Positions 1-64,000 of a DNA stretch of 64,000 nucleotides are shown in pieces (the stretch's first letter is position 1; every line of letters starts with the position of its first letter). A program made the position numbers and the translations under genes. The stretch lies in NCBI GenBank assembly GCA_938743325.2, contig OW568874.1:124001-188000 (forward strand), in the 5' to 3' direction. This stretch comes from Pycnococcus provasolii. Its lineage: Eukaryota > Chlorophyta > Pseudoscourfieldiophyceae > Pseudoscourfieldiales > Pycnococcaceae. The notes below the pieces were generated by a model, which was not told the DNA's origin, made no database searches, and worked only from the letters and a program-made list of their open reading frames with translations.

Positions 1-1136
1 TCCTATCGCCTCCTCTCCTCTCCTTAAACCCCAAACACATCTCTTCTCCTCACCTCAACACCGCCACGCCACCCACCATCATGCGCCACGACAGCTGTCA
101 CGCTGCCCTGGGCACGGCACTGTGCCACCTGCATCCACCGCCTCGGTTGCGATGTCGCTGACGTCCCCGCAGAAGCTCAGCGTGCAACCGAAAACGTCCG
201 TAGCTCCTGTGCAACCGTCACCGCATTAGTGACAGCGGAGTCTCCGGATCCGCCACAAACAAACACCCTGCTCCATTGACATGACTCCAGCACGAAACCG
301 TCTCCAGGCGTGGAAGGTGGAGAGCCTCCTGCTACTTCGGCACAACGCCATGTTAGATGGCGCGTACTGCAAGCTCGCCGAAGCGAAGCAAGACATGAAT
401 GACGCGACCCGAGCTGTCCGCGAGACTCTGGCCGGCAGGGTTTCGGCTGTGGCGACCACGTCTCGAGGAGGAGCGACGTCCGACGCGTGCCGCGCTGATG
501 AGCATCCTCAGCGCGAGGAGGACAGTGAGCTCCTCGCGCTGAGGTCCCGGCCGAACGTTAAGGAAAGGCACGAGGACTCCACGCCTGAGACGTACTGAGA
601 CGCCACGCCAACCGCAATAATCACGATAACCGCGCCAACCGGAGAAATGGACGCGGTTGGAGGGGGGCTGCCAACCGGAGGAGCCGCGGGGGCGGTTGGA
701 AGGGGGGGGAGGGCCAACCGTAACAACCCTTGCCAATCGCAGAAACCCCTGCTGCCGCGTTGATCGTCAAGTGCAACGCGTTAGGCCTGCAACAAACGAA
801 CCGAATCTTGGCGAATCCATCATCCAAGCGCTGGAAACCTTAACCCGTAGTGGAATTGGCTCAGTGGCTGACGACAATTGGAGCGCAGCACGGTCACGTG
901 ATCGCTTGATTGGGCAATTTGGACCAAATCACGCGATCGGTGGATGATGGATGATGGATTTCCATCAGGGGATGAGGAGGGACGCCGCGTTGCACAGCGA
1001 GAGACAGAGCCTGTGTGTGCAACAGTGAGGCGGTGTCGAGAGCCGCTCATTTCCTGCAAACCGTGCAAACCCTCGGCAGGTCGCACTCTCTCTCTCTCTC
1101 TCTCTCGCGCGCGCTGTGAACATTGGTGAACATTGG
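1..1136. other. Left flank of the tandem receptor array, no gene supported
   Basis: I see no convincing gene here. A 105-codon open stretch at 281-598 (+) has no recognisable motif and no partner copy in the other duplicated units. The segment holds short repeated runs of the type GCCAACCGGAG / GCGGTTGGA at 610-720 and a (CT)n tract at 1086-1107 just before the duplicated unit begins. It lies outside the tandem duplication, because the sequence shared with unit B starts only at about 1137. Confidence 0.5.
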
Positions 1137-1460
1137 TGCCTCATCATTAACTGCGTGCGTGGTGTGCCGCTGTGTGCCTTCAGTGTGCCTTCAGTGTGTG
1201 TGCCTTCAGTGTGTGTGCTTTCCTTCCTTTCTTTTCTGTTTCAGGCGGTGGCCAGTGCATCTTCATTCTTCACCAACCTGCGTTATTATTAGTTGCATTA
1301 GTGTGTTGTTAAGGTTAGCATCATCATATCTGCTGTCCCTTGCTGCCTTGCAGGTAGGTAGGTAGGTGTGCTCAAGGGTTTCGCAATTTCGCACCTGCTG
1401 ACTTCCGTGCGTGCGGACCGCTGAAAGTATAGCAGGAGATCACTCTCACTCGCAATCAAG
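1137..1460 (+). promoter_or_regulatory. Duplicated 5' flank of receptor copy A
   Basis: This stretch matches 7803-8202 upstream of receptor copy B: both begin CTCATCATTAACTGCGTGCGTG, continue with short GTGTGCCTTCAGT repeats, and end with a shared GTGCGTGCGG...GCTGAAAGTATAGCAGGAG segment just before the start codon. It therefore probably holds the promoter and 5' leader. The tandem GTGTGCCTTCA copies differ in number between the two units. A CTTGCAGGTAGGTAGG string could be a splice site in the leader, but I cannot prove it. Confidence 0.55.
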
Positions 1461-4400
1461 ATGAGACGCGCGACGCGTGGGAACGTCGTTGCTGCCATCG
1501 CACTTCTCGCAATGGCCGGTGTGACGACGTGCCCCGAACCGTGCCTGGCCGAAACCACCGTCGACGTTGCGACGTTCGCGCAGTTTAAGGAGGCTGTGCA
1601 CGATAAGACGAGCGGGCCGAGCACCTTGCGAGTCACAAACGACATCGTCTACCCGACGGATGGATCTGTGCCGTCTGATGGAATCATCCTCAAGTACGCC
1701 GTGCGTATCGTCGGCGCGTGCTCGTCGACGTCGCTCGTCGTATCGGGCACGGTGGCCGCTGGAACGTGTATGCTCGACGCCAAGGAGGTGGACCGGCACT
1801 TCCAGGTGAAGACGGCTAAGGGAAGCACTGCCGAGGTAGTGTTCGAGAAACTCGCTCTGGTAAACGGCAAGAAGACAGGGAATAGTGATGATGGAGGTGC
1901 TGTCTATGCCTGGGGGGTGGGTGCGACTCGCTTCGAGTATGTGATCTTCGTGAACAACACGACTCCATATGGAGGAGGGGCGGTGCTTGCATCTTATAGC
2001 GGCAAGGCGACATTCTCGTCGTGCCGCTTCCTGGGAAACAAGGCATCATCGGTACGTTCCTCCCCCAATTCCCCATCAATCTCATTCGGCCTTGATTCGC
2101 CACTTGATCTCTCGCTGGCCCTCTGCCACCGTCTGTCAGTTTGTGATTTGCACGTGCGACAGTCTGCGGTTCGGTATACGCGCGTTTTGCCTGTGATGAT
2201 GTGTTTTGATGCGTGCGATATACCTACTGACTGGTAGCATATAGCGCCGCCGCCGTTCCCGCTGTGTCGCTATTATTATATCTTTGCTTGCTTGTTTTGC
2301 TGGAACGACTCGAAATACACATCACTAACGCAATTCCCGCACACTTATGCTACGCTTCCCCTCGACGACGCATGCTGTATTTCTTCCGTCGTACCAAACA
2401 ACAGTTTGGAGGTGCTGTTGACACGGATGGGACCGCGTCGAGTTTTACGGCGTGCACGTTTGAGAACAACGAAGCGGTACGTCTTTGTCTTACGAATATG
2501 CGACGAGGAGCGGCGGTAGCACCAACAACAGCCTTTTTATATGCGGACGCATATCATCAGGGTGGCGGGTGGAGAGGTGGAACAACCACGTACCAGAACA
2601 ACGAGACTAACGACGACTCGCCCACGCACACCTACACACACATGCCACACTGCTTATGGCTGATACCCATAAAACTACACAGAGTGTTGGAGGCGCGGTG
2701 GAATTGGGCTCCGCATCCTCGTCGACGTTCACGTTGTGCACGTTTCAGGGCAATCGGGCATTGGAGGGGGAATTCCGGGGGCACAATATGATGGTCATTG
2801 GCAGTTCCTCCTATGGATCCTCCTCCGCCTCCTTCTACGCATGCACGTTCCTCGACTTACTGAGTGATTCCAATCATGGTGTGACGAAAGGTGGTGATGA
2901 TGATGTTACCTCCATCACGTTCTACGACAACGCGCCGCCTTTTGCACCTCCTTCTCCTCCTCCTGCTCCTCCCGCATACGTGACATCTTTCTCGGATCTC
3001 AAGACCATCCTGCACGACCAAGCCTCCGGTCCAAGTATGATATACTTCACGCAGGACATCGACTACCCGACGGATGGATCTGTGCCTGAATTTGGAATCA
3101 TCCTGAAGTACGCCGTGCGTATTGTGGGCGCGTGCTCGTCGACGTCGCTCGTCGTATCCGGCACGGTGGCCGCCGGGACGTGTATGCTGGACGCGAAGGA
3201 GGTGGACCGGCACTTCAACGTGAAGACGGCTCCGGGGAGCACTGCCGAGGTTGTGTTCGAGAATCTCGCTCTGGTAAACGGCAAGAAGACAGGGGATTTG
3301 GATTATGGAGGTGCTGTCTATGCCTCGAGTACGGGTGCGACTCGCTTCGAGAATGTGATCTTCAAGGACAACACGGTTCCAGATTCTGGAGGGGCGGTGG
3401 GTGCAGAAAAAGGCGTCCTGGGTGAAAGCGGCAAGGCGACATTCACTTCGTGCCGCTTCCTGGGAAACAAGGCAAAGGTACGTTCCTCCTCCATTCCCCC
3501 ACCAACAATCAATCTCATTTTCGGCCTTGATTCGCAACTTGATCTCTCGCGGGCCCTCCACCACCGTCTGTCAGTTTGTGATTCGGACGAGCGACGGACT
3601 GCGGTTCGTTACACGCGTTTTGTCTGTGATGTGTGTTGATGCGTGCGATATACCTACCTGACTGGTAGTGTATGGCGCCACCGCCGTTCGCGCTCTGTCG
3701 CTATAATATCTTTGCTTGCTTATTTTGCAGGAACGACTCGAGATACACATTCACTAACACAACGACACTCTCCACCGTCTCTTTCACATACTCGCACACT
3801 TACGCTACGCTTCCCCTCGACGACGCATGCTGATTTCTTCCGTCGCACCAAACAACAGTATGGAGGTGCTGTTTTCACGGAAGAGACCGCGTCGAGTTTT
3901 ACGGCGTGCACGTTTGAGAACAACGAAGCGGTACGTATTTGTCTTACGAATAGGCTGTTGCTCAGGCGAACACAAATCTCTATACTCTTTCTCTCTCTCA
4001 GGCTGCTGCTGTTGGTGCTGCCGCTTCTGTCATACTCCGTCGTGATGGCTATGCTCGCGATACTTCTTTCGCGCACGGCGGCGACGACGGCGGTATTGGC
4101 GTCTGGCGAGCGACGCAATCATCATCATTCTTATGGAAAACGAACGAACCTTCGCTTGATGATGATAGGCAGCCTCGGACCGCGCTGCTTAGTCTCCTCG
4201 GAGAAGGCACGCCGTCTGGTATCGATGTTGCTGCTGTCATGGGCACTCACAAGTGAATGCCATCGTCGGCTCTGACGTGCGTCACGAATGATCATCATCA
4301 GAAGATGTTCCGATATGTGAACGGGCGACAACTCGTGCTGCGTATCTACGCGTGCGCACAGTCGCTTCCGCCGTGGTGTTGCTTGGCTGTCGAGGCGTCA

Positions 4401-5632
4401 CGTTCGAACGTCGCAGACGTGCTGCACTCCTCCGAGTGTGTTTTGTGGAGTGTGGACAGACAACGATCGATGATGGACGACAACGGCAAAAGAATTGAAG
4501 CTCGGCTCATCACAACAAGATACTACGTTGGTTCTAGAACTGGATCGTTCGTTTTGTCTTTGCCGTTCGCGTACACAGCCAGACGCCTACCGTCTACCGT
4601 CGCTGAGCAAGCCAGCCGCATCGCCATCATCGCGACAGCGCGACATCACATGACAGCAGCAGCAACAACAACAACAACATGCCATCACTTGCGACGAGGA
4701 GCGGCGGTAGCACCAACAACAGCCTCTTCTTTATACGCGGACGCGTATCATCATGGCAGCGGATGGGAGAGGTGGAACAACCACATATAAGAACAACGAG
4801 ACTAACAACGACCCGCCCACACACCTACACACACACGCCACACTGCCTAATGGCTGATATCCGTAAAACCACACAGAGATATGGAGGCGCGGTGTACTTG
4901 AACTCTGGATCCTCGTCGACGTACACGCTGTGCACGTTTCAGGGCAATCGGGCATTGAATGGGGAATCCGATGGGCACAATGTGTATGTCTATGGCAGTT
5001 CCTACTACCCCTCCTCCGCCTCCTTCTACGCATGCACGTTCCTCGACCTACTGAGTGATTCCAATCATGGTGTGGTGAAATATACGGGCGATGGTTCTGA
5101 TTCGTCCTTCACGTTCTACGACAACGCGCCGCCGCTTCCTCCTTCTCCTCCTCCTCCTCCACCACCGCTGACGTACTCGTACGCCACGGGCTCGTGGTCG
5201 TCGTGCTCTGCAACTTGCGGAGGAGGCACGGAGACGCGATCAGTCACGTGTAAGCAGTCGGACGGCCAGAGCGTGTCGGACTCGTACTGCTCGGGCTCGA
5301 AGCCGTCGATATCTCAGTCGTGCAACACGCAGGAATGCCTCACGTACTCGTACAGCACAGGCTCGTGGTCGTCGTGCTCTGCAACTTGCGGAGGAGGCAC
5401 GGAGACGCGATCAGTCACGTGTAAGCAGTCGGACGGCCAGGTCGTATCGGACTCGTTCTGCTCAGGCTCGAAGCCGTCGACATCTAAGGCGTGCAACGAG
5501 AACGTTTGCCCTCCCCCTCCACCATCACCACCACCATCTCCGCCATCGTCATCCTCCGGCGCAGATTCGGCGGCAACCGTCGGGGGTGCTGTGGTTGGCG
5601 TTCTCGTAGCACTCATGGGTATTGGGTACTAG
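1461..5632 (+). CDS. Receptor-like protein copy A: beta-helix/TSP1 ectodomain with terminal membrane helix, kinase lost
   Basis: Predicted exons are 1461-2051, 2405-2476, 2683-3477, 3859-3930 and 4877-5632 (761 residues). All junctions are phase 0 and every donor reads GTACGT. Seen: a signal peptide ending near CLAETT; a pectin-lyase-like start; repeated GGAV...FxxN motifs (FVNN, FLGN, FENN, FQGN) typical of right-handed beta-helix Pmp-type repeats; a Pro-rich linker; two thrombospondin type 1 repeats (about 608-722); and one hydrophobic helix ending at the stop. The beta-helix module (exons 1-3) is present twice, as exons 1-3 and again as part of exon 3 plus exons 4-5. Compared with copy B the whole cytoplasmic half is missing: a deletion joins the membrane helix to the last 16 kinase codons and creates a TAG. 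The product would be a surface-tethered, signalling-dead receptor. It could be a decoy or a decaying gene. Confidence 0.72.
3953..4689 (+). other. Intron-borne 737-bp segment, present or absent among paralogous introns
   Basis: The last intron of copy A (3931-4876) and intron 2 of copy B (9242-10207; segment 9264-10025) share this block. The otherwise homologous short intron 2477-2682 lacks it exactly, joining ACGAATA to TGCGACGAGG. In copy A it begins near a CT-rich tract with a CAG and then contains about 84 open codons up to a stop, with peptides such as GGIGVWRATQ. The copy B counterpart is interrupted by small indels. It is either an insertion in an ancestral intron or sequence cleanly lost from the short intron. 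Origin unknown. Confidence 0.5.
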
Positions 5633-5680
5633 GCTCTCGAGGAGCTCGAGGAGATGTTTGATCGAGTTGACAACTACTGA
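5633..5680 (+). pseudogene. Stranded C-terminal kinase tail of receptor copy A
   Basis: Directly after the TAG of copy A, and in the same frame, lie 15 codons (ALEELEEMFDRVDNY) and a TGA. They are identical to the last 15 residues of the kinase of copy B. The TAG occupies the place of the lysine codon AAG that precedes them in copy B. This is direct evidence that copy A once had the kinase and lost about 1.8 kb by deletion. Readthrough of the TAG would add only this tail. Confidence 0.9.
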
Positions 5681-6716
5681 AGGAATTGGGATTAGGAATA
5701 TATATGAAATGATGAATCAATTAATCAAAATCACCCATTTATATTTGAATATGATATGATCAAATATGGCCATCGTACGCACACAAATTAATTAAGGTGG
5801 TACTAGCTTATCATAAAGTTTACCGGCCGACTGTTTCAAAATCGCGTCGTCGCATGTGTGTTTCTCGTCGAAGCGGCGTCCGGTACATTAGATTGTTTTT
5901 GTTCATGTGTTGCATCACGTTCCTAGCTAGCTAGAGGTGGTCACGGACGGCTGTCTCTGGGTCCCCAAGAAAACAACGCAAGAAACACCGGCCGGACTAA
6001 ATTAACTAACTTACCACCTCGGACTACCCAAAAGTTTATCGTAAAGTAAAGTTATCAGTTATGGTGGTAAAATTAAAGCGGAGAGCAGACCACCTGGTGA
6101 GATCTGACCAGATACATAAAGGTTTACCAGGTCAGCACGCTCCTCAGATGCTCAGAGAATAACATATGCTCAGAGAGAAGAGAAGAACGAAGGCTTCCCG
6201 ACTGAGGCTAGGGGAAGCTCTTCTACGTGATCACTCAAGGAATCCGGAGTGAGCCGTGAAGGATGGAGGAAGGTGAGAGCAGCGAAGGTGAGAGCCGAGA
6301 AGGTGAGAGCCGAGAAGGTGAGAGCCGAGAGCCGAGAAGGTGAGAGCAGAAGAGGTGAGAGCCGAGAGCAGAAAGAGAGCAGGAGAGCAGGATTCCCCTG
6401 CTCTCTCGACTCGAAACAGCCAAACAGGTGGTTGATCTGTCTGCCCAAGGGCCAAGAAGAACCTCTAGAGGCCTGTCTGGCTGTCTGGTGTCGAACACTC
6501 ACTCGTCCGGCAGCCCGGCCGGGGAGCACAGGTCCAGGTGGAGCAGGGAACTGAGCTCCGGGACCTGAGCAGGGGGACAGGTGCCAGGGGGGGGAGGGGC
6601 CATCAAATCAATCCTCCTCCATTTCAATCCCCCCCTCCCCTGGCACCTGGCCGGGTCAGCATCATTCCGAACCTACCGGGTACCGTATTTGGTATTTGGT
6701 ATTTGGTAAGGTTAAA
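5681..6716 (+). repeat. Duplicated intergenic block, copy 1, between receptor and RING fragment
   Basis: This sequence recurs at 13505-14514 and 14844-16080, each time after a kinase tail and before a RING-gene start, so it is the ancestral spacer and 5' region of the RING gene. It holds an AT-rich start (TGAAATGATGAATCAATTAATC), the segment GAGGTGGTCACGGACGGCTGTC, and a purine-rich minisatellite at about 6258-6370 built from a 15-bp GTGAGAGCCGAGAAG unit. No gene is seen; long opposite-strand frames here only read the minisatellite. Confidence 0.75.
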
Positions 6717-7022
6717 ATGGTGCCCATGCCCATGGTGATGGAACCTCATCCTTTGGTATGCGAGAACCTCTTGTGTGCGTCACGGAGCACTTGGAGGAGC
6801 ACTTGCACTGGTGCTCTTGGTGAGGGTGCTCTTGAGGGTGGTGCGGCCGCTTTTGCTCCACCACCATCATCAGAGGCACCAGAGGCAGCAGAGAATGCAG
6901 CGGATGATGATGATGCTCGGCCCATGTCGGACCCCTCAACCTCAAGCAAGCCTCCCTGTTCCTCCTGTTCCTGTGCCGTCATCTACACCAGCAACAGCGA
7001 CAGCAACAGCAACAGCGTCAAT
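6717..7022 (+). pseudogene. Truncated 5' fragment of the RING/LRR gene, unit A
   Basis: The frame starts MVPMPMVMEPHPLVCENLL and closely follows the start of the intact RING gene at 16081, including the Gly/Ala/Leu-rich stretch and the acidic ENAADDDDARPMSDPSTSS segment. An extra AAGC (TCAAGCAAGCC against TCAAGCC in the intact gene) then shifts the frame, and similarity ends near GCGTCAAT at about 7022, before any zinc-binding residue. No ring finger is left. Confidence 0.85.
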
Positions 7023-7802
7023 ACTGTCCAGTACTCCAGAACACTGAGAACAGCAGGAGGCGGCGGACATTTTCATCGACATTGATCAACAAGGGCATGA
7101 TGAAGAATGAGAAAACGAGCGTTAGGGTACCAGGTAGGAAGGAACGGATGATATCACAATAAGAATACTGTACCACACGATGTTCGTAGTTGATTGACCA
7201 TGTCTTGATTGAGCACGAACGGCCTACCTATTTGAACCACTACCACGGTGACACGGTCCGGCCTTGCGCTCTGCTTGACCATGTCGCACAACGGCCAACT
7301 TGCACCAACATATCCGGCCTTGCACCACTACCACGGTCCGGCCTTGAGCTCTGCTTGACCATGTCGCACAACGGCCAACTTGCACCACCATATCCGGCCT
7401 TGCACCACTACCACGGTCCGGCCTTGCGCTCTGCTTGACCATGTCGCACAACGGCCAACTTGAACCACCATATCCGGCCTTGCACCACTACCACGGTCCG
7501 GCCTTGCGCTCTGCTTGACCATGTCGCACAACGGCCAACTTGCACTGCGATCCGGCCTTGCATCACCGCCTTGCAGAAGTGCCTTACATCACCTGACCTG
7601 ACCTGAAGTTCCCATCACCTGTTCCCATCGTTCTCGCCCCTTCATTGAACTTCGAAGCCCCTCTTCGAAGCCAACAAATTACCCGGTAGTCTAAAATTTG
7701 ATTCTTCTTCTTCTTCCCCTCTGAAGAAGTCGCACTCATCGTCCGGCCTGCCGGCCCTATTCCCTGTGGTCGCCATCACTGAACCATAAGCCGCCCCCTC
7801 CC
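7023..7802. repeat. 80-bp tandem satellite and flanking spacer, end of unit A
   Basis: Four copies of an 80-bp unit run from about 7240 to 7560; the string GCTTGACCATGTCGCACAAC recurs at 80-base steps (about 7270, 7350, 7430, 7510). Copies differ by a few substitutions. Frames on either strand are by-products of the period. The rest of the spacer (7561-7802) is low-complexity, with a TTC-rich tract near 7703-7717, and holds no gene that I can see. Confidence 0.85.
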
Positions 7803-8202
7803 CCTCATCATTAACTGCGTGCGTGCGTGGTGTGCGTGGTGTGCGTGGTGTGCGTGGTGTGCGTGGTGTGCGTGCCTTCAGCGTGTGTGCCTTCAGTGTG
7901 CCTTCAGTGTGCCTTCAGTGTGCATTCAGTGTGCATTCAGTGTGTGTGCCTTCTTATTCTTTTCTTTTTTCAGTTGGTGGTGGTGCATCTTCATTCTTCA
8001 CCAACCTGCGTTATTATTAGTATTAGCTGTATTGTTAGCATCATCTCGGAAGTAAGTAAGTGGGGATCCCTGGTTTCGTGCTGTCCCTTGCTGCCTTGCA
8101 GGTAGGTAGGTGTGTGTGTGTGAGGGTTTCGCACTTTCGCACCTGCTGACTTCCGTGCGTGCGGGCTGCTGAAAGTATAGCAGGAGCTCACTCTCTCTCG
8201 CA
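7803..8202 (+). promoter_or_regulatory. Duplicated 5' flank of receptor copy B
   Basis: Counterpart of 1137-1460. It carries an expanded (GTGTGCGTGG)n minisatellite at about 7825-7875 and GTGTGCCTTCAGT repeats at 7878-7945, followed by the same segment that leads into the start codon of copy A. Differences between the two flanks are mostly in repeat number. Confidence 0.55.
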
Positions 8203-9295
8203 ATGAGAATGAGACGCGCGACGCGTGGGAATGTCGTTGCTGCCATCATCGCACTTCTCGCAATGGCCGGTGTGACGTGGCCCGAGGCGAGCCTGGCCGA
8301 AACCATCGTCGACGTTGCGACGTTCGCGCAGTTTAAGGAGGCTGTGCACGATAAGACGAGCGGGCCGAGCACCTTGCGACTCACAAACGACATCGTCTAC
8401 CCGACGGATGGATCTGTTCCTTCTTGGGGAATCATCCTGAAGTACCCCGTGCGTATCGTGGGCGCGTGCTCGTCGACGTCACTCGTCGTATCTGGCACGG
8501 TGGCCGCCGGAACGTGTATGCTCGACGCGAAGGAGGTTGATAGGCACTTCCAGGTGAAGACGACTCAGTACAGTACGGCCGAGGTAGTGTTCGAGAAACT
8601 CGCTCTCGTCAACGGCAAGACATCAGGGAGTGCCAGAGGTGCTGTCAATGCCTACCAGACAGGTGCGACACGCTTCGAGAATGTGATCTTTAAGGATAAC
8701 ACGGCTCCAGAAGGAGGGGCGGTGGGTGCATATGCAAGCGGCAAGGCGACATTCACTTCGTGCCGCTTCATGGGAAACGAGGCTGCAGGCGTACGTTCCT
8801 CCCCCCCTTCCCCATCAATCTCACTCTGCCTTGATTCGCCACTTGATCTCTCGCGGGCCCTCCACCACCGTCTGTCAGTTTGTGATTTGCACGAGCGACG
8901 GACTGCGGTTCGGTACGCGCGTTTTGTCTGTGATGTGTGTTGATGCGTGCGATATACCTACCGAAGTGGTAGCAGTGTATGGTGACGCCGCCGTTCGCGC
9001 TGTGTCGCTATTATAGCTTTGCTTTTGCTTGTTTTTCCGGAACGACTCGAGATACACATCACTAACACAACGACACTCCCCACCCTCCCTTTCGCATACT
9101 CGCACACTTACGCTACGTTTCCTCTCGACGACGCATGCTGATTTCTTCCGTCGTTCCAAACAACAGTATGGAGGTGCTGTTTACATGTGGAATACTGCGT
9201 TGAGTTTTACGGCGTGCGCGTTCGAGAACAACGAAGCAGGGGTACGTCTTTGTCTTACGAATAAGCGCTTGCTCAAGCGAACACACACCTCCATA

Positions 9296-9332
<37 letters not shown>

Positions 9333-12300
9333 GCTGCTGTTGTTGGTGCTGCTGCTCTCATACTCCGTCGTGATGGCTATGCTCGCGGGGCTTACTTCGC
9401 GCACGACGACGACGGCGGCGGTATTGGCGTCTGGCGCGCGACGCAACCTCATCATTCTAATGGAAAACGAACGAACCTTCGCTTGAGGATGATAGACAGC
9501 CTCGGACTGCGCTGCTTGGTCCCTTCGGAGAAGGCACGCCGTCTATGATCGATGCTGCTGCTGCCATGGGCACTCACTTGTTGTGAATGATGTCATCGTC
9601 TATGACGTGCATCACGAATGATCGTCATCGGACGATGTTCTGACACGTGAACGGACGACAACTCGCGCTGCGTATCTACGCGTGCGCACAGTCGCCTCCG
9701 TCTTGGCAGTATCGCAGCGTTCCTGCTTGTGGCTGTTGTTGAATATCGTTCGAACGTTGCGGACATCCAAAGCTGCACTTCGATGTGTGCGTGCAGACAG
9801 ACGACGATCGACGACAATGCAAACGAACTGAAGCTCAGCTCATCACAACAAGATACTACGTTGGTTCCAGGACTGGATCATCCGTTTTGTCTTCTTCGTT
9901 CGTGTACACAGGCAGGCGCCAACCGTCTTCTAACGTCGCTGAGCCAGCCAGCCGCATCGCCATCATCGCGACAGCGCGACATTACATGACAGCAGCAGCA
10001 GCAACAACAACAACACGCGATCACATGCGACGAGGAGCGGCGGTAGCACCAACAACATCCTCTTTATGTGCGGACGCGTATCATCAAGGCGGCGGATGGA
10101 GAGGTGGAACAACCACATACAAGAACAACGAGACTAACAACGACTCGCCCACACCTTCCCACACACGCCACACTACCTGAATGGCTGATACTCGTAAAAC
10201 CACACAGCATGCTGGAGGCGCGTTGTACTTGGGCTCCGCATCCTCGTCGACGTTCACGCTGTGCACGTTTCAGGGCAATCGGGCGGTGCTTGGGGAATCC
10301 TATGGGCACAATGTGTGGGTCTGGGGCAGTTCCACCTATGGATCCTCCTCCGCCTCCTTCTACGCATGCACGTTCCTCGACTTACTGAGTGATGCCAATC
10401 ATGGTGTGACGAAATATACGGGCGATGATTCTGATTCCTCCTTCACGTTCTACGACAACGCGCCGCCGCTTCCACCAGGTATGGTGCTTCCACCACCACC
10501 GCTGGCGTACTCGTACAGCACAGGCTCATGGTCTTCGTGCTCAGCGTCATGCGGAGGAGGCACGCAGACGCGATCAGTCACGTGTAAGCAGTCGGACGGC
10601 CAGAGCGTGTCGGACTCGTACTGCTCGGACTCGAAGCCGTCGATATCTCAGTCGTGCAACACGCAGGAATGCCTCACGTACTCGTACAGCACAGGCTCGT
10701 GGTCGTCGTGCTCTGCAACTTGCGGAGGAGGCACGGAGACGCGATCAGTCACGTGTAAGCAGTCGGACGGCCAGAGCGTGTCGGACTCGTACTGCTCGGG
10801 CTCGAAGCCGTCGATATCTCAGTCGTGCAACACGCAGGAATGCCTCACGTACTCGTACGTCACAGGCCTGTGGTCGTCGTGCTCTGCAACTTGCGGAGGA
10901 GGCACGGAGACGCGATCAGTCACGTGTAAGCAATCCGACGGCCAAAGCGTGTCGGACTCGTACTGCTCGGGCTCGAAGCCGTCGATATCTCAGTCGTGCA
11001 ACACGCAGGAATGCCTCACGTACTCGTACGTCACAGGCTCGTGGTCGTCGTGCTCTGCAACTTGCGGAGGAGGCACGGAGACGCGATCAGTCACGTGTAA
11101 GCAATCCGACGGCCAAAGCGTGTCGGACTCGTACTGCTCGGGCTCGAAGCCGTCGATATCTCAGTCGTGCAACACGCAGGAATGCCTCACGTACTCGTAC
11201 GTCACAGGCTCGTGGTCGTCGTGCTCTGCAACTTGCGGAGGAGGCACGGAGACGCGATCAGTCACGTGTAAGCAGTCGGACGGCCAAAGCGTGTCGGACT
11301 CGTACTGCTCGGACTCGAAGCCGTCGATATCTCAGGCATGCAACACGCAGGCATGTCTCACGTACTCGTACACCATCGGCTCATGGTCTTCGTGCTCCGC
11401 ATCCTGTGGATTAGGCACGCAGACGCGATCGGTGACATGCCAGCGCTCGTCAAACAGCCAGGTCGTATCGGACTCGTTCTGCTCGGACTCGAAGCCGTCG
11501 CCATCTAAGGCGTGCAACGAGAACGTTTGCCCCCCCCCTCCACCATCACCACCACCATCTCCGCCATTGTCATCCTCAGGCGCAGATTCGGCGGCAACTG
11601 TCGGGGGCGTTGTGGTTGGCGTTCTCGTAGCACTCATGGGTATTGGGTACTATCTATATCGGAATTATCGTATCCATGGCAATGTGCCATGTGGTGGTAA
11701 AAACAATGGTGGTGCTGATGTGGAGAGTGGCAATGTGCCAGAAAGTCCCGTGGAACAGTTCAACAACGCAAAGTCGCAATTCCAGAAGCAGTACGACAAC
11801 TTTGGCAAGATCAGCGATGTCACGAGCTTCGGGACAAGCGTCGGCGGTGCTATCGGCACAGCCGGCGAGGCAGGAGGAGGGGGTGGTGGCGACGATCCCT
11901 CCCTGGCGGTTGAGGCTGGCCGAATGGTCGCCGAAGCAGGCCGATCACTTCCATTCTTGGCACCTTTGTTTCAGATTGCCAATGCCATCTATACGCAAGC
12001 GGAGCATGCACGCATCTGCAAGGAGAACTGCCGCATTCTTTCTGACCTCGTTCGTGCAATTGATTCGGCAATCCGAGACGCAGCGGTCACAAATCCTGAA
12101 GTCATCAGGCGGCACGAAGGGCGCATCAACGATCTCTGTGGCGTCTTGACGCGTGTACTAGAGTATGTCGAATCCTACAACAAGAAGGGATGGTTAATGA
12201 AATTCGTGAGTGCGATTGCGTATACGAACGATTTCAAGCTTCATGATAGCGAGCTGCGTAATCACATCAGCGCGGTAGGACTTGCCATTCATCTCGCGCC

Positions 12301-13504
12301 CACGGCGCATAAGTACACCGATGAGACGGCGGCTTTGCGTACATATATTGAGCAGAACGGCGGTGCGAATAGCGCACTCGCAAACGAAACGTGCCGAGCT
12401 GAGATTACGAAAATGCTTGGCGTCGAGTCGCAGGTGCTGAGTGCAGAAATCGCAGGACTTGCTGAGCTCGTGCAATCTGGTACTCGCCAGAATGAGCAAA
12501 ATGCCCGTCGCATCTCTGACAAGCTGAATCAGCTCGACGCCAAATTTGATTCCAAGATGGAAGAGATGGTGGATGCATTAATCAAAGCTCAGGCTCAGCA
12601 AGGGAATGAGCGCGCACCGTCTGCTGATAAAAAAGGATCGTCGCTTGAAGCAATGAAGGAAGCTCTTCCAGCGTTTGTCATTCGCTCGAACGATGTGAAA
12701 AAGAAGGCAATCGTCGGAGAGGGAGGCTTTGGCGTCGTTCACGAGGCGATGATGAAGGGCACACAGGTCGCAGTGAAGGAGTTGCATGCTCACCGCCTGA
12801 ATCGGCCGTCCATCAAAGATTTCATCAGGGAGGCTAATATTCTTTCACAGCTCAAGCACCCGAATGTGATGGCGTTCTACGGCGTGATTCTCGAGCCTCC
12901 TATGTATGCGATGGTAATTCAGTACCTAGGCAATGGTTGCGTGCACGATTCGCTCGTCGACGAGGATCAAGAGCTTGCGTGGAGTTTGCGTATGCGCTGG
13001 GCACTTGGTCTCGTCGCGGGTGTGAACTACCTACACAACTGCGATCCTGTGGTTATTCACGGAGATATCAAGAGCATGAACCTTTTGCTTGATGCCAATA
13101 AAAATGCCGTGCTGTGTGACTTTGGCATGGCGAAAATCAAAACGGCCTCTTCGGCATCCACAGCAACTGGTGGCGGTAAAGGCATCACTGTGAAGTGGAC
13201 GCCACCAGAGATCTTTGACGGGACCAAGAAGTCCAAGGCGTCCGATATGTACTCGGTGGCAGTGACGTTGTGGGAAATTGCATACCGAGATCTCCCGCTT
13301 CCCGACATGCCTGACCCAGCTTATGTGATGTTTATCAAGGGAGGTAAACGTCCACCTCTCCCGACGCGCAAGGAGACTGGATGCCCGATACGTTATGGCA
13401 AGGTGGTTGATTCGTGCTGGGCACAAGCGCCGGAATCGCGTATGAGCGCGGCGAAGGCTCTCGAGGAGCTCGAGGAGATGTTTGATCGAGTTGACAACTA
13501 CTGA
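8203..13504 (+). CDS. Receptor kinase copy B: beta-helix/TSP1 ectodomain, TM, MLKL-like helical bundle, TKL kinase
   Basis: Exons 8203-8790, 9167-9241 and 10208-13504 (about 1319 residues, phase 0, GTACGT donors). Order: signal peptide (about 1-32), Pmp-like beta-helix with GGAV and FxxN motifs (to about 310), six TSP1 repeats with WSSCSATCGGGTETRSV cores (about 322-662), Pro-rich linker, membrane helix (about 680-705), Gly-rich linker, helical domain (about 788-940), coiled coil (about 957-1019), kinase (1046-1319). The helical domain has CKENCRILSDLVRAI (Cys825, Cys829) and a later FVSAIAYTNDFKLHDSELR segment, the layout of the MLKL N-terminal four-helix bundle. The kinase looks active: GEGGFG loop, Lys1078, HGD (Asp1174), DFG (Asp1192), and TPPE for APE. 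It resembles tyrosine-kinase-like (TKL) kinases. I infer a surface receptor that could drive membrane permeabilisation or cell death. The kinase call is firm, the MLKL-like call fairly good, the function untested. Confidence 0.85.
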
Positions 13505-14514
13505 AGGAATTGGGATTAGGAATATATATGAAATGATGAATCAATTAATCAAAATCACCCATTTATATTTGAACATGATGGCGGCACCCACTGCACACCA
13601 CAAGGGCGGGAGGGAGGGGAAAGCTTTGAGCAGCCAACGAAGTGCAAGCTGCGTGATCACGCTCAGAAATCCATCCTATCATAGCTAGCTGGAGGTGGTC
13701 ACGGACGGCTGTCTCTGGGTCCACAAGAAAACAACACAAGAAACACCAACACTGGCCAACCTACACTGGCCGGACTACATTAACTAACTTACCACCTCGG
13801 ACTACCCAAAAGTTTATCCTAAAGTGTGTACAGTAAAGTTATCAGTTATGGTGGTAAAGTTAAAGCGGAGAGCAGACCATCTGGTGAGATCTGACCAGAT
13901 ACATAAAGGTTTACCAGGTCAGCACGCTCCTCAGAATCTCAGATGCTCAGAGAATAACATGTGCTCAGAGAGAAGAGAAGAACGAAGGCTTCCCCACTGA
14001 GGCTCTACCGTAGTAGCTCGGCTGGGGAAGCTCTTCTACGTGATCACTCAAGGAATCCGGAGTGAGCCGTGAAGGATGGAGGAAGGTGAGAGCAGCGAAG
14101 GTGAGAGCCGAGAAGGTGAGAGCCGAGAGCCGAGAAGGTGAGAGCAGAAGAGGTGAGAGCCGAGAGTAGAAAGAGAGCAGGAGAGCAGGATTCCCCTGCT
14201 CTCTCGACTCGAAACAGCCAAACAGGTGGTTGATCTGTCTGCCCAAGGGCCAAGAAGAACCTCTAGAGGCCTGTCTGGCTGTCTGGTGTCGAACACTCAC
14301 TCGTCCGGCAGCCCGGCCGGGGAGCACAGGTCCAGGTGGAGCAGGGAACTGAGCTCCGGGACCTGAGCAGGGGGACAGGTGCCAGGGGGGGGAGGGGCCA
14401 TCAAATCAATCCTCCTCCATTTCAATCCCCCCCTCCCCTGGCACCTGGCCGGGTCAGCATCATTCCGAACCTACCGGGTACCGTATTTGGTATTTGGTAT
14501 TTGGTAAGGTTAAA
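13505..14514 (+). repeat. Duplicated intergenic block, copy 2
   Basis: Counterpart of 5681-6716. About 110 bases at 13577-13685 replace the AT-rich ATCAAATATGGCCATCGTACG stretch of the other two copies. The purine-rich GTGAGAGCCGAGAAG minisatellite is shorter here (about 14085-14170). No gene is seen. Confidence 0.75.
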
Positions 14515-14663
14515 ATGGTGCCCATGCCCATGGTGATGGAACCTCATCCTTTGGTATGCGAGAACCTCTTGTGTGCGTCACGGAGCACTTGGAGGAGCAC
14601 TTGCACTGGTGCTCTTGGTGAGGGTGCTCTTGAGGGTGGTGCGGCCGCTTTTGCTCCACCACC
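14515..14663 (+). pseudogene. Truncated 5' fragment of the RING/LRR gene, unit B
   Basis: It reads MVPMPMVMEPHPLVCENLL as in unit A and stops matching at GCTCCACCACC, where the sequence switches to the 3' end of a receptor kinase. The loss of the rest of this RING gene and of most of the next receptor is best explained by one deletion spanning a unit boundary. Confidence 0.85.
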
Positions 14664-14843
14664 ATGGTGTTCATCAGAGGCGGCGAACGTCCACCTCTCC
14701 CGACGCGCAAGGAGACTGGATGCCCGATACGTTATGGCAAGGTGGTTGATGCGTGTTGGCATCAAGCGCCGGAATCGCGTATGAGCGCGGCGAAGGCTCT
14801 CGAGGAGCTCGAGGAGATGTTTGATCGAGTTGACAACTACTGA
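14664..14843 (+). pseudogene. C-terminal kinase fragment of a third receptor (unit C)
   Basis: An ATG with good context (CCACCATGG) opens a 59-codon frame, MVFIRGGERPPLPTRKE..., that follows the last 57 residues of the copy B kinase to the same VDNY end, with scattered substitutions (for example Ala for Ser and His for Ala in the CWAQAPESR region). It lacks ATP-binding and catalytic motifs. The ATG probably comes from the deletion junction or chance, so translation is uncertain. Confidence 0.85.
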
Positions 14844-16080
14844 AGGAATTGGGATTAGGAATATATATGAAATGATGAATCAATTAATCAAAATCACCCA
14901 TTTATATTTGAACATGACATTATCAAATATGGCCATCGTACGCACACAAATTAATTAAGGTAGTACTAGCTTATCATAAAGTTTACCGGCCGACTGTTTC
15001 AAAATCGCGTGCGTCGCATGTGTGTTTCTTGTCGAAGCGGCGTCCGGTACATTAGAGTTTTTTTTGTTCATGTGTTGCATCACGCTCCTAGCTAGCTAGA
15101 GGTGGTCACGGACGGCTGTCTCTGGGTCCCCAAGAAAACAACGCAAGAAACACCGGCCGGACTACATTAACTTACCACCTCGGACTACCCAAAAGTTTAT
15201 CCTAAAGTAACATAAAGTTATCAGTTATGGTGGTAAAGTTAAAGCGGAGAGCAGACCACCTGGTGAGATCTGACCAGATACATAAAGGTTTACCAGGTCA
15301 GCACGCTCCTCAGATGCTCAGAGAATAACATGTGCTCAGAGAGAAGAAGAGAAGAACGAAGGCTTCCCCACTGAGGCTCGGCTGGCTCTTGTACGTGATC
15401 AAGTGGTATCAAGGAATCCGGAGTGAGCCGTGAAGGATGGAGGAAGGTGAGAGCCGAGAAGGTGAGAGCAGAGAAGGTGAGAGCAGAGAAGGTGAGAGCA
15501 GAAAGCAGCCGAGATCGGCCTGGGAAGAGCCGAGAGCAGAGAGCCGAGAGCAGAGAGCAGAAGAGGTGAGAGCAGAGAGCCGAGAGCAGAGAAGGTGAGA
15601 GCCAAGAAGGTGAGAGCAGAGAGCCGAGAGGCGAGAGCAGAAGAGGTGAGAGCCGAGAAGGTGAGAGCCGAGAAGGTGAGAGCAAAGAGCAGAGAGCCGA
15701 GAGCCGAGAGCCGTGAGCCGAGAAGGTGAGAGCAGAGAGGAGTGAGGAGAGCAGCCTCGAAGGAAAGGGAAAAAAAAACGTCAAAAAGCACGTAGAAAAA
15801 GCCCGTAGGATGGTAGAAAGCCAGAGCAGGTTGCCAGGTGGAGGGGGGAGGGGGGCAGGTAAAGGTAGGAAGTAGAGGTGGTCAGGTGGTGGTTCCCCCT
15901 TCCCAATAACCAATCCATCCACCGGTAAACTTTAAGATGCCTTGGAATAAAATAAATACGACCTTGGAACTTGGAAATCGGAAATTGGCACTCCCTCCCA
16001 CCCCCCACGGCAAGGCCAGGCGGACTTGAATTTGAGAACCCCCTTCCCCCCCGGGGCCATCAATCACTTCTCATCCCACC
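14844..16080 (+). repeat. Duplicated intergenic block, copy 3, with expanded purine minisatellite; 5' region of the RING gene
   Basis: This copy precedes the intact RING gene, so it probably contains that gene's promoter and leader. The GTGAGAGC(C/A)GAGAAG minisatellite is expanded to about 300 bases (15444-15745), against about 110 and 85 in the other two copies. Its pure GA-rich top strand could form triplex or slipped structures. A G-rich run (about 15839-15856) follows. The 210-codon frame on the minus strand is only a translation of the minisatellite. Confidence 0.7.
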
Positions 16081-16423
16081 ATGCCGGTGCCCATGCCCAT
16101 GGAACCTCATCCTTTGGTATGCGAGAACCTCTTGTGTGCGTCACGCACTTGTATTTGGAGCACTTGCACTGGTGGTGCTCTTGAGGGTGGTGGTGCTCTT
16201 GGTGGTGGTGCTCTTGGTGGTGCTCTTGGTGGTGCTCTTGGTGCTCTTGAGGGTGCTCTTGGTGGTGCTCTTGGTGGTGGTGCGGCCGCTTATGCTCCAC
16301 CACCATCATCAGAGGCAGCAGAGGCAGCAGAGAATGCAGCGGATGATGATGATGCTCGGCCCATGTCGGACCCCTCAACCTCAAGCCTCCCTGTTCCTCC
16401 TGTTCCTGTGCCGTCATCTACAC

Positions 16424-16463
<40 letters not shown>

Positions 16464-18372
16464 GTCAATGTTGCATGCACTTAAGAAGTGCCCGCAGTGC
16501 AACCTCACGCTCTGCGACGCCTGCGCGCCCACGAACGCAAACGGACGAAAGCAAACGTGCAAGGCGTGCGGGGCGCAAGACGTCGACGCCATCAGAGACG
16601 TACAACGCGAACAGATTGCGGAAGCAGACGCGACTGCGTGCGAATGCCATATATGCTCGGAAGTCTACGCATTCCCCGTCATTCTCGCGTGCGGACACTC
16701 CTTCTGCAGACGATGCGTCGTCAAGCACGCAAACGCCAAGGTCGACATCGCACTGCCTGACCCCGTGGAAGAGAACAACAACACAAACACGGGGGACGCC
16801 GCGAGGCCTGAACGGCACAGAACAACGCGGACGGCACGAGACCCGAGGCAGTGCCCAAACTGCCACAGGGGGCCAGTCTTCCACGAAGGGTGCAACAACC
16901 TGGCCACGCACCACGACGAGCGGACCCTCAACGGCGGACGCATCAACAACAGCTGCAGCAGCTGCGGCCACTTCACGCGAGAAAGCTGGCCGCCGTGGAA
17001 CGGACAAGCAGTCTGCCCCATGGGCTGCGCGGCTTTCGTTGACGTGAAACGACTTCAGCCGAACATGCAACTGCGGCAACAGGTCATCAGCACACTTGGC
17101 AGCGAAGTGGTGAGTCGGCGCGAGCGTGAGGTGAACGAACAAGAAGCTGCGGAAGAGGAGGCTGTCCAAGGCCGTAGCGCCAATGAGGATGCGCCGCCGT
17201 CCGCGCCAACGGCAGCGATGGCGCGTGAGTCAAAACGAAGGCGTCTTGAGCTTGCGCATCATGCGCACGAATATCGAAATCTCGATGTTGTGGCCAGGAG
17301 CAGACGGGAAGACAGGCAGGAGCAAATGGAGCGGCTTAGAATGCTGCTGATCGCTCGCAGAAGGCGCGCAGCTGAAACCATGCCGCGGTGGCTGCAAGAG
17401 GATGGTGGTGGCGACAACGTCAGGAGGCCACCGCCAGGTGCGCAACCACCGAACCATGCGGCGGTGGCTGATGCGGCGGCGCAACCGGCGGTGCATGCGG
17501 ACATGCCGCCGCGAAGAGACTTGCGCACGATTCGGGGAGAAGCGGCAAGACTTGCGGACGTGGTCCGTGAGGAGCGGATGGGGTTGCGACTTGGACTTCC
17601 CATTCCAGAACTACCTAATGATGTACCCAGAGGACTACGGCAACTCATACATGAGCGCGATTTTCCTATCGGGCCTATACCTGATCTGCCTGGCGGCGCT
17701 GACCTACTTTTTCCTCATGATGATTTCGCGTTTGAGTTCGCACCACCACCGGTAGCGGCACCACCACAACCACCACCAGCAGCTCTCCCTCGACTTCGAG
17801 ACCTATTCAACGTCAACGACGTGACCGCTGTACCTGCCACGACTACACGACCGCGAACTAACGTGGAGCCTCGTACCATGGAAGAGCCTGAAGCAACAGC
17901 ACCACCATCTCGCCGCAACCTTTTCAACGTTCGGCGTCCAGGGTCAACATTACACGACCGACCCCCCTGGATGGAGATTGACGATTGGCGTGGTTCTCTC
18001 CAGGAGCCACAGCCTGCTGGCGAAATCGAATTGAGGGATTTTCCGGGTGAGATCAGGGACGAACATATTCGCTCGGCGCTTACCTTGGGATTGCTTCGAT
18101 CCGTCACGTTTCTTGGCCTCAGAGGCAAGGCAACGCTCACCGATGACGTCCTTCGCATGCTCGTCACAGAACGCGCGCGGTGCTCTCGCCTCGTATACCT
18201 CAACATTTCCCACACGAACTTGTCGGAGGCTGCCATCGAAGAGTTCAATCGGCAGCGACCAAACGTTGAGATCTTCTCTGATACGTGGCGACCCAGCATT
18301 GCCGCTATCAGTCCGCTCCAGGCCTTGAGACGAGAGGTGGCGGAGTACGGCAGAGTCGTTGAGCATTCGTGA
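16081..18372 (+). CDS. RING-finger E3 ligase-like protein with C-terminal LRR-like segment (763 residues)
   Basis: The start lies in a CCACCATG context, and all three array copies align over this start. After a low-complexity Gly/Ala/Leu-rich N-terminus there is a first Cys cluster (CPQCNLTLCDAC...CKAC, from about residue 138), then a RING finger beginning CHICSEVY (about 189) with CGHSFCRRC and a distal CPNC. More Cys/His pairs follow up to CPMGC (about 313). The middle is charged and Pro-rich. The end (about 650-740) contains LRR-like strings (LRSVTFLGLRGKATLTDDVL, LVYLNISHTNLSEAAIEEF). The RING predicts ubiquitin ligase activity; the LRR may bind substrate. Co-duplication with the receptor in the same orientation suggests a functional link, which is inference. 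Confidence 0.75.
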
Positions 18373-18834
18373 GAGAGAGAGAGCGAGAGCGAGAGCGTAT
18401 ATGATTATGTGGTTTATACCACATAGGCCTTGTGCAAAATGGGGGAAATGGTGGTTGTTATGGTAAATTAAATTTTATGGTTACGGCAGGCTTCCAACCA
18501 CAACTTTGTAAACGAAAATGAAAATTGTTCTGCCATCAATGTTCTCTAAAGTAAACTAAAAAATGTTCGGGTTAGGGCACGGTTGGTTATGCACGATTGG
18601 TGGCGATGGCGACGACAATAACTGACAACAAGCGCAAGCGGATCTCTCACGCCGGACGCCAGCGAAAAGCGGCTCGATAGCAGCTTCGGAATACACCAGC
18701 GCAACGTACAAAAACGCGCTGCTGAATGGCGCCGCTTGATGGGCTGAATGGTGAACGTGAATGGTGTGAATGGACAACCTTTGGACGAAGTAAACCCAAT
18801 TCCATTACTCAATGAGCGATCTAAACATTCACGC
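18373..18834. other. 3' intergenic region between convergent genes, no gene seen
   Basis: The segment begins with a short GA-rich repeat (GAGAGAGAGCGAGAGCG) right after the RING stop and then holds AT-rich sequence that probably carries the 3' ends of the RING gene (+) and the peroxidase gene (-). No motif-bearing frame is present. Confidence 0.6.
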
Positions 18835-20058
18835 TCACATTCGCGCTCCACGAAGAATCTGCACAATCTCTGTCTTCCCATACTCGCTCGCCAAGTCTGC
18901 AGGCGTTTTACCTTGCTTGTTACGCGCGCGCATCGCTGCGGCTGCACCGTTCGCCGCGAGCATGGCACGCACACATCCCGGATGGCCGAATTTGCATGCG
19001 TCGTGCAGTGCCGTGTCGCCGTCGGAATCTTGCACATCCACGCGCACGCCGAGCTCGGGACCTACAAGAAGCTTGATGGCATGATCGTGGCCCCAGAACG
19101 CAGCTTTGTGCAGTGCCGATCGCCTGCTGTGAGGTTCCAATTCGTGCGGGTCGCACTTCGACGCCAGATCGCGTAGCTCTGGCACACTACTTCCATGCAT
19201 GCACGCCTCGCGGAAGATGGCGCTCGGTGCCGAGCGCGACGCATGCGCCTTCGCCTTGGCTGCGAACGGGCAGCACTGCGGCGGCGTTCCGAGCGCGAGA
19301 AGTTTTCCAAAGGCGTCCGCAAAGTCGCGGAAGAATGCCGCCTCGTCACGCGCGTACAGCTCCACCCACGGCCTGAAAGCCGGGTCAGTTTTGAGCGCAA
19401 TGTCCGTGGGCAGCATCATGAGTTCACCGCTTTCTGCGTCGGTGAACTGCCTGTTTCCGTCCCATTTGCGTTCCTCCCACGTGAGCGTGATTAGGTTCTT
19501 GAAGTACGAGTTGTCGAACACGAGCGGCGCGTGCGTCCACTTTCCGTCAAATCCGCTTCTGCTGAAGTGGCAGCGTCCCAGCGTGTGTCCTCCCGAGAGC
19601 GCGACGATTTCGCGGTCGTCGAATCCCATGCGGTAGAAGACGTCGCGCAGGTGGTCCGAGCCTTGCGAGGCGTCAGGAAGGCGTCCGTGTGCGGGGCACC
19701 TCCGCCCGTTCGTGTCATCTTTGCGTCCAAACTGGAACGGAATACGCGGCCCGCCCGCGAACTCGACAGCCAGAGCCCCTGCGAGCGTGTAAATGTCCGC
19801 GAGTGAGACGTCCGGATACTTCTGGTGAACGTTTTGGAGTAGGTCACGTGGGATGGAGAGTCCCGCGTTCGCGGGATCAGCGGCTTCCGGTTCGAATCGC
19901 ATCGTCGCGCCATCGCTGCCTCCCGTCATGGATGAACGCTCGAACGTGCCTGACGCGTGCCATGCGAGTCGCGTCGCGATGGGGAACGCGATCACCTTGC
20001 GGTTGAAGAGCGACGCGCGTACGTCCGCGCGTATGCACTCCACTTTCTGAGGATCCAT
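18835..20058 (-). CDS. APX: Class I haem peroxidase (ascorbate peroxidase type) with C-terminal ankyrin repeats (407 residues)
   Basis: The peroxidase reduces hydrogen peroxide, with ascorbate as the likely donor. Seen: distal site RLAWHASGTF with Arg30, Trp33 and His34; proximal site LSGGHTLGRCH with His158; and the DGKWTHAPLVFDNSYF signature, whose Trp is typical of class I enzymes. The domain ends near residue 285. The tail (about 300-407) has three ankyrin-like repeats, including SALHKAAFWGHDHAIKLL and TALHDACKFGHPGCVRAML. Fusion of this peroxidase with ankyrin repeats is unusual. No clear signal or transit peptide is visible, so a cytosolic site is my best guess. Cytochrome c peroxidase activity cannot be excluded. 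It is divergent from the EF-Ts gene. Confidence 0.88.
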   Translation of the reverse strand: MDPQKVECIRADVRASLFNRKVIAFPIATRLAWHASGTFERSSMTGGSDGATMRFEPEAADPANAGLSIPRDLLQNVHQKYPDVSLADIYTLAGALAVEFAGGPRIPFQFGRKDDTNGRRCPAHGRLPDASQGSDHLRDVFYRMGFDDREIVALSGGHTLGRCHFSRSGFDGKWTHAPLVFDNSYFKNLITLTWEERKWDGNRQFTDAESGELMMLPTDIALKTDPAFRPWVELYARDEAAFFRDFADAFGKLLALGTPPQCCPFAAKAKAHASRSAPSAIFREACMHGSSVPELRDLASKCDPHELEPHSRRSALHKAAFWGHDHAIKLLVGPELGVRVDVQDSDGDTALHDACKFGHPGCVRAMLAANGAAAAMRARNKQGKTPADLASEYGKTEIVQILRGARM

Positions 20059-20270
20059 ATGTTATTCTTTTTTCAGATGCTGCTGTCTGTGATGAAAGGC
20101 CCGGGGAATGACAAGTCTAAGTTACCCGGGGAAATACAGCACCCCCTGGCGCCTGGGAAGGGAAGGGGATTTGGGGGAGATATTTTTGCGCCGTCACCCC
20201 GGGCCCGGGAGAACTTAGACCCAGGCTCGGGATCACAATCACACTCCTCCTCTTTTCCCTGAGCCTCGTG
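20059..20270. promoter_or_regulatory. Shared promoter between the peroxidase and EF-Ts genes
   Basis: The 212-base gap between two divergent start codons carries an interrupted inverted repeat. GTCTAAGTTACCCGGGG (about 20115-20131) is mirrored by CCCGGGCCCGGGAGAACTTAGAC (about 20197-20220). GGGCCC/CCCGGG motifs of this kind recur near other starts in the window. It probably drives transcription both ways. Confidence 0.55.
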
Positions 20271-21356
20271 ATGATGTTCTCGACGCCATTGTTGTCTTCA
20301 TGTTCACGCCACGTTCTGACTCGTTGGAAAGGCCTGCCTCCGCCTTTGTCGTGCCTACGCCTCCTATCATCGTCCGCATCCGCTTTCGCAGCCAGTGCGG
20401 TCGACTTAGCGTCGATCAAGGAACTCAGAGAAAAATCTGGCGCGCCCATCTCGGACGTCAAGGCGGCTCTGCAAGCCGCGAACGGACAGATGGACGCGGC
20501 GTTCGACGAACTGCGCAAAAGAGGACTCGCGGCGTCGAGAAAGAAGGCGGGACGTGCCGCCACAGAAGGCGTCGTCGCCATCGCCACCGAATCGGACGGG
20601 TCGGCAGCCGCAGTCGTCGAACTCAACTCCGAAACGGACTTCGTCGCGCGAAACGATAAGTTTATCAGCCTCGCGCGGTCGCTGGCACAGCACGCGCTCG
20701 CGCAGACGCCTGAGGGACACGTCGGAGAACTCGACGCAGAAGCGCTGCGAGCGAGCACAATCACGGGAGGAAATCAAACCGTCGCTGATACCGTCATCGA
20801 GGTGGCGGCGACCGTGCGCGAAAATTTGCAGTTCCGTCGGGCGTGGGCTGCGCGGCTCAGCGGAAGCTCGCTGATTGCCACCTACGTTCACGGGAAAATC
20901 GAGCCTGACATTGGCAGAATCGCTTCCGTCGTCGCCTTAAGCCCCGCGGCGGATGCGAGTGCATCCGCAGACAACGCGTTGGCGCTTGCAAAAGATCTTG
21001 CCATGCACGCATGTGCGGTGAAGCCGCTGTACGTGCGCGAGTCGGACGTTCCGCAGGCGGTGCTGGATGCGGAGCGTGCCATTTGCGTCGAGAAGGCGAT
21101 TGCGGATGGCAAGAATCCCGACCGCGCGGAGAAGGTTGCGGACAAGAGCATGAAAAAGTATGCGGAGGACATCTGCCTGCTCAACCAGAAATTTGTCAAG
21201 GATATGTCAAAGACAGTGTCTGCGGTGCTAAAGTCTGACGCCAAGGGCTGGTCGCTTGAGAATTTTGGCCGCATCGAGGTGGGCGAGGGCATGGAGAAGG
21301 CGAGCACGGACTTCGCGGCGGAGGTGGCAAAAACGGTGGCAGATAGTGCTAAGTAA
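20271..21356 (+). CDS. TSFM: Elongation factor Ts, organellar (361 residues)
   Basis: EF-Ts regenerates GTP-bound EF-Tu during translation. The first in-frame ATG is at 20271; a GTG just upstream is not a likely start. The N-terminus (MMFSTPLLSSCSRHVLTRW...LRLLSSSASAF) is rich in Arg/Ser/Leu like a mitochondrial targeting peptide. A UBA-like segment follows (IKELREKSGAPISDVKAALQ), then the core with NSETDFVARNDKF, the hallmark EF-Tu contact region, and the later VALSPAADAS and YAEDICLLNQKFVKD parts. Length and order fit bacterial-type EF-Ts with a presequence. Mitochondrial rather than plastid location is inferred from the presequence only. Confidence 0.93.
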   Translation: MMFSTPLLSSCSRHVLTRWKGLPPPLSCLRLLSSSASAFAASAVDLASIKELREKSGAPISDVKAALQAANGQMDAAFDELRKRGLAASRKKAGRAATEGVVAIATESDGSAAAVVELNSETDFVARNDKFISLARSLAQHALAQTPEGHVGELDAEALRASTITGGNQTVADTVIEVAATVRENLQFRRAWAARLSGSSLIATYVHGKIEPDIGRIASVVALSPAADASASADNALALAKDLAMHACAVKPLYVRESDVPQAVLDAERAICVEKAIADGKNPDRAEKVADKSMKKYAEDICLLNQKFVKDMSKTVSAVLKSDAKGWSLENFGRIEVGEGMEKASTDFAAEVAKTVADSAK

Positions 21357-21846
21357 CGTTTTCTTTGTGAATGTTTTTTTCTTCGAATTTAAAACTATTA
21401 ATTCAAGATTTGTGTCTTGTTCAGACGTCGACGTGTCCGAATGGACCTGCTACACCCTCGGGAGGTGCCTGATTCAAGTTGTTGGCGCCTCAACACGCGA
21501 TGGTGCCGTCGACACGAAGCGCGATCGAGTGTTCATGGCCCCCTGCCCACGTCACCTGTGCGTGTGCAAGTTTTTGCATCATCGAATGCGACTGGACGAC
21601 AACAACCACACGTCACTACTTCAAGGCAGATCACACGTGGACTTGAGGGGGAGCACAACGACGCGTCGACGACGGCAACGACAACAACGCAACACCATAC
21701 CACCTCAGGAGGGCATTATTACTTGAGGGGGAGCACCGAGCACACCGATGGAGTGCGATGCTCGCGCACATGCTGAGGGGGAGTGAGACGGTAGAGCGTC
21801 CTAACCCCTAATCCCCAATCCCTAACCCCAGATTCCATTCCTGTAA
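21357..21846 (+). other. Intergenic region with possible copia-retroelement debris and telomere-like strings
   Basis: No gene is supported. Three GAGGGGGAG strings (about 21646, 21725, 21775), two of them inside ACTTGAGGGGGAGCAC, resemble the polypurine tract that follows the pol stop codon of plant copia elements. The first is preceded by an in-frame KADHTWT-stop. No LTR boundary is recognisable. At about 21799-21831 there are CCTAACCCCTAATCCCC-type telomere-like strings. Confidence 0.3.
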
Positions 21847-21880
21847 TCATTCTATTTTTCCGTCCAACTCTATCACCTCG

Positions 21881-21920
<40 letters not shown>

Positions 21921-22208
21921 CGGACGCCGCCTCGCTCGCCGCAATTGCCGCGCTCGCCGCGACCGAGGCGCGGGGGAGCAGGGCTTCTCGCTCATCGTGA
22001 TGATGGCGACGGTGGCAGTTGGGACAAACTGCCACCCCATTATCCTCGTGGGTCGCCCCCCCCCCCCCGCCCATCCATCATCATGATGGAATTCTACGCA
22101 ATCCCTGGTTAGGGGTTTGTAGCAAAAAAAACAAGTGTTCATTTGCCTCATGATAATGGACAATTTTTGATTTGCTGTAAAAAAGCGACGGCTGTCGCGA
22201 GCGGCCAT
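21847..22208 (-). pseudogene. HNH endonuclease-like gene, frame broken in a poly-C run
   Basis: Starting at ATG 22208 (MAARDSRRFFTANQKLSI) the frame gives CFFCYKPLTRDCVEFHHDDGW, then breaks at a run of 13 C at 22056-22068. The other half continues in another minus-strand frame with EDNGVAVCPNCHRRHHHD and an Asp-rich tail. Joined, these give the CxxC...EFHH...N...CxxCH arrangement of HNH nucleases. The homopolymer makes a sequencing error as likely as a real frameshift. The poly-Asp tail, encoded by (GTC)n read on the minus strand, is unusual for the family. Function could be homing or DNA repair; I cannot tell. Confidence 0.6.
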
Positions 22209-22360
22209 TATTATTGGAGGACTATTTGGGTGGTCAGAAGGAACACCCAAGCTCACGACTTCCCCGTTGAAGGTCCACACCAACCGTTGCTCCGTCCAAG
22301 ACAAAACACGACAACGTCACGTCGCCTCTTGTACACCTCCTCCCCTCCCTCCTCCCTCCC

Positions 22361-22391
<31 letters not shown>
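22361..22391 (+). repeat. Poly-C run of about 30 bases
   Basis: An uninterrupted tract of C follows CCTCCCTCCCT. On the opposite strand it is a long G-run able to form G-quadruplexes. It lies upstream of both the HNH-like gene (-) and the proline-rich gene (+). Length may be inexact because such runs are hard to sequence. Confidence 0.85.
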
Positions 22392-22618
22392 TTTGATGGC
22401 GCCATGAACGCCATTGTGTGTTCGCGCGCGCTCATGTGATGTAAAGGTTTTTCGTGCGCGACCGGGATCCCCACCTCCCCTCCCACTTTAATATAACCAC
22501 CTACTACGGAAAAGGATCTGCGACGGATCCCCTACGGAACAACGGTTTTTCTTCTGATGTCCTTTTTTTACGATTCCAAATTATTCCAGCACGCAGTCGT
22601 ATTAGCATTTAGCATTAG

Positions 22619-22639
22619 CATTAGGGTTAGGGTTAGGGA
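22619..22639 (+). repeat. Short interstitial telomere-like repeat
   Basis: Three consecutive TTAGGG units lie about 115 bases upstream of the proline-rich gene. Similar AACCCTAA or AACCCCTAA strings recur in other promoters of this window, so a regulatory telo-box role is at least as likely as a healed break. Confidence 0.6.
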
Positions 22640-22753
22640 ATGCTCTCAATGGCTTCCCTCCTTCCCTCCCTGCTTTTGCCTACTTTTTTACTTTTTGAGT
22701 TGTTCACTCACTCCACTCACTTCACTTGAGATTTTTTTTTGTTGTGCGTGCTG

Positions 22754-25700
22754 ATGATGATGGTGAGGAGCTGGGATTGCTGGCTCGTCGTCGTCGGCAT
22801 GGGCACGGTGTTGATGATTCTCCTACTACTACCATCACTACCACCTGCTGCTGATGAGGTAGTTGGGCTCGCCACTACTACCCCCCTGGATCCTAAGATT
22901 AAGGACTTGCTGGCAAATGATGAGATGATGGTCCACGGACGACGTCTGCACTTCTTCTCGTCTTCTGGTGGCGGGTCGTCGTCTAGTGGCGGCAGCAATC
23001 GCAGAAACAGGAGGAGGAGGAGGAACGGGTCGTCATCGCCGCCATCGTCGCCAGTATTTGCGTCGCAACAACAAGAACCATCCCTCATCATCCCGCCGAT
23101 AGCGACAGGAGGATTCACAGCTCCACCACCACCATCTTCGCCACCACCGGGATTTGGTGATTTTTTTGGCGGTGCAAGTCCACCTGCGATGCAACCGCAG
23201 ACTCAGCCGCCGAGTTTCAGCAGTGACTTCTTCGGTGCATCGCCGCCATCGTCGCCAGTATTTGCGTCGCAACAACAAGAACCATCACCATCTTCGCCAC
23301 CACCGGGATTTGGTGATTTTTTTGGCGGTGCAAGTCCACCTGCGATCATGCAACCGCAGACAGCTCCTCCACCACCATCATCGCCACCACCGGGATTTGT
23401 TGGTGGACTCTTTGGCATTGGAAGTCAATCTGCGACGCAGACTCAGCCAGCGACAGGAGGATTGACAGCTCCACCACCACCATCATCGCCACCACCGGGA
23501 TTTGGTGGTGGACTCTTTGGCATTGAAAGTCCACCTGCGATCATGCAACCGCAGACAGCTCCTCCACCACCATCATCGCCACCACCGGGATTTGGTGGTG
23601 GACTCTTTGGCATTGGAAGTCCACCTGCGACGCAGACTCAGCCAGCGACAGGAGGATTGACAGCTCCTCCACCACCATCATCGCCACCACCGGGATTTGG
23701 TGGTGGACTCTTTGGCGGTGGAAGTCCACCTGCGATCATGCAACCGCAGACTCAGCCGCCGCCGTCTTCGATCTCACAACCGCAGATTCAGCAGCCGCCG
23801 CCGCGTGTTGGTGGTGGAGATTTCTTCGGCAGCGACTTCTTCGGTGCACCTGGGACTGGCAGCGCATCTCCTCCTCCTCCTCCTGCTCCGGCTCCTCCTC
23901 TGACACCGCGACCGCCGCCGCCGGCTCCGGCTCCTCCTCCTCCTCCTGCTCCGGCTCCTCCTCCTCCTCCTGCTGCAGATGAGGAGAATAAGCCAGATCC
24001 GCCAAGACCGCCATTCGGCCTGACACCGCGACCGCCGCCGCCGGCTCCGGCTCCTCCTCCTCCTCCTGCTCCGGCTCCTCCTCCTCCTCCTGCTGCAGAT
24101 GAGGAGAATAAGCCAGATCCGCCAAGACCGCCATTCGGCCTGACACCGCGACCGCCGCCGCCGGCTCCGGCTCCTCCTCCTCCTCCTGCTCCGGCTCCTC
24201 CTCCTCCTCCTGCTGCAGATGAGGAGAATAAGCCAGATCCGCCAAGACCGCCATTCGGCCTGACACCGCGACCGCCGCCGCCGGCTCCGGCTCCTCCTCC
24301 TCCTCCTGCTCCGGCTCCTCCTCCTCCTCCTGCTGCAGATGAGGAGAATAAGCCAGATCCGCCAAGACCGCCATTCGGCCTGACACCGCGACCGCCGCCG
24401 CCGGCTCCGGCTCCTCCTCCTCCTCCTGCTCCGGCTCCTCCTCCTCCTCCTGCTGCAGATGAGGAGAATAAGCCAGATCCGCCAAGACCGCCATTCGGCC
24501 TGACACCGCGACCGCCGCCGCCGGCTCCGGCTCCTCCTCCTCCTCCTGCTCCGGCTCCTCCTCCTCCTCCTGCTGCAGATGAGGAGAATAAGCCAGATCC
24601 GCCAAGACCGCCATTCGGCCTGACACCGCGACCGCCGCCGCCGGCTCCGGCTCCTCCTCCTCCTCCTGCTCCGGCTCCTCCTCCTCCTCCTGCTGCAGAT
24701 GAGGAGAATAAGCCAGATCCGCCAAGACCGCCATTCGGCCTGACACCGCGACCGCCGCCGCCGGCTCCGGCTCCTCCTCCTCCTCCTGCTCCGGCTCCTC
24801 CTCCTCCTCCTGCTGCAGATGAGGAGAATAAGCCAGATCCGCCAAGACCGCCATTCGGCCTGACACCGCGACCGCCGCCGCCGGCTCCGGCTCCTCCTCC
24901 TCCTCCTGCTCCGGCTCCTCCTCCTCCTCCTGCTGCAGATGAGGAGAATAAGCCAGATCCGCCAAGACCGCCATTCGGCCTGACACCGCGACCGCCGCCG
25001 CCGGCTCCGGCTCCTCCTCCTCCTCCTGCTCCGGCTCCTCCTCCTCCTCCTGCTGCAGATGAGGAGAATAAGCCAGATCCGCCAAGACCGCCATTCGGCC
25101 TGACACCGCGACCGCCGCCGCCGGCTCCGGCTCCTCCTCCTCCTCCTGCTGCAGATGAGGAGAAGAAGCCGGACGACGACCCTGTCAACACGAAACCGGA
25201 GGAAGACGGGGCTACTACTAGCGACGGCGCTGGTGACGACGACGGCGACAAGTCCTCTGACAAAGACGGCAAGCAGACCGGCCCATCTGGCCGCAATCCG
25301 TTCGGGCGCGACGATGCTGCTGACGACGAGACCGAAAACAAACCTTCTGACGACAACGACCCTGTGAACGAGAAGCCAGAGGAAGACAGCGCTAGCGACG
25401 GCGACAACGACAAGCCATCTGACAAAGACGGCAAGCAGACCGGTCCATCTGGCCGCAATCCGTTCGGGCGCGACGATGCTGCTGACGACGAGACCGAAAA
25501 CAAACCTTCTGAAAACGACGACCCTGTCAACACGAAGCCGGAGGAAGACGCCGCTAGCGACGGCGACAACGACAAGCCATCTGACAAAAACGGCAAGGAG
25601 TCCGACCGATTCGACCGCCGCTTTCCGTTCAGCCGTGACCGCCGCGACGACAAAGAAGACGATAATAACCTTGATCTCCTCGACCGATTGATTGACAAAT

Positions 25701-27634
25701 CGAAGGACGACGACACGAAACCGAACGACCTGGACAAGGATGGCGACGGTACGATCTTGGATCGTTTGCCCCCGCCCAAAATTCCAGAGCTTGGCAAAGA
25801 CAAGGACAAGAAGGACAAGAAGAAGGACAAGAAGGACAAGGACACGTGGTCGAGACGGCGGTTCTGGGACCAGCAGTGGAATGTGAAAGAAACCACCACC
25901 TGGAGGAGAAACAAACGCTGGAACAACCGCTGGAATAATAACCGCTACGACTACTACTACAGGCCGGTGGTGGTGCTGCCTCCTGCTGTGGTCGTTTCGG
26001 GTCCTCCGGTTTATGTCGCTCGACCACCAGTCGTAGTCGTGGATATTGCACAGCTGGTATGGGCGTCCTGGGTCACATATGCTGCTGCTTCGTCGTACCG
26101 GTGGTTGACATCGGTTGTTTGGCCAAGCTGGTACAGCGTGAATTCACAGGTTCTTCTGGAAGCAACGCAAAAATACAACCAAGGGCAGCTCGCACAGACA
26201 GGCACGACTTACTACAGCGCCAATGATTACGCCCCTGCGAAGCCTCCTTCTGCACAACAGCCTTCTATTATTGACGAAATCGCGACAATCGGCGGGGGCA
26301 TCGATGCCGCAGCCGCTCCATCACCACCCCCCATCACCATAGACAATGATGTACAAGCTGCAGGAGTAGGCGACGCGAGTAGTCCAACAACAACGACGAC
26401 GGTCGGAGGCATCGATGCGACTCTGTATGCTTACTGGAATTCAAACAGCTCCACGTACGAGACAGAGTGCAGCGGGGGGTATGCAATTTGCACACCCGTC
26501 GCTTACGATCCAGATTCTGCAACGTATTATGCTTTAGATGATGAGACTCAGCAGGAGGAGGATGGCGATGTATTGGAAGCAACGACACCGCAGCGGTTCA
26601 CCTACTACGATGCGGACAGTGCAAATTACACGTACGACAAGTGTGCCGCGTGCGTTCCAGTGGTATATGATCCCCTTACGTCACGGTATCATGTCACAGG
26701 CGTTACGTCAACAGAAGCAGCACCACCACAAGAGGACTTGATCGACGCATTCGTCACAGCGATGGGTGAGGTGGTAAATAACGAACCGGAGCCGGAACTA
26801 CTAGCGGACGACGATGATGCGGAGGAGGTGGTGGTGGTGGAGGCTAGCAATGGCAGTGGCACCAAAGTCCCTTCAATCGTCGGACTCGAAGGACTTAGCG
26901 ACGAGTTTCTAGCTGTTGTCAAACCGTACCTCGACCGCGACCTCTTTTATGATGTGGATCGTCAGTCGTACTCTACAATAGGATGCGATAGCTGCCTACG
27001 CGTGCAGTACGACGTGGTCACGGGTGAATTCATCGTGTACGATGGGCAATTTGGTCTTCTTCCACAACTTGCACCTGCACCTGAGACGGACGACTTGGAG
27101 GAGGACGACTTGGAGGAGGAGGAGGAAGAAACTATCGAAGTTTCCTCTGGTGAAGAAGATTCTCCCACGCTCATTGATCGATACGCTTTCCTCTTCGCCG
27201 CAACGAATATTTCGTCGCCTACGTCCTCACAGTCTCCATCGACGGTGTTCGCCATAACGAACGATGGCGTGTCCGAGACTCTCTCTTTGTGGTACGGCGA
27301 GGAGGCTGCATCCAACATCACCTCACTTGTACAATCACTGAATAGCGAGGATCTTACACGTCTCCGACGTCGGCTGCTTCATACGGTGGTGCCTCAGAGC
27401 GTGCGTCTTCAGGATGTAGCTGAGGCCACGAGCGTGACGCCGCTGTGCGGTCCTCCGCTATCGCTGATACCAGGCTCTTTCTTCACGGTCGGTGGTGCTG
27501 GTAGTGGTGCTACCGCGTCGGTCGTGCTCGCGGACGTACCAAGCGGATCAGATGGATTTTTGAATGTGCTTACGATCGTCCCTGACCAAGATTTAGGAGT
27601 CGAGCAGGTAGATGAATGGCTTTGCACCGAGTAA
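22754..27634 (+). CDS. Secreted proline-rich repeat protein, cell-wall or surface type (1626 residues)
   Basis: The first ATG is 22754; an upstream TTG is not a likely start. A hydrophobic signal sequence (VVVGMGTVLMILLLLPSLPPA) is followed by an Arg/Ser stretch, a zone of PPPPSSPPPGFGGGLFG repeats, and then a block of 40-residue repeats of Pro/Ala with an ADEENKPDPPRPPFGLTPR core (nt 23901-25155). Acidic repeats (GPSGRNPFGRDDAADDE) and a basic Trp/Tyr segment (WRRNKRWNNRWNNNRYDYYY) come next. The last third has three Cys-pair modules with following YDP or YDV and Tyr residues (CSGGYAICTPVAYDP, CAACVPVVYDP, CDSCLRVQYDV). The layout suggests a hydroxyproline-rich extracellular protein, perhaps cross-linked through Tyr. 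I recognise no enzyme domain. Confidence 0.8.
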   Translation: MMMVRSWDCWLVVVGMGTVLMILLLLPSLPPAADEVVGLATTTPLDPKIKDLLANDEMMVHGRRLHFFSSSGGGSSSSGGSNRRNRRRRRNGSSSPPSSPVFASQQQEPSLIIPPIATGGFTAPPPPSSPPPGFGDFFGGASPPAMQPQTQPPSFSSDFFGASPPSSPVFASQQQEPSPSSPPPGFGDFFGGASPPAIMQPQTAPPPPSSPPPGFVGGLFGIGSQSATQTQPATGGLTAPPPPSSPPPGFGGGLFGIESPPAIMQPQTAPPPPSSPPPGFGGGLFGIGSPPATQTQPATGGLTAPPPPSSPPPGFGGGLFGGGSPPAIMQPQTQPPPSSISQPQIQQPPPRVGGGDFFGSDFFGAPGTGSASPPPPPAPAPPLTPRPPPPAPAPPPPPAPAPPPPPAADEENKPDPPRPPFGLTPRPPPPAPAPPPPPAPAPPPPPAADEENKPDPPRPPFGLTPRPPPPAPAPPPPPAPAPPPPPAADEENKPDPPRPPFGLTPRPPPPAPAPPPPPAPAPPPPPAADEENKPDPPRPPFGLTPRPPPPAPAPPPPPAPAPPPPPAADEENKPDPPRPPFGLTPRPPPPAPAPPPPPAPAPPPPPAADEENKPDPPRPPFGLTPRPPPPAPAPPPPPAPAPPPPPAADEENKPDPPRPPFGLTPRPPPPAPAPPPPPAPAPPPPPAADEENKPDPPRPPFGLTPRPPPPAPAPPPPPAPAPPPPPAADEENKPDPPRPPFGLTPRPPPPAPAPPPPPAPAPPPPPAADEENKPDPPRPPFGLTPRPPPPAPAPPPPPAADEEKKPDDDPVNTKPEEDGATTSDGAGDDDGDKSSDKDGKQTGPSGRNPFGRDDAADDETENKPSDDNDPVNEKPEEDSASDGDNDKPSDKDGKQTGPSGRNPFGRDDAADDETENKPSENDDPVNTKPEEDAASDGDNDKPSDKNGKESDRFDRRFPFSRDRRDDKEDDNNLDLLDRLIDKSKDDDTKPNDLDKDGDGTILDRLPPPKIPELGKDKDKKDKKKDKKDKDTWSRRRFWDQQWNVKETTTWRRNKRWNNRWNNNRYDYYYRPVVVLPPAVVVSGPPVYVARPPVVVVDIAQLVWASWVTYAAASSYRWLTSVVWPSWYSVNSQVLLEATQKYNQGQLAQTGTTYYSANDYAPAKPPSAQQPSIIDEIATIGGGIDAAAAPSPPPITIDNDVQAAGVGDASSPTTTTTVGGIDATLYAYWNSNSSTYETECSGGYAICTPVAYDPDSATYYALDDETQQEEDGDVLEATTPQRFTYYDADSANYTYDKCAACVPVVYDPLTSRYHVTGVTSTEAAPPQEDLIDAFVTAMGEVVNNEPEPELLADDDDAEEVVVVEASNGSGTKVPSIVGLEGLSDEFLAVVKPYLDRDLFYDVDRQSYSTIGCDSCLRVQYDVVTGEFIVYDGQFGLLPQLAPAPETDDLEEDDLEEEEEETIEVSSGEEDSPTLIDRYAFLFAATNISSPTSSQSPSTVFAITNDGVSETLSLWYGEEAASNITSLVQSLNSEDLTRLRRRLLHTVVPQSVRLQDVAEATSVTPLCGPPLSLIPGSFFTVGGAGSGATASVVLADVPSGSDGFLNVLTIVPDQDLGVEQVDEWLCTE
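23901..25155 (+). repeat. 120-bp coding minisatellite, ten identical copies plus a shortened last copy
   Basis: TGACACCGCGACCGCCGCC recurs every 120 bases from 23901 to 25101 (11 starts). By eye the ten full units are identical base for base, including third codon positions; the last lacks about 30 bases. This means very recent expansion or gene conversion. Opposite-strand frames of 456 and 712 codons over this region are artefacts of the repeat. Confidence 0.93.
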
Positions 27635-27687
27635 TACGAGATTCACAATTGTTGTTTTTGTTTGCATGTCCAAACTAAAATCATATG

Positions 27688-30600
27688 TTACAAGTTGTAC
27701 GCACGCCCGTGTTCCCGTCCGATACAGGATCTTGCACGGGCGGCTGCGCTAGCCTCGAGGCGCGCTCCAAGGTAGATATCCGACGGGGGAACGGGCGTGG
27801 ACGACGCCTGCTCACCGCCACCGCCGCCACCACCGTTCGCCACCACGTTGTTCGCAAATGCCTCGATCCAGAGAGCATCGCGACGCTGCAAGCTGACACC
27901 GAGCCGAATACGCGCGCACTCCAGGTGCAGAATGTGGTGGCGGTCCAACGAGCCGTTGCCTCTTCGGAGTGCGTCGAGCATGAGCGCTGAAAGCTCCTCC
28001 TCCGCCGCATCTGTCGTCAACGGTGCCGCCGCGCTTCTAGCACCCTTGCTATTTGCATCGGGCGAAAGAGCGAAGCGTGGTTCGTCCTCGTCGGATGGCC
28101 CGCACAGAGCGGTCGAAAGTTTCGACGGATCAAGTTCAGGCGCCATGCTGACATCACCATGCAGTTCCAACGTGGGAAGAGTGGTGGGGCCAGGGGATTG
28201 ATGTGGGATCATCAGCCTCACAATCATCTGAGTTGCCAGCGAGCACGAGATGGACACTCCTGTGGCGCCGCGACGATACGCAGCACCCGCTAGCATGGGA
28301 TGCAGCACGCCTTGCGTGGGTGAGGGCAGGGCCCCAATCGCGATGCCCACGTTCGGAAATGCGGGCGCCGACGATGCACCGTTTGAGGCAGGATGCTGCT
28401 GCTGCTGCGGTGGCTGCGGAGGCGGTGGCGGGCCATCGGCACTCCCCGTGCTCCAGAAGGCACCTGGGTATACATGCACGGTTGCCGTGCCCGTATTCAG
28501 CTCCGAGGTGTACGGTGCACCAACGAGAGGCTCGAACTGTGCACACCCATCGCGACGTGCCTGAACGCCAACCACACGTGCCATCGACGTAGCCGCCGCA
28601 CCTCCCACCATCGTATCCATCGCACCCACAATCGAAGGCCCTATGCGAATCGCACGCACGTGACAAGGGCACGGCAAGGTGAATTTCACCTCGACGACAA
28701 CGCCGCCAGCCGCGGTCTGCGGCGAGACGCGCACATGACACGTTGCAAGCCCGCCGCGAACATCATTTGCAAATGGCGGGGAAGTGCACTCGGCTTCTTT
28801 CCAATTGTCATCACCATCACCATCCTTCGCAGCCTCGGTGGGCAGCGGAGACGGAGGAGCGCGCACCAGCAACGACAGCCGAGGCATCAGCTGCGCGCGT
28901 CGATTGTACAGCTCCCCATCAAGTCCAAGGAAGCTGCGCATGGCGCGGTGCCGCTTGCCATCCACTGTGAGGTTCAGGTACCGCCGCTGCAGGCTGATGC
29001 TCACATTGCTATTCGCCAAGCTAGGACTGCTCATCACAGCCGGGGCTGGGGCTGCCGTGTCTGGCAAGAAGTGGCTCTTGTCCGAGATTACGGTTGCACC
29101 GAGGTCGGAGGTTAACGCGTCGACGGAAAACGCGCGCCTGCCTCCCAGAGGCGTGCTCGGCGGACTGCCGGCGGCGGGCGCCATGTGCTGCGTCGAAGGT
29201 GGCGTTCCCACGAACGCAGACGAGGACAGCTTCGACGACGGCGCCGGCGTTGATGAACCAAGCAAGAGACTTGACGACATGTCAACGGCACCCCCGAAGG
29301 CTGAAGCTGCCGGCGGGGTTGCGATTCCAGTTGCCGCGACGCCCACCGTGCCCGATCCCGACCCCTTGTCCACCATGCGAATTGCCATCGTGTGCATCGC
29401 CTTGGAGGCGGTGTAGAACATGGCATGTACATCACCACTCTTGAGAAATAGACTCACAAGGCTTGAAAGCAGGCTGGCGTCAATGCGCTGGCGGAATGCG
29501 TCAAAGCTGAGGTCGAACCAGCTGTACGGCTCGTCCTGCGTGGATGGCGGCGCTGGCGGTGGAGTTGGAGGCGGCGGCGGAGCAGGTGGCTCCCAGCTGG
29601 TTGTTTTCGTGTTGTGATCGATGTAAAACGGGCGACCAGTGACCGAATCAATGCGCCGCTCAAAACCTGGAGGCAGCACCGCCTTGGTGGCGGACGGTGG
29701 CGCGTTGTTGCCCACGGCACTTGACGACGACGCGCTTACGCTCGAAACGCCAACAGTTTTCGCGAGCTCGACAAGGTACTGCACAGCCACGTAGAACGAC
29801 CCTGCGTTGGTTCGGTCGAGGCTATCGGCGCAGTTGAATCTGAAGGTGCCACTTTGTCGGGTGGTCACCTCGTTGCGCGTCAAATTCGCCCAAAGAGCAC
29901 GACCACTGCTTCTTCCACCGCCACCACCACCTGAGGATGCCGAATCGCCGTCCACGAGTTCGACACATGAAAATTCCGACTTGCCAGACGAGAATCCAAT
30001 CTTCTGCGCGTCATCGCGAACGGATGCCCACAGCGCCTCCACGGTCGTCTTCTCACCAAGCCGCTTCGTGTACTCGTGCCAGTCGAAATTTCGCACCACA
30101 ACGCCGGTGCATGGCCTGGAAGCGACTTGAAACGCCTCGGTGAGTTTCAACTCCGGCTTTCCAGGAACACAGCGCAGCATGTTGACGCAGCTTACGAGCG
30201 GCGCATCGTCGTCGGGCGGGTTGGAAGCGCCAGGAAGCGCAAGGCGAGCGAATCTTCGACTCACACGACTGAAGTACTTGTCCGTGCCTCTCGCGTAGTC
30301 GTCATCCACACGCAGCGCCGCCTCCGCGGCGGGATTTTTGATGTCCGCACCCCACCATACGGGCACGGATCCACGCCTCCAGACGTGCGATGCCCACGCG
30401 TACGACATTGTGGTGTCGTTGACGTGCTCAGCTCGCTCTCGCCACATGAGCAGCTCGCACTCCACCTCGTTGCCTGGCGCGTTTCGCTCATTCATGCCAC
30501 GCGCAAGGTACCTGGTGCCAGGATGAAAGCAGCTGCGTCGATTGAGCAGGAGCACGTGGAGGTACGGCCGGAACGCGCCGTCGTCGGACTCGGCGCTCGG

Positions 30601-31560
30601 TGCGACGCCGAGCGTGCGCTGCTCCACGCATCCCTGCAGCAGCGCCGGGCACGGGTGGTAGTCGGCGCCGACTCCGGACGCCACGGCGGTGCTCGCGATG
30701 TGCATGTTCCACACAAACTCCGGCGTGAAATCGTTGCCCGTGTTCGGCGTGGGTTTTCGTGCCGCGGCTGCACGTTCGCTGGCGACGCCGTACGGCCTGG
30801 TGAGGTCCCACGTCTCGCAGTAGTAGTGCGGCGTGTTGTTCGACGCCCCGAACGGGAGCTCGCTGACGGTACGCCACGCTTCGCGCTCACGTCGTGCAGC
30901 CGCAACAGCCGGTGCCAGTTCTGCCACCGCGCCTGGTGCCGCGCCTGGCGGCGGCGGCGGCGGTGCTGCACCACCACCCGGCATTGCTCCGTACGCCCTG
31001 ACTGGGAATCGCACCCACATCGTTTCCTCCGTGGCGTAGATTCGGTGGTCACCTGGCAACGTGGCGACGTGCCTGACTTTCGTTGCCAGAAGGACGTTGC
31101 ACGTCACGAGCGTGGGCGTGTTGTTTGCGTCCGTAATCGACGCGTCAGACATTCCACCGGCGCTGCTGCTGCTGCTGCTGCTGTTGTTGTTGTTGATGGC
31201 GTCAACATCCGCGTCTCCCGCGAAGCACGCCGCACCCAGGAGCGCGTGTGCCTTGATGGGTTGTCTGTTCAGCCGCGCTTGCGGTCCGTGCGTCTTCATG
31301 ATTGCCTTGATAGCGGCATCCGCGTCACGGAAGTGCCTGTGTGCTGCATGCGGAGACGACGACGACGACGAAGCTGATGACGAAGACGCAGGGAACGGAC
31401 GGAAGAGGGCTGTGCATGTGTCTAACGATAATACGAACGTGAACGGCTGGTGAGCACGGGACACGATCAGGTACGTAGCTGCGCCGAACGACCCAGGCGA
31501 TGACGACGACGAAGGTGAAGGCCAAGATACCTCGAGCAGAAGCACGCTGCCAGCGCCCAT
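27688..31560 (-). CDS. SAC9: SAC9-type phosphoinositide phosphatase with WW domain (1290 residues)
   Basis: SAC enzymes remove phosphates from inositol lipids; plant SAC9 combines a SAC domain with a WW module and acts on PI(4,5)P2 pools. The likely start is ATG 31560 (MGAGSVLLLEVSW); the frame is open 76 codons further upstream, but that part looks like leader. Seen: SAC motifs in the N-terminal half with the catalytic CADSLDRTNAG (Cys about 577, matching CX5R(T/S)), then a WW domain at about 627-660 (LPPGFERRIDSVTGRPFYID...TTSWEPP), and a long C-terminal region with Ser/Pro/Ala-rich inserts. The single-exon structure is notable. Family assignment is strong because the SAC-WW order is distinctive. 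Confidence 0.9.
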   Translation of the reverse strand: MGAGSVLLLEVSWPSPSSSSSPGSFGAATYLIVSRAHQPFTFVLSLDTCTALFRPFPASSSSASSSSSSPHAAHRHFRDADAAIKAIMKTHGPQARLNRQPIKAHALLGAACFAGDADVDAINNNNSSSSSSSAGGMSDASITDANNTPTLVTCNVLLATKVRHVATLPGDHRIYATEETMWVRFPVRAYGAMPGGGAAPPPPPPGAAPGAVAELAPAVAAARREREAWRTVSELPFGASNNTPHYYCETWDLTRPYGVASERAAAARKPTPNTGNDFTPEFVWNMHIASTAVASGVGADYHPCPALLQGCVEQRTLGVAPSAESDDGAFRPYLHVLLLNRRSCFHPGTRYLARGMNERNAPGNEVECELLMWRERAEHVNDTTMSYAWASHVWRRGSVPVWWGADIKNPAAEAALRVDDDYARGTDKYFSRVSRRFARLALPGASNPPDDDAPLVSCVNMLRCVPGKPELKLTEAFQVASRPCTGVVVRNFDWHEYTKRLGEKTTVEALWASVRDDAQKIGFSSGKSEFSCVELVDGDSASSGGGGGGRSSGRALWANLTRNEVTTRQSGTFRFNCADSLDRTNAGSFYVAVQYLVELAKTVGVSSVSASSSSAVGNNAPPSATKAVLPPGFERRIDSVTGRPFYIDHNTKTTSWEPPAPPPPPTPPPAPPSTQDEPYSWFDLSFDAFRQRIDASLLSSLVSLFLKSGDVHAMFYTASKAMHTMAIRMVDKGSGSGTVGVAATGIATPPAASAFGGAVDMSSSLLLGSSTPAPSSKLSSSAFVGTPPSTQHMAPAAGSPPSTPLGGRRAFSVDALTSDLGATVISDKSHFLPDTAAPAPAVMSSPSLANSNVSISLQRRYLNLTVDGKRHRAMRSFLGLDGELYNRRAQLMPRLSLLVRAPPSPLPTEAAKDGDGDDNWKEAECTSPPFANDVRGGLATCHVRVSPQTAAGGVVVEVKFTLPCPCHVRAIRIGPSIVGAMDTMVGGAAATSMARVVGVQARRDGCAQFEPLVGAPYTSELNTGTATVHVYPGAFWSTGSADGPPPPPQPPQQQQHPASNGASSAPAFPNVGIAIGALPSPTQGVLHPMLAGAAYRRGATGVSISCSLATQMIVRLMIPHQSPGPTTLPTLELHGDVSMAPELDPSKLSTALCGPSDEDEPRFALSPDANSKGARSAAAPLTTDAAEEELSALMLDALRRGNGSLDRHHILHLECARIRLGVSLQRRDALWIEAFANNVVANGGGGGGGEQASSTPVPPSDIYLGARLEASAAARARSCIGREHGRAYNL

Positions 31561-31929
31561 GCTCCTCACGAACTTTTGCAAATGCGTGCGGAATGCGTTT
31601 CGCCGATGGCGGAGAATGAAGAATGCCGGCGGCGATTCCGAAAATCTATGAACCCTCCGGCGAATCAGAGAGAGAGAGAAAAAGAGGCCGCTGGGGCCCG
31701 GCTGGGTGCCCGAAGGGCCCGGGGTACGCCGTTGGTCGCTATTTCGTAACCATCGCGCCGGAATATCTTCTTTACAATGAATTTCCACTCCATGGCCGCC
31801 GCTCAGTAAGTCTGCGCGTTGAGCACCTGTTCGGCCATTGCGGCCATCACTTTTCGTTTCAAACGTAACTTAACCGGTGCTTTTTTTCAGCGCCACACAC
31901 CTTCTTCCAACAAGTCTCTGTCTGTGTTG

Positions 31930-32065
31930 GCTTCTTACTATCCAGCTTTTCCAGGCGAAGACGAGGGACAACGAGAGCACGTGGGGCAAAAAATTCCGGT
32001 CCATGACTGGCTGCTCGCGCGTCCTGTTCGACGAGATACTTTCGCAGCTGCGTTTGTCGCGTATG
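31930..32065 (+). pseudogene. Transposase-like fragment (PIF/Harbinger type, tentative)
   Basis: One frame reads STWGKKFRSMTGCSRVLFDE followed by ILSQLRLS, which resembles the N-terminal region of PIF/Harbinger-type transposases (W..FR....F..L...L). It stops matching within about 45 codons and runs into the reverse-transcriptase fragment. No catalytic DDE residues are present. Confidence 0.35.
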
Positions 32066-32067
32066 AC

Positions 32068-32265
32068 CTGGACGCGCGAGGGCGGAGCAAAGAGTACAGC
32101 GAATTCTGCGTCATCCTCAACCTGGAGACTCTCCGACGTTTGCGGCGTCACTTGACGGGAAACCATTGGATGGTCGCGTTCGATCTGCAGGACGGGTACT
32201 ACGCTTTGGAGATAGCGCCCGAACACCAGCAGTATTTCACGGCGTTTCAGCTCAAACGCACAGGG
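32068..32265 (+). pseudogene. Reverse transcriptase fragment
   Basis: The frame reads SEFCVILNLETLRRL and then HWMVAFDLQDGYYALEIAPE and QQYFTAFQL, the classic FDLxxGYYxIxIxPExxxxTAF block of LTR or DIRS-type reverse transcriptases. The catalytic YxDD block is absent. It is a relic in the gap between SAC9 and the CTL gene. Confidence 0.7.
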
Positions 32266-32284
32266 CCCGATGCGATGGAGAGTG

Positions 32285-32515
32285 CGCGGAGGCGCGGAGC
32301 TGGAGCCTGGTGAACTCATACACATCGATCTCAAGGAGAAGGTGGAAAAATCCTACAATGGATGCCAGTACTGGGTCCACTTCACGGATGACAAGACGAG
32401 ATTCTCAGTACCATTCGCACTTAAGACTAAGGACGGAGTTGCGAGCGCTTTCCGCCAATTTATGTCACAGGTATCCTGCGAGACACGCCTTGTTAAGGTT
32501 TGTTCTTGGGGAACC
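32285..32515 (+). pseudogene. Retroelement integrase fragment, copia-like
   Basis: A different frame from the RT fragment reads PGELIHIDLKEKVEKSYNGC and then QYWVHFTDDKTRFSVPFALKTK, matching the integrase core with its first Asp and the F-x-DD-x-(T/S)-R block of copia-type elements. It ends within about 75 codons. RT followed by integrase is not copia order, so the two pieces probably come from different insertions or a rearrangement. Confidence 0.65.
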
Positions 32516-32807
32516 ATCTGTGGCCCGGTTATAAAGACGGACACACGACTCAGGTAAGAAAATGTGTAACGATGCGTCTTTTGGCAACTACCGATTGAAC
32601 GGGGGATAACACTAAGAACTATCCTATTGTACCCTCCCTCAAGTCCCCAACCAACCAAATACAGTGTAGTTTGAGTTAAGACTCCCCCCGGGGCCCTTAA
32701 GGTGCCCAAACCCAAGGTTGATTTTGTCCCTGAAATAAGTAGTTAAGAAACGCCTTGTTAAGCCTTAAGACGACTCGAACTCGCCCTTTATTAGTGGGTT
32801 ATATTAT

Positions 32808-34835
32808 ATGCACCCTACTACGAGTGGTAGTAGTGTTGTGCCTGTCTTCTCATCATCACCGCCATCGCCATCCTCATCACCATCGCCAAACACGCTAATC
32901 TCGGAGGACACTGCGAGTAGGGAGGAGGACACTGCTGTGCCCCTGCTTTCCACAATGAGTGGTAATTCAGGTTCTTTTCATGAAGCTTCGAGCTCAGGTG
33001 GTTCATCAGGGGGGCCGCAAATCACGCTCCAGCCTTCGTCATCGTCGAGTCTTCATGGGAAAAACCACTCAGCTGCTGCATCAAACTTTAAGAAGAAGTC
33101 GCCGACGTCCTCTCTCATCTACGTCGACAGGCACTGGCGCCAAGTCCCGCTCGTCTTTGCACTCACGGTAACCGTTGGCGCGATCTACGCGTGCACGAAC
33201 GCCGCGGACTTCACGACGGTGACAAAACCTCAATACTGGCAAGATGAGTGCGCACGACTCCACGCGACGAACGCACCCACGCGATCACTCCTCGCGGCGT
33301 CCGCAAACAAACCGCCCGCGTGGGTCGGCGTGCTTGCAACCGTCGTCGCGTCCGTCGCGCTCGCTGTGCCCTGCGCAGTGCTCGCAGGCGTCGCCCTGCT
33401 CAAAATACTCAAGCACAACGCAAGGGCGGCCATCTTCAACTCGATGTACGTACTAGCAGCACTGCCAGCCGTTGCGTGCGCCTTAAGCGCTGTCGCCTTC
33501 TTGGCTGCTGGACCACCGGACGCACGCGCAGCCCTGATACCCATACTCGTACCCAGCTTGCTGTCCGTTCTGTTCTTCTACCTCATACGACGCCACCGAG
33601 ACACGCTCGAGCTGTGCGCCAACTTCCTTCAGGTGGCTGCGGAGAACATACTCATACCACACCCAGGGCTGAGCTTGCTTGCCCTGTACCTTCAGCTTGC
33701 CGTGGCGCTCGTTACCGTCGCACTGTGCGCTGTCAGCGTGCTTGCGCTGTCCAATGGCCACATCGGGCTGCAGGAGATGCAACAACAACGAGGCAACAGC
33801 GATCATTTCCACAGTCGTCAGGTGGGAGGACGGCGTGCAGGTCCTCTCGCACACCGCGAACCAGTGAACGACGACACCGGCGTCGTACATGGCGAACCAG
33901 TGCTCGTGTGCACGTGGGTCACCGATCCTTGGGTGAACTGGTATCTCGCGCTCGTCGGATTCACCGTTCTCTTTGCCACGTCGTTCGCGAATGAAGTGAG
34001 GCTTTTCGTCGTGGCATCCATCACCGGCACCTGGTTTGCCACCGGCGGCGAGCAGGCTTCGTCGGACGTCGCCGGAAGCTGGTGGCTTGCACGCGACGCC
34101 GCCACAGAAGAGGCTCTCTCCAGGGCGATCGGACCGCAGCGAGGCACGGTGGTGTTCGCGGCGATCATCGTAGCCATCGTCGAGAGGGCGAAACAAGCTG
34201 GGAAATCGAAATCCAATAACGGCGGGAAAAAAGGCGGGGGTAGCATCGTCGCACTCGTCTTCTACGTGGTCATGCAAATCCTGCTCTACGTCGCAAGCGA
34301 GGTCATCCAGTACATCACGCGCGCCGCGACGGTTTTGGCAGCCATCTCTGGCGAATCGCTCATCACATCGGGACGCGCGGCTATGCGCATTCTCCGGCAG
34401 ACACCCCTCAAGGAGGTAATAATCGTATGGGGTGTGCCAGGCACCGTGCTCGGCATCATCTCGATGGGAATTGCGATTGCGACGAGCCTGCTCTGTGCTA
34501 TTACCGTCGCGAGTACAGGCTTCGCAGCGTCAGCCGTGGGAGTGGGCGATGCTGATACCGCCACGATCATTGGCGCCGTGCTCGGCTTCATTGTCGGCTT
34601 GATTCTCGCATCCATGGTGCTGGACTTGCAGACGAGTCTGCTCGTGAATGCAAGCGAGACGCTCTTCCTGCTCTACCGCTTGAGCGATGCATCCGGATTC
34701 AGCTTGCCGCCGCAAATGGGTGGTGGCGGAGCGGAAGCTGGCGAACCGGACGAACTAAGAAAACCTCTGCTTGGAATGCACAAGGCTCCGCATATGTCGA
34801 CTCTGCGCGAGGTGATACGACATGTGCAAACATGA
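32808..34835 (+). CDS. Choline transporter-like (CTL/SLC44) membrane protein (675 residues)
   Basis: A Ser/Pro-rich cytoplasmic N-terminus (about 110 residues) precedes the first membrane helix (VPLVFALTVTVGAIYACTN). Several helices follow (around VGVLATVVASVALAVPCAVL, ALPAVACALSAVAFLAAG, LYLQLAVALVTVALCAVSVL). The C-terminal half has features of the CTL family: a segment ending in ATVLAAISGESLITSGRAAM, where the family has its conserved A-x-x-G-x-S-F/L region, and two late helices with GFIVGLILASMV. CTL proteins move choline or related amines across plasma or organelle membranes. Substrate is not deducible. It ends 101 bases from the SABRE-like gene, convergent with it. Confidence 0.7.
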   Translation: MHPTTSGSSVVPVFSSSPPSPSSSPSPNTLISEDTASREEDTAVPLLSTMSGNSGSFHEASSSGGSSGGPQITLQPSSSSSLHGKNHSAAASNFKKKSPTSSLIYVDRHWRQVPLVFALTVTVGAIYACTNAADFTTVTKPQYWQDECARLHATNAPTRSLLAASANKPPAWVGVLATVVASVALAVPCAVLAGVALLKILKHNARAAIFNSMYVLAALPAVACALSAVAFLAAGPPDARAALIPILVPSLLSVLFFYLIRRHRDTLELCANFLQVAAENILIPHPGLSLLALYLQLAVALVTVALCAVSVLALSNGHIGLQEMQQQRGNSDHFHSRQVGGRRAGPLAHREPVNDDTGVVHGEPVLVCTWVTDPWVNWYLALVGFTVLFATSFANEVRLFVVASITGTWFATGGEQASSDVAGSWWLARDAATEEALSRAIGPQRGTVVFAAIIVAIVERAKQAGKSKSNNGGKKGGGSIVALVFYVVMQILLYVASEVIQYITRAATVLAAISGESLITSGRAAMRILRQTPLKEVIIVWGVPGTVLGIISMGIAIATSLLCAITVASTGFAASAVGVGDADTATIIGAVLGFIVGLILASMVLDLQTSLLVNASETLFLLYRLSDASGFSLPPQMGGGGAEAGEPDELRKPLLGMHKAPHMSTLREVIRHVQT

Positions 34836-34935
34836 AATTGCGCAACTTGATTTTCATTTTAGTGGTTGTTTTTTTTGTTTCTCCAAGAAAAAAAAGAGAT
34901 AAAGAGTACAAAATGTTATTACAATTTCTATGACT

Positions 34936-37900
34936 TTACTTCTGATCCGACTTGTCTCCTCGCCGAAACCAGCGCCACTTTGCACGTTTTGCCGTGACGG
35001 ACTCCGACACGCCCGACTGCTCAGACTGCTCGGAAATACGACCACCGGTGGGCGCGCCAGCTTCAAGGAAGTCGCGCACTTTCTTGCCCTGCAATCCCGC
35101 CACCGAACGGAATACGGACTTCACCACGTCCCAACGCACACGAGCAAGAAGCTGGCGAAGCGTGCCTAGGAAGTTGGGGTACGATCGCGTATCAATCACC
35201 AACTTCATGTCTTTCAAGCTCACAGGCTTTCCTTGATAGGAAAGGCGCAAGTGAAGGCAGTTGAAGCGAAAGTAGCTTATGCTGAGGAGCGATGGAGGTT
35301 CGACATCCTTCTCGTCATCGTGCATCGACGCATTCGCATCCTTTTCTGATGCCGCGTCCTTCTTGCCCCGCCTGCTTGAAACGCGACGAAGCTTGGGTGT
35401 GCGCTCGACATCTCCCGCCTTCGATTCCGTGTCGGCGGCGGCGGCGGCGGCGGTGGCGGCGGATGATGATGATGAGGAGGAGGATGCGCTCTCGTCCGTG
35501 GGTGGCAAAAAGTAGTCCCACAAGTCCGTCGCGAGACGCTCGGTAATCTGCACGAAAAGCGGTGCCAACCCAACCTCGATGTGATCGAAGTGGTGCATTC
35601 GACCTCCCGACGGCACCTCGGGCACGGCGCTTGCGTTGTCACTCACCGACACCGCGTCGTCGCTCGCGCGATCAAGTGGCGGTTCCGTTGCTGATCTTGA
35701 TGCGGGGCTAGAGAGCGTCGCCGTGATGTGCACCATAGGCTCGTCGCCAAACACGCTATTCGGGTCCCACAGAGCGACGACGCGCTTTTCGCCGCTCGAC
35801 GACGAACTCGAAGCACTCGACGATTCCGTGCTGACCCCCGTTGCTGACACGTGAAAGCGCGACACCTTCAGGCGCAGGCTGCCCTCACGTCGCCCCGTAG
35901 CCTCGAGGTACCGAGCCGACTGAGAGAACTGTGCGCGGTTAACTTCTAGTCGAGCAAGAGCTGAACGATCACGAGCTGTCAGGCGTAGACACGTGCGTCC
36001 CACGAAAACGCTCAACCTCCTCTCTCCCACACTCTCCAATGCCGCGAGATCGCCGTCGTCCCAATCACCGAACGCCAGAGCACCATCCTGAGCGTTGCTT
36101 GTGTGCAGCCCTGGCGCAGCACGTTGTCTGCGCGCTAGGCGAGCCGTCAAGTCACGATGCAGACTCGAGCCATACACGAATCGGTAGTGGCTCTCGGCAA
36201 GTACCACATGGCGCGCCTGCGTGGAGCTGTACCGCGCTACGTGAGGCTGAAGACTAGCACTCGGCACACTTAAGCTGAACATTTTCTCCAAATCATGCCG
36301 TTGAATTAGCACCTCCTCGGCGGCGAGCACACGATCGCGTATACTGCGGCTCGTGGTGTATGCACGCCGTGCCCACATCAGCTCATCGAGCGCGCCTCGG
36401 CAGGTGGCATCGTGGAACAGGAAGCGCGACGGCGCGGGCCATGGGATGGTATGGTGGCTTGCTGCAGAGCGCTGCTGCGCCGTCGCCGCGTCAATCGCGG
36501 CAGCTGCTGCACCCTTACCAGTTGGCGTAAAGTCGACGCCAAAGGAACGGTACGCGCCGCCGCCCGATCCCTCGAACGACATGTCCGTGGCGCGGCTCGT
36601 AGGGTGTTGGAAACTGTCTGCAATGCCCATCCCCACCTCCAGCAGGATGTGCAGCTGACGAGAGTCGAGGTGCACGGAGAAGTTTGGAATCTTCGCGCGC
36701 ATTTCCGTGTGAGGCAGTCCAGTCGCCACGCGAGCGCCCACCAGACGGCGCGTTTCGCTGCTCAAGGTGTTGCCCGAAGACTCAAGCCAGCGGTGCTTCT
36801 CCCACAGAAAATCGGCGCTTCCCTCTGTCACGCGTCGCAGCGAGGCTGGCGTTGGCGGGACGAGTGAGATTGGGCCGCCCGTTGATTCGATGTCCGCAAT
36901 GGAAACGGAAGCAGCCTCCACCAGAACACGCAAGCTGCTTTCACGCGATCGATTCAAGCCACCACCGCCAGGAGCCGTCCTCACTCGTCGAAGTTCTTTC
37001 CGCGAGCGTGCAGGCACTGCAAGAATCGCGCTGCAGTCGTCACGAGAGCGTGCAGGCACGAGCCCTGGTTCCGGCATCATGAGACTGCCCACGGTGATGG
37101 AGTCGCGACGCCCCTCCGAAAGCACCTCAACGCTTGCGCACTCCACGCTCACCCACGCCTTGCTGCGACGAGCATGCACGAGCGCCTTGGGGGAGATCAC
37201 GTGCACCATAAACCGTGGGCGCCAACCGTCCTCTTCGGGCATACCAGCTAGGTCATCGTCGAGAATAGTAAAGTCGTGCGTGTCGTCGCGAACTATGCTC
37301 GCAGCCTCGGCATCCACGGCTAGCGATCCAGAAGATGCTTGCCTTCGCAGAAAGTCTCTCTCGCCCGCAGTCGATGTCGCGCTGGGATCCGGTGAGTTTT
37401 CGATGGATTGTGAGCGAACGGGCTTGAGCAAGCCTGCGTCGAGAAGCATTTTTAGGCCCTGCCCTTCGTCTGCGTGCTCGCTCTCCCCCTGGTTGGCGTC
37501 GTCCGTGGTGGCACCAACATCCTTCAAGTTCTCGCGAATGTCAACCGCATTCAGCATCGCATCGCTGGCAACAGAAACGTGCTGATCGCGAGGACGCGGG
37601 AGCACCGTCGTTGGCTTCGTGGGAAAGGCGGCTGCTATATCAGAGGCAACCGACCAGAGCACAGACGGACACGCGTCCATGTAGCGCGCGATTGGTGCAT
37701 CGAAGGTCACATACCACCCAGGTGGCACGGCCGCGGCTGCTGCGGCTGCAGCAGCCTCCGCCGCGGCAACGCGTGGGTGAAGTGGCGAACCTGAATCCAA
37801 GTTGGCGATCGCCGCATTGCCAGCGGCAACTTCCGCTACACCCTGTGCTTCCTCGTCTTCCTCGTCTAGGCCGAATTTCAGGCTGGCCAATTTCACGTCG

Positions 37901-40900
37901 AGAACAACGAACTCTGAATGCGATTCGGGGAGGGGTGATTTCAGAAGTCCGGATACGAGCACCGGATCTAGAGCGTCAGGGGATAGAAGCGGCTGCTGCT
38001 CGCGAAATATAGCTCTGCCATCTCCGTGAGTCGCCGTGGACGGTGTCGACGGTTCCGAGGAGATTGCTGACTCGGCGGACATGTAGCTGAGCGTGCGTTC
38101 AAGTGGCAAATCTTCGCCATCTGAAGGCCAAGTGTCAATCAGCACAGACAACTCATTCAGTTGCAGCGACATGCACACCAGGCGACTTTTCGGCCGTGCA
38201 CGCGACAGCATTTCAGATCGCGGGCTCATCAGCTGAGAAAATGTACGACCTCGTCCGCTACCTCCGACAGAGTTGTCGTTGAAATCCGACTTCACGAAAC
38301 GGCCAAACCAGCGTGCGCTATTCGCCGAGACTGTCACGCGCGCGCTTCCCACGGCGCTGGCACCTGGTGGTGGCCAGTGCACTACACTCAGGGGTTCGGC
38401 AGATACCGACACGCGGATATCACGCATCAGACTGGCCAACGATGCACGCGGCATCGACCTCGACGACGGCGAGCCCGGGCATTCGTCACAAATCCGCGAC
38501 TCCTGCGGTCGCTTTCGGAGACTGCCAAGTCCGCGAAGATGCCGCGGCACAATCCACACGACGTCGCGAAGCCAAGCGAAGAGCGGCAGCAGAGTGCCCG
38601 AGCCAACGAAGATCTGCGCATGTTGGTCAGACGATCCAAAGAGCTGTGCATCGATCCAAACAGTCGCGGCGAGGGTCCGAAAGTTGTCATAGGCATCCAC
38701 CGGCTTTTGCGTCCCCATCAAGGTGTGAAGATGTGGCACGACATATCCCATCGACTGTGTAGCGCTGTGAAGGTGATGTGCTTGAACCCCCCCGTTCAAA
38801 CCCACGGGTCGCTCAGACTGATAGCGAAGTTGCAGCGTTGCCGCAGAAATGCGCGCAAGAGGCACTTGCGACTCGTCGCCAACTGGATGGCGAAGGACGG
38901 TCATCGGAGACAGGCGTAGCCGAAGAGCGCCGCTGCCCTGCCATCCCAGCGAAAAGGCGCACGGCACGTCGCCCCTCGGAGATATGGGTGCATCGGCGCC
39001 GATGGAGAAGACTCCACGAGCAGAGTCGTGGAGCCTGCAGCTCGTTCCATTCAGAAGCGTGCACTTAAATGTCTTCCGAGATACAATAGATGCCTCCCCG
39101 CGCCATTTCAAGGCCATCAGATCCCACCATTGCAGGTTGGGCCTTGGCGTGCCATCGTTTTTCGATGGCTCTCCATCAACGAAGAGATCTGGAGAAGTTT
39201 TGATGAGCAGTCGTCGAAAAGCCTGAGACATTTCGAAAAAGATTGGCTCCATGCCAACGCCGTAGGATCCCACCAAAGTGTCGCACGAGACATCGAGCTT
39301 GGTGAACACCTTCAGGGCTGGGAGTGTTCCGGGCGTAACAAATGGCAGCTCGACAACGTTGGATCGCCCCACGCGCACTTTACGGTGCTTGTAGTATCCA
39401 TCTGCAGCAGAGGTGGGCGTATCAGCTGAAGACACTGGCGATTCCGGAATGCGAGCCGCATCCACCCAAAGCGTCGAAGCGAGAACGATGCGTCCAGGCT
39501 CGGAGAGTGTCAGCGGTGCAACGTGCAGGAGAGGCTCATCGGCACCAAGAAGGTGCGCACTCGCTGAGCTGCAGGACAGTGAAATGTCCCGCATGTCCAA
39601 CATGGGAAATGTCACCGCCTCCGGTGCAGCACTCGCAGGATCGACGAGTCGGCAAAATGCACGCGCTTGATCGAAGCGCTCGCCTGCAACGCCCATAGCT
39701 CCAAGCGAGTACTCTGTTCCAAGCTTTCGTGCGCCATCGAATTTCGTTCCGCCGAAGAATGTGATTGTGCCATCGCATGAAAGAGAGTTGAGATCGAGAA
39801 TGAGCCATCCCGTGTCACGCTGATGCGATTCGATGCGACTAGCTTTTCGAGCCTGGCATGCGCGAATATACAGCTCAGATACATGTTTGCACCACTCCAA
39901 ATATGCGCTATCGTTGTCGTCAGACCCATTATTTGCACGGAAAACCGATTCGCCGCATTCCACCAGGTCGGCTAAGTCCCTGTACTTGGAGCAAAGGTGC
40001 TCGTTCGTCTCGTCGGTTGCAAGGCGAATGCTGAGCGATTGCGCTGCATTCACGCGAAGGTTCATGGTCCATTTCGGTTTGCCAACCTGCTCAAAAGCGC
40101 CCGTGTCCTTACTACATCGTTTTGCGTGGAACGTGTGAATAGCACGCAAGAGCGCTTGCATCGATCCCACGATCGCGCCGACGTCCACCTCATCCGGCAA
40201 GTCCAGGAGTACGTTCGCGCCAAAGGTGATAGAGCACTCGCGCACGTCGCCGGAGAGAGAGCTGATCGAAACGGAGCAGGGTAGCTGATCATCGGCGCAA
40301 GCTCCTCGCGTTGCCAGCAACTCTGAGTCGTTCACACCAATTGACAGCGCTGACATTTCGATTTTGCACGGTGTATCGGCGTGACTGGGGCGGATCGCAA
40401 GACATGGATTCGATGCTCGGATAAATGCGGTAGCTCCAGCATGACAGGTGAAAGTGCAGAGCGCGCGACCTACCACGCGAAAGAGGAGCATTGGAGGCAC
40501 TTCACCTTCGGGGATGAAGGCTGGAAGTGGCGGAGGTGACGGCGGTGGAGCATTGCGGAGGGCGGAGGCGAGAGTCCTGCAGCCTCGGGCCACCTCTCGG
40601 ATCGGCTGGGAAATCCCAGAGGCTTGCATTTCTTCACCAATGTCACGCAAAGAGAGAGCGAATAATTGTACGTCCGCATCCCACTCAAAGCTGACATCGC
40701 CGTCGACATCCACGAGCATCTTCGCGCCGAGGTCTTCGCTTCCTTTCAAAATCGATAAGGAGGACACGTCAAGTACAACGGTTGCTCCACCACCGGCGAC
40801 GGAAAAGTCGGTCGTGTGCAGCAACTGCACAGCCTCGAGCCTAGCCATGGTCGCCATGGTGCTTCCAGCTCCCTTCTGCCATGACAGTGACATCGCGGAC

Positions 40901-43440
40901 GAGCCTGCTGTCGTCGACAATGGAATCGATATGCTGCCAGGCCCTAACTTTAGCTTCACGTCCGAACGGGCTGCCATGCCTTCCGACTTTCCGTCCGCGA
41001 CTTTGGGTGTTTCCATCGATTCGTGGACATTCTCAGCCAGCACCCTTAGCATCTCAAGGAGCGTCTGCAGGTGCGTAAGCACGCGAATACACTCGGTGGC
41101 TCGAAGGAGTTCGTTCGGCACCCTGGCACGGATTCCGTCGACTTCAAGCACGGAAGTCTTGGGAAGCGGCGCGGTGGTTCCAATATTCGGCGCCGCATCA
41201 CCATGTTCCTGTTCATCAGAGGATGACGATATTGCGCACATTTCAGCCTCCACCAGACTTGAGCGGGACTCGTGCATTCTAGCAGCGGGGTATAGAAGTG
41301 CTGCTTGCCGCAGCTCGGCTCTCATTCGCGGTTGTTTCGTGCATGACGCGGGAAGATCCACAAGCACCGATAGACGAGCCGAGCAGATAGTCCATCGCGT
41401 GTTCTCTCCCATGCCATCGGAGACATCGAGTTCCACGCCACCTCCGCATTCCAATCGCACGCGCACGTCGCACCTCGTCAACGTGGCGGATGCTTTCGTG
41501 CGATGCGACGATTGATGCGTCGATCGCATAGCCTTCGCAACGTCGATGCATTCACACAGGCACTTCTTCAGAACCAGCGAGCTTGGGTTGGCGCTAAATC
41601 GAAGCGCTCGCAGCCGGATATTTACGTCAATGGATGGCGCGACGGTGACGCCGTTGTTAGCTGACATGTGCGATGAAGTTATCGTGGAGTGCGTCTGTGA
41701 CTGTGCTCTCCGCTGACGATGCGGCGGGAATGATTGCACGGCAAGTTGCGGGAGCATGATCGCGACAGCGCCAGATGCAAGGGATAAATCGAATGCGTTT
41801 CGATCCCGCGAATGCGCGAGCGTGATCGATCCAAATGTAATGCGAGCTTCGGTGACCGTGCTCTTGTTTGTTTCGTCTTCCACGTGATTCTCCTGTTGGC
41901 TCGCAGCTCTTGTCGATCGTGTGACTGGTCGGAAACGCCGCATCAGCGATGCAAATGGCAGGCTCTTTGCCGGCGGAACTTCTGGGACCGCAACGAGCGA
42001 TGGCTCTGCGCCATTTCTGTTTCCTTGCGCCGTATCATTGCGGATCGCCAATCTCATTAAGCTTTCCGTCGTAGAAGCTTCCTCGCGTCCACTCGCCCGC
42101 CCTCTACGAATTTGACCTGGGTCTGAGGTAGATCTCGCGATTCGCCCCTTAGATGCAGAACTACCGCCACTTTCATGAGCGGGCGCTGGTGCTGGAGCCT
42201 GCGCGAAAGCATCTGGAGTACCGCGCGCGGGTCCAACGCTGAATCCGAATTGCCTGAGGGAAAGCGTCATACCCACGATAGCCTTGCGCATGGACGGTGG
42301 TGGTGGTGGTGGTGGTGGTGGTGATGATGGTGGTGATGGTGATTGTGAAGAAGTGGTAAAGGATGTTGTGGTCGTGGTCGTGGTCGTGGTCTCAATCTCA
42401 TCTGCAACGCTCACGGTGAGCGAGCGCAGCTTGCAGCTCATTGCACATGGAAATACTACTGATGCTTTTGGTGCTGCATCGTGCTCCTGAAGTTGCATGG
42501 CGCGCGAATTGCGTGCTCGTTTGGCAAGTCTCGCAAGTGCGGGGCAAACTTTCAGCTCCGTGACGCCCGCGTGCAGCGCGACGCCCGCAAGCACGAGCTC
42601 GCTTCGCACCTTGCCATCGACGTCGCAGTCTCTGATGCCAAGCGTCACGGAAAGCAGTGCGGAATCAGCGTGCGCACCACTTGCCCTTGCCTCGTACATG
42701 TGAGCACGAACACGTGAGCAGTGCACTCGGACGGAAAGGGGCAACCGCGCCTTACTCTGCATCACAGGTTGAGACACACAGGTCACGCGCACGCTCCCCA
42801 CGTTGAGCGCTGCACGTCCGTCGAGTCGCACGTCGACTTCGTCGACGGTCACCTCCGTCGCGCGCAGTATGCGCGCTGCCCATCTCCACCTCGCCAAGCT
42901 CACCGCGGGTGCAGCACGACGTTGTTTGCTCGTGCTCGGGGAGGAGTCAGGCTGGCGCATTTCAACCTGCACGCCTGAAATCCGAAGCGGTAGTCGCGCC
43001 GTCTCCTGAGGAAGGGAAGGAGTCGCGTCGTCGAAGTTCGCGTCGTTCGCACGCCGACTGCCGAAGGAGTCGAACATTTCCGCACAGAGCAGCTGAACTA
43101 GTGCGCGCATCGGCCTGAGCAGCAGACGTTTGTTCCCTCCGTACGACGCGCTAGCGACGCGCAGGCTTCTGATTGGCCCAGTTTGAAAGTCAAGCCTGAG
43201 GTTTGTGCACGACAGCGAGCTGGCTGAGAAGGCATCCGCGCGGAACGACACGCCAGCTTTTTCGAGCGAGGCGTTCGCCGCTTTCGTGATGAGTCTCAGC
43301 AGGAGAAGCTCGAGGATGTGTAGGAGTGCGACGGAAACAAGAGCAATCAGCGTCACGGCTGTTAGAATTGCCGTGAGTGGCGCAGCTCCAACTGTTGTCG
43401 CGTGTGTCAGGAGCACAGCGGCAGGCTCATCAGCCGCCAT
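34936..43440 (-). CDS. Bridge-like lipid transfer protein of the SABRE/FMP27/Hobbit (BLTP2) family (2834 residues)
   Basis: A single 8.5-kb exon. An N-terminal membrane anchor (LTAVTLIALVSVALLHILELL) is followed by a long region expected to form the lipid-carrying beta-groove. C-terminal landmarks of the family are visible: HHFDHIEVGLAPLFVQITER followed by LATDLWDYFLP, and near the end ISYFRFNCLHLRLSYQGKPV, LKLVID-type strand (MKLVIDTRSYPNF) and VFRSVAGLQGKKVRDF. In plants SABRE/KIP shape cell expansion; in yeast and animals FMP27 and Hobbit bridge ER and plasma membrane. Low-complexity inserts (poly-Thr, Pro, Ser and Ala) interrupt the groove region. Length fits the family, about 2600-2900. 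Confidence 0.88.
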   Translation of the reverse strand: MAADEPAAVLLTHATTVGAAPLTAILTAVTLIALVSVALLHILELLLLRLITKAANASLEKAGVSFRADAFSASSLSCTNLRLDFQTGPIRSLRVASASYGGNKRLLLRPMRALVQLLCAEMFDSFGSRRANDANFDDATPSLPQETARLPLRISGVQVEMRQPDSSPSTSKQRRAAPAVSLARWRWAARILRATEVTVDEVDVRLDGRAALNVGSVRVTCVSQPVMQSKARLPLSVRVHCSRVRAHMYEARASGAHADSALLSVTLGIRDCDVDGKVRSELVLAGVALHAGVTELKVCPALARLAKRARNSRAMQLQEHDAAPKASVVFPCAMSCKLRSLTVSVADEIETTTTTTTTTSFTTSSQSPSPPSSPPPPPPPPPSMRKAIVGMTLSLRQFGFSVGPARGTPDAFAQAPAPAPAHESGGSSASKGRIARSTSDPGQIRRGRASGREEASTTESLMRLAIRNDTAQGNRNGAEPSLVAVPEVPPAKSLPFASLMRRFRPVTRSTRAASQQENHVEDETNKSTVTEARITFGSITLAHSRDRNAFDLSLASGAVAIMLPQLAVQSFPPHRQRRAQSQTHSTITSSHMSANNGVTVAPSIDVNIRLRALRFSANPSSLVLKKCLCECIDVAKAMRSTHQSSHRTKASATLTRCDVRVRLECGGGVELDVSDGMGENTRWTICSARLSVLVDLPASCTKQPRMRAELRQAALLYPAARMHESRSSLVEAEMCAISSSSDEQEHGDAAPNIGTTAPLPKTSVLEVDGIRARVPNELLRATECIRVLTHLQTLLEMLRVLAENVHESMETPKVADGKSEGMAARSDVKLKLGPGSISIPLSTTAGSSAMSLSWQKGAGSTMATMARLEAVQLLHTTDFSVAGGGATVVLDVSSLSILKGSEDLGAKMLVDVDGDVSFEWDADVQLFALSLRDIGEEMQASGISQPIREVARGCRTLASALRNAPPPSPPPLPAFIPEGEVPPMLLFRVVGRALCTFTCHAGATAFIRASNPCLAIRPSHADTPCKIEMSALSIGVNDSELLATRGACADDQLPCSVSISSLSGDVRECSITFGANVLLDLPDEVDVGAIVGSMQALLRAIHTFHAKRCSKDTGAFEQVGKPKWTMNLRVNAAQSLSIRLATDETNEHLCSKYRDLADLVECGESVFRANNGSDDNDSAYLEWCKHVSELYIRACQARKASRIESHQRDTGWLILDLNSLSCDGTITFFGGTKFDGARKLGTEYSLGAMGVAGERFDQARAFCRLVDPASAAPEAVTFPMLDMRDISLSCSSASAHLLGADEPLLHVAPLTLSEPGRIVLASTLWVDAARIPESPVSSADTPTSAADGYYKHRKVRVGRSNVVELPFVTPGTLPALKVFTKLDVSCDTLVGSYGVGMEPIFFEMSQAFRRLLIKTSPDLFVDGEPSKNDGTPRPNLQWWDLMALKWRGEASIVSRKTFKCTLLNGTSCRLHDSARGVFSIGADAPISPRGDVPCAFSLGWQGSGALRLRLSPMTVLRHPVGDESQVPLARISAATLQLRYQSERPVGLNGGVQAHHLHSATQSMGYVVPHLHTLMGTQKPVDAYDNFRTLAATVWIDAQLFGSSDQHAQIFVGSGTLLPLFAWLRDVVWIVPRHLRGLGSLRKRPQESRICDECPGSPSSRSMPRASLASLMRDIRVSVSAEPLSVVHWPPPGASAVGSARVTVSANSARWFGRFVKSDFNDNSVGGSGRGRTFSQLMSPRSEMLSRARPKSRLVCMSLQLNELSVLIDTWPSDGEDLPLERTLSYMSAESAISSEPSTPSTATHGDGRAIFREQQPLLSPDALDPVLVSGLLKSPLPESHSEFVVLDVKLASLKFGLDEEDEEAQGVAEVAAGNAAIANLDSGSPLHPRVAAAEAAAAAAAAAVPPGWYVTFDAPIARYMDACPSVLWSVASDIAAAFPTKPTTVLPRPRDQHVSVASDAMLNAVDIRENLKDVGATTDDANQGESEHADEGQGLKMLLDAGLLKPVRSQSIENSPDPSATSTAGERDFLRRQASSGSLAVDAEAASIVRDDTHDFTILDDDLAGMPEEDGWRPRFMVHVISPKALVHARRSKAWVSVECASVEVLSEGRRDSITVGSLMMPEPGLVPARSRDDCSAILAVPARSRKELRRVRTAPGGGGLNRSRESSLRVLVEAASVSIADIESTGGPISLVPPTPASLRRVTEGSADFLWEKHRWLESSGNTLSSETRRLVGARVATGLPHTEMRAKIPNFSVHLDSRQLHILLEVGMGIADSFQHPTSRATDMSFEGSGGGAYRSFGVDFTPTGKGAAAAAIDAATAQQRSAASHHTIPWPAPSRFLFHDATCRGALDELMWARRAYTTSRSIRDRVLAAEEVLIQRHDLEKMFSLSVPSASLQPHVARYSSTQARHVVLAESHYRFVYGSSLHRDLTARLARRQRAAPGLHTSNAQDGALAFGDWDDGDLAALESVGERRLSVFVGRTCLRLTARDRSALARLEVNRAQFSQSARYLEATGRREGSLRLKVSRFHVSATGVSTESSSASSSSSSGEKRVVALWDPNSVFGDEPMVHITATLSSPASRSATEPPLDRASDDAVSVSDNASAVPEVPSGGRMHHFDHIEVGLAPLFVQITERLATDLWDYFLPPTDESASSSSSSSSAATAAAAAADTESKAGDVERTPKLRRVSSRRGKKDAASEKDANASMHDDEKDVEPPSLLSISYFRFNCLHLRLSYQGKPVSLKDMKLVIDTRSYPNFLGTLRQLLARVRWDVVKSVFRSVAGLQGKKVRDFLEAGAPTGGRISEQSEQSGVSESVTAKRAKWRWFRRGDKSDQK

Positions 43441-43717
43441 GGGGAGCGCACGCTGTCACGCACAAGCCCACGCAAGCACCACTGGGCAGCAGGTGCCTGC
43501 CACGCGTGTTTTTGTTTGGGTCGAGGAATGGCGGAATTCGTGCCCATTTATCCGGGCGTGCGTCCCTCCGTCAAGACGCTGAGTTGGAGAAAATTTTTCT
43601 GTGTGGGGATACCTCGTTGCATGTGATTTCAAGTCCGGGGCCCGGAAAAAATTAACCGGGCCCATTTCGTCGACGCCGAGGGAGCTCGCCACGGCGGTGA
43701 CGCTCGAGTAGATCGAG
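43441..43717. promoter_or_regulatory. Shared promoter between the SABRE-like and hypothetical genes
   Basis: The 277-base gap between divergent starts contains a GGGGCCCGG and a CCGGGCCC string (43637-43664) separated by an AT-rich core (AAAAAATTAA). This is the same arrangement of GGGCCC motifs seen at 20110-20220 and 31693-31730. A bidirectional promoter is inferred. Confidence 0.45.
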
Positions 43718-44284
43718 ATGGCCATGGTGGAGTGGATGCGCGCCGCGGATGAATGTCTGAATGAGCTGTCTGCGCTCGAGGTGTGCTGGCTGACGCGACT
43801 GTCGATGGCGTGCGCTTTCGTACACGTCGTGGACGAGAACGACGAAAACAAGGACGTGCGCGCTTCCGACCTCACGCCCGAGCTCAAGGAGGCGATCGGA
43901 GACTACTTGATCTACGAGCACGGGTGTTGCGGCGGGCAACGCGCCGCCATGTGGAGGCACCTCTACGGCTTGGACAACGACGCCGCGCACGACTACGAGC
44001 TAGCTCAAATACTGCGCGGAGCGCGCGTACTCGTCCTCGGGCGACACGAAAAAACTGACGCGCGCGCGCGTCTACGCGACGACGAAGCGCGCACCGATCA
44101 TCGACGATGTTCGCCACGACTACGAGGTAGACTACTGTATTGCGCCGCGCGCTCGTTTGCGGAGACAACGGACAAAGAAAAACTGAAAGTGGCGCGCGTC
44201 TACGCGATGGCAAAGACCGGGATCCTAAAAGGCCCTTTCTGTCCCCTTTCCCCAAAGTCCAAACGAAAGAGATCCCCGAACTGA
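43718..44284 (+). CDS. Hypothetical protein (188 residues)
   Basis: I do not recognise it. The first two thirds look coding (MAMVEWMRAADECLNEL, LTPELKEAIGDYLIYEHGCC, MWRHLYGLDNDAAHDYELAQ, ILRGARVLVLGRHEK), acidic and helical. The end becomes Arg-rich and less protein-like. A neighbouring frame over 44040-44190 reads RVYATTKRAPIIDDVRHDYE, and the annotated frame later has ARVYAMAKTGILK, so a frameshift or a small unseen intron is possible. No signal peptide or membrane helix. It ends 109 bases before the NHX start, same strand. Confidence 0.45.
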   Translation: MAMVEWMRAADECLNELSALEVCWLTRLSMACAFVHVVDENDENKDVRASDLTPELKEAIGDYLIYEHGCCGGQRAAMWRHLYGLDNDAAHDYELAQILRGARVLVLGRHEKTDARARLRDDEARTDHRRCSPRLRGRLLYCAARSFAETTDKEKLKVARVYAMAKTGILKGPFCPLSPKSKRKRSPN

Positions 44285-44393
44285 AACCAAAACGATCGAT
44301 CCCCCAAACCAAATTGCCGTTTCGCGTTTCGGAAGGTTTGCTTGCGCACGCGAACCAACATCCTCCCTCATCAGGCGTTCTGAAGAATCTTTG

Positions 44394-46076
44394 ATGGCCT
44401 CCATGACAACGAAAAACACGACAACAGTGACAGTGACTTCACTCCCGCCGTCACCACCTGACGGAAGAGGAGAGTCGTACGAGATTGGCGTCGACGAGGA
44501 GTCCGTCGCGTCGTTAACCATACTCCTCCAGCTCCTCCTTTTATTGGCATCCACCGTCGTCGGGTACAACCTGAGAAGTAGAGGCATCTACGTTATCAGC
44601 GAAGCGGGTGCGGCACTGCTCCTGGGGATCATGGCGGGCTTGATCGTCGAGTGGGTGAGCGGAGGACAGGGCGACTCGTGGCTTTCGTTCAAGTCGGAGT
44701 TCTTTCTCCTCTTCCTCCTGCCGCCCATCATATTCGAGTCTGGATACAGCATGAACCCAGGACCGTTCTTTCGGAACTTTGGCGCCATATGCGCGTACGC
44801 GTTCGTTGGCACGTTCGTGTCGACCGTCATCGTAGGCATGTTCATGTACGGTGTCGGGCAACTAGGCTTGGCGCACAAGCTCAACCTTCTCGACAGCACA
44901 CTCTTCGGCGCGCTCATCTCTGCTACGGACCCAGTCACCGTGCTCGCCATCTTTAGCCAGGTCCACGTCAACGACGACCTGCACGCCCTCGTGTTTGGGG
45001 AGAGCGTGCTGAACGACGCCGTCGCCATCGTGCTGTACCGCTCTCTGCTCAAGTTCAAGACGGCGGAAGTGAGCTTTGGTGCTTGCATTGAGGCACTGGG
45101 AATGTTTGCAACGATTTTCGCGGGTAGCTGGTTCATCGGAACCGCCACCGCGCTAGGAAGCGCACTCTTCTTCAAGTACGGAAGTTTCCGAGCGTCACCA
45201 TCAGATGAGCACGGCAGCATTTTAGAGGCTTCTATGCTGCTTTCGTGGCCGTACATGGCTTACATGCTCGCGGAAGGCCTTGAGCTGAGTGGCATCGTAG
45301 CTATCCTGTTCTGCGGCATCACCATGAGCCATTACACGGTGCACAACCTGTCGCAGCACGCGCGCAAGGTGCTCACAGCATTCTTCAAGTGCCTCGCGAA
45401 TCTCTGCGAAACGTTCGTGTTCATCTACATCGGCGCTAGCACATTCGTCGTGCGAGAAAACTGGAAAATTGGATTCGGATTCTGGAGCCTCGTGGCGATC
45501 GTTCTCGCAAGAGCCGCGCACATCTTTCCGCTCACGCAGATGATGAACGTGCTGCGACCTTCTGAGACGAGAATTCCCAAGACGCACGCGCGCATGCTCT
45601 GGTTCGCTGGCCTGCGCGGAGCCATCGCATTCAGCCTCGCGCTCGGAGCAGAGAATGACATTGGCAAGCAGCGCGGTGCGATGCTCCTGAGCGCGACGCT
45701 GCTCACAATTGTTTTGACGGTTCTGCTCATTGGCGGGTCGACCGAACGCATGATTACGCGCTGGGACCTTCATCGCGTCGACTCGTCGAAAGAATTGAAT
45801 CCCGACGCCGAGACCGCCGGTCTCATCGAAGATGGAGGAAATTCGCCCGTGAACAGTAGTGAGAGAGGCGCGGACGCCGGCGGCAGTGAAGAGAACTCGA
45901 TGCCGACGCGAAATATGCGTACCGGCAGCTTGAGCGCAAGGTTCGAGCACTATGATAACAAGGTGTTGAAGCCGCTATTTCGAGTTCGAGATGAGGGGTT
46001 CCAAGTTACGGTGGACGACGACGACGGCGTGGAATTGTCGTCCATGCCGCGACCGACTTCTTCGAACAATAATTAA
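44394..46076 (+). CDS. Na+(K+)/H+ exchanger, CPA1/NHX family (560 residues)
   Basis: It exchanges Na+ or K+ for protons across an organelle or plasma membrane. The start is ATG 44394 (MASMTTKN); the preceding TTG is not used. About 11-12 membrane segments are visible. Family marks are the FFLFLLPPIIFESG amiloride-site region in an early helix, SATDPVTVLAIF, the ND motif in ESVLNDAVAIVLY (Asn207, Asp208), and GLRGAIAFSLAL. The acidic, Ser-rich tail (about 480-560) is probably regulatory. The sequence is closer in feel to endosomal NHX5/6 or animal NHE6-9 than to vacuolar NHX1, a judgement from motifs only. Confidence 0.9.
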   Translation: MASMTTKNTTTVTVTSLPPSPPDGRGESYEIGVDEESVASLTILLQLLLLLASTVVGYNLRSRGIYVISEAGAALLLGIMAGLIVEWVSGGQGDSWLSFKSEFFLLFLLPPIIFESGYSMNPGPFFRNFGAICAYAFVGTFVSTVIVGMFMYGVGQLGLAHKLNLLDSTLFGALISATDPVTVLAIFSQVHVNDDLHALVFGESVLNDAVAIVLYRSLLKFKTAEVSFGACIEALGMFATIFAGSWFIGTATALGSALFFKYGSFRASPSDEHGSILEASMLLSWPYMAYMLAEGLELSGIVAILFCGITMSHYTVHNLSQHARKVLTAFFKCLANLCETFVFIYIGASTFVVRENWKIGFGFWSLVAIVLARAAHIFPLTQMMNVLRPSETRIPKTHARMLWFAGLRGAIAFSLALGAENDIGKQRGAMLLSATLLTIVLTVLLIGGSTERMITRWDLHRVDSSKELNPDAETAGLIEDGGNSPVNSSERGADAGGSEENSMPTRNMRTGSLSARFEHYDNKVLKPLFRVRDEGFQVTVDDDDGVELSSMPRPTSSNNN

Positions 46077-46130
46077 AGTACCAACTACTAGTATTCGTAA
46101 CATACATACATATAAAGAAAGATTTGATTG

Positions 46131-47099
46131 CTATTTTACTTCTTTGAAAAATACCACGCAACAACACGTAATCAGCTTATCACTAACACTCGCACACTCA
46201 CACTCCACGCTTTCCCATTGCGTCGTACATCGGAACCGCCCAGCTTTCTTGTGAAAAGTGAGGCATAACGGGACCCGCACCTCCTCGGTGATACCCGCGT
46301 CTACTACCATGCAATGCGCATTCACATACGATGCTCGCACAGGACTTGCCAAGAACATGATGGCATGAGCAATGTCCTCAGTGGATCCTACACGTCGGTT
46401 TGGCATGGGTGTGTGGCTTGCCAAGTGCTCGCGCGCCTTTTCAATTCCATCAGCGGATGCGCCACTTGCGAGTGCAATTCCTGTCATCGACGTTGGTATG
46501 GCACCAGGAGCAATCGCATTCACCCTAATGTTGCTGTGCACGAGTTCGGCTGCAGCATTCTTCACGAGCTGAATGATTGCAGCCTTCGACGCTGAGTAAG
46601 GGTGTGGAGCTAAGCCACCCTTCATTCCGCCAATGGAGGCGAGACATACGATTGCACGCTGCACGACGCCGGTGTCTTGTTGCCAGGGCGCCCTCTTCAT
46701 AACGATCGCGCTGTGCTTAATCACAAGAAACGTTCCGTCGAGGTGTACGGAGTTTGTTTTGCGCCACGATTCGTAATCCATGCGATCAATGGGTCCCGTT
46801 GCACCCAAAATTCCAGCACAATTCACGACGACGGTCCGAGGAGACAGGAATGGCGGACGGCACGCCGCCTCCATCAGAGCTTGCACGGACGCCTCATCGC
46901 TCACGTCGCACTTCATTCCCACGAGGGCAGCTTGCGGCGATCTCGCTTTCAAGTGAGTTACGGCAGCTTCGAGAGCATCCGTGTCGATATCTCCAGCGAG
47001 GACGTGCGCGCCAGCCTCTAGGAAGAGACGCACAGTTGCTAGCCCGATGCCTTTGGCACCACCGACGATGACGACCGTGTGATTCGCGAACTCCTCCAT
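46131..47099 (-). CDS. Short-chain dehydrogenase/reductase (322 residues)
   Basis: A classical SDR with a Rossmann fold. The cofactor loop is GGAKGIG (13-19), with an acidic residue at the end of strand 2 (GDIDTDAL), which suggests NAD(H) rather than NADP(H). Also seen: NCAG (93-96, for NNAG), catalytic Ser155 in SIGG, Tyr168 and Lys172 in YSASK, and NAIAPGAIPTSM after the active site. The C-terminus runs about 45 residues beyond the usual end (VVDAGITEEV...). Substrate unknown; the pattern fits the 3-oxoacyl-reductase/sorbitol-dehydrogenase-like group. It is convergent with NHX (54 bases apart) and divergent from the Cys-rich gene. Confidence 0.88.
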   Translation of the reverse strand: MEEFANHTVVIVGGAKGIGLATVRLFLEAGAHVLAGDIDTDALEAAVTHLKARSPQAALVGMKCDVSDEASVQALMEAACRPPFLSPRTVVVNCAGILGATGPIDRMDYESWRKTNSVHLDGTFLVIKHSAIVMKRAPWQQDTGVVQRAIVCLASIGGMKGGLAPHPYSASKAAIIQLVKNAAAELVHSNIRVNAIAPGAIPTSMTGIALASGASADGIEKAREHLASHTPMPNRRVGSTEDIAHAIMFLASPVRASYVNAHCMVVDAGITEEVRVPLCLTFHKKAGRFRCTTQWESVECECASVSDKLITCCCVVFFKEVK

Positions 47100-47348
47100 C
47101 GTCGTATTGTGATCCAGTCACACAACAAGCAAGGTTGGAAGTCGAAGAGGGAGGGAAAATAAGTAAATAACCCTCTAGCTAGTAACCCTAACCCTAAAAT
47201 CAGATCACGAGTCTGAGTTGGCAAAAAAACGGCTTCCTCTCTGTACTGTATTTTCCCTCCGACCTAAACCCCCCCTCGCCCAGCAATTTTCAGCAAAGTT
47301 GGTTCACTTTCTAACTTCACGTTTTCACTCCTGGGTGACTGTGTCCTG
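47100..47348. promoter_or_regulatory. Shared promoter between the SDR and Cys-rich genes, with telo-box
   Basis: The 249-base divergent gap contains AGTAACCCTAACCCTAAAAT at about 47180-47199, two telo-box-like units. It is one of several promoters in the window with this motif. Confidence 0.45.
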
Positions 47349-48740
47349 ATGATGCAGACGACGTGGTGGTGCTGCGCGGCGGTGCTGGCCGTGACGACGA
47401 CGACGGCGATGATGGAAGCGACAGCAGCAGCGGAGGAGGAGCCTCCGCTTTCTGAGAAAGAGATATCGAGAAATACAGAAGAAACTGTGAGGAAGATACA
47501 TGATGCCATTGATGCGGCGTCGTCGACAATGGCGAGGCGTCTCCTCGGAAACGACGGCGCGCCTTCTACGAAAGTCAATCTCTACGAATCTGACTGTCCC
47601 AAGAATCTCGACGACAACGGATGTGAGGCGTGCGTCTCGGCGGGCTGCTTTTGGCAGCCCGTCGATCGCTTTTGCGGAAATGATTGCATGATCATGGACA
47701 CGTCGTGCTACGGAGTCGCAGAGTCGTGGAGTGCACCATGCCCAGATCCGAATGCCAAACCAAACGACGCGCCTTCTTCTATGGAAGTCAATCTCTACGA
47801 ATCTGACTGTCCCAAGAATCTCGACGACAACGGATGTGAGGCGTGCGTCTCGGCGGGCTGCTTTTGGCAACCCGTCGATCGCTTTTGCGGAAAGGATTGC
47901 ATGATCATGGACACGTCGTGCTACGGAGTCGCAGAGTCGTGGAGTGCACCATGCCCAGATCCGAATGCCAAACCAAACGACGCGCCTTCTTCTACGAAAG
48001 TCAATCTCTACGAATCTGACTGTCCCAAGAATCTCGACGACAACGGATGTGAGGCGTGCGTCTCGGCGGGCTGCTTTTGGCAACCCGTCGATCGCTTTTG
48101 CGGAAAGGATTGCATGATTATGGACACGTCGTGCTACGGAGTCGCAGAGTCGTGGAGTGCACCATGCCCAGATCCGAATGCCACCAAACCGACGAATTAT
48201 GGTGGTGGGATTTGGACAGTGGCAGAGGAAGACGACGTGCCAGTGGGGGATCCAGTGTTCATCAATACCGAGCCGCACGCGCAGCACTCCTTCGCGCCTG
48301 AACCGGCTGATGGTGGTGATGGTGAGGAGGAATTTGCACTCGGCACCACGCGTGGATGGGGACGACGCTGGGGCGGCTACGGCGGCTTTGGACCCGTGAG
48401 CACGACCAACATCATCACGATGCCGGCTCCGCCTCCACCGCCGCCAGCTCCTCCCGCCTTGATCGTGAGCGCGGCGTACCAGACGGCGGCGGCTCAACAA
48501 TTGAACACCTTCGTCGCACAGCAGCAAGGTGTCTCCGCCGCATCATCCTTGTCGCCGGCAGCTCGTGATTGCGAGTGGGGTCCATGGAGTGCTTGGGGCC
48601 CATGCAGCGGCGCACCTGGACAAGAGGGATTACGCTACCGCAGCCGTGTGAAGCTCGTGCAGGAATCTAATGGAGGCACATGCGCTGGCACCGCCGAGCA
48701 AGCGCAGAGGTGCATCAGTGGTGGGACAAGGACGCTCTAG
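47349..48740 (+). CDS. Secreted protein with three Cys-rich repeats and a TSP1-like end (463 residues)
   Basis: The N-terminus (MMQTTWWCCAAVLAVTTTTA) looks like a signal peptide. Three nearly identical 71-residue repeats follow (213-bp period, from about 47574), each with eight Cys in the frame NLYESDCPKNLDDNGCEACV, AGCFWQPVDRFCG and DTSCYGVAESWSAPCPDP. After an acidic and a Gly/Pro-rich linker the protein ends in a module CEWGPWSAWGPCSG...YRSR...CAGTAEQAQRC, which has the W..W..C and R.R pattern of thrombospondin type 1 repeats. A cell-surface or matrix role is inferred. The repeat domain is not one I can name. Confidence 0.78.
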   Translation: MMQTTWWCCAAVLAVTTTTAMMEATAAAEEEPPLSEKEISRNTEETVRKIHDAIDAASSTMARRLLGNDGAPSTKVNLYESDCPKNLDDNGCEACVSAGCFWQPVDRFCGNDCMIMDTSCYGVAESWSAPCPDPNAKPNDAPSSMEVNLYESDCPKNLDDNGCEACVSAGCFWQPVDRFCGKDCMIMDTSCYGVAESWSAPCPDPNAKPNDAPSSTKVNLYESDCPKNLDDNGCEACVSAGCFWQPVDRFCGKDCMIMDTSCYGVAESWSAPCPDPNATKPTNYGGGIWTVAEEDDVPVGDPVFINTEPHAQHSFAPEPADGGDGEEEFALGTTRGWGRRWGGYGGFGPVSTTNIITMPAPPPPPPAPPALIVSAAYQTAAAQQLNTFVAQQQGVSAASSLSPAARDCEWGPWSAWGPCSGAPGQEGLRYRSRVKLVQESNGGTCAGTAEQAQRCISGGTRTL

Positions 48741-49211
48741 GAGGATGGTAGATAATAAATCACCACAACCAGGTGCCACCACCAACAAACAAGAAGAAAC
48801 CAAACAAAATGCGATGATATCTGATATCTGCGGAGAAGAGGTTGGATTTTGTGTCACGACGACGGCTTGGTTTTTGATCACCACTATCTTCTTCTTCTCC
48901 CTTAAGAGTAACACCAGTAGTGACCCCGTGGGCTGCGGCGGGCGATTGCCGCCATATCGCTGGAATAAGCAGAGTTGGCGTGGAGATTTTGTAGGGTAGG
49001 ATCACCACCACGGGTTTCCTGGGACAATGCCGACTCTGCCTGTGTGTCGTGGCATCACATAATCCCTCCCTCCCTCCCTCCCCCTCGGCCCCTCCCAGTC
49101 CTCAGTGCTAATCAGCCCACGTCGACCCCCCCGTCGTGTCGTTCGGGATTTTTTCCTTCCCTGTGCACCCCTCCCTAAATCACTGATTTTCCGATTGATC
49201 GATCACCAACG
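48741..49211. other. Intergenic region, no gene seen
   Basis: It holds the presumed 3' end of the Cys-rich gene and the promoter of the RING-H2 gene. A TCCC-rich tract lies at about 49066-49085. Open frames on both strands lack any motif. Confidence 0.55.
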
Positions 49212-50525
49212 ATGATGATGAGCACGATCACGACGACGACGGCGAGGAACTTGACATCATTTGACGACGCGCCCATGCCTGACGACGATGACGACATCAC
49301 GATGGCGCCGACGCCGGAGGAGGAGCAAGATCCTGAAGAGGAGGAGGAAGAAACAAAACAAACAGCAAACCTGCAAAATTTTACCGGCACAAGCATCACA
49401 ACAATTCTTGACAGCATGGAGGCGACGATGAGACACCGCATGGGAGGATACGCCGCTGCACGGCGGCAGAATCGGCGCGTGATGACGCCAGCGAGAGCCG
49501 TCACAGCATCGATGGTGCACTTCCTCGATCCCTCAACAGAAGGAAAAAAACAGTGCGCACCCGGCTATCAAGATGTGACTGGATCGTGGATTCATCGACA
49601 GACGTACTTGGATGCAAATTACCTGCAATATACCACCACCAGCAGCCTCCTCCTTCCTCCCGCTGACGACTACTACGACAACAACAAGGAAGAAGAAGAG
49701 GCGCCGCCGGCGACTGAAGAAGACGAAGACAGCAGTAGTAGTACCACCACCGCTGGCATGCGTAAGGCAGGGAACATGGAGGCGTTGCAACCGAGAAGGT
49801 ACCGTTATGCAAACCAAGTCGACGGTAGGACGATGTGCTTGCCGAAAGCAATCAGCATCGTCGCTGGCGGCTACTTGTTCCCCAAATACGCGGATACCTC
49901 CACCATGCTATTCCTTTCCGTACCGGAGATGCATCTCGTGAACGATCTGTGCCCACGAGGTTACGTCGACATGTCCATTTACTTCGTCACAGCGCGCGAA
50001 GGACAACGGTGTATTCTGCACACACCAGGCGGGCTTTGGAGGAACTATTTCGGAAATCATACCAGTTGGGCGATGGTTGTGATTGTGGTGCTAGCCGCGT
50101 GCGTTGTCGCCGGCCTGTACTGGTCATACAGGCGATCTGTTGCGCGGGCGACTCGCATGCGCGATACGACTGCTGCAGAGGCTGCCGTCTACGCGCTCAC
50201 CTTGCCGACAGCTGCGACTCCAGGATCATCACCAACACGCCTGTCCGAAGCTGCAATAGCATCTATCCCGTGCATAACACCAAACGAAAAGGATGATGAT
50301 TCGGTCTGTGCCATCTGCCTTCAGCCACTCAGTGAGGGCAAGAACAAAGCTGTCGACGAGGAGTCACAAGCAGCCTCTCCGAGTGCAGGCTTAGTCAAGC
50401 AGCTGCCATCGTGTGGACATATCTTCCATGCCGCTTGCTTGGATGCTTGGCTGCGCGTGAGCACAACATGTCCCACGTGCCGAGCAAATGTTGAGCAGAA
50501 GAGCGAGTGTGAGAGTGACAGTTGA
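49212..50525 (+). CDS. Membrane-anchored RING-H2 E3 ubiquitin ligase (437 residues)
   Basis: A long acidic, low-complexity N-terminal part contains a predicted luminal region with Cys (QCAPGYQDVTGSW, CLPKAISIVAGGYLFPKY, LCPRGYVDM). One membrane helix follows at about 286-306 (WAMVVIVVLAACVVAGLYW). The C-terminal RING-H2 (366-425) reads CAICLQPL...LPSCGHIFHAACLDAW...CPTCR, with a longer than usual loop between the first two Cys pairs. The layout is like plant ATL or animal RNF13-type ligases. It ends 53 bases from the convergent UBE2T-like gene. Partner E2 unknown. Confidence 0.82.
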   Translation: MMMSTITTTTARNLTSFDDAPMPDDDDDITMAPTPEEEQDPEEEEEETKQTANLQNFTGTSITTILDSMEATMRHRMGGYAAARRQNRRVMTPARAVTASMVHFLDPSTEGKKQCAPGYQDVTGSWIHRQTYLDANYLQYTTTSSLLLPPADDYYDNNKEEEEAPPATEEDEDSSSSTTTAGMRKAGNMEALQPRRYRYANQVDGRTMCLPKAISIVAGGYLFPKYADTSTMLFLSVPEMHLVNDLCPRGYVDMSIYFVTAREGQRCILHTPGGLWRNYFGNHTSWAMVVIVVLAACVVAGLYWSYRRSVARATRMRDTTAAEAAVYALTLPTAATPGSSPTRLSEAAIASIPCITPNEKDDDSVCAICLQPLSEGKNKAVDEESQAASPSAGLVKQLPSCGHIFHAACLDAWLRVSTTCPTCRANVEQKSECESDS

Positions 50526-50578
50526 AAGAAGTAATAGTACTACACATTGTTCGTACAAGATTGCACATACAGAGCGTA

Positions 50579-51382
50579 TCAATCCCACCAACCCTCCTCT
50601 TCTTCTTCCTCCTCCTCCTCCTGTTCCTGTTGTTCCTGTTGTTCCTGCTTGTGCTCATGTTTCTGCTCAACAAGTTTTGGTGGTGACTCGTCCTTTGCGT
50701 CCTTCGTCGCTGCCGTTCCACCTGCCGCTGCCGGCGTTGCCGCCGCCGCGACAACGGCATCTGTGCCGCCGCCGTTATGCGCTGTCGTGTCAAGGCGCGC
50801 ACGCTTGGCCGTTGGACTGCCACCGTCTTCTTTGCGGTCGTCTGAGGCAAGTCTTTCCGTCGCGGCAGCAGGACCGTCGAGTTTCGCCGAGGTGTTTCCA
50901 ATGGCGTATCTCTGCGTCCACTCGCGTGCGAGTGCGTCGAACGCGGCGCGGTCTCTCAGGTACAGTTCCGACGCCTCTGCCATGAGTCCGTCGTCCGGGT
51001 TTGCGTGCGAGAGAAGCAGCTGCACGGCGGTGAGCACGGATCCGATGTTCCAGCTTGGTTTCCACGACCCTTTGGGCGGCAGGTGTAGTACGTCGAGGCA
51101 TATGAGTCCTGCTGAGTCGACGTTCGGGTGGTAGACGCGCGTTTCGAATCGCACGGTGGGTGGTTCGAACGGGTACCTGTTCGGAATAGCGATGTTGATA
51201 TGGAATCGTCCACCTGCGTACGGCGTATCGGACGGTCCAAGCAGGACGGCTTGCCATGAGGTTAGATTATCATCTGAGCGTGGGTATGCGGAGATGCCCT
51301 CCGTGGGACTTAGTAAGAGTTGGTGATATTCACGCGTGAGACGAGACATGAGCACCGATGAGGATGACGACGATGACGCCAT
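50579..51382 (-). CDS. UBE2T: Ubiquitin-conjugating enzyme E2, UBE2T/UBC37 type (267 residues)
   Basis: The UBC fold covers about residues 10-165. Marks are HPN (85-87), catalytic Cys95 in GLICLDVL, and the stretch HLPPKGSWKPSWNIGSVLTA followed by LLLSHANPDDGLMAEAS, which is characteristic of UBE2T, the E2 that works with FANCL to monoubiquitinate FANCD2/FANCI. Other E2 classes lack the LPPKG-W-P insert in this form. The C-terminal 100 residues are low complexity, ending in an acidic Glu run. The FANCL gene lies about 7 kb to the right. Confidence 0.85.
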   Translation of the reverse strand: MASSSSSSSVLMSRLTREYHQLLLSPTEGISAYPRSDDNLTSWQAVLLGPSDTPYAGGRFHINIAIPNRYPFEPPTVRFETRVYHPNVDSAGLICLDVLHLPPKGSWKPSWNIGSVLTAVQLLLSHANPDDGLMAEASELYLRDRAAFDALAREWTQRYAIGNTSAKLDGPAAATERLASDDRKEDGGSPTAKRARLDTTAHNGGGTDAVVAAAATPAAAGGTAATKDAKDESPPKLVEQKHEHKQEQQEQQEQEEEEEEEEEGWWD

Positions 51383-51589
51383 TGCTTGCTAGTATTCTTC
51401 AAAGAAATCAACACGGAAAAATGACAGAGGCCTGCTTTGGGAGGAGGGAAAAGCAAAAACGGCAAAGCAGGCACGTAATAGGGGTACAATCCTAGGAGGG
51501 ATCCCGAATATAACGGCGAAGTTACTCCTGGTATTCCACCTATTTTCAGCCTGTTTTCCGCCCCTTGGCTTGTCTTAACATGTCTGGAC

Positions 51590-52735
51590 ATGTCGGAGTA
51601 TGGCGAAATCAACTTATTTTTTTCAAACTTATCGGCTGGGAGTGACACTGCCAACATGAACATGAATATGAACATGGACATGAATATGGATATGGACGGC
51701 GTCGTGCGACCAATATCCATAGGTAGTTCCCAGCAAGCGTTTGCCCTCTTACCACCCGTGTTTCCCACCGCGCACGCACCCTCGTTGGCGCAACTGCCCG
51801 AATCTGGCGGGCTTCTATTGGCGTTCTTTGCGGGGGACGCGGAGGGTGGGGACGGCGTCGCCATCGTCGGGTCGCGACTCGAAAAGAACGCGGAAGGCTT
51901 GGAGCGGTGGACAACGCCGGCAGTGATCTCGAAAGAAAATCATAGGAGCAACCAGAACCCGGTATTGTTCGTGACGGGTGAGAGGCATGTGGCCCTACTC
52001 CACTCAAGCCAGGAGGCTTTCAAAGGACAGGGAACGGCGGAAGTGCGCATCGTGCGCTCGGCTGACGGTGGCGTGAGTTGGAATATGCCCACGACGTTGT
52101 TCCAGAAGGCGGGAGCCTTCACTAAAAACCACGTGCTAAGGTCCGTCGACGGGGAACTTTTGCTGCCAATGTACTATACGCCAGACGGCTTCTTCAAGAA
52201 CGAGACGCACTACTCGAGCATTCAAAGAAGTAAGGACGACGGTGTGACGTGGACTGAGACAGTTATGCCCGGTACGCTCGGCAAGTGCGTGCAGCCCAGC
52301 GTCGTGCGCCTTAAGGGCGGTCATGGGAGGCTGCTCGCCTTTTACCGAAGTCGCTCGGCGGACTTCATCTACAAGGCGAGCTCTGAGGACGACGGGAAGA
52401 CTTGGACGGAACCCACGCCAACGCAGTTGCCGAATAACAACAGCGGCATACAAGCCGCGGTTCTGAGGGGCAGCGGCGCGATTGTGGTTGCGTTCAACAA
52501 TCACAAGGGCTCGGACAGGAGAACGCCTCTCACTCTCGCGATGTCTTGCGACGACGGCGCGAGCTGGCCGCACGTGCGCAACCTTGACACGACGTCAGCG
52601 GAGCTCAGCTATCCCACCTTGCTTGAGGATGTGCTTGATGGCGGCGTGCTTCACGTCGCGTGGACGTTTGGCCGGCGCACGATCCGGTACGCTCGTCTCG
52701 CGGGCGTCGAGGCGTGGCTGACCGCTCCAAGCTGA
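51590..52735 (+). CDS. BNR/Asp-box sialidase-fold protein (381 residues)
   Basis: Four Asp-box motifs of the form S-x-D-x-G-x-S/T-W are visible (SADGGVSW, SKDDGVTW, SEDDGKTW, SCDDGASW), spaced as in six-bladed beta-propellers of the sialidase superfamily. Other family-like segments are LLLAFFAGDAEG near the start, NQNPVLF, LLLPMYY and VQPSVVRL. The catalytic Arg triad cannot be assigned with confidence, so hydrolase activity on sialic or Kdn-type sugars is not proven. The N-terminus has an odd Met-Asn run (MNMNMNMDMNMDMD) that may not be translated if a later Met is used. No obvious signal peptide. Confidence 0.78.
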   Translation: MSEYGEINLFFSNLSAGSDTANMNMNMNMDMNMDMDGVVRPISIGSSQQAFALLPPVFPTAHAPSLAQLPESGGLLLAFFAGDAEGGDGVAIVGSRLEKNAEGLERWTTPAVISKENHRSNQNPVLFVTGERHVALLHSSQEAFKGQGTAEVRIVRSADGGVSWNMPTTLFQKAGAFTKNHVLRSVDGELLLPMYYTPDGFFKNETHYSSIQRSKDDGVTWTETVMPGTLGKCVQPSVVRLKGGHGRLLAFYRSRSADFIYKASSEDDGKTWTEPTPTQLPNNNSGIQAAVLRGSGAIVVAFNNHKGSDRRTPLTLAMSCDDGASWPHVRNLDTTSAELSYPTLLEDVLDGGVLHVAWTFGRRTIRYARLAGVEAWLTAPS

Positions 52736-53054
52736 CTTCCGACTCGCACTCCATAGCATAGACTACCCGTATCCCCTTATGTACCGTACTGAAACTGAGA
52801 TTGAAATGAATGCAAAAACAAAAGGCAAAAAGCCAGGCATGCCAACGAGAATCCTACGGTACGGTAAGTAACATCGTGTACTATAGAACATGCCATATAA
52901 CTGTAAACATACCTCCCGAAAGGCGACATTCGTGATTCGTCGAGGGGGAGGGGGAGGTGGTGGAGGAGAGAAATTCAGTCCCGATCAATTTCCCCGTTCG
53001 GGGGGATTTAGTTTGATCCCCTCCCCGACCAAGATCCCCGTTATTTCAGATCAG
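52736..53054. other. Intergenic, no gene seen
   Basis: It contains a G-rich tract (GAGGGGGAGGGGGAGGTGG, about 52943-52961) and a run of TTCCCCGTTCGGGGGGATT-type short inverted motifs at about 52989-53040. No coding signal. Confidence 0.5.
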
Positions 53055-53588
53055 CCTTCAGGTTGCCCGGTTGCCGGTTGCCCCCTGTCTCGATAGTTTG
53101 TCTCCACCAGGAAGGTGGTACGGCTTGTGAGCTTGCCACGATGTCGGCGCCATGGCGTCGTCGCAGGCGGTGGTGGCGCGCGTAGCGGCGCAGCCTGAGG
53201 CGTTGGGCTTAAAGGCTGGCTTACTGGGTGGCTGGTGGGTGTGAGTGTGCCTCATGTAAGAACATGTAACAACTTCCTCAACATCAAACCAACATGGAGG
53301 GTAAAGGCGACCTTAAGGGAGGGTGGGTTGACCTTAAGGTTGTATACAACGAGATGTTGTTGACGATGTTACAACATTAACTTACATGAGGTATACTTAC
53401 GCCTCACCAGTCCACCAGCTCACCAGCTGAACACCTCAGGCTTCGCCGCTATGCGCGCCACAACCGCCGGCGACGACGCCATGGCGCCGACATCGTGGCA
53501 AGCTCCCAAGCCGTACCACCTTCCTGGTGGAGACAAGCTGTCGAGACAGGGGGCAACCGGGCAACCGTAAAGGTACAACCTGAAGGAG
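53055..53588. mobile_element. Foldback element: about 230-bp inverted repeat with 70-base loop
   Basis: The left arm (about 53055-53282) and right arm (about 53356-53588) are reverse complements with few differences. For example, TGTCTCCACCAGGAAGGTGG on the left is matched by CCACCTTCCTGGTGGAGACA on the right, and the arms end with CCTTCAGGTTG and CAACCTGAAGG. The left arm has a small deletion near its outer end. The loop holds two AAGG-rich strings. It could be a foldback/MITE-like transposon or a hairpin RNA source. Mirror-image frames in the arms (APTSWQA.KPYHLPGGD) are a consequence of the repeat. Confidence 0.85.
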
Positions 53589-53905
53589 GGAAGGTACTCG
53601 TACCGTAAAGGTTTACAACCTTGTCATCTCCCCTCCAAGCCTCCAAGGTTTCCCCCGTCAGCGTATGTAAGTACTACCCGTGCAAGAGACCTGTGCAAGA
53701 GACCTGTGCAAGAGTCTTCCACCAGGGGCCAGAGGGTTCTTTGAGGCGATCCCTAAGGACTACCTTTAACCCCCCCGAAGGGTCGTTCCAATCAACTTCC
53801 AAGGGGTATCATACGGGTATCATGAACGGGACGCCACGGGACAACAGAACAAACAAAAAATCAATAAACGGAATGTCATCATTGTTAGTACATAGTAACG
53901 TGATT
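53589..53905. other. Intergenic, no gene seen
   Basis: It includes a short direct repeat (GCAAGAGACCTGTGCAAGAG at about 53682-53712). The 106-codon frame at 53621-53941 lacks motifs and coding-like composition. Confidence 0.5.
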
Positions 53906-53911
53906 CGGAAT

Positions 53912-54054
53912 CACGTGATTGACAAATTGTCACGTGACTAGTAGCGCCTCTGCGACTTAACTGTCACGTGACCCTCCGTTCTCGTGGTGATTTCACCTCA
54001 CCGTTCCATGAGCCTCTGATTCCGCGACTTTGCGTTCACGTGAAAGGTCACGTG
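53912..54054. promoter_or_regulatory. Cluster of five CACGTG (G-box) motifs
   Basis: CACGTG occurs at 53912, 53931, 53965, 54037 and 54049, mostly as TCACGTGA, within 143 bases. The cluster lies 265-407 bases before the start of the two-repeat protein gene. In plants and algae such sites bind bHLH/bZIP factors and are common in light- and clock-regulated promoters. Confidence 0.7.
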
Positions 54055-54318
54055 TTCTATGTTTCACTCACTCAAGAGAGTGAGTGCGTGTTTGTTACCC
54101 TTACATACATACCGAAGTATGTAATAGGCGGCCGACCTGTTGTTGTTACCTGTACGGTACCGTAAGTACTACTTCTAGAAGCGTCAACGCACTTACTTGA
54201 GGCTCGTCGACGGTCCTTCTTCGCTCGCCCTTCCCCTTCCCATCATCTTACTTGTCATTCTTCACTTTTTATTCTTGTGATCTCTGTCTCTTCACCTTTT
54301 TCACCTTACACTAACAAT

Positions 54319-55137
54319 ATGCCGACCGAAGGAATGGCCCTCAAGGGAAAGCCCACGCTGCACATCTACCTCTCCGTGCCGGCCGCCAACGAAACCGCCG
54401 CGGATACGCTCTTCAAGACCCACGTCGGGTTCATGAAGAAAACGCACGCCATCGGTGCCATCGGAACGGCCCCGCGCCTCCTCGAGTACAGCATCGCCAA
54501 GGGAAAGGAACTCAACGACCCTATGGACCCGTCCAAGGGAGAGACGGGAAACTTCCTCTACTGCATGAGCGAGGTGTACGCTGCGGGCGAGGACGTCCCG
54601 GCGCACTTCGCCGCGGCGGAGAAGAACTGGGAGATGATGCCCAAGTTCATGGAGTGCATCCAGAACTTCGGAAAGCACGTGGACATCGGAAGCCCCGTGC
54701 TTACCTGCTACTCCGACGGCGTGACCGAACCTTGCACGACGCAGGTCGGAGATGCCACCTTGTACGTCTCCTACACGTGCCCAGCGTCCGCCGAGGCGGA
54801 GATGGACGCCTTCTTCAAGGACCACGAGAAGTTCATGAGGGACTTCCACACGTTTGACAAGAGCGCGGACGACTCCGCCACGCCGCGTCTGACCAGCTTC
54901 CACGTCAGCAAGATGAAGGAACTCAACGACCCGATGGACCCGTCCAAGGGTGAGACCGGAAACTTCAAGTACATGATGAGCGAGACGTACTGCGCGCCCA
55001 CCGGCGTGTCTGGTCACATGGCCATCGCCGCGTCCAAGTGGGGTCCCGGCTTTGCCAAGTTCAACGAGCTGACGGGCAAGTACGCGACGTTCGTCGCGCC
55101 GGGACTTGCGACCGTGTGCGGCACGATGCACGTCTAA
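54319..55137 (+). CDS. Two-repeat soluble protein of unknown function, strongly codon-biased (272 residues)
   Basis: The start is the first ATG (54319, MPTEGMALKG) in an AACAATATG context. The protein is an internal duplication: ELNDPMDPSKGETGNF recurs identically in both halves (about residues 65 and 203), each followed by an (Y/K)YxMSE(V/T)Y segment and preceded by a HxxFMxxxH-like helix (THVGFMKKTHAIG; DHEKFMRDFHTF). The halves could be two dimeric alpha-beta-barrel-like domains, but I cannot name the family. Almost all Lys, Phe, Ile and Asp codons end in G or C (AAG, TTC, ATC, GAC), more so than in neighbouring genes, which suggests very high expression. The upstream G-box cluster fits light or clock control. 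Confidence 0.75.
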   Translation: MPTEGMALKGKPTLHIYLSVPAANETAADTLFKTHVGFMKKTHAIGAIGTAPRLLEYSIAKGKELNDPMDPSKGETGNFLYCMSEVYAAGEDVPAHFAAAEKNWEMMPKFMECIQNFGKHVDIGSPVLTCYSDGVTEPCTTQVGDATLYVSYTCPASAEAEMDAFFKDHEKFMRDFHTFDKSADDSATPRLTSFHVSKMKELNDPMDPSKGETGNFKYMMSETYCAPTGVSGHMAIAASKWGPGFAKFNELTGKYATFVAPGLATVCGTMHV

Positions 55138-55251
55138 AGAAAGTGCGCAGAAAGAATAATAGAGCAGACGCCGTATTGATTCATGAATGATTGAAATCAA
55201 AAATTCTTCAATTTCTACTTAGCTCGTATATGATACAAAGTACAATCCGCC

Positions 55252-56433
55252 TCACTCCCACTCGTCATCGTCGCCGCCAGCGTCCCACTCGGACGCATCT
55301 CCAACGGCAGCTGGTGCATCCGCCTCCCAACCCACGTCGTCGTTGTCGTCTGTGGCCTGCTTGCCACCCGCCTCCACCGGCGCTTCCTCGGGCATATTCT
55401 CGGTGAGCAATTCCACCTTCACCTCAGCGTCGTCAGCCTTAAGACCACCAGCTTGTGCCGCGGCGCGCCAGAGGTCGCCGCGACCGGCACCTCGTCCAGC
55501 TGCGCCAGTCAAACCTAGCAGGTGCTGCCCAGCCTCCAAGCGCCGCCGTTTCTCGGCATCCATGCGACGCATGTATTCGCTGAGAGGCTCGAAGGGGGGT
55601 GGCGAGCCGTGCATACGGCAACGCTCCAGGCACCGTTCGAGCACTGCCAGCAAGCCAAACATGACACCGCTGTCGTCCTTTGCGTTCGTCGCGTCGGCTC
55701 CGGCAGCTGCAGGCGCGGCGGCTGCCGCTTGTGTTGCACTCGCCTCCTCGACATCTGCACCGCAGCGCGGGCAAGTCGGATTCGCCTCCATAGCGTCCAT
55801 GAAGAGGTCGGCAGCCTCGTAGCCCTCGTAGCGACTGTTGCAGTTGTTGCACACGAAGCACAGGGAAGCGTCAGCGCGCGCCGCCGCCTCTGACGCCGAC
55901 GCGTTGATGTCCCCCCCAGCTGCCGCTGTTCTCGCGAGGTGTATGCGCATGTTGATGACGTCCGCAAAGTGCGCGTGGTCGACGCGGCAGTACGTGAGCG
56001 TTCGTTTGACCATAACTGGCGGTTCGTCCGTCGGCGCCGCCCCTGCAACGTGTTCCATCGGCACGTTCCTGATTGCAGATTCTCGCAGTACGCACTGGTC
56101 TTGTTCGAGCATGACGAGTGCCTTTGCGACTTGTTTTTTCCCTAGTCCAAGTTCAGAGGCAAGTTCGTCTTCACGCACCCATCCTCGCGGTGCGATAGTC
56201 GTCAAAAGCACGGAGGCAAGGCCACGAGACGAAGAAGACGAATCATTCACGTCGTAAAACTTCCTCTTCGTTCCTACAGCCCCCTCCCCTAAGTGAAGAC
56301 CACCAGAGGCACCATCAGAGGCACCACTAACACCACCACCCGATGACCGAGTCGCGTCTGAAAGCGACGCGTAGATCGCGTGCGCAACCACCTGCACAAG
56401 CAAGTCCCAAGGAGTGGAACTCGCGAACGACAT
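55252..56433 (-). CDS. GTF2E1: Transcription initiation factor IIE subunit alpha (393 residues)
   Basis: TFIIE alpha recruits TFIIH to the RNA polymerase II preinitiation complex. The start MSFASSTPWD is supported by a first helix (LLVQVVAHAIYASL); upstream frame up to 56604 is probably leader. Seen: a winged-helix region (about 70-125: TIAPRGWVREDELASELGLG followed by KKQVAKALVMLEQD), a TYCRVDHAHFADVINMRIH segment, and a zinc ribbon with CNNC (195, 198) and CPRC (221, 224). The C-terminus is acidic and ends DDDEWE, as in the family. Inserts of Ser/Gly and Ala lengthen linkers. Confidence 0.88.
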   Translation of the reverse strand: MSFASSTPWDLLVQVVAHAIYASLSDATRSSGGGVSGASDGASGGLHLGEGAVGTKRKFYDVNDSSSSSRGLASVLLTTIAPRGWVREDELASELGLGKKQVAKALVMLEQDQCVLRESAIRNVPMEHVAGAAPTDEPPVMVKRTLTYCRVDHAHFADVINMRIHLARTAAAGGDINASASEAAARADASLCFVCNNCNSRYEGYEAADLFMDAMEANPTCPRCGADVEEASATQAAAAAPAAAGADATNAKDDSGVMFGLLAVLERCLERCRMHGSPPPFEPLSEYMRRMDAEKRRRLEAGQHLLGLTGAAGRGAGRGDLWRAAAQAGGLKADDAEVKVELLTENMPEEAPVEAGGKQATDDNDDVGWEADAPAAVGDASEWDAGGDDDEWE

Positions 56434-56514
56434 TTTTGGACTCGGAGGGGAAAATGAAGGGAAAATCGCGGCGGCATATTTTACAGGTTTTTCTAACAAT
56501 GCCCAACAGGTATG

Positions 56515-56562
56515 CCCAACCCCTAAACTCAATGTCTGAGTTAGGGGTTGGGGTTTGCAGTT
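56515..56562. promoter_or_regulatory. Telo-box palindrome upstream of TFIIE alpha
   Basis: CCCAACCCCTAA on one side and TTAGGGGTTGGG on the other form an inverted repeat of about 16 bases per arm (with one extra base) around a short loop, about 85-130 bases before the TFIIE alpha start codon. The AACCCCTAA core recurs in the FANCL promoter. Confidence 0.6.
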
Positions 56563-56686
56563 GCGTTTGGGTTCGGTCACCCCACTCAGTAGCACGCAAA
56601 GCACGCCACCTGCACCAAACGACCTTATACAGAGTTAGTTTACATTGGGCTTCTTGAAGAAGCCACTTCTTCAGAGACTTGCGCAT

Positions 56687-58084
56687 TCACGTGCGCAGAT
56701 TGCGCTTTCTTACGGCCGCTTTCTTGCCCACCGCGTATCCGAGGAAGTCGGGGTACGACGTCCAGCCTGATGACGCGTAATACGTGTAAGGAGTGCTCGG
56801 AATATCGTAGGGCCTCGCGCCTGACGCACTCCACGCATCCCACTCCTTACAGCTCTTCAGACCGAGCGTACGCACGTATTCACGCGCATCCTCAAAGCTG
56901 CGAAACTCACCAGTCACCTTGCCGATCTTGTATCCGAGGAAGTCGGGGCACGACAGCCAGCCTGATGACGCGTAATACTTGTGAGGATCGCCCGGAATGT
57001 CGTAAGGTCTCGCGCCTGACGAGCTCCACGCATCCCACTCCTGCTTGCTCTTCAGACCGAGCGTGCGCACGTACGTGCGCGCATCCTCAAAGCTGCGATA
57101 TTCGCCAGCTACGTTGCCGATCTTGTATCCGAGGAAGTCGCCGTACGACGTCCAACCTGATGACGCATAATACGCATCAGGATTGCTCGGAATATCGTAA
57201 GGTCTCGCGCCTGACGCCCTCCAAGCCTTCCACTCCCTCTCGCTCTTCAGACCGAGCGTGTGCACATATACGCGCGATTCCTCGAAGCTTCGAAAGTCCG
57301 TACGTTGTCTAACCCGCGCTTCCTTGCCCACCGCGTATCCGAGGAAGTCGCCGAACGACAGCCAGTCTGATGACGCGTAATACGTATAAGGATCGCCTGG
57401 AATATCGTAAGGCCTCGCGCCTGACGAGCTCCACGCATCCCACTCCTGCTTGCTCTTTAGACCGAGCGTGCGCACGTACGCGCGTGCATCCTCGAACGAG
57501 CGATACGAGCCAGCCACTTTGCCCACTGCATATCCGAGGAAGTCGCCGAACGACAGCCAGCCTGATGACGCGTATGTCCGATGGGGACTGCTTGGAATGT
57601 CGAAAGGCCTCGCGCCTGACGCACTCCACGCCTCCCACTCCTCCTTGCCCTTCAGACCGAGCGTGTGCACGTACGCGCGCGCATCGTCGAAGCTGCGATA
57701 CTCGCCAGCCACCTTGCCAATCTGGTATCCGAGGAAGTCGCCGTACGACGTCCAGCCTGCTGATTTGTACGTCCGTTCAGGAGCGCTTGGAATGTCGTGA
57801 GGCCTCGCGCCTGACGCCCTCCAAGTCTTCCACTCCTTCGCACTCTTCAGACCGAGCGTGCGCACGTACGCGCGTGCCTCCTCGAACGAGCGAAACTCGC
57901 GACGCGCATTCTGGCCAGCCGCAAGCACGACGAAGTCGCCGGACGACGTCCCGCGTGATGACGCGTACACACGGCACAATGATATGGCGGCGTGGCCCGT
58001 GCGCATGGGCATAGCGCGCGTGCGCACGTGTGCGTGCCCAACACCCACCCACCCACCACGTGGCTTGAGCGCGCACGGCGGCAT
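56687..58084 (-). CDS. Protein of six phage-integrase-type (INT_rpt-like) repeats (465 residues)
   Basis: Six repeats of about 63-70 residues follow a short N-terminal part. Each has the frame (F/Y)RSFE(D/E)AR.YVRTLGLKS, then EW..W..SGARP.DIP..P...Y, then SGW.S(Y/F)GDFLGY. This matches the repeat known from algal and giant-virus proteins as the phage-integrase repeat unit. No integrase catalytic domain is present. The Arg-rich N-terminus (VRTRAMPMRTGHAAISLCRV) could be an organelle presequence, with Met 58012 or 58006 as alternative starts. Its role is unknown; DNA binding is a guess. It is divergent from FANCL. Confidence 0.75.
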   Translation of the reverse strand: MPPCALKPRGGWVGVGHAHVRTRAMPMRTGHAAISLCRVYASSRGTSSGDFVVLAAGQNARREFRSFEEARAYVRTLGLKSAKEWKTWRASGARPHDIPSAPERTYKSAGWTSYGDFLGYQIGKVAGEYRSFDDARAYVHTLGLKGKEEWEAWSASGARPFDIPSSPHRTYASSGWLSFGDFLGYAVGKVAGSYRSFEDARAYVRTLGLKSKQEWDAWSSSGARPYDIPGDPYTYYASSDWLSFGDFLGYAVGKEARVRQRTDFRSFEESRVYVHTLGLKSEREWKAWRASGARPYDIPSNPDAYYASSGWTSYGDFLGYKIGNVAGEYRSFEDARTYVRTLGLKSKQEWDAWSSSGARPYDIPGDPHKYYASSGWLSCPDFLGYKIGKVTGEFRSFEDAREYVRTLGLKSCKEWDAWSASGARPYDIPSTPYTYYASSGWTSYPDFLGYAVGKKAAVRKRNLRT

Positions 58085-58229
58085 GCGGAGACGAAATCTC
58101 GCGTCAAAAGGGGATCAGACGCGCCAAACCCCTAACCCCTAAACCCGTTTATTGTTTTTCCCGCCCTGGTTTTCCTCCGACTGTCCGAGCTGTTCTTCTT
58201 TTGTGGGTCACGTCATTCGCCAGAGCAGC
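58085..58229. promoter_or_regulatory. Short bidirectional promoter of the INT-repeat and FANCL genes
   Basis: Only 145 bases separate the two start codons. The segment has CCCCTAACCCCTAAACCC at about 58129-58146, two overlapping telo-box-like units. Such motifs are known in plant promoters of growth-linked genes. Confidence 0.5.
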
Positions 58230-59600
58230 ATGCCCGCGCGTTCCTCGATGCTCGCATCTGCATCTGCATCTGCGTCTGCGTCTGCATCTGCGTCTGTGGT
58301 GGCGTGTATCCCACTCTCGGAACACGTGACCCATGTGCGGAGTGGTGGTGGTGGTGGTGGTGGTGGTCGTGGTGGTGGTGGTGGTGCTGGTGGTGGTTGT
58401 GGTGGTATTGCGGATTACCTCGCTCTTATTCGTTCATCTGTGTATGATAACCCTTCGGTTTACGTGCGTGCGTTTCTGTCTACGAGAGATCATGATCCAG
58501 GATCTACTTCTTCAGGCTCGTCATCATCAGCGCTGCTGAAAGTACACATCTCTGGGCAGGGTGGGCAGGATGCCGGGTCAACAACAGCAGGAGCGTTCCG
58601 TGCGTCATTTCCGTCGCTACTCGCGCGACGACTACAGAGCTGCAACAACTCACCTCGACGCGCGATCGAAGAAACGTACGCACTGCTCAACTCTCACGAA
58701 ATGAAAGGGGCAAACATACACGAGAACAACGCCGCGGCGTCGAAGGGACCTAACGCGACCGCGCGCATCGTCGCTGTTGGACAGGCTATGCAACAAATAG
58801 GATGGCACCGCGTCTCCGACGTCACGACTGACATGCAAAGTGCACAAATCAGCTTCCAAGACTCAAGCAGACGCACGCACCACGTTCAAGTAAGCTTCCC
58901 CGACGAATTTCCTGATGCGGCGCCCATGCTGCGTGCAGACACCCCGAGTGCCAACGCAGATACCGAAGCAGCTCTGCAGGCGTGGGCGAGAAACACCGCC
59001 GCAGGAGAGAAATACACTCTCGCGGACGGAGTCGCACTCATCGCGGCACGCGCCGAACGGCACGTGCCGCTATGGAATGCGCTCGATGCTATAGACAGCA
59101 GATGCCACGTCGTCGACCCGCCGCCTCCCGTGCCTCGCCGTCACACAAACCGCAAGGTTTTGCTCGCGAACCGATGCGTTCTGTCTCTCGTGCTCGCTCT
59201 GATGCCGTCAGGCAATCTCACGATAACGGTGGAGGTGCACGGCCCGGAGCCCGCGGCGGGAAAAGCGCGCGCATCAGCCACATCAGCCGCCATGCTCGTC
59301 GCGCAAGGAAAAGCGTCGCCCGTGGAGGCGCTCTCACAGGCATTTGGGGATGACCTGCTCGCGCAATCGCCGAACGAGTCAGCAGTGGAGGATGTCTCTT
59401 GCGGTGTTTGCTACGCGCACGTGCTCGGCACTAGCGTGCCTGACGTATTCTGCAACCGTTGCAAGCAGGCATTCCACACGCCGTGCCTGATGACATGGCT
59501 CACCGCCGAGCGCCACGCACGCGCCACACGCGGCGTGGCTCTGACGACGCTGAGTGGACCGTGTCCATACTGTGGTGCGGAGTTGCGGATTGCACAGTAA
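58230..59600 (+). CDS. FANCL: FANCL-type E3 ubiquitin ligase, Fanconi anaemia pathway (456 residues)
   Basis: FANCL monoubiquitinates FANCD2/FANCI at stalled forks with UBE2T. The first ATG is 58230; the frame is open upstream but without ATG. After an Ala/Ser and Gly run comes an RWD-like fold (about 180-240, with VQVSFPDEFPDAAPMLRADT) and a second one around NLTITVEVHGPEP. The C-terminal RING (391-456) reads CGVCYAHVLG...PDVFCNRC...FHTPCLMTWL, then GPCPYCGAEL. The CG(I/V)CYA and P-D-x-x-C, FH-x-x-CL-x-x-WL and CPYC order is diagnostic of FANCL. The N-terminal low-complexity run (GGT)n may vary in length. Confidence 0.88.
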   Translation: MPARSSMLASASASASASASASVVACIPLSEHVTHVRSGGGGGGGGRGGGGGAGGGCGGIADYLALIRSSVYDNPSVYVRAFLSTRDHDPGSTSSGSSSSALLKVHISGQGGQDAGSTTAGAFRASFPSLLARRLQSCNNSPRRAIEETYALLNSHEMKGANIHENNAAASKGPNATARIVAVGQAMQQIGWHRVSDVTTDMQSAQISFQDSSRRTHHVQVSFPDEFPDAAPMLRADTPSANADTEAALQAWARNTAAGEKYTLADGVALIAARAERHVPLWNALDAIDSRCHVVDPPPPVPRRHTNRKVLLANRCVLSLVLALMPSGNLTITVEVHGPEPAAGKARASATSAAMLVAQGKASPVEALSQAFGDDLLAQSPNESAVEDVSCGVCYAHVLGTSVPDVFCNRCKQAFHTPCLMTWLTAERHARATRGVALTTLSGPCPYCGAELRIAQ

Positions 59601-59641
59601 CATTTGTAGTCGTTATGTAAAACAATTATTCAATACAATTT

Positions 59642-60457
59642 TTACTTAAAGCTAGCAAGTGCCCGACTGCGCAGCAGCCGTCCCACCGCGATTGCGTCCG
59701 TCGTAACGGCGAAGTAGCACGGCGCGGTGACGGCGGGCAGTGCCGCCCACTGCGCGTCAGCACCAAATGGGAGATAGTCGGTGGCTTGAGGCAGGTACTG
59801 CCACCAACCGATCGACACCAGAGGAAGCTCGGCGAGCGGTCCGAGAAGCGCGGCAGCACACGCGAGGCCAAGCGCGGAGAGCGAGCCATCGAGCAACGCC
59901 CACTGCAGCACAGCCAGCCCGCAGAGTGGTAACAACGTGTGCTCCCTTCCAACCAAGTCAGGTAGCACAGCGGAGCTGCGCACCAGCGCCGCGGTTGTGG
60001 CCACTGCTAATGCGGCGGAGACAGCCGGTCTTTCCCGCAACGCTTTTGCGGGTCCACCCGTCCGAGGCGTAGACGCTGCACTTGGCAAGATTGTGTCCAG
60101 TGCGAAGGGCAGCACGCCGCCTAGCAGTGGGTAGGCGAGCGCGAGTAGCGGCGGCACCACCAAGCTGGTATGCAGCGGACCAAGGATCACCGGCATCAGC
60201 TCGTACGTGAGGAGCGTCTGATTGTGCAGGCCGTCAACGACCGGACCCACGACGGCGCCGAAGGGTGCGAGCCCGTACACCGCGGCCGACCATCCACCAC
60301 CTTGCTTGTCCTCGTCGCCACCGCCACCATCTCCACCACCACTTCGTACGTAAACAACACGCTGTTGATCGGCCACCACACCCTCGACCCCTCGGCGGCG
60401 GCACGTGCGTGTGAGCGCACGGACGCCGACGTTACGGCGTGAGCGCGCTTCTAACAT
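59642..60457 (-). CDS. INSIG-like multi-pass membrane protein with possible plastid targeting (271 residues)
   Basis: The first ATG is 60457 (MLEARSRRNVGVRALTRT); an upstream GTG is not likely. The Arg-rich, acid-poor N-terminus looks like a plastid or mitochondrial presequence. About five or six hydrophobic segments follow (YELMPVILGPLHTSLVVPPL, ALAVATTAALVRSSAV, LLPLCGLAVLQWALLDG, LGLACAAALLGPLAELPL, AVTAPCYFAVTTDAIAVGRL). The final part, a WWQYLPQATDYLPF turn before the last helix, resembles the Y..P.F.....W.P...F..G...GN.GR end of INSIG-domain proteins. The assignment is tentative. Confidence 0.55.
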   Translation of the reverse strand: MLEARSRRNVGVRALTRTCRRRGVEGVVADQQRVVYVRSGGGDGGGGDEDKQGGGWSAAVYGLAPFGAVVGPVVDGLHNQTLLTYELMPVILGPLHTSLVVPPLLALAYPLLGGVLPFALDTILPSAASTPRTGGPAKALRERPAVSAALAVATTAALVRSSAVLPDLVGREHTLLPLCGLAVLQWALLDGSLSALGLACAAALLGPLAELPLVSIGWWQYLPQATDYLPFGADAQWAALPAVTAPCYFAVTTDAIAVGRLLRSRALASFK

Positions 60458-60699
60458 GGGAAAGTTTTTGCCGGTGATTTGTGACCACAGAATCGTCAGA
60501 TAACCCCGATTCGTAACAAATCCCTTAGTCACTCTCCTTCACACCTTAAGTAAGGGTTGGAGTAGTACATACCACTTCACTTACACACGGGTGTCTGTCA
60601 CAACTCACAACTCGACTGAGCTCATCAAAACTCAACATGCATGTCAACACAATAATGTCAATCAACTGAACTTCTTACACGATTGCAACACGCAAGCAA

Positions 60700-63513
60700 C
60701 TATATGACGCGCATGCGCGGGTCGACGAGCTTTGCGCTCATGTCGCGCAACAACGCGACGCGATTCGCGTCCAGCGCATCTCGTGCAGCACGCTTCGACG
60801 ACTCGAGCGCTCGCACGTGACGCATGCGCGGCAAAAGCAGAGCAGGATCGCGCGACTCCGTCGCATCCTCGTCGACGGTTCCATCCTCGGGAGCGTCCTT
60901 CCCATCGCTCGGAGCTGCGTCAGCACCATCCGCCGCGGCGGATGCGGATGTTGATGTATCCGGTACGTTGCCGAGGCTGTCCTGGAGTTCGACGAGCTTA
61001 ATGTCGTAGAAAGACTTATCCTTGAGCCGCTCCTGGTCCGACACCTCGTACAAGTCGGCAGGATCCGGTCCGCTCATAAATGGCGCAGGCCCGAAAGGCG
61101 ACAATTCCCAAGAATCGCGTCGCTCAACCCATCGACTGCTGAGGCGCGGCTCGCGGCGCATCGCCTGGAAGCTGCCCATGGATGGCGTATCGTAAGCCAC
61201 AGAGTCGTGGAAGGCGAACCCTTTCGGAACGATGCGGTAGCCCTCATCCACGCCCCAATTTACAGGTCGACATCCTCCAAGCACGCCACATGCAGCTGCG
61301 GCAGATAGCGCCGCACCCGCACCATGACCATGCCTCAGAGGCTCCACCACCTCGCGAAGCAGACCCTGGGGAACCGTTTCCACCACACGAGACGGTGCGG
61401 CCGTGGCCGTTTCCTTGCATGCCACCGCAAGACCAGCCCCGGACATGCCGGCGATCATGCTCTCCTCCTCCGCGGCACCAGTGCGGAGAGAAACATCCGT
61501 GTCCAGGAAAGGAAGCAGATAGTCGTCCATTGGCGCCAAAGGCTCGCGCACGTATCGCTCTGCCAAGTCCTTGGGCTGCTTCTCGACGTCAAGGGGGACG
61601 TGCCGACTTAGAGGCGTCCACGGCGCCACTTCGTGCCCGCTGTACGATGCAAAGTTCACGTCGGGAGCCTGCGGCGGAGGGTGCACCACGACGGAGATCT
61701 CTTCGAGGCGAAATGGCATTTCGAGGCTCTTTGCAGATTTGTCGCGGCCTGCAGCGAGCATCTCATGCGCGACAAATGCCGCCGCCTTGTCCTTGCTCTT
61801 ACCACCAATATTTGCGACCATTGCACGTACGAATTTCAGGCGCTTTTCTGCGCGAAGGCGGTAGATCACAGTGTGTACGGCTCTGATGAAGCGCGTCACA
61901 GTCATGAAGCGCTTCGTCCAGTCATTTTTGTCGTTGTCGTCGAAGCGTGGAGTGTACTCTGCCAAAGCTCGCTCCCTCATCTCCTGCGACGACGTGCATA
62001 CGACTCCTTGCGATGCGCCGGTGGATGCCGTCAAGCGCTCACGGGCAAGCCGTCTCTCGTCACTCGTGCGCGCGCTCTCGCGATTTTGTCTTCCTGCAAC
62101 GACTTCAGCCATTTCCTCCTCGGTCATGGCCGGCGTGCCGGGTGCGTGGCAGAAGCGCATTTCCTTCACCTTCTCCGCCTTTGCTATCCGATCGAACTCG
62201 GCAAGGAATGCCGCCTCTGACTCGGCGCGGCGTGCGGCAGCCACGGCAGCCGCGTTCGTCTCGTTGGCACTTCCCATCGACTTGCCGTGAGAAACGCCGT
62301 ACATCAGGGTTTTGCGCACGTACCCGTGGTTGCCGCTGAGCACGTAGTGGCGAAGCGGATGGGTTAGCCCCTCCCTGGCATACTCGCCGCTGAACGTGTG
62401 CGGCGCGCCCGTAGATGTCAGCTCGCGCCACGGCATATCGTCAAAAACGGTCGTGCTCTTCTCGGGAGGTCCGACGTGAGTGGGAAGCTTTCCATACTCG
62501 CCCGTCTCCTTCAGCGCCGCAACGCGCATTTTGTGAAGACGTCGCGTGGCACCGTCCCCGCGGCCAGCCCCACCTCCACGGTTCAGCCGCTTCAGGGTTC
62601 CAATCGCGGCTGTGCCGTTGAGCACGCGAAGGTCGAGCGGGTCGAGTCCCTCAAGGCCGTCGATGGGCTCCGCGTCTCGCGCCGCGCGTTCGTAGTGCTT
62701 ACCGAACGCGCCATTTCCCACGAGGTGACAGATGCTCGGCGCCGCGGCGCTGGCAAAGTCGCTCGCGTCGAAGCGAAGCTTGGCGTGCCTCGTCGCAGGG
62801 TGTGTCGGTGTGAACGTCACCTTAAGCTCTGCGGAGCCGTTAGGCGGCAGCTCTCCGCTGCTCGGCGACACGTCGAACTCGTCGGCGTCTGTATTTTCCG
62901 CGATACGTGCCGCGAACTGGAACGCTGCTGACGAGGGGTTGTGCACGCGCAGCACGGTTCGCCTGGTGGTTCCGAGCGGCACCGCGCCAAAGTCGTGTCT
63001 TGTCGGAAGCAGGCTGTTTTCGCCCACGGCACGCGAGAGTCCCGGGTAAGCGTGTATGGGCACGACGAGTCCCGCCTTGTCTGCGGTGTGCACTCTGATG
63101 ACGTCCGTGTAGTATCTCAGTTCCGTTGGGTGAAACTCGACGGTAACCTCCTCGGACATGCCCGCGGCGACTTGCCCAAGTTTTCCTCGGAACGTCACTC
63201 GGAACGCGGCGGAGGCTGGCGGGAGGAGGTGCAGTCTCTGCGTGAAGTCGGAGACGTTCACGAGCCTGAGCTTGAGTGTGTGCGTTCTGTTGAGTTGAAA
63301 TCCTTGGAAGTGCACTTCGTCAGGTCGCGCCTCGAAGACGGCGTTGCGCGTTAGACGCGTGTACACGTTATCGTCGAGCGGGTTTCTCAGCGAAAGCGGT
63401 ACGGCCTCTGACACGACGTCGACGAGGAGCTCCGAGAGCTGAAGAGGAGCCTGAGGGGCCTGAGGGGCAGGAGAGGCCATGGCCGCGGACTCCCTGGGGA
63501 GAGTCGTCGCCAT
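60700..63513 (-). CDS. CFAP221: CFAP221/PCDP1-like axonemal protein with ASH/MSP domains (937 residues)
   Basis: The N-terminal third has two to three immunoglobulin-like ASH/MSP domains: VHFQGFQLNRTHTLKLRLVN followed by VSDFTQRLHLLPP, HDFGAVPLGTTRRTVLRVHN and LPPNGSAELKVTFTPTHP. A basic helical middle (DNDKNDWTKRFMTVTRFIRA followed by VHTVIYRLRAEKRLKF) could bind calmodulin, as CFAP221 does in the C1d projection of the motile-cilium central pair. The C-terminal part is acidic and less conserved. Length is close to known CFAP221. Another Hydin-related protein is possible. Its presence implies a motile flagellum at some life stage or in recent ancestry. Confidence 0.65.
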   Translation of the reverse strand: MATTLPRESAAMASPAPQAPQAPLQLSELLVDVVSEAVPLSLRNPLDDNVYTRLTRNAVFEARPDEVHFQGFQLNRTHTLKLRLVNVSDFTQRLHLLPPASAAFRVTFRGKLGQVAAGMSEEVTVEFHPTELRYYTDVIRVHTADKAGLVVPIHAYPGLSRAVGENSLLPTRHDFGAVPLGTTRRTVLRVHNPSSAAFQFAARIAENTDADEFDVSPSSGELPPNGSAELKVTFTPTHPATRHAKLRFDASDFASAAAPSICHLVGNGAFGKHYERAARDAEPIDGLEGLDPLDLRVLNGTAAIGTLKRLNRGGGAGRGDGATRRLHKMRVAALKETGEYGKLPTHVGPPEKSTTVFDDMPWRELTSTGAPHTFSGEYAREGLTHPLRHYVLSGNHGYVRKTLMYGVSHGKSMGSANETNAAAVAAARRAESEAAFLAEFDRIAKAEKVKEMRFCHAPGTPAMTEEEMAEVVAGRQNRESARTSDERRLARERLTASTGASQGVVCTSSQEMRERALAEYTPRFDDNDKNDWTKRFMTVTRFIRAVHTVIYRLRAEKRLKFVRAMVANIGGKSKDKAAAFVAHEMLAAGRDKSAKSLEMPFRLEEISVVVHPPPQAPDVNFASYSGHEVAPWTPLSRHVPLDVEKQPKDLAERYVREPLAPMDDYLLPFLDTDVSLRTGAAEEESMIAGMSGAGLAVACKETATAAPSRVVETVPQGLLREVVEPLRHGHGAGAALSAAAACGVLGGCRPVNWGVDEGYRIVPKGFAFHDSVAYDTPSMGSFQAMRREPRLSSRWVERRDSWELSPFGPAPFMSGPDPADLYEVSDQERLKDKSFYDIKLVELQDSLGNVPDTSTSASAAADGADAAPSDGKDAPEDGTVDEDATESRDPALLLPRMRHVRALESSKRAARDALDANRVALLRDMSAKLVDPRMRVI

Positions 63514-64000
63514 GGCAAGTTCTTAAGTTCTTCCGAGGGACCAGGGGCTTTGAGAGGGGAAAGGGAGCGGGGGACTCCTCCAAGGCTCAAACAAAGCAAT
63601 GGGCACCACCTAAGGTTAGGTGCGAGTTCGTGATTCCAAGCACTCCCTGAGGACACGCATTTATTAGACGATAGGTCAATAAGGTCATGATAGGAGTCTT
63701 TTGAGGGAGGACTTCCTCGAAGACTGACTGACCGGTCAGTCAGTCTTGCCTCAATGAGTGCGTGCTCTTTTGTTGTACTCAAGAGACTAAAACGTTTTAG
63801 TACTACTGTATTGCGCGGATGTGCGAGGGACTACCCTACCCGGGTAGCTAGAGTGAGAAATCATAGTCTATCAATGAGCGACAAAAACGCCGTAACAAGC
63901 ATCCGTCGGACTGGAGTCTGGAGGAGGAGTTGGTTCCAAAGGACCTGGCAAGGGCTGGCAAGAACTAAGAAGTTGCAAAGTTGGCGGAGGGCTTGGAGAG
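63514..64000. promoter_or_regulatory. Upstream region of CFAP221 with three perfect palindromes
   Basis: No gene is seen. A perfect 28-base palindrome (half-site AAGACTGACTGACC) lies at 63720-63747. A 16-base one (ACTAAAAC/GTTTTAGT) lies at 63786-63801, and a 12-base one (CTACCC/GGGTAG) at 63836-63847. They sit 207-334 bases before the CFAP221 start codon and may be regulatory, or may belong to the next gene outside the window. Confidence 0.5.

Follow-up and report, generated by a model that had tools for sequence, protein, structure and literature searches.

The gene at positions 8203-13504 of the window, which is the whole 64,000-nucleotide stretch of Pycnococcus provasolii DNA analysed here, encodes a receptor kinase that joins a beta-helix/TSP1 ectodomain, one membrane helix, a helical bundle and a kinase in a single chain. 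By profile comparison, the bundle is related to the N-terminal domain of MLKL. Our preferred reading is a single-pass surface receptor kinase for the recognition of pathogens or of self and non-self, with variable ligands and the MLKL-type bundle as membrane effector. As a whole we hold it tentatively, at slightly below an even chance; the recognition role in it is well supported, and killing would be the putative function of the bundle.

The protein of 1319 aa is encoded on the forward strand by three exons (8203-8790, 9167-9241 and 10208-13504), and in the spliced translation the frame stays open across both GT-AG junctions, each in phase 0 (intron 1, 8791-9166; intron 2, 9242-10207). Exon 1 encodes a signal peptide (about residues 1-32) and the first beta-helix coils (residues 33-196), among them the hypervariable coils A and B, and exon 2 encodes a single coil (residues 197-221), hypervariable coil C. 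Exon 3 carries the final beta-helix coils with hypervariable coil D (residues 222-306; 10208-10462), a tandem array of six TSP1 repeats (about residues 322-662; 10508-11530), one transmembrane helix (about residues 683-704; 11591-11656), the MLKL_N-type bundle (about residues 784-926; 11894-12322, with the Pfam match proper at 11966-12289), a helical-looking linker beyond that match, either brace or coiled coil (about residues 927-1040; 12323-12664), a TKL-type protein kinase domain (residues 1052-1308; 12698-13468) and the stop codon. The ectodomain was recognized in the Pfam scan as Beta_helix (E 6.6e-8), Chlam_PMP (E 9.8e-8 over three stretches) and TSP1_ADAMTS (E 5.6e-82 over six stretches). 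Averaged over 19 residues, hydropathy exceeds 1.5 in only two stretches: residues 6-32, the signal peptide, and 678-706, the membrane helix. Pfam matches, hydropathy and motifs bear out the order proposed in the first-pass annotation, namely signal peptide, Pmp-type beta-helix, six TSP1 repeats, membrane helix, MLKL_N bundle and TKL-type kinase.

The kinase domain matched PK_Tyr_Ser-Thr in Pfam (E 1.5e-49, residues 1052-1308). A pattern search of the domain found its catalytic motifs: the glycine loop (1058-1065), VAVK (1075-1078), HGDIKSMN (1172-1179), DFG (inside 1191-1195) and PPE (inside 1219-1223). The kinase had been called an intact TKL kinase, and these results agree. With VAVK, HGDIKSMN and DFG all in place it differs from the pseudokinases of animal and Arabidopsis MLKL, and MLKL was not among the best 60 of 1591 kinase matches. 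The open frame, together with purifying selection on the cytosolic half, rules out a pseudogene.

The relationship of the bundle was investigated with curated and custom profiles. MLKL_N (PF22215, cut-off 27 bits) matched residues 808-915 with E 7.8e-10 and 38.9 bits when a 260-aa piece was queried, and with E 2.5e-8 and 34.0 bits when the query was the whole of exon 3. The match runs from position 4 to position 112 of the 142-position profile, through the four-helix part but not the brace, and it was above the cut-off in five of five receptor copies. When a profile of eight bundle copies, all from this genome, was searched against the PDB, distinct MLKL sequences filled the first 7 of 21 listed matches (E 1.8e-6 to 1.9e-5), and the next match had E 0.1. 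The five receptor copies alone put one MLKL sequence on top (E 0.0018; the next match, 1.4), the three distant copies alone gave MLKL the first five places (E 0.009-0.011), and a single-sequence search reached MLKL at E 0.15 only. A reversed eight-row profile had no MLKL among its PDB matches (best E 0.28). This control and the seven MLKL sequences in the top seven places exclude chance or a coiled-coil artefact as the source of the match. The first-pass annotation had made its cell-death reading depend on a profile match to MLKL/HeLo families, and the curated profile, the PDB searches and the reversed control together supply one.

Other affinities of the bundle were weaker. RPW8 scored 13.5 bits in Pfam against a cut-off of 30.4, so that an affinity to RPW8 would be distant at most. 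DUF7792 and MCAfunc also matched less strongly than MLKL_N, and we know of no role in death for either. The cysteine pair that had been taken as a signature of the MLKL bundle (C825/C829) does align with an MLKL cysteine pair in the five receptor copies; it is missing from the three distant copies and so cannot serve as a mark of the family. Positive and negative residues balance in the bundle (17 K+R, 17 D+E). The linker is slightly acidic (14 K+R, 18 D+E), unlike the MLKL brace, which is described in excerpts of the literature as arginine-dependent, and the alignment of copies shows a clean indel of seven residues, one heptad, in the linker.

Three proteins without a kinase match carry distant relatives of the bundle. 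One of them (C43) scored 23.8 bits, under the MLKL_N cut-off of 27, and for the other two (C16 and C11) MLKL_N was not listed by Pfam at E 0.05. All three start with MGC, a typical N-terminus for lipid anchoring; the two scanned with Pfam gave weak GAF matches below the cut-off, and DUF7792 in one. With distant relatives in proteins that have no kinase match, the bundle could also have jobs other than death, and the MGC starts and the lack of a strong Pfam match in the scanned two suggest scaffolding close to the membrane as a possible common theme. In a recognition receptor kinase the bundle could be non-lytic, serving in membrane docking, oligomerisation or autoinhibition to steer kinase signalling. 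We regard this as a realistic possibility, if well short of probable: the intact motifs and conservation of the kinase domain, the non-basic bundle and the lipid-anchor-like starts are all consistent with it, but the top-ranked solved relatives in the profile searches are all MLKL, a death executioner.

We found five receptors with both bundle and kinase in the genome of this alga; a sixth beta-helix receptor kinase, on contig C25 and distantly related, has no bundle. Sensor and bundle in one chain, as first proposed, is an architecture common to five close kinase-bearing copies. The beta-helix module itself occurs in about 20 copies, also alongside FG-GAP repeats, and three copies are membrane-anchored and kinase-less. 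An upstream tandem paralogue on the forward strand (1461-5632; splicing resolved in part) consists of two beta-helix modules, two TSP1 repeats, a membrane helix and a stop; it has no cytosolic half, and its stop is followed by the 3' end of the kinase gene. Copies vary in how many beta-helix modules and TSP1 units they contain, and the closest-copy relationships differ from domain to domain, which indicates that recombination is active and able to distort counts. The FG-GAP association and the kinase-less anchored copies would also suit a receptor for mating, adhesion or self/non-self, whose diversity would serve partner recognition and not defence, and titles of published papers refer to diversifying selection in plant self-incompatibility receptors. 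Five close paralogues with differing variable residues, however, would be more in keeping with a repertoire than with a single mating type, and we consider such a receptor improbable.

An immune-like role is supported most strongly by hypervariable coil positions, unnoticed in the earlier reading, that are predicted from strand alternation to face outward. Positions +1, +3 and +4 after the V of GGAV were the most variable in each of coils A-D, although this four-coil test was not blind, the coils having been inspected beforehand. Mean pN at the three positions was 0.53 in coil A (14 distinct copies), 0.64 in B (12), 0.65 in C (10) and 0.59 in D (13), against a pN of 0.03-0.05 in the other motif columns and a synonymous pS of 0.12-0.22. 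Because the motif patterns used to gather the copies specify a large part of the backbone but not the variable sites, the low pN of the other columns is partly built in; in an exon-1 set with a pattern-free middle, identical columns came out variable. Mean divergence over ungapped columns was 0.113 for intron 1 (10 copies) and 0.119 for intron 2 (9 copies), in sets that overlap the exon sets without being identical; each includes one atypical copy (705 and 212 bases). At the three positions, pN reaches about 5 times the intron divergence and 2.5-5 times the synonymous change, which exceeds what relaxed constraint gives. The same few positions in each repeat vary on a conserved backbone, as in HNWD-like diversifying repeat receptors, for copies collected by pattern and a surface location predicted from strand alternation.

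Selection was also compared between domains, with pN and pS as counting estimates from recombining paralogues. Pooled over the 10 pairs of the five receptors, pN/pS was 0.27 for the kinase, 0.33 for the bundle, 0.41 for the linker and 1.12 for the final beta-helix part (single pairs 0.72-2.87). Both the bundle and the kinase evolve under purifying selection. As pN/pS was 0.45 for beta-helix exon 1 overall and 0.69 for the membrane helix with the juxtamembrane part, selection drives some positions only. Columns with pN above 0.25 spread beyond the three positions, with 36/158 in exon 1, 5/30 in exon 2 (8 copies, without the receptor kinase gene at 8203-13504) and 18/78 in exon 3 (9 copies against 13 in the coil test, as pattern filters dropped rows). 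For exon 3 only, neutral evolution was simulated on a star tree, with 300 runs at each of two divergences (0.13 and 0.25). The 10/78 columns with pN above 0.5 compare with neutral maxima of 2 and 6, respectively, whereas the 18/78 above 0.25 are inside the neutral range (up to 21, with a mean of 8.4, at divergence 0.13). It is thus very improbable that relaxed constraint or a mutational process, in place of recognition selection, underlies the variable codons: recombination among copies may distort counts and the laxer exon-3 count looks neutral, but the stricter count, the excess over introns and synonymous change and the identity of the three positions in all four coils speak against it. Diversity generation directed at adenines, or an adenine-specific mutator, is contradicted by the codon patterns, as all three bases vary at the variable codons and the intervening adenines stay fixed.

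In the recognition receptor kinase that we favour, a right-handed beta-helix on top of the TSP1 stalk would take its ligand through a patch that includes the three outward positions of each coil. Ligand binding would cluster the receptors, and their TKL-type kinases would phosphorylate one another or a partner. The MLKL-type bundle, on a tether of about 80 residues below the membrane helix, may then be released onto the inner leaflet, oligomerise and perturb the membrane or open a cation path. The outcome would be defence or death triggered by recognition. The fuller version, a cell-surface necroptosis pathway in one protein, with a hypervariable beta-helix repertoire whose members each have their own kinase and MLKL-type executioner and are accompanied by kinase-less decoys, seems to us rather unlikely.

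Parts of this arrangement are found in known systems. Animal MLKL shares the N-terminal bundle, as seen in the MLKL_N match and the seven top PDB profile matches, and the order of bundle, helical linker and kinase-like domain. It is soluble and without an ectodomain, whereas the algal protein has a signal peptide, ectodomain and membrane helix, intact kinase motifs and a bundle that is not net positive. Excerpts of PMC10951266 describe Pm13, a powdery mildew resistance protein from a wild wheat relative, in which MLKL_NTD, brace and kinase are coupled and key catalytic residues are kept; the protein has 476 aa, its GFP fusion was in nucleus and cytoplasm, and those excerpts describe no ectodomain. 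Coupling of MLKL_NTD to an intact kinase thus has a precedent in disease resistance. In fungi, according to excerpts of PMC12881547, there are all-in-one NLRs with a HeLo/HELL domain and some HELL-kinase proteins, and fungal NLR repeats are reported in part of PMC4986451 to be near-identical, with a few interface positions per repeat positively selected. A sensor with a bundle-type domain and few variable positions per repeat, perhaps in separate proteins, resemble the algal case. Fungal NLRs, however, are intracellular NOD proteins with WD, ANK or TPR repeats, whereas the algal protein is a surface kinase with a beta-helix; the Pfam scan of the receptor kinase listed no NOD domain (NACHT or NB-ARC). 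With plant receptor-like kinases it shares a signal peptide, an ectodomain, a single membrane helix and a cytosolic kinase in one protein. Its Pmp/TSP1 ectodomain, however, is outside the seven classes that account for almost 70% of receptor-like kinases in a 350-genome survey, the main text of which contains neither "thrombospondin" nor "MLKL" (PMC10834447).

No relative was confirmed out of 47 pattern matches in viral contigs or, with a single-protein query, out of 160 in prokaryote genomes. Among the matches listed from titles and abstracts of openly licensed PMC papers, no surface receptor carried an MLKL or HeLo domain, and there was no Pmp/TSP1 receptor kinase. In the literature excerpts consulted, MLKL-type bundles are on record in MLKL proteins, in kinase fusions like Pm13 and in intracellular NLRs. 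If our reading is true, this version, which spans the membrane and has a diversified ectodomain, would unite sensor, kinase and putative executioner in a single chain, and the alga would gain a receptor repertoire comparable to the hypervariable NLRs of fungi. Non-self recognition by single-celled algae would become testable, as would the idea that the bundle-kinase arrangement may also serve, or have originated, as a receptor module.

The receptor kinase gene lies on the forward strand in three exons (8203-8790, 9167-9241, and 10208-13504) with GT-AG junctions in phase 0, and its spliced product has 1319 residues. In Pfam, the N-terminal part matched Beta_helix and Chlam_PMP, TSP1 was assigned to six stretches, and MLKL_N (38.9 bits; cut-off 27) and a kinase domain were also detected. 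Hydropathy showed a single membrane helix downstream of the signal peptide, and the glycine loop, VAVK, HGDIKSMN, and DFG motifs of the kinase were found by pattern matching. These results confirmed the domain composition claimed in the first-pass annotation, namely a Pmp/TSP1 ectodomain, a membrane helix, a helical bundle, and a kinase. When the kinase was compared with PDB, the first of the best 60 of 1591 matches was 9p9u, labelled epidermal growth factor receptor, followed by CTR1 and RIPK2 and then by TAK1, ROCO4, and RIPK3, among others; MLKL was absent from these best 60.

A genome search with residues 770-1044 detected the query and four close copies at 85-94% identity. The close copies also have the order beta-helix, TSP1, membrane helix, bundle, and kinase, and they vary in the number of beta-helix modules, the number of TSP1 repeats, and extra ectodomain segments. 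The same query detected three distant copies at 20-22% identity (E 9.8e-10, 6.9e-8, and 0.0015), in loci L027 (4749-7193), L028 (5199-8300, minus strand), and L029 (5014-7785). All three proteins begin with MGC, which we take to be a lipid-anchor-like start. L027 and L029, the two scanned with Pfam, gave weak GAF matches below the cut-off, with DUF7792 in one of them. A thioredoxin-like segment was judged by eye in L028 and L029, L028 being assessed by eye alone. A KRRRSL or similar motif was present in a recurring ectodomain segment of L026 (a copy on contig C44), L028 (minus strand), and L057. By eye, this type of segment is common to one receptor and other surface proteins, and our guess is that it might be a self-cleaving or SEA-like domain.

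The relation of the bundle to MLKL, also claimed in the first-pass annotation, was investigated using single sequences and profiles. As a single sequence searched against PDB at E up to 10, the bundle had one match, mouse MLKL, which was non-significant (E 0.15). With a profile of the eight bundle copies of this genome, places 1-7 of 21 were taken by seven distinct MLKL sequences (E 1.8e-6 to 1.9e-5), and the next match was at E 0.1. The reversed eight-row profile, used as a control, gave no MLKL in PDB and a lowest E of 0.28. A profile of the five receptors only placed one MLKL sequence on top (E 0.0018; next 1.4). A profile of the three distant copies only had MLKL at places 1-5 (E 0.009-0.011), followed by designed proteins (0.017-0.038) and one more MLKL (0.063), which weakly suggests that these copies point likewise to MLKL. 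In Pfam, MLKL_N was matched by seven of the eight members at E up to 10. Its cut-off was passed by the five receptors only; the C43 member reached 23.8 bits, and MLKL_N was not listed for the C16 and C11 members at E 0.05. Affinities to DUF7792, MCAfunc, and RPW8 were all under their cut-offs. These results support, at the level of profiles, a relation of the bundle to MLKL, and by this homology the bundle would have a four-helix-plus-brace fold.

In motif alignments of the beta-helix, codons at fixed places varied at 1-3 bases, and their neighbours were nearly constant in protein. In exon 3 (nine copies), pN exceeded 0.5 in 10 of 78 columns. Neutral star-tree simulation of this exon gave a mean of 0.03 and a maximum of 2 such columns at a divergence of 0.13 (300 runs), and a mean of 1.5 and a maximum of 6 at 0.25. 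In overlapping copy sets, mean divergence was 0.113 for intron 1 (45 pairs) and 0.119 for intron 2 (36 pairs). At the laxer cut of pN > 0.25, the 18 columns observed in exon 3 were inside the range simulated for 0.13, which had a mean of 8.4 and a maximum of 21. Outside the simulated exon, sharply variable columns were present too, and this cut was exceeded in 36/158 columns of exon 1 (14 copies) and 5/30 of exon 2 (8 copies). At positions +1, +3, and +4 after the V of GGAV, mean pN was 0.53, 0.64, 0.65, and 0.59 in coils A, B (both exon 1), C (exon 2), and D (exon 3), with 14, 12, 10, and 13 distinct copies, respectively. The other motif columns of these coils had pN of 0.03-0.05, and synonymous change (pS) was 0.12-0.22. 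The fraction of random column triples reaching the +1/+3/+4 level was 0.0006-0.001, in a test that was neither blind nor ascertainment-free, as the motif patterns leave these positions free and all four coils had been inspected beforehand. An exon-1 table with an unconstrained middle gave 0.44-0.69 at the same six columns. Positions +0 and +2 were hydrophobic and conserved, as expected of inward residues, so that +1 and +3 should face outwards.

Pooled pN/pS across the five receptors was 0.27 in the kinase, 0.33 in the bundle, 0.41 in the linker, 0.45 over the entire exon-1 beta-helix, 0.69 in the membrane helix and juxtamembrane part, and 1.12 in the last beta-helix part. Columns with pN > 0.5 numbered 6/79 in the exon-3 helix, 2/141 in the bundle, 0/114 in the linker, and 3/283 in the kinase. 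The ectodomain shows the pattern of a putative recognition surface.

A genome search with the exon-1 beta-helix gave 24 matches; 20 had no less than 58% identity, including one only 41 residues long. Two of the matches, at 1548-2048 and 2980-3474, are located upstream of the gene within the window and belong to a tandem kinase-less copy (1461-5632) that comprises two beta-helix modules, two TSP1 repeats, and one membrane helix. A stop immediately follows this helix, and past the stop lies the 3' end of the kinase gene. The cytosolic half was therefore lost by an internal deletion, which joined the last kinase-gene codons to the membrane helix and created the stop. Since a copy on contig C34 has an identical junction, the truncated form was itself duplicated, and these two copies are possible decoy receptors. 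A copy on C26 is truncated in another way. A copy on C7 combines a membrane helix with an unrelated tail for which Pfam listed no match, and L056 (1243-3441, contig C25) is a distant beta-helix gene with a kinase, a membrane helix seen by eye, and no MLKL_N. In L061 (1-2937, contig C8), a beta-helix module precedes long FG-GAP repeat arrays (Pfam), a layout that L052 and L058 (contig C38) resemble by eye. Because the closest copy differs by domain, C14 being nearest C26 in the kinase and nearest C15 in both the last helix part and the juxtamembrane segment, these data suggest recombination among the copies.

The genome comprises 32.3 Mb in 46 contigs. The chlorophyll-binding family has 51 exon-by-exon matches in it; of the three loci that were read, one was compared with PDB and matched photosystem I light-harvesting proteins of the chlorophyll a/b type, so the host is an alga with a green-type plastid. 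On contig C31, 12 equal-scoring light-harvesting matches form two clusters of six (133072-142609 and 360395-366434), suggesting recent duplication or gene conversion. A protein with ASH/HYDIN/CFAP-type domains (window 60703-63522, minus strand) suggests that the alga may make flagella.

MLKL homologues are reported from animals, fungi, and plants (PMC11476962, PMC9950082). MLKL is one NLR-associated class in a survey including freshwater algae, in a passage that does not name the species concerned (PMC11218826). In animal MLKL, the bundle, linker, and kinase-like domain follow one another as in the algal receptor, but the animal protein is soluble and catalytically dead. In Pm13, an MLKL_NTD is linked via a brace to a kinase with key residues, a GFP fusion located to the nucleus and cytoplasm, and resistance was lost in mutants of the N-terminal domain, brace, and kinase (PMC10951266). 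HeLo/HELL domains occur in all-in-one fungal NLRs, and some HELL are fused to a kinase or pseudokinase (PMC12881547). In fungal NLR repeats, a few interface positions per repeat are under positive selection (PMC4986451). Among the titles and abstracts listed from the openly licensed PMC literature, no surface receptor with MLKL_N was found.

Ligand binding would cluster the receptors and activate the kinase, and the bundle, which a tether of about 80 residues connects with the membrane helix, could next act at the inner leaflet. There it could merely dock the kinase, allow ion entry, or kill. Three observations speak against killing: the bundle carries no net positive charge, the linker is slightly acidic, and the distant bundle relatives are found in proteins without a kinase match. 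The death function proposed in the first-pass annotation is unproven, and support for the recognition role goes beyond what that annotation could know. We conclude that in this gene the MLKL_N-kinase arrangement takes the form of a receptor whose ectodomain is diversifying.
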